Shown one piece after another: positions 1-7,842 of a DNA stretch of 7,842 bases. This DNA comes from a bacterium (GTDB lineage Bacteria > Cyanobacteriota > Vampirovibrionia > Obscuribacterales > Obscuribacteraceae). Within the stretch, counting starts at the first letter, position 1. Every line of letters begins with the position of its first letter. Made by a program: the position numbers and the translations under genes. The DNA lies in NCBI GenBank assembly GCA_030431355.1, contig JAUIJG010000248.1, positions 1-7,842 of the forward strand. The letters are read 5' to 3'. The notes below the pieces were generated by a model. The model was not told the DNA's origin and did no database searches. It saw only the letters and a list, made by a program, of their open reading frames with translations.

Positions 1-1308
1 ATGAGTTTTGGTCTTGCAAACCTGGAAGGGAAGGTTATATTGCCTCCCAAATACCGAAAGATAAGGTGCCTAAAGAAAGATGTATTTCTGCTGCAACCTC
101 TCAGTGGAAATAATGCCAAGCTTGTAGACTCAGCTGGCAAAAGTATTCCTGTGAGGTATCCATCAGGCAGCACCCTGGCAAATATATTCATCCCCAACGA
201 TTCGCAGTACTCCCGTGCTGATGAATCGAACCAAAAGAGCATCCTTCCCAAAGGAACCCTTGTATTATTCAATGACCATGGCAGATACGGAGTTTGTACC
301 CCGGACAGAAAGATTATTCTTCAACCTGATTACAAATACGTTTCGATAGGAAAAGGTGGATTTATCTTTGTCACGGAACCAACGGGGAGATTTAGTTCAA
401 AAGTATTGATGTTGGTGGAACCTAACTCCGGCAAGAAACTAAAAGTGCCCGAAGGAGTTGATCTTGGCTACTTTCATGACGCGACAAAGCCAATCCCGTT
501 CAGAACTGGTGGTTATCCTAATAACAATGCTGGATACATGGACACCAACTTAAAAATATCAATACTACCGAAGTTTCACTGGACCCATGAATTCAGAGAA
601 GATGATCGAGCCATAGTTGCTGTCAGTAAGGGAGAGTACGGTCTTATTGATCTCACGGGTAAAGTTATCTCACCACTTTTCGATTTCGTCAGACCAATAA
701 AGAACGGTCATTACATCGTGGAAAAGAATACTGCAAATCACAGGTACTTTGGTCTAATGAATAAGTTCGGAGAGGTCCTCATTGAACCAGAATACACAAA
801 GCTAGAACATCTCTTCGATCTTCTTTATGTTGCGCGAAAAGATACCAATCCATTTAAGGTGATTGATGAAACAGGAAAGCTTCAGTTTGAGCTGCCAGGA
901 GCGACTTATTTTGCGCATGCCTTAATTACCCCAGAGCAAAAGCTCCTCTGTGCTCGCGAAACATGTGCTCTTAAAATTGATGAACAAAAGAAGAAAGAAA
1001 CTCGCTTTAAATTCTTCAATGCGAAAGGCAACCTGGTTTTTGAGATAAAAGGCATTGTTCTCTGTCCTTATCCAGGGAAAGGAATAAAGATAATCAGATA
1101 TGACACATCGGGAAAGGAAGAAACTGTTTTCTTGGATGGAAATGGAAACTCCCTTGAATACAAGCCGCTTCAAGAGGCTCCGAAAGTTACTCTCCGTCCT
1201 CTTAAAAACTGTTCTGACAGATTGCTGATTTGCAAGCCCTTACCAAACAAGAAGAAGAGAAATTCAAAACACAGAGAAGAACGCCTAAAACCCGTGATAT
1301 CATTTTAA
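1..1308 (+). CDS. WG-repeat protein, probably 5'-truncated by the window edge
   Basis: 435 codons are visible, ending in TAA at 1306-1308. The protein carries degenerate WG-type repeats (pattern: aromatic-G-hydrophobic, short turn with G-K/E, then I-x-P-x-Y/F). They are visible near residues 3-21, 96-114, 178-195, 213-230 and 249-267, with a weaker one near 335-350. Such repeats form beta-rich scaffolds; no catalytic function is known for them and none is seen here. The last 25 residues are strongly basic (KKKR, KHREERLK). The frame is open from base 1 and the first repeat begins at residue 3, so the ATG at base 1 is more likely internal than the true start; no ribosome site can be seen. Only 29 bases separate it from the ABC ATPase gene, suggesting one transcript. 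The family call is fairly secure; the role is unknown. Confidence 0.75.
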   Translation: MSFGLANLEGKVILPPKYRKIRCLKKDVFLLQPLSGNNAKLVDSAGKSIPVRYPSGSTLANIFIPNDSQYSRADESNQKSILPKGTLVLFNDHGRYGVCTPDRKIILQPDYKYVSIGKGGFIFVTEPTGRFSSKVLMLVEPNSGKKLKVPEGVDLGYFHDATKPIPFRTGGYPNNNAGYMDTNLKISILPKFHWTHEFREDDRAIVAVSKGEYGLIDLTGKVISPLFDFVRPIKNGHYIVEKNTANHRYFGLMNKFGEVLIEPEYTKLEHLFDLLYVARKDTNPFKVIDETGKLQFELPGATYFAHALITPEQKLLCARETCALKIDEQKKKETRFKFFNAKGNLVFEIKGIVLCPYPGKGIKIIRYDTSGKEETVFLDGNGNSLEYKPLQEAPKVTLRPLKNCSDRLLICKPLPNKKKRNSKHREERLKPVISF

Positions 1309-1337
1309 GGTCAAGTGTTGATATAGAGAATTAGACA

Positions 1338-2279
1338 CTGGAAGCAGCTTTAGAGATCAAAGATCTAACCAAGGAATTTCGCACGAAATCCGGCAATTTT
1401 CGTGCCCTGGACAATGTTAGCTTCTCTGTCGGCAAAGGCGAAATACTCGGGCTCATCGGACCTAACGGAGCCGGTAAAACGACACTAATGAGCTGCATGC
1501 TGGGCATACTTGCTCCCACAAGTGGCTCTATTTTAATAGATGGACTAGTCCCCGATGCCATCGATGTTCACAAGAAGACCGGATTCTTGCCGGAGCGGCT
1601 GAATTTCATAAACTGGATGACGGGTAGCGAATTCGTTAAATTCCATGCTGAGCTATGCGGCATTGAAAAAGCAAAGATCAATCCTGAAGTGGAGAGAGTT
1701 TTAACAGCGGTAAGTCTGCAAAGAAAAGCCTGGGACCAGAGAATCAAGAACTATTCCAGAGGTATGTTACAGAGGGTGGGCATGGCTCAGGCTCTTCTAA
1801 AGAATCCGCAGTACATGTTTTTGGATGAGCCTTCATCAGGGCTTGATCCAGATGGTGTCACCCTATTTAGATCTCTCATCGCCAAGCAGAAAGACAATGG
1901 ATGCTCAATCATCATAAACTCGCACCAATTAGACCAATTGGAAAAGATATGCGACAGGGTGATACTAATTAAATCCGGAAAAGTGGTGGCAGATCAAAAC
2001 ATGAAAGAGATAGCCATCCAGGCTGGCTCCCTGAGGGTCAAATGGTCTTCTGACCTAGCATATAAAGTTAAGAAAGAGGAATTAGAAAAAGTTGCAGAAA
2101 GTACAGAAACAGAACTTGAGCAACTGGACTTTCCCACAGCAATATTTAGAACCGGTGGAGAAATACAAAACAGCATGCTCATATCAAAGCTTGGTGAGTC
2201 CGGTTACCCTGTGGCAGAAGCCGTACCGACAACAAGCAAACTAGAGCAGCTATTCAGAAGAGCTGATGAAAGCCTATGA
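1338..2279 (+). CDS. ABC transporter ATP-binding protein, apparent CTG start
   Basis: This is the nucleotide-binding subunit of an ABC-2 type transporter and would power the permease encoded next. Numbered from CTG 1338 (313 aa), it shows Walker A GPNGAGKTT at 41-49, signature YSRGMLQR at 139-146 (a variant of LSGGQ), Walker B YMFLDEP at 159-165, D-loop SSGLDP at 166-171 and the switch His at 196 (NSH). About 100 C-terminal residues follow, as in gliding/Na+ export-type ATPases. The first ATG (1488) lies after Walker A and cannot be the start. In frame, a TAG stop at 1332-1334 limits the N-terminus, and between it and 1488 there is no ATG, GTG or TTG. CTG 1338 gives the usual N-terminus (EAALEIKDLTKEF) and has a weak GAGA 8 bases upstream. 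Its TGA overlaps the permease ATG. The substrate is unknown. Function is secure; the start is inferred. Confidence 0.9.
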   Translation: MEAALEIKDLTKEFRTKSGNFRALDNVSFSVGKGEILGLIGPNGAGKTTLMSCMLGILAPTSGSILIDGLVPDAIDVHKKTGFLPERLNFINWMTGSEFVKFHAELCGIEKAKINPEVERVLTAVSLQRKAWDQRIKNYSRGMLQRVGMAQALLKNPQYMFLDEPSSGLDPDGVTLFRSLIAKQKDNGCSIIINSHQLDQLEKICDRVILIKSGKVVADQNMKEIAIQAGSLRVKWSSDLAYKVKKEELEKVAESTETELEQLDFPTAIFRTGGEIQNSMLISKLGESGYPVAEAVPTTSKLEQLFRRADESL

Positions 2280-3004
2280 ATAAAACAATAGTCTACTTCA
2301 CTCTAAAGCAGCTCCTTCGCAGGCCGATTCGACTTACTCTTGTTGTTGGATTTTTTATTTTCCCATTAATAGTTGACTGTTTTATGGTGTTCAGTCCATT
2401 TGCAAAAGAGATTCCGAGATTGGTCTCCACAGAAAACGCTTCATACTTTGCCCTGATTTTAGCCGCCGGAATCATTGGATGTGACAGCAGTGAAGGTATA
2501 CTTCCTCTGTTATTTTCGAGGCCCATTAAAAGATCCCAGTACTTACTCAGCAAATGGCTAACAATATCATGCGTAGTGAGCGTGTTAGCCGTTGCAAACG
2601 ATATAGCGCATTGGCTGCTATTAACCAAAGGTTCGCTTGCCGACTTCTACTATGTAGATTTTTCCTATTTGCCACAGGAAGTTTCAATTAGCTTTGGGGT
2701 TACTTCAGTTGTACTGATACTATCAGCTCTACTGCCAGCAGTGGCAGATGTTTTCATCTACATACTCATACTTTTATTTGCAAGCATTCCTTTTATACTA
2801 AGTATTTACTGGAACGAACCTGCATATGCCAACTATTCTATTGAAGCGCTGAGTGTGATATGTCCATCAATAAACTTTCCGAGTCTAGTATCGATACAAG
2901 ATATCTTTTGCGCTTCAAGTCTCTATGCCTTTAAAGTGACAACTTCTTTGCTGATAGCAATTTATTTTTTAAATTCAAAGGAGCTGTCCTATGGAAAAGA
3001 ATAG
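2276..3004 (+). CDS. ABC-2 type transporter permease
   Basis: A 242-aa integral membrane protein, the transmembrane partner of the ATPase just upstream (ATGA overlap, 4 bases). Hydrophobic segments are visible at about 20-42, 54-70, 95-116, 136-157, 158-177 and 219-233, giving six predicted helices. The stretch EGILPLLFSRPIKRSQYLLS (73-92) before helix 3 is the cytoplasmic coupling region typical of ABC-2 permeases (E-G-x-L-x-x-L-x-S-R-P). Two chains would be needed for a full transporter, so a homodimer is likely. The substrate cannot be read from sequence; relatives export drugs, polysaccharides, peptides or Na+. The gene overlaps the next start by 14 bases. Confidence 0.85.
   Translation: MNKTIVYFTLKQLLRRPIRLTLVVGFFIFPLIVDCFMVFSPFAKEIPRLVSTENASYFALILAAGIIGCDSSEGILPLLFSRPIKRSQYLLSKWLTISCVVSVLAVANDIAHWLLLTKGSLADFYYVDFSYLPQEVSISFGVTSVVLILSALLPAVADVFIYILILLFASIPFILSIYWNEPAYANYSIEALSVICPSINFPSLVSIQDIFCASSLYAFKVTTSLLIAIYFLNSKELSYGKE
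2977..2983 (+). promoter_or_regulatory. Ribosome binding site of the thioredoxin-like gene
   Basis: AAAGGAG ends 7 bases before ATG 2991 and lies inside the permease coding sequence. It is the best Shine-Dalgarno match in the left block and supports the 2991 start, and so a real overlap of the two genes. Confidence 0.8.
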
Positions 3005-3926
3005 CTACCCCTCAACAAAGTCTTGGCCTAAATCACTAATAATTCTAAGTATGGTTTCTTTAGTGTTTGCGGTTGGTGGCATCCTGGTAAAAGCAGCGAC
3101 ACCAGAAGACACTTACGAAATCGTCCGATGGGTAGATCCAGGCGTAGCAATCAAGAGAGCAAAGAGCGCAAACAAACCAATTTTGTACTTCTTTACCGCA
3201 GACTGGTGCGGACCTTGTAAGCTTTTGAAAAAACAGGTTTTTCACGATGCTCAAGCAGTAAAACGGATAAACCACTGGTTCGTACCGGTCAAACTTGTTG
3301 ACCGAAGCAAAGAGGCAGGGAAAAACCCTGCACTAATAAAAAAACTGCAGCAGAAGTACAAAATACGTAGTTTTCCAACCCTGATTGTAGACTCACCAGC
3401 ATCTCCTTCTCCTTTGATCTTAACTGGATACAAGACAAAAAAGAAAACGATGAAGTTTTTGGAAAAGAGCATTGAGGTAGAACCAAAGTTTGATTTAAGT
3501 ACCCATTCTCTGATCGAATGGAAAGACGGTGAGCTTCTTGACTCAGAGGAAATAGATGACAAAAAGCCTACCTTGATTTTATTTTGGGATGAAGGTGAGG
3601 ACCTCAACTTAATCAAATACTTTTCGACTGGGGAACTTGTGACCCTGATCAATGAAGAATTCGCAGCGTACAAAGTAGAAAACAGTAAAAACGCCAGCAA
3701 AGCAGTTAAAGAGCTAATAAAAGAATTCGACATCCATAAGTTTCCGACACTGGTGGTTACCGTAGACGACAAGCAGATTCCGCATTATCTCTTTGATCTA
3801 ACAAACACCGATAACACATATGATTTTCTTGCCTATATCCTGGATTACCTTCCAGAAGAAAAAGACAAAAGCAAAACACCTAAAAGGAATCCCAATGCCG
3901 AGCCAAACACCCCCATCATCAACTAA
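2991..3926 (+). CDS. Membrane-anchored or secreted protein with two thioredoxin folds
   Basis: 311 aa. A basic N-terminus is followed by one hydrophobic segment (about 16-33) and then AAT, which fits an uncleaved anchor or a signal peptide; the rest would be periplasmic or extracytoplasmic. The first thioredoxin domain (about 42-150) has the active site WCGPC (Cys73, Cys76) and the cis-proline motif SFPT (Pro129); it resembles the DsbD-gamma/thioredoxin_7 group. The second domain (about 165-290) keeps the fold markers ILFW and KFPT (Pro252), but the CxxC site is replaced by acidic residues (WDEGEDL), so it should be redox-inactive. The C-terminal tail is charged and proline-rich. Likely role: thiol-disulfide reduction or isomerisation outside the membrane, perhaps of a product of the adjacent exporter (inference). 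Confidence 0.85.
   Translation: MEKNSYPSTKSWPKSLIILSMVSLVFAVGGILVKAATPEDTYEIVRWVDPGVAIKRAKSANKPILYFFTADWCGPCKLLKKQVFHDAQAVKRINHWFVPVKLVDRSKEAGKNPALIKKLQQKYKIRSFPTLIVDSPASPSPLILTGYKTKKKTMKFLEKSIEVEPKFDLSTHSLIEWKDGELLDSEEIDDKKPTLILFWDEGEDLNLIKYFSTGELVTLINEEFAAYKVENSKNASKAVKELIKEFDIHKFPTLVVTVDDKQIPHYLFDLTNTDNTYDFLAYILDYLPEEKDKSKTPKRNPNAEPNTPIIN
3882..3889 (+). promoter_or_regulatory. Ribosome binding site deciding the acetyltransferase start
   Basis: AAAAGGAA ends 5 bases before ATG 3895. This supports 3895 over the upstream in-frame ATG at 3820, which would add 25 residues unlike the family, read from inside the thioredoxin gene. Confidence 0.7.
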
Positions 3927-4491
3927 TGACAGAAGCGAGCGCGAGCTGATGCTGGCCAATGAGATGTATGCTCCCACGGACCCGGAACTACAAAAGATGC
4001 ACATGCAAGCCCGGGAGTTGATGCATGCTTACAACAATTCGGCACCAAGAGATAATGATGGCAGACACAAAATATTAAAAGAGCTACTTGGTGGCATGGG
4101 CGATGCGGTCGAGATAAGAGCACCGTTTTTCTGCGACTACGGAAAGCATATCTATCTCGGCTCCACTGTGTTCATGAACTACAACTGTGTGATCCTCGAC
4201 TGCAACGAAGTGAGAATCGGGGACAATGTTATGTTCGGCCCCTATGTCCAGGTCTATACCGCTTACCACCCCCTGGAAGCTGGTCCTCGCAATTCAGGAA
4301 GAGAGCTGGCTGCGCCTATTACAATAGAAGATAATGTCTGGCTCGGTGGTGGCGCCATCATCTGCCCTGATGTGACCATCGGCAAAAATAGCGTCATCGG
4401 AGCTGGAGCCGTGGTAACTAAATCTGTTCCGGCAAATGTCTTTGCCGGAGGCAATCCATGCAAAGTCATCAAAGAGATAGACAACGCCTGA
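3895..4491 (+). CDS. Maltose/nodulation-type O-acetyltransferase (hexapeptide repeat)
   Basis: 198 aa from ATG 3895, close to the usual 180-200 of the Maa/NodL/LacA family. These enzymes move acetyl from acetyl-CoA to a sugar hydroxyl and work as cytoplasmic trimers. The N-terminal helical maltose-acetyltransferase domain spans about 13-65 (SERELMLANEMYAP). The left-handed beta-helix of hexapeptide repeats follows (about 70-185). Family hallmarks are Asn95 (FMNYN), the likely catalytic His125 in TAYHP, RNSGRE at 132-137, PITIEDNVWLGGGAII at 141-156, VIGAGAVVTKSVP and GGNPCKVI. The acceptor sugar cannot be told from sequence. It overlaps the thioredoxin gene by 32 bases and appears to be the last gene of the operon. 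Confidence 0.9.
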   Translation: MPSQTPPSSTNDRSERELMLANEMYAPTDPELQKMHMQARELMHAYNNSAPRDNDGRHKILKELLGGMGDAVEIRAPFFCDYGKHIYLGSTVFMNYNCVILDCNEVRIGDNVMFGPYVQVYTAYHPLEAGPRNSGRELAAPITIEDNVWLGGGAIICPDVTIGKNSVIGAGAVVTKSVPANVFAGGNPCKVIKEIDNA

Positions 4492-4501
4492 AGACACGGT
4501 C

Positions 4502-4519
4502 AGGGACAAGATTTGCCCT
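4502..4519. other. Small hairpin just after the acetyltransferase stop
   Basis: AGGG (4502-4505) pairs with CCCT (4516-4519) and CAA (4507-4509) with TTG (4513-4515), with one bulged A and loop GAT. No T-run follows, so it is not a typical terminator; it could stabilise the mRNA 3' end. Confidence 0.3.
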
Positions 4520-4587
4520 CTGTCAAAAATATGTCACGCGTAAACGATATTCTTCAGTCTTACACAGATCAGCAATGATTGGGTAAC

Positions 4588-4611
4588 AACCTGGTATCTG
4601 AGCACCAGGTT
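4588..4611. repeat. Perfect 8-bp inverted repeat in the convergent gap
   Basis: AACCTGGT (4588-4595) and ACCAGGTT (4604-4611) form a perfect 8-bp stem with an 8-base loop. An outer pair, TGATTG (4576-4581) with CAATCA (4644-4649), can enclose it. No T-run follows on either strand. It lies in the roughly 200-base gap between two convergent genes, which otherwise shows no ORF I would support. Confidence 0.45.
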
Positions 4612-4655
4612 CTGAGAGCAAGCACAATCCAACCCTAACAATGCAATCACTCAAG

Positions 4656-4682
4656 AGGAGCTGGCCAAAACCGGCTCCTTTT
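4656..4682 (+). terminator. Likely intrinsic terminator of the left operon
   Basis: AGGAGCTGG (4656-4664) pairs with CCGGCTCCT (4671-4679): 9 bp with one U-G pair, loop CCAAAA, then a short T-run (4679-4682). A-T and G-T pairs at the base can extend the stem. It sits between the + strand acetyltransferase gene and the - strand GNAT gene and could slow polymerase from both sides, though on the - strand the T-run is poor (CTCTTG). Confidence 0.6.
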
Positions 4683-4695
4683 GGGTTTCGCAATT

Positions 4696-5502
4696 TCAAG
4701 AAAGATCAAAGACTATAAGGTCATGGGAAGCGATGAATCCACAAGCTTCCAATACTTTCTTAGATGCAATGTTTCCAGCGGCACAGCCGCAAACCGGACT
4801 GAAGTCATTCTCCAGACAAAAGCCTTTTTGATAGTTCACTATCTGCTTGGCGTAGCCTCTTCCTCGAAGATCGGGGTGCACCCACATGCCTATGTCAAAC
4901 CAATTTCGTCCATTGATAATGCGGAAGATATAGCCGCAGCCTATTAGATTCTCATCAGAATAGAAGAGATTGAGGTTCCTTCCTTCTATCATCCGCTCCA
5001 GTTCGTCGGGACTATCGGCCAGGTCATCGAACTTTGAAAGTTGCTCTCTATCTGAGGTCTCAGCCCAACGCACTTTAAAATCACCGGTACCACTGACAGT
5101 GGTAAAGTTTGGTCCGTATTCTCTAAATAGAATGCCACCAGCTTTGTAAGGAAGCTCTTTTCTTATACAACACTTGAGTAGGAGACTGTCAAAAGACTTG
5201 CAGTAAATTTTTTCCATTTTGGTATGGGATAGAACTGCCTCAAAGATCTCCTCCAAATTAGAGCGGTAGTGACTGGAAACAAAAAACTCCAACAAAATCT
5301 TTTCGCATTCAATGTAGTAGCCGGCAAGAGAATCGTCTATATGGATCAGAAAGAGTCGTCCTCGCCGGACCTGTTCTTCTATAAAGTACTCCTGGGCAAA
5401 CCCCAGGGAATTTAGATATTGGTCACGCATGGGCGGCGGCACGAATGACGCCTGCCCGGCTTGGGACCAATCTATCTCAGAGAGTTCAAAACGAATATAC
5501 AT
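4696..5502 (-). CDS. GNAT family N-acetyltransferase
   Basis: 268 aa, about twice the minimal GNAT length. The C-terminal half (about 142-268) is a clear GNAT domain: it opens with FKVRWAETSDREQL, has the acetyl-CoA pyrophosphate loop in MWVHPDLRGRGYAKQIV (206-222; RGRGYA at 213-218) and ends with the motif NIASKKVLEACGF (244-256). The N-terminal half (about 1-135) has weak GNAT-like secondary structure but no visible acetyl-CoA loop, so it may be a decayed second domain or a substrate domain. The acceptor is unknown. The start at 5502 is the first in frame after an upstream TGA, but no good Shine-Dalgarno precedes it. It is a single gene, convergent with the left operon and divergent from the metB leader. 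Confidence 0.85.
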   Translation of the reverse strand: MYIRFELSEIDWSQAGQASFVPPPMRDQYLNSLGFAQEYFIEEQVRRGRLFLIHIDDSLAGYYIECEKILLEFFVSSHYRSNLEEIFEAVLSHTKMEKIYCKSFDSLLLKCCIRKELPYKAGGILFREYGPNFTTVSGTGDFKVRWAETSDREQLSKFDDLADSPDELERMIEGRNLNLFYSDENLIGCGYIFRIINGRNWFDIGMWVHPDLRGRGYAKQIVNYQKGFCLENDFSPVCGCAAGNIASKKVLEACGFIASHDLIVFDLS

Positions 5503-5551
5503 AAGAAGAGGATATCATCCCCGGGGAGCATCATCTTTCCTTAACAATTCA

Positions 5552-5580
5552 CGGACAGGGCTGAAAGTGCCGCATATACA
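5552..5580 (+). promoter_or_regulatory. Possible promoter of the metB leader transcript
   Basis: CGGACA (5552-5557) and TATACA (5575-5580) lie 17 bases apart, a loose sigma70-like match (4/6 each). Transcription would begin near 5587, about 80 bases before the leader ORF. Another weak -10, TATGTT at 5619-5624, has no good -35. Neither is secure. No promoter-like pair is seen between the leader terminator and metB. Confidence 0.25.
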
Positions 5581-5645
5581 GCAAATTTCGAGTCCAATAG
5601 TCGCCTCAGAATAGACTCTATGTTACAAGCCAGCCTCAAGGTAGT

Positions 5646-5665
5646 GACATTCCTCCGGATATGTC
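5646..5665 (+). other. Upstream leader hairpin
   Basis: GACAT (5646-5650) pairs with ATGTC (5661-5665) and TCC (5651-5653) with GGA (5657-5659), leaving one bulged T and a TCC loop. It precedes the candidate leader starts at 5670 and 5679 and covers the alternative ATG at 5661. Its sequences recur in the protector hairpin downstream. Confidence 0.4.
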
Positions 5666-5669
5666 GATA

Positions 5670-5771
5670 ATGGTTGGCATGCAAATTCACTTCACCACCA
5701 CTATGACCATGGCTATGTCGATGCCCTCCGCAGGAGGGGGACATTGCGATGCTGGTGCTCAGGTGAGTTGA
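5670..5771 (+). CDS. Putative Met/Thr-rich leader peptide of the metB attenuator
   Basis: A small ORF of 33 codons plus TGA (5769-5771), ending 28 bases before the terminator stem. Residues 9-18 read TTTMTMAMSM. Met codons lie at 5703, 5709, 5715 and 5721, with more at 5670 and 5679; a single Cys codon follows at 5745. Alternating regulatory codons placed directly before a hairpin are the hallmark of attenuator leader peptides (compare the Thr/Ile runs of the E. coli thr leader). The peptide itself would have no other function; the ribosome's pausing would be the signal. The start is uncertain: in-frame ATGs at 5661, 5670 and 5679 are all possible, and the ribosome site is weak (GGA at 5657-5659, 10 bases before 5670). 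The Met run belongs to every choice. Translation is inferred, not proven. Confidence 0.7.
   Translation: MVGMQIHFTTTMTMAMSMPSAGGGHCDAGAQVS
5715..5744 (+). promoter_or_regulatory. Protector (1:2) hairpin of the attenuator
   Basis: ATGTC (5715-5719) pairs with GACAT (5740-5744), and CCCTCC (5724-5729) with GGAGGG (5733-5738), triloop GCA. Its 5' arm contains the last two Met codons of the leader ORF, so a ribosome paused there would break it and free the 3' arm. Confidence 0.65.
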
Positions 5772-5808
5772 TTTAACTAGCAAAAGAATTCGCAATTGTC
5801 GCCCTTCT
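5732..5808 (+). promoter_or_regulatory. Antiterminator pairing (2:3)
   Basis: AGGAGGGGGACA (5732-5743) can pair with TGTCGCCCTTCT (5797-5808): 11 pairs, one of them G-U, around a single G-G mismatch. It uses the 3' arm of the protector and the 5' arm of the terminator, so it excludes both. The shared AGGAGGG is identical at 5732-5738 and in the terminator 3' arm (5815-5821). Confidence 0.65.
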
Positions 5809-5831
5809 CTTTCGAGGAGGGCGCTTTTTTT
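5800..5831 (+). terminator. Intrinsic terminator in the metB leader (attenuator)
   Basis: CGCCCTTCTC (5800-5809) pairs with GAGGAGGGCG (5814-5823): 10 bp with one U-G, tetraloop TTTC, then C and seven Ts (5825-5831). No + strand gene other than the leader ORF lies upstream since the divergent GNAT gene, and metB starts only 48 bases later. So it serves as a leader attenuator or ends a short leader RNA. Confidence 0.9.
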
Positions 5832-5865
5832 CGTATCTACCCCAAGTACTCGCATCTACCAAAAC

Positions 5866-5871
5866 AAAGGA
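5866..5871 (+). promoter_or_regulatory. Ribosome binding site of metB
   Basis: AAAGGA ends 8 bases before ATG 5880. It fixes the start at 5880; the upstream in-frame ATG at 5796 lies at the foot of the leader terminator and would add 28 residues encoded by the hairpin. Confidence 0.8.
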
Positions 5872-5879
5872 TTTCAAAA

Positions 5880-7154
5880 ATGACAGCTCAAAACACTAAC
5901 TCCAACAATAACGGCAATACCCCCTGTACCAACGACCTGAGTGACTACGCGGACTTCGGCTTCGCCACCGCCGCCATTCACGCAGGTCAGGAAGCAGACC
6001 CCACCACAGGCGCCCTGGTCACGCCCATATTCCAGACTTCAACCTTTGTCCAAGAAGGCATAGGGGAGAACAAAGGCTATATCTACGCCCGCTCCCATAA
6101 TCCTACCCGCACGGCGCTGGAGAAAGCCCTGGCGGAGCTGGAAGGAGCCAAATATGGACTGGCTACATCATCCGGTCTAGCCGCAGCTTCCACTGTCATA
6201 AATACTCTCTCGGCAGGGGACCATGTCATCTGCGGCGAGGACGTATACGGCGGTGTTTATCGCCTATTCGAGAAGGTTTATAGACGTTTCGGAATCGAGT
6301 TTACCTATGTAGATGCTCGCAATCTGGAAGCCCTGGAAGCCGAAGTGAAAGAGAACACAAAACTGGTCTGGATAGAGAGTCCCACCAATCCACTGCTGAG
6401 ACTTGCCGACATCAAAGCCATCGCCGGGATCACCAGGAAGCATGGTCTCACCTTTGTGGTAGACAACACCTTCGCGACACCATATTTGCAGAAGCCCCTT
6501 TGCCTGGGAGCCGACATTGTCATCCATAGCACGACCAAATATATCAGCGGTCATAGCGATGTCATCGGTGGTGCGGTGATAACCGATAGAGATGATCTAT
6601 ATGAAGATCTTCAATTCAATCATAATGCAGTCGGCGCGGTCCCGGGACCATTCGACTGCTTTCTTGTCTTGCGCGGTCTCAAGACCCTTTCGGCAAGAAT
6701 AAGAGAACATCAAAGGAATGCCACAGCCATCGCCGAATATCTCGACAGACACCCTGCGGTGGAAGCGGTCTACTATCCGGGATTGAGTTCCCATCCCCAG
6801 TATGACCTGGCCAAAAAACAGATGAGAGGTCCCGGCGGGGTTGTCTCCTGTGTTCTGAAAGGTGGCTATGAAGCAGCAGCCCATGTGGTCAAGCATACAA
6901 AACTATTTCAACTGGCCGAGAGCCTGGGCGGAGTCAAGTCTCTAATCTGCCAGCCGGCCTCCATGACCCACAAGCCGATTCCAAAAGAGATCAGAGAGAA
7001 GAGCGGTATTGTGGATGGTTTGATCAGACTCTCCGTAGGTCTGGAAGAGACCGAAGATTTGATCAAAGATCTCGAAGCTGTATTGCCCAGAGAAGAAGAA
7101 CTGAACAAAGCAAAAGCTGACAAAGAGCTGGTTTCAGCCGGAGGTCGAAAATGA
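5880..7154 (+). CDS. metB: Cystathionine gamma-synthase/lyase family PLP enzyme
   Basis: 424 aa, Cys/Met-metabolism PLP enzyme (fold type I, cytoplasmic, tetrameric in the family). Cystathionine gamma-synthase joins cysteine to an activated homoserine in methionine synthesis; close relatives are gamma-lyases or sulfhydrylases. Visible sites: YARSHNPT (69-76, Tyr69 and Arg71 contact the PLP phosphate of a neighbouring subunit), SSGL (97-100), Asp195 (VDNTFATPYLQ; pairs with the PLP ring nitrogen) and the Schiff-base Lys220 in HSTTKYISGHSDVIGG. Near the C-terminus LGGVKSL has Lys353 where many synthases and lyases have Glu. The N-terminus has an extra, Asn-rich, low-complexity stretch of about 25 residues and the C-terminus a charged tail. 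The overlap with an aspartate kinase gene and the Met-rich leader favour a synthase role over a lyase one. Family is secure; exact reaction less so. Confidence 0.88.
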   Translation: MTAQNTNSNNNGNTPCTNDLSDYADFGFATAAIHAGQEADPTTGALVTPIFQTSTFVQEGIGENKGYIYARSHNPTRTALEKALAELEGAKYGLATSSGLAAASTVINTLSAGDHVICGEDVYGGVYRLFEKVYRRFGIEFTYVDARNLEALEAEVKENTKLVWIESPTNPLLRLADIKAIAGITRKHGLTFVVDNTFATPYLQKPLCLGADIVIHSTTKYISGHSDVIGGAVITDRDDLYEDLQFNHNAVGAVPGPFDCFLVLRGLKTLSARIREHQRNATAIAEYLDRHPAVEAVYYPGLSSHPQYDLAKKQMRGPGGVVSCVLKGGYEAAAHVVKHTKLFQLAESLGGVKSLICQPASMTHKPIPKEIREKSGIVDGLIRLSVGLEETEDLIKDLEAVLPREEELNKAKADKELVSAGGRK

Positions 7155-7842
7155 AGATCAGCGTCCTTAAATTTGGCGGCACCTCGGTCAAGTCCGTGGC
7201 ACGCATCAGCCATGTGGCATCGGTCATAGCTGCCGACCCGGCCGAAAAGAAGATCGTGGTGCTCTCGGCCATGGGTGATACCACAGACTATCTATTACGC
7301 CTGGCAAAACAATGTTCCGAGCTACCGGACAAAAGGGAACTCGACCTGCTTCTCTCCAGTGGGGAGCAGGTGAGCACCTCGCTTCTGTCGATTAAACTGC
7401 GGGAATTTGGGGTGAACGCAAGGGCATATACCGGGCAACAGCTCGGTATATGCACCGACAGCAGCCATACGGAAGCACGCATCAAAGAGATAAATAAAGA
7501 GCTGCTTCTATCAAAACTGGAAAAATGTGATGTTTTAATCGCAGCTGGGTTCCAGGGCATAGACCAACTCGGAGAGATCACTACCCTGGGTCGTGGCGGT
7601 TCGGATACTTCGGCGGTGGCCCTGGCTGCTTGTGTCGGCTCAAACGTGTGTGAAATCTACACCGATGTGGACGGAATATACACCGCTGATCCCAATACCG
7701 TCAAATCTGCGGTGATTCGCAAAGAGGTCAGCTACAAAGAAGCAACCTTGCTTGCTTACTCAGGCGCCCAGGTGATTCACCCAAGAGCGGTGGAGTTGGC
7801 AGCCGACTATGACATTCAAATCAATATAAGAAACACTTTTAA
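7151..7842 (+). CDS. lysC: Aspartate kinase, 3' end beyond the window
   Basis: 230 residues are visible from ATG 7151 with no stop before the window ends; family members have about 400-460. It phosphorylates aspartate, the first step toward lysine, threonine and methionine. Motifs: KFGGTSV (7-13, ATP/aspartate site), SSGEQVS, AAGFQGID, GRGGSDTSA (147-155), YTDVDGIYTADP (170-181) and HPRAVELA. The visible part is the catalytic kinase domain; the regulatory ACT domains would lie beyond the edge, so feedback type (Lys, Thr or none) cannot be judged, nor whether a homoserine dehydrogenase domain is fused. The ATG overlaps the metB TGA (ATGA), so the two are co-translated, recalling E. coli metBL. 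The leader attenuator would control both. Confidence 0.93.
   Translation, partial: MKISVLKFGGTSVKSVARISHVASVIAADPAEKKIVVLSAMGDTTDYLLRLAKQCSELPDKRELDLLLSSGEQVSTSLLSIKLREFGVNARAYTGQQLGICTDSSHTEARIKEINKELLLSKLEKCDVLIAAGFQGIDQLGEITTLGRGGSDTSAVALAACVGSNVCEIYTDVDGIYTADPNTVKSAVIRKEVSYKEATLLAYSGAQVIHPRAVELAADYDIQINIRNTF

Follow-up and report, generated by a model that had tools for sequence, protein, structure and literature searches.

A short open reading frame rich in methionine codons lies upstream of metB-lysC and probably acts as the leader of a ribosome-mediated transcription attenuator responding to the level of charged elongator Met-tRNA; on the sequence evidence, we put the probability of this reading at roughly 0.87. 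The locus was found in a 7,842-nucleotide stretch of DNA from a bacterium of the Obscuribacteraceae, and "the window" below means this whole stretch. Repeated codons for the end product, an intrinsic terminator, and a mutually exclusive antiterminator (in 23 of 24 folds) were found in the 24 leaders compared, that of the window included. The reading is also supported by the promoter-like spacing in front of the leader and by the way the leader tracks with the metB-aspartokinase ortholog.

Leader open reading frame and its start

The features of the locus are as follows.

4696-5502, minus strand: divergent GNAT-type gene (Pfam Acetyltransf_19 and Acetyltransf_1)
5644..5649, plus strand: predicted -35-like hexamer GTGACA, chosen as the best match with spacings of 15-19 nt allowed
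5666..5671, plus strand: -10-like hexamer GATAAT, 16 nt past the -35-like hexamer and 7 nt ahead of the leader ATG
5679..5771, plus strand: leader ORF, translated as MQIHFTTTMTMAMSMPSAGGGHCDAGAQVS* (asterisk, stop codon), probably on a leaderless transcript; leader present in 23/23 orthologous loci
5703..5723, plus strand: candidate regulatory Met codons, ATG at 5703, 5709, 5715, and 5721, from in-frame ATG conservation
5724..5738, plus strand: segments 1:2, candidate protector hairpin CCCTCC-GCA-GGAGGG, from a 39-nt fold beginning at 5721 (-11.6 kcal/mol)
5732..5808, plus strand: segments 2:3, antiterminator, a long hairpin, from folding and covariation
5800..5823, plus strand: segments 3:4, intrinsic terminator hairpin CGCCCTTCTCTTTCGAGGAGGGCG (-17.6 kcal/mol), from covariation and a shuffle control
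5824..5831, plus strand: U tract of the terminator, CTTTTTTT, from the sequence
5880..7154, plus strand: metB, cystathionine gamma-synthase type, from the ORF and its PRK07811 match
7151..7842, plus strand: lysC, aspartate kinase, from a family match; the gene exceeds the window end

The leader region is the gap between the divergent GNAT-type gene and metB-lysC. The sequence-only reading had placed a methionine-pathway operon downstream of the leader, and this was confirmed by the match of 5880-7151 to PRK07811 (cystathionine gamma-synthase), which at 516.1 bits is barely over the curated cut-off of 513, together with the aspartate kinase from 7151. In several relatives, the N-terminus of MetB (5880-5960 in the window) is variable and rich in Asn, Thr, Ser, and Cys. 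A search of plasmid sequences found no DNA resembling the window.

On the plus strand, the leader frame is open from the ATG at 5661 to the TGA at 5769-5771 and contains two further ATGs, at 5670 and 5679. The short ORF first noted here was real and its Met codons at 5703, 5709, 5715, and 5721 matched the sequence; the start had been placed at 5670, and 5679 is the likelier one, because a transcript driven by the GTGACA/GATAAT pair would be expected to begin near 5678-5679. The leader is probably translated from a leaderless transcript. TTGACA or TTGACT occupied the -35-like position in 19 of the 23 relatives, with a chosen spacing of 16-17, and NATAAT was found 3-13 nt before the ATG of the Met-rich ORF in all 24 leaders and in 0 of 2400 shuffles. 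The -10-like box stood 6-7 nt from the ATG in 23 of 24 leaders and 3 nt from it in G008, a weak member that has three internal Met codons. Six Shine-Dalgarno-like motifs were tried, and none of the 24 leaders had one. When 5503-5877 of the plus strand was shuffled with dinucleotides kept, four ATG codons in a stop-free stretch of seven codons arose once in 5000 shuffles, and shuffling of the leader letters alone gave at least four in-frame ATGs in 166 of 20000 trials. Conservation is stronger evidence for the leader than these estimates of chance.

Conservation of the Met codons

The closest named relative locus (L001, MetB 71% identical) belongs to G001, a MAG labelled 'Proteobacteria bacterium isolate Centralia_MAG_505', and its upstream region contains MQFLSTMTMAMSMPSGGGWHRRTGLA* followed by a terminator. 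For comparison, 53 genomes from the order to which G001 belongs were searched, and all 53 gave MetB-like matches. We examined 70 MetB-like loci, mostly passing over fragments at contig edges and matches with less than 47% identity; the 70 consisted of 23 without an upstream CBS gene, 45 behind a CBS gene, and 2 of G010. In 22 of the 23 orthologous loci, an aspartate kinase gene lies downstream of metB, and in the 23rd the sequence ends with metB. A Met-rich leader (at least four Met including the start) was present in 23 of 23 metB-aspartokinase loci, where it ended 104-172 nt upstream of the start of MetB homology; when the upstream regions were shuffled, 46 of 2300 passed the same filter. 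Among the CBS-linked paralog loci, 1 of 45 passed (L156), with the ORF 218 nt upstream and within the CBS gene, and a looser filter (three Met) applied to 38 of the 45 gave two more short ORFs; these regions are largely coding and hence no like-for-like intergenic control. The remaining two loci of G010 were one fragment and one homolog with 47% identity. Model R1, which was made from the 24 leaders, added G010, in which MQFFATTMGMAMSTSTEGRSCHTSR* lies ahead of an aspartate kinase, and G013, where a leader ahead of a metB fragment was indicated by the model match alone.

Past the start codon, the 24 leaders contained 99 ATG triplets in frame and 3 and 2 in the other frames, and over the first 17 codons the ratio across the three frames was 90:0:0; the ORFs had been selected for Met content, and the shuffle control is therefore the fair yardstick for these counts. 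All 24 leaders had 3-7 internal Met codons, and Met was the commonest leader residue (99/647; Thr, 47/647). The codons between them varied (ACN, GTA, CCG, CAA, AGC, and AAC), and the positions of Met shifted among leaders, as in MTMAMSM, MMSMQMMM, and MNMCSMMSM. Because neighbouring codons change and Met positions move, this pattern fits selection acting on the Met codons and not on a motif in the RNA or the structure of a peptide. The alignment proposed along with the initial reading, in which ATG should be kept while other codons drift, gave the expected pattern in the regions upstream of the 23 metB-aspartokinase orthologs.

Two other readings of the leader were weighed against these comparisons. 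The locus could instead serve to make the peptide, as a small protein rich in Met, with the terminator as no more than a partial transcript end; the conserved ORF and its recurring N-terminal style (NRST or NRAT, then alternating Met) are in line with this. Such a protein is very unlikely, because the C-terminal half of the leader drifts; moreover, the Met positions shift, the length varies from 22 to 31 aa, and the ORF overlaps a covarying antiterminator. The other reading has the attenuator respond to Thr or the aspartate family instead of Met, in the manner of thrL, and the window leader, described at first as Thr-rich, does have four Thr beside its four internal Met and an aspartate kinase in its operon. 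Across the relatives, however, at least three Thr occurred in 9 of 24 leaders and none in 4 of 24, whereas all 24 had at least three internal Met. Since those four leaders lack Thr, sensing of Thr is highly improbable, and Thr content gained no support as a signal.

A separate two-mismatch pattern search matched 48 of the 53 genomes, and five matches (L226-L230) were fetched; pattern matches were not counted as evidence, and four of these five read in other frames of genes or beside genes. L226 (G001:C549, around 15250, minus strand) is an intergenic 13-codon ORF, MTMTMAMAMLNFP, and the next gene has no clear link to Met.

Terminator and alternative hairpins

The strong terminator noted past the leader ORF is present at 5800-5823 with a predicted free energy of -17.6 kcal/mol, followed by CTTTTTTT, and the gap between it and the stop codon (5769-5771) is 28 bases, as first described. 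When 5730-5810 was folded, a single long hairpin was obtained (-35.7 kcal/mol; z of -5.2 versus shuffles) that ends in the 5' arm of the terminator (segment 3) and carries the stop codon in its apical part. Segment 2 is G-rich and begins 8 nt past the last Met codon, and segment 1 (CCCTCC), immediately 3' of that codon, can pair with segment 2. Helices 1:2, 2:3, and 3:4 are mutually exclusive, and this three-helix layout is that of classical attenuators.

A terminator preceded a T-rich tract in all 24 leaders, with free energies of -14.8 to -25.9 kcal/mol, and 0 of 480 shuffles reached the observed stability. The 5' arm of the terminator was paired within the antiterminator in the minimum-energy folds of 23 of the 24 (the exception was G023); in relatives, the antiterminator starts 5-16 nt past the last Met codon, and its z-scores ranged from -6.1 to -1.4, the latter being weak. 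Covariation was scored in alignment A1, which has 24 rows, 23 of them distinct. The antiterminator scored 0.328 versus 0.242 for shuffles (0/500 reached it; slid structures at most 0.180), with both partners changed in 15 of 21 pairs, and the terminator scored 0.436 versus 0.312 (0/500; slid at most 0.308), with both changed in 9 of 12; the structures were derived from folds of the same sequences, and these scores are consequently somewhat self-favouring. The number of further pair types was not above shuffles, being reached by 369 of 500 for the terminator and 274 of 500 for the antiterminator, and kinship of the alignment rows can inflate the remaining covariation measures. For the 1:2 hairpin, 80.7% of cells were paired in the 23 distinct rows versus 58.5-66.2% when slid; its covariation in A1 gave no support, since shuffles and the slide by -3 scored equally. 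This hairpin is weaker in some relatives, for example G051 (-7.3 kcal/mol). Overall, the proposal of a Met-codon attenuator gained support from the Met leader conserved in 23 of 23 loci and from the presence of a mutually exclusive, covarying antiterminator.

A terminator and an antiterminator would also be present if a ligand-binding riboswitch for SAM, Met, or another metabolite drove the terminator and the Met-rich ORF were incidental, and SAM riboswitches regulate met genes elsewhere. There was, however, no match in the window to any of 4227 Rfam families at the gathering score, T-box included, and the SAM-I riboswitch (RF00162), the one SAM class searched in the relatives, was found in 0 of the 53 genomes of the order, with a control that matched in 3 of 14. 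In addition, ATG is held to one frame (99 versus 5), and a transcript start near the ATG would leave little room for an aptamer beyond the ORF and the switch. A riboswitch was accordingly given a small chance.

The attenuation scheme is inferred as to where transcription starts, whether the leader is translated and stalls the ribosome, whether 1:2 serves as protector, and how the operon responds to Met. In this scheme, RNA polymerase would begin at or beside the leader ATG and a ribosome would load on the leaderless end. When Met is short, the ribosome would stall on the run of ATG codons and cover segment 1 (CCCTCC), so that segment 2 could pair with segment 3 and transcription would read through into metB-lysC. 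When Met is plentiful, the ribosome would advance, 1:2 would re-form behind it, and 3:4 would terminate transcription. Without translation, 1:2 would form too, which makes the default state off. A Met shortage should also slow initiation and favour the off state, and this counts against the attenuator reading. The leaderless appearance of the leaders would also suit sensing chiefly through initiation, by the supply of fMet-tRNA at the leaderless AUG and not by elongation at internal Met codons, and a similar idea has been voiced for the fthC uORF of Streptococcus in the accessible text of PMC11109978. Sensing of this kind is extremely unlikely: it leaves the 3-7 internal Met codons unexplained, and loss of initiation predicts formation of 1:2, the wrong sign for starvation.

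Leaders elsewhere in the class and known systems

Model R1 was searched over 382 genomes of the class, and 15 matches besides the metB set were inspected. Full-length matches also occurred in small genomes of the class. In the 12 small-genome leaders inspected, ORFs like MQNNTMMMQMMMMQSLMSGGHCYADRMC* were found, with a terminator and an excluding antiterminator in 12 of 12, and covariation of the antiterminator was 0.187 versus 0.141 for shuffles (2/500 reached it). In several of them, AAGGA-like stretches were seen by eye upstream, and these leaders may therefore not be leaderless. A class-wide tally of R1 (173/382 genomes at E <= 0.1) was discarded, as many of the listed matches hit the terminator end alone. 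In the phylum, 55 of 386 genomes had an R1 match at E <= 0.001; apart from G462 (E 3e-4), the full-length matches among those listed fell in genomes that the class search had already reached, and we make no claim past the class.

The downstream family of the small-genome leaders, P0001, is present in 177 of the 382 class genomes. It had no Pfam or NCBIfam match, and a fold search with its structure model (pLDDT 70.8) gave no match at E <= 0.001; a role in amino-acid uptake is a guess. The closer P0001-like loci listed number 74 (E <= 4.9e-97, a cut that we set), and 41 of the 42 examined among them (L214-L225 and L257-L286) had a Met-rich leader, the exception being G230. In distant P0001 paralogs (L287-L296), the short leader ORF had adjacent Trp codons in 10 of 10 examined. 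The amino acid of the leader switches with the paralog, as expected if the codons are the sensor.

In G001 (L213:511-678, equal to G001:C60:18610-18777), a leader in which Cys and Met codons alternate, MQNQRQSICMCMCMNCRKSRRVCHCACMC*, is followed by a terminator and then by cysD, the sulfate adenylyltransferase small subunit. CysD matches were obtained in 21 of the 53 genomes, one above the cut-off, and 27 of 28 CysD loci failed the motif rule when scanned upstream; a rescan of these 27 gave three Cys-rich short ORFs, which we read as ends of zinc-ribbon proteins. The Cys/Met leader before cysD has so far been seen in one genome. At L212 (G026:C30:16690-16842, minus strand), a weaker Met-containing leader (MNNRLMRNCHMFLTPRGG...) is followed by a gene whose product has a PLP-dependent decarboxylase domain (PF00282). 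A search for metX (homoserine O-acetyltransferase, TIGR01392) gave weak matches in 16 of the 53 genomes, none above the cut-off; none of the 9 matching control genomes passed the cut-off either, and so the absence of metX is weakly evidenced. We consider it fairly probable that Met-codon attenuation is class-wide, operating on metB-lysC in one order and on the uncharacterised small-genome family, with a shared three-segment RNA logic in which the leader amino acid (Met, Trp, or Cys) follows the downstream gene, and that it fills the role that SAM riboswitches or MetJ have elsewhere.

Attenuation is a textbook mechanism for His, Trp, Thr, Leu, and Ilv. The leader described here has in common with the classical trp, his, thr, leu, and ilv attenuators an ORF with end-product codons, an exclusive antiterminator, and an intrinsic terminator ahead of the first gene; it differs in using Met as the regulatory codon, in being apparently leaderless, in its host group, and in a stop codon well past segment 2. 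In the trp attenuator the stop codon is not known to lie well downstream of segment 2, and this contrast counts against the attenuator reading here. Leaderless polycysteine attenuators were reportedly described in mycobacteria by Canestrari in 2020. A citing paper, in its accessible part, terms the mycobacterial system translation attenuation (PMC13236596); as far as that text goes, it shares with the present leader a leaderless short ORF carrying codons of the regulated amino acid and differs in using Cys, not Met.

The accessible text of PMC8079986 describes the amino-acid attenuator mechanism and proposes a methionine leader, metL, before metNIQ of Streptomyces lividans. Like the present leader, metL precedes a methionine gene and its start is reported to be leaderless; unlike it, metL has two Met past the start, a typical Rho-independent terminator is reported missing, and the downstream metNIQ encodes an importer. 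Control by Met through the 5'UTR, as proposed here, is also described for the met operon of Xanthomonas campestris, where, as far as the accessible text goes, it is mainly translational, with transcription attenuation as a possible contributor (PMC6230763); the words 'leader' and 'terminator' are absent from its main text. A Met leader goes unmentioned in the available part of a survey of premature terminators (PMC2965389), and the available part of an actinobacterial survey reports that conserved RNA structures were not seen upstream of methionine operons (PMC1262725). The sequence-only reading had suggested that a Met-codon attenuator may be new. In literature that mostly excluded subscription papers, and parts of which were seen, we found no clear Met-codon transcription attenuator, the nearest being the weak S. 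lividans metL proposal. As far as seen, the mechanism is of a known kind; what is new is the use of Met, the host group, and a leader that is probably leaderless.

If the reading is true, genomes in which no SAM-I riboswitch was found would have a means of Met control in the attenuator. The change of leader codons from one paralog to another is a hint, from sequence alone, about the unannotated P0001 family. A Met scheme looks self-defeating because a shortage of Met limits initiation too; if it nevertheless operates, the demands for elongator and initiator Met would be separable enough for control, and the leader would offer a system in which to test this.
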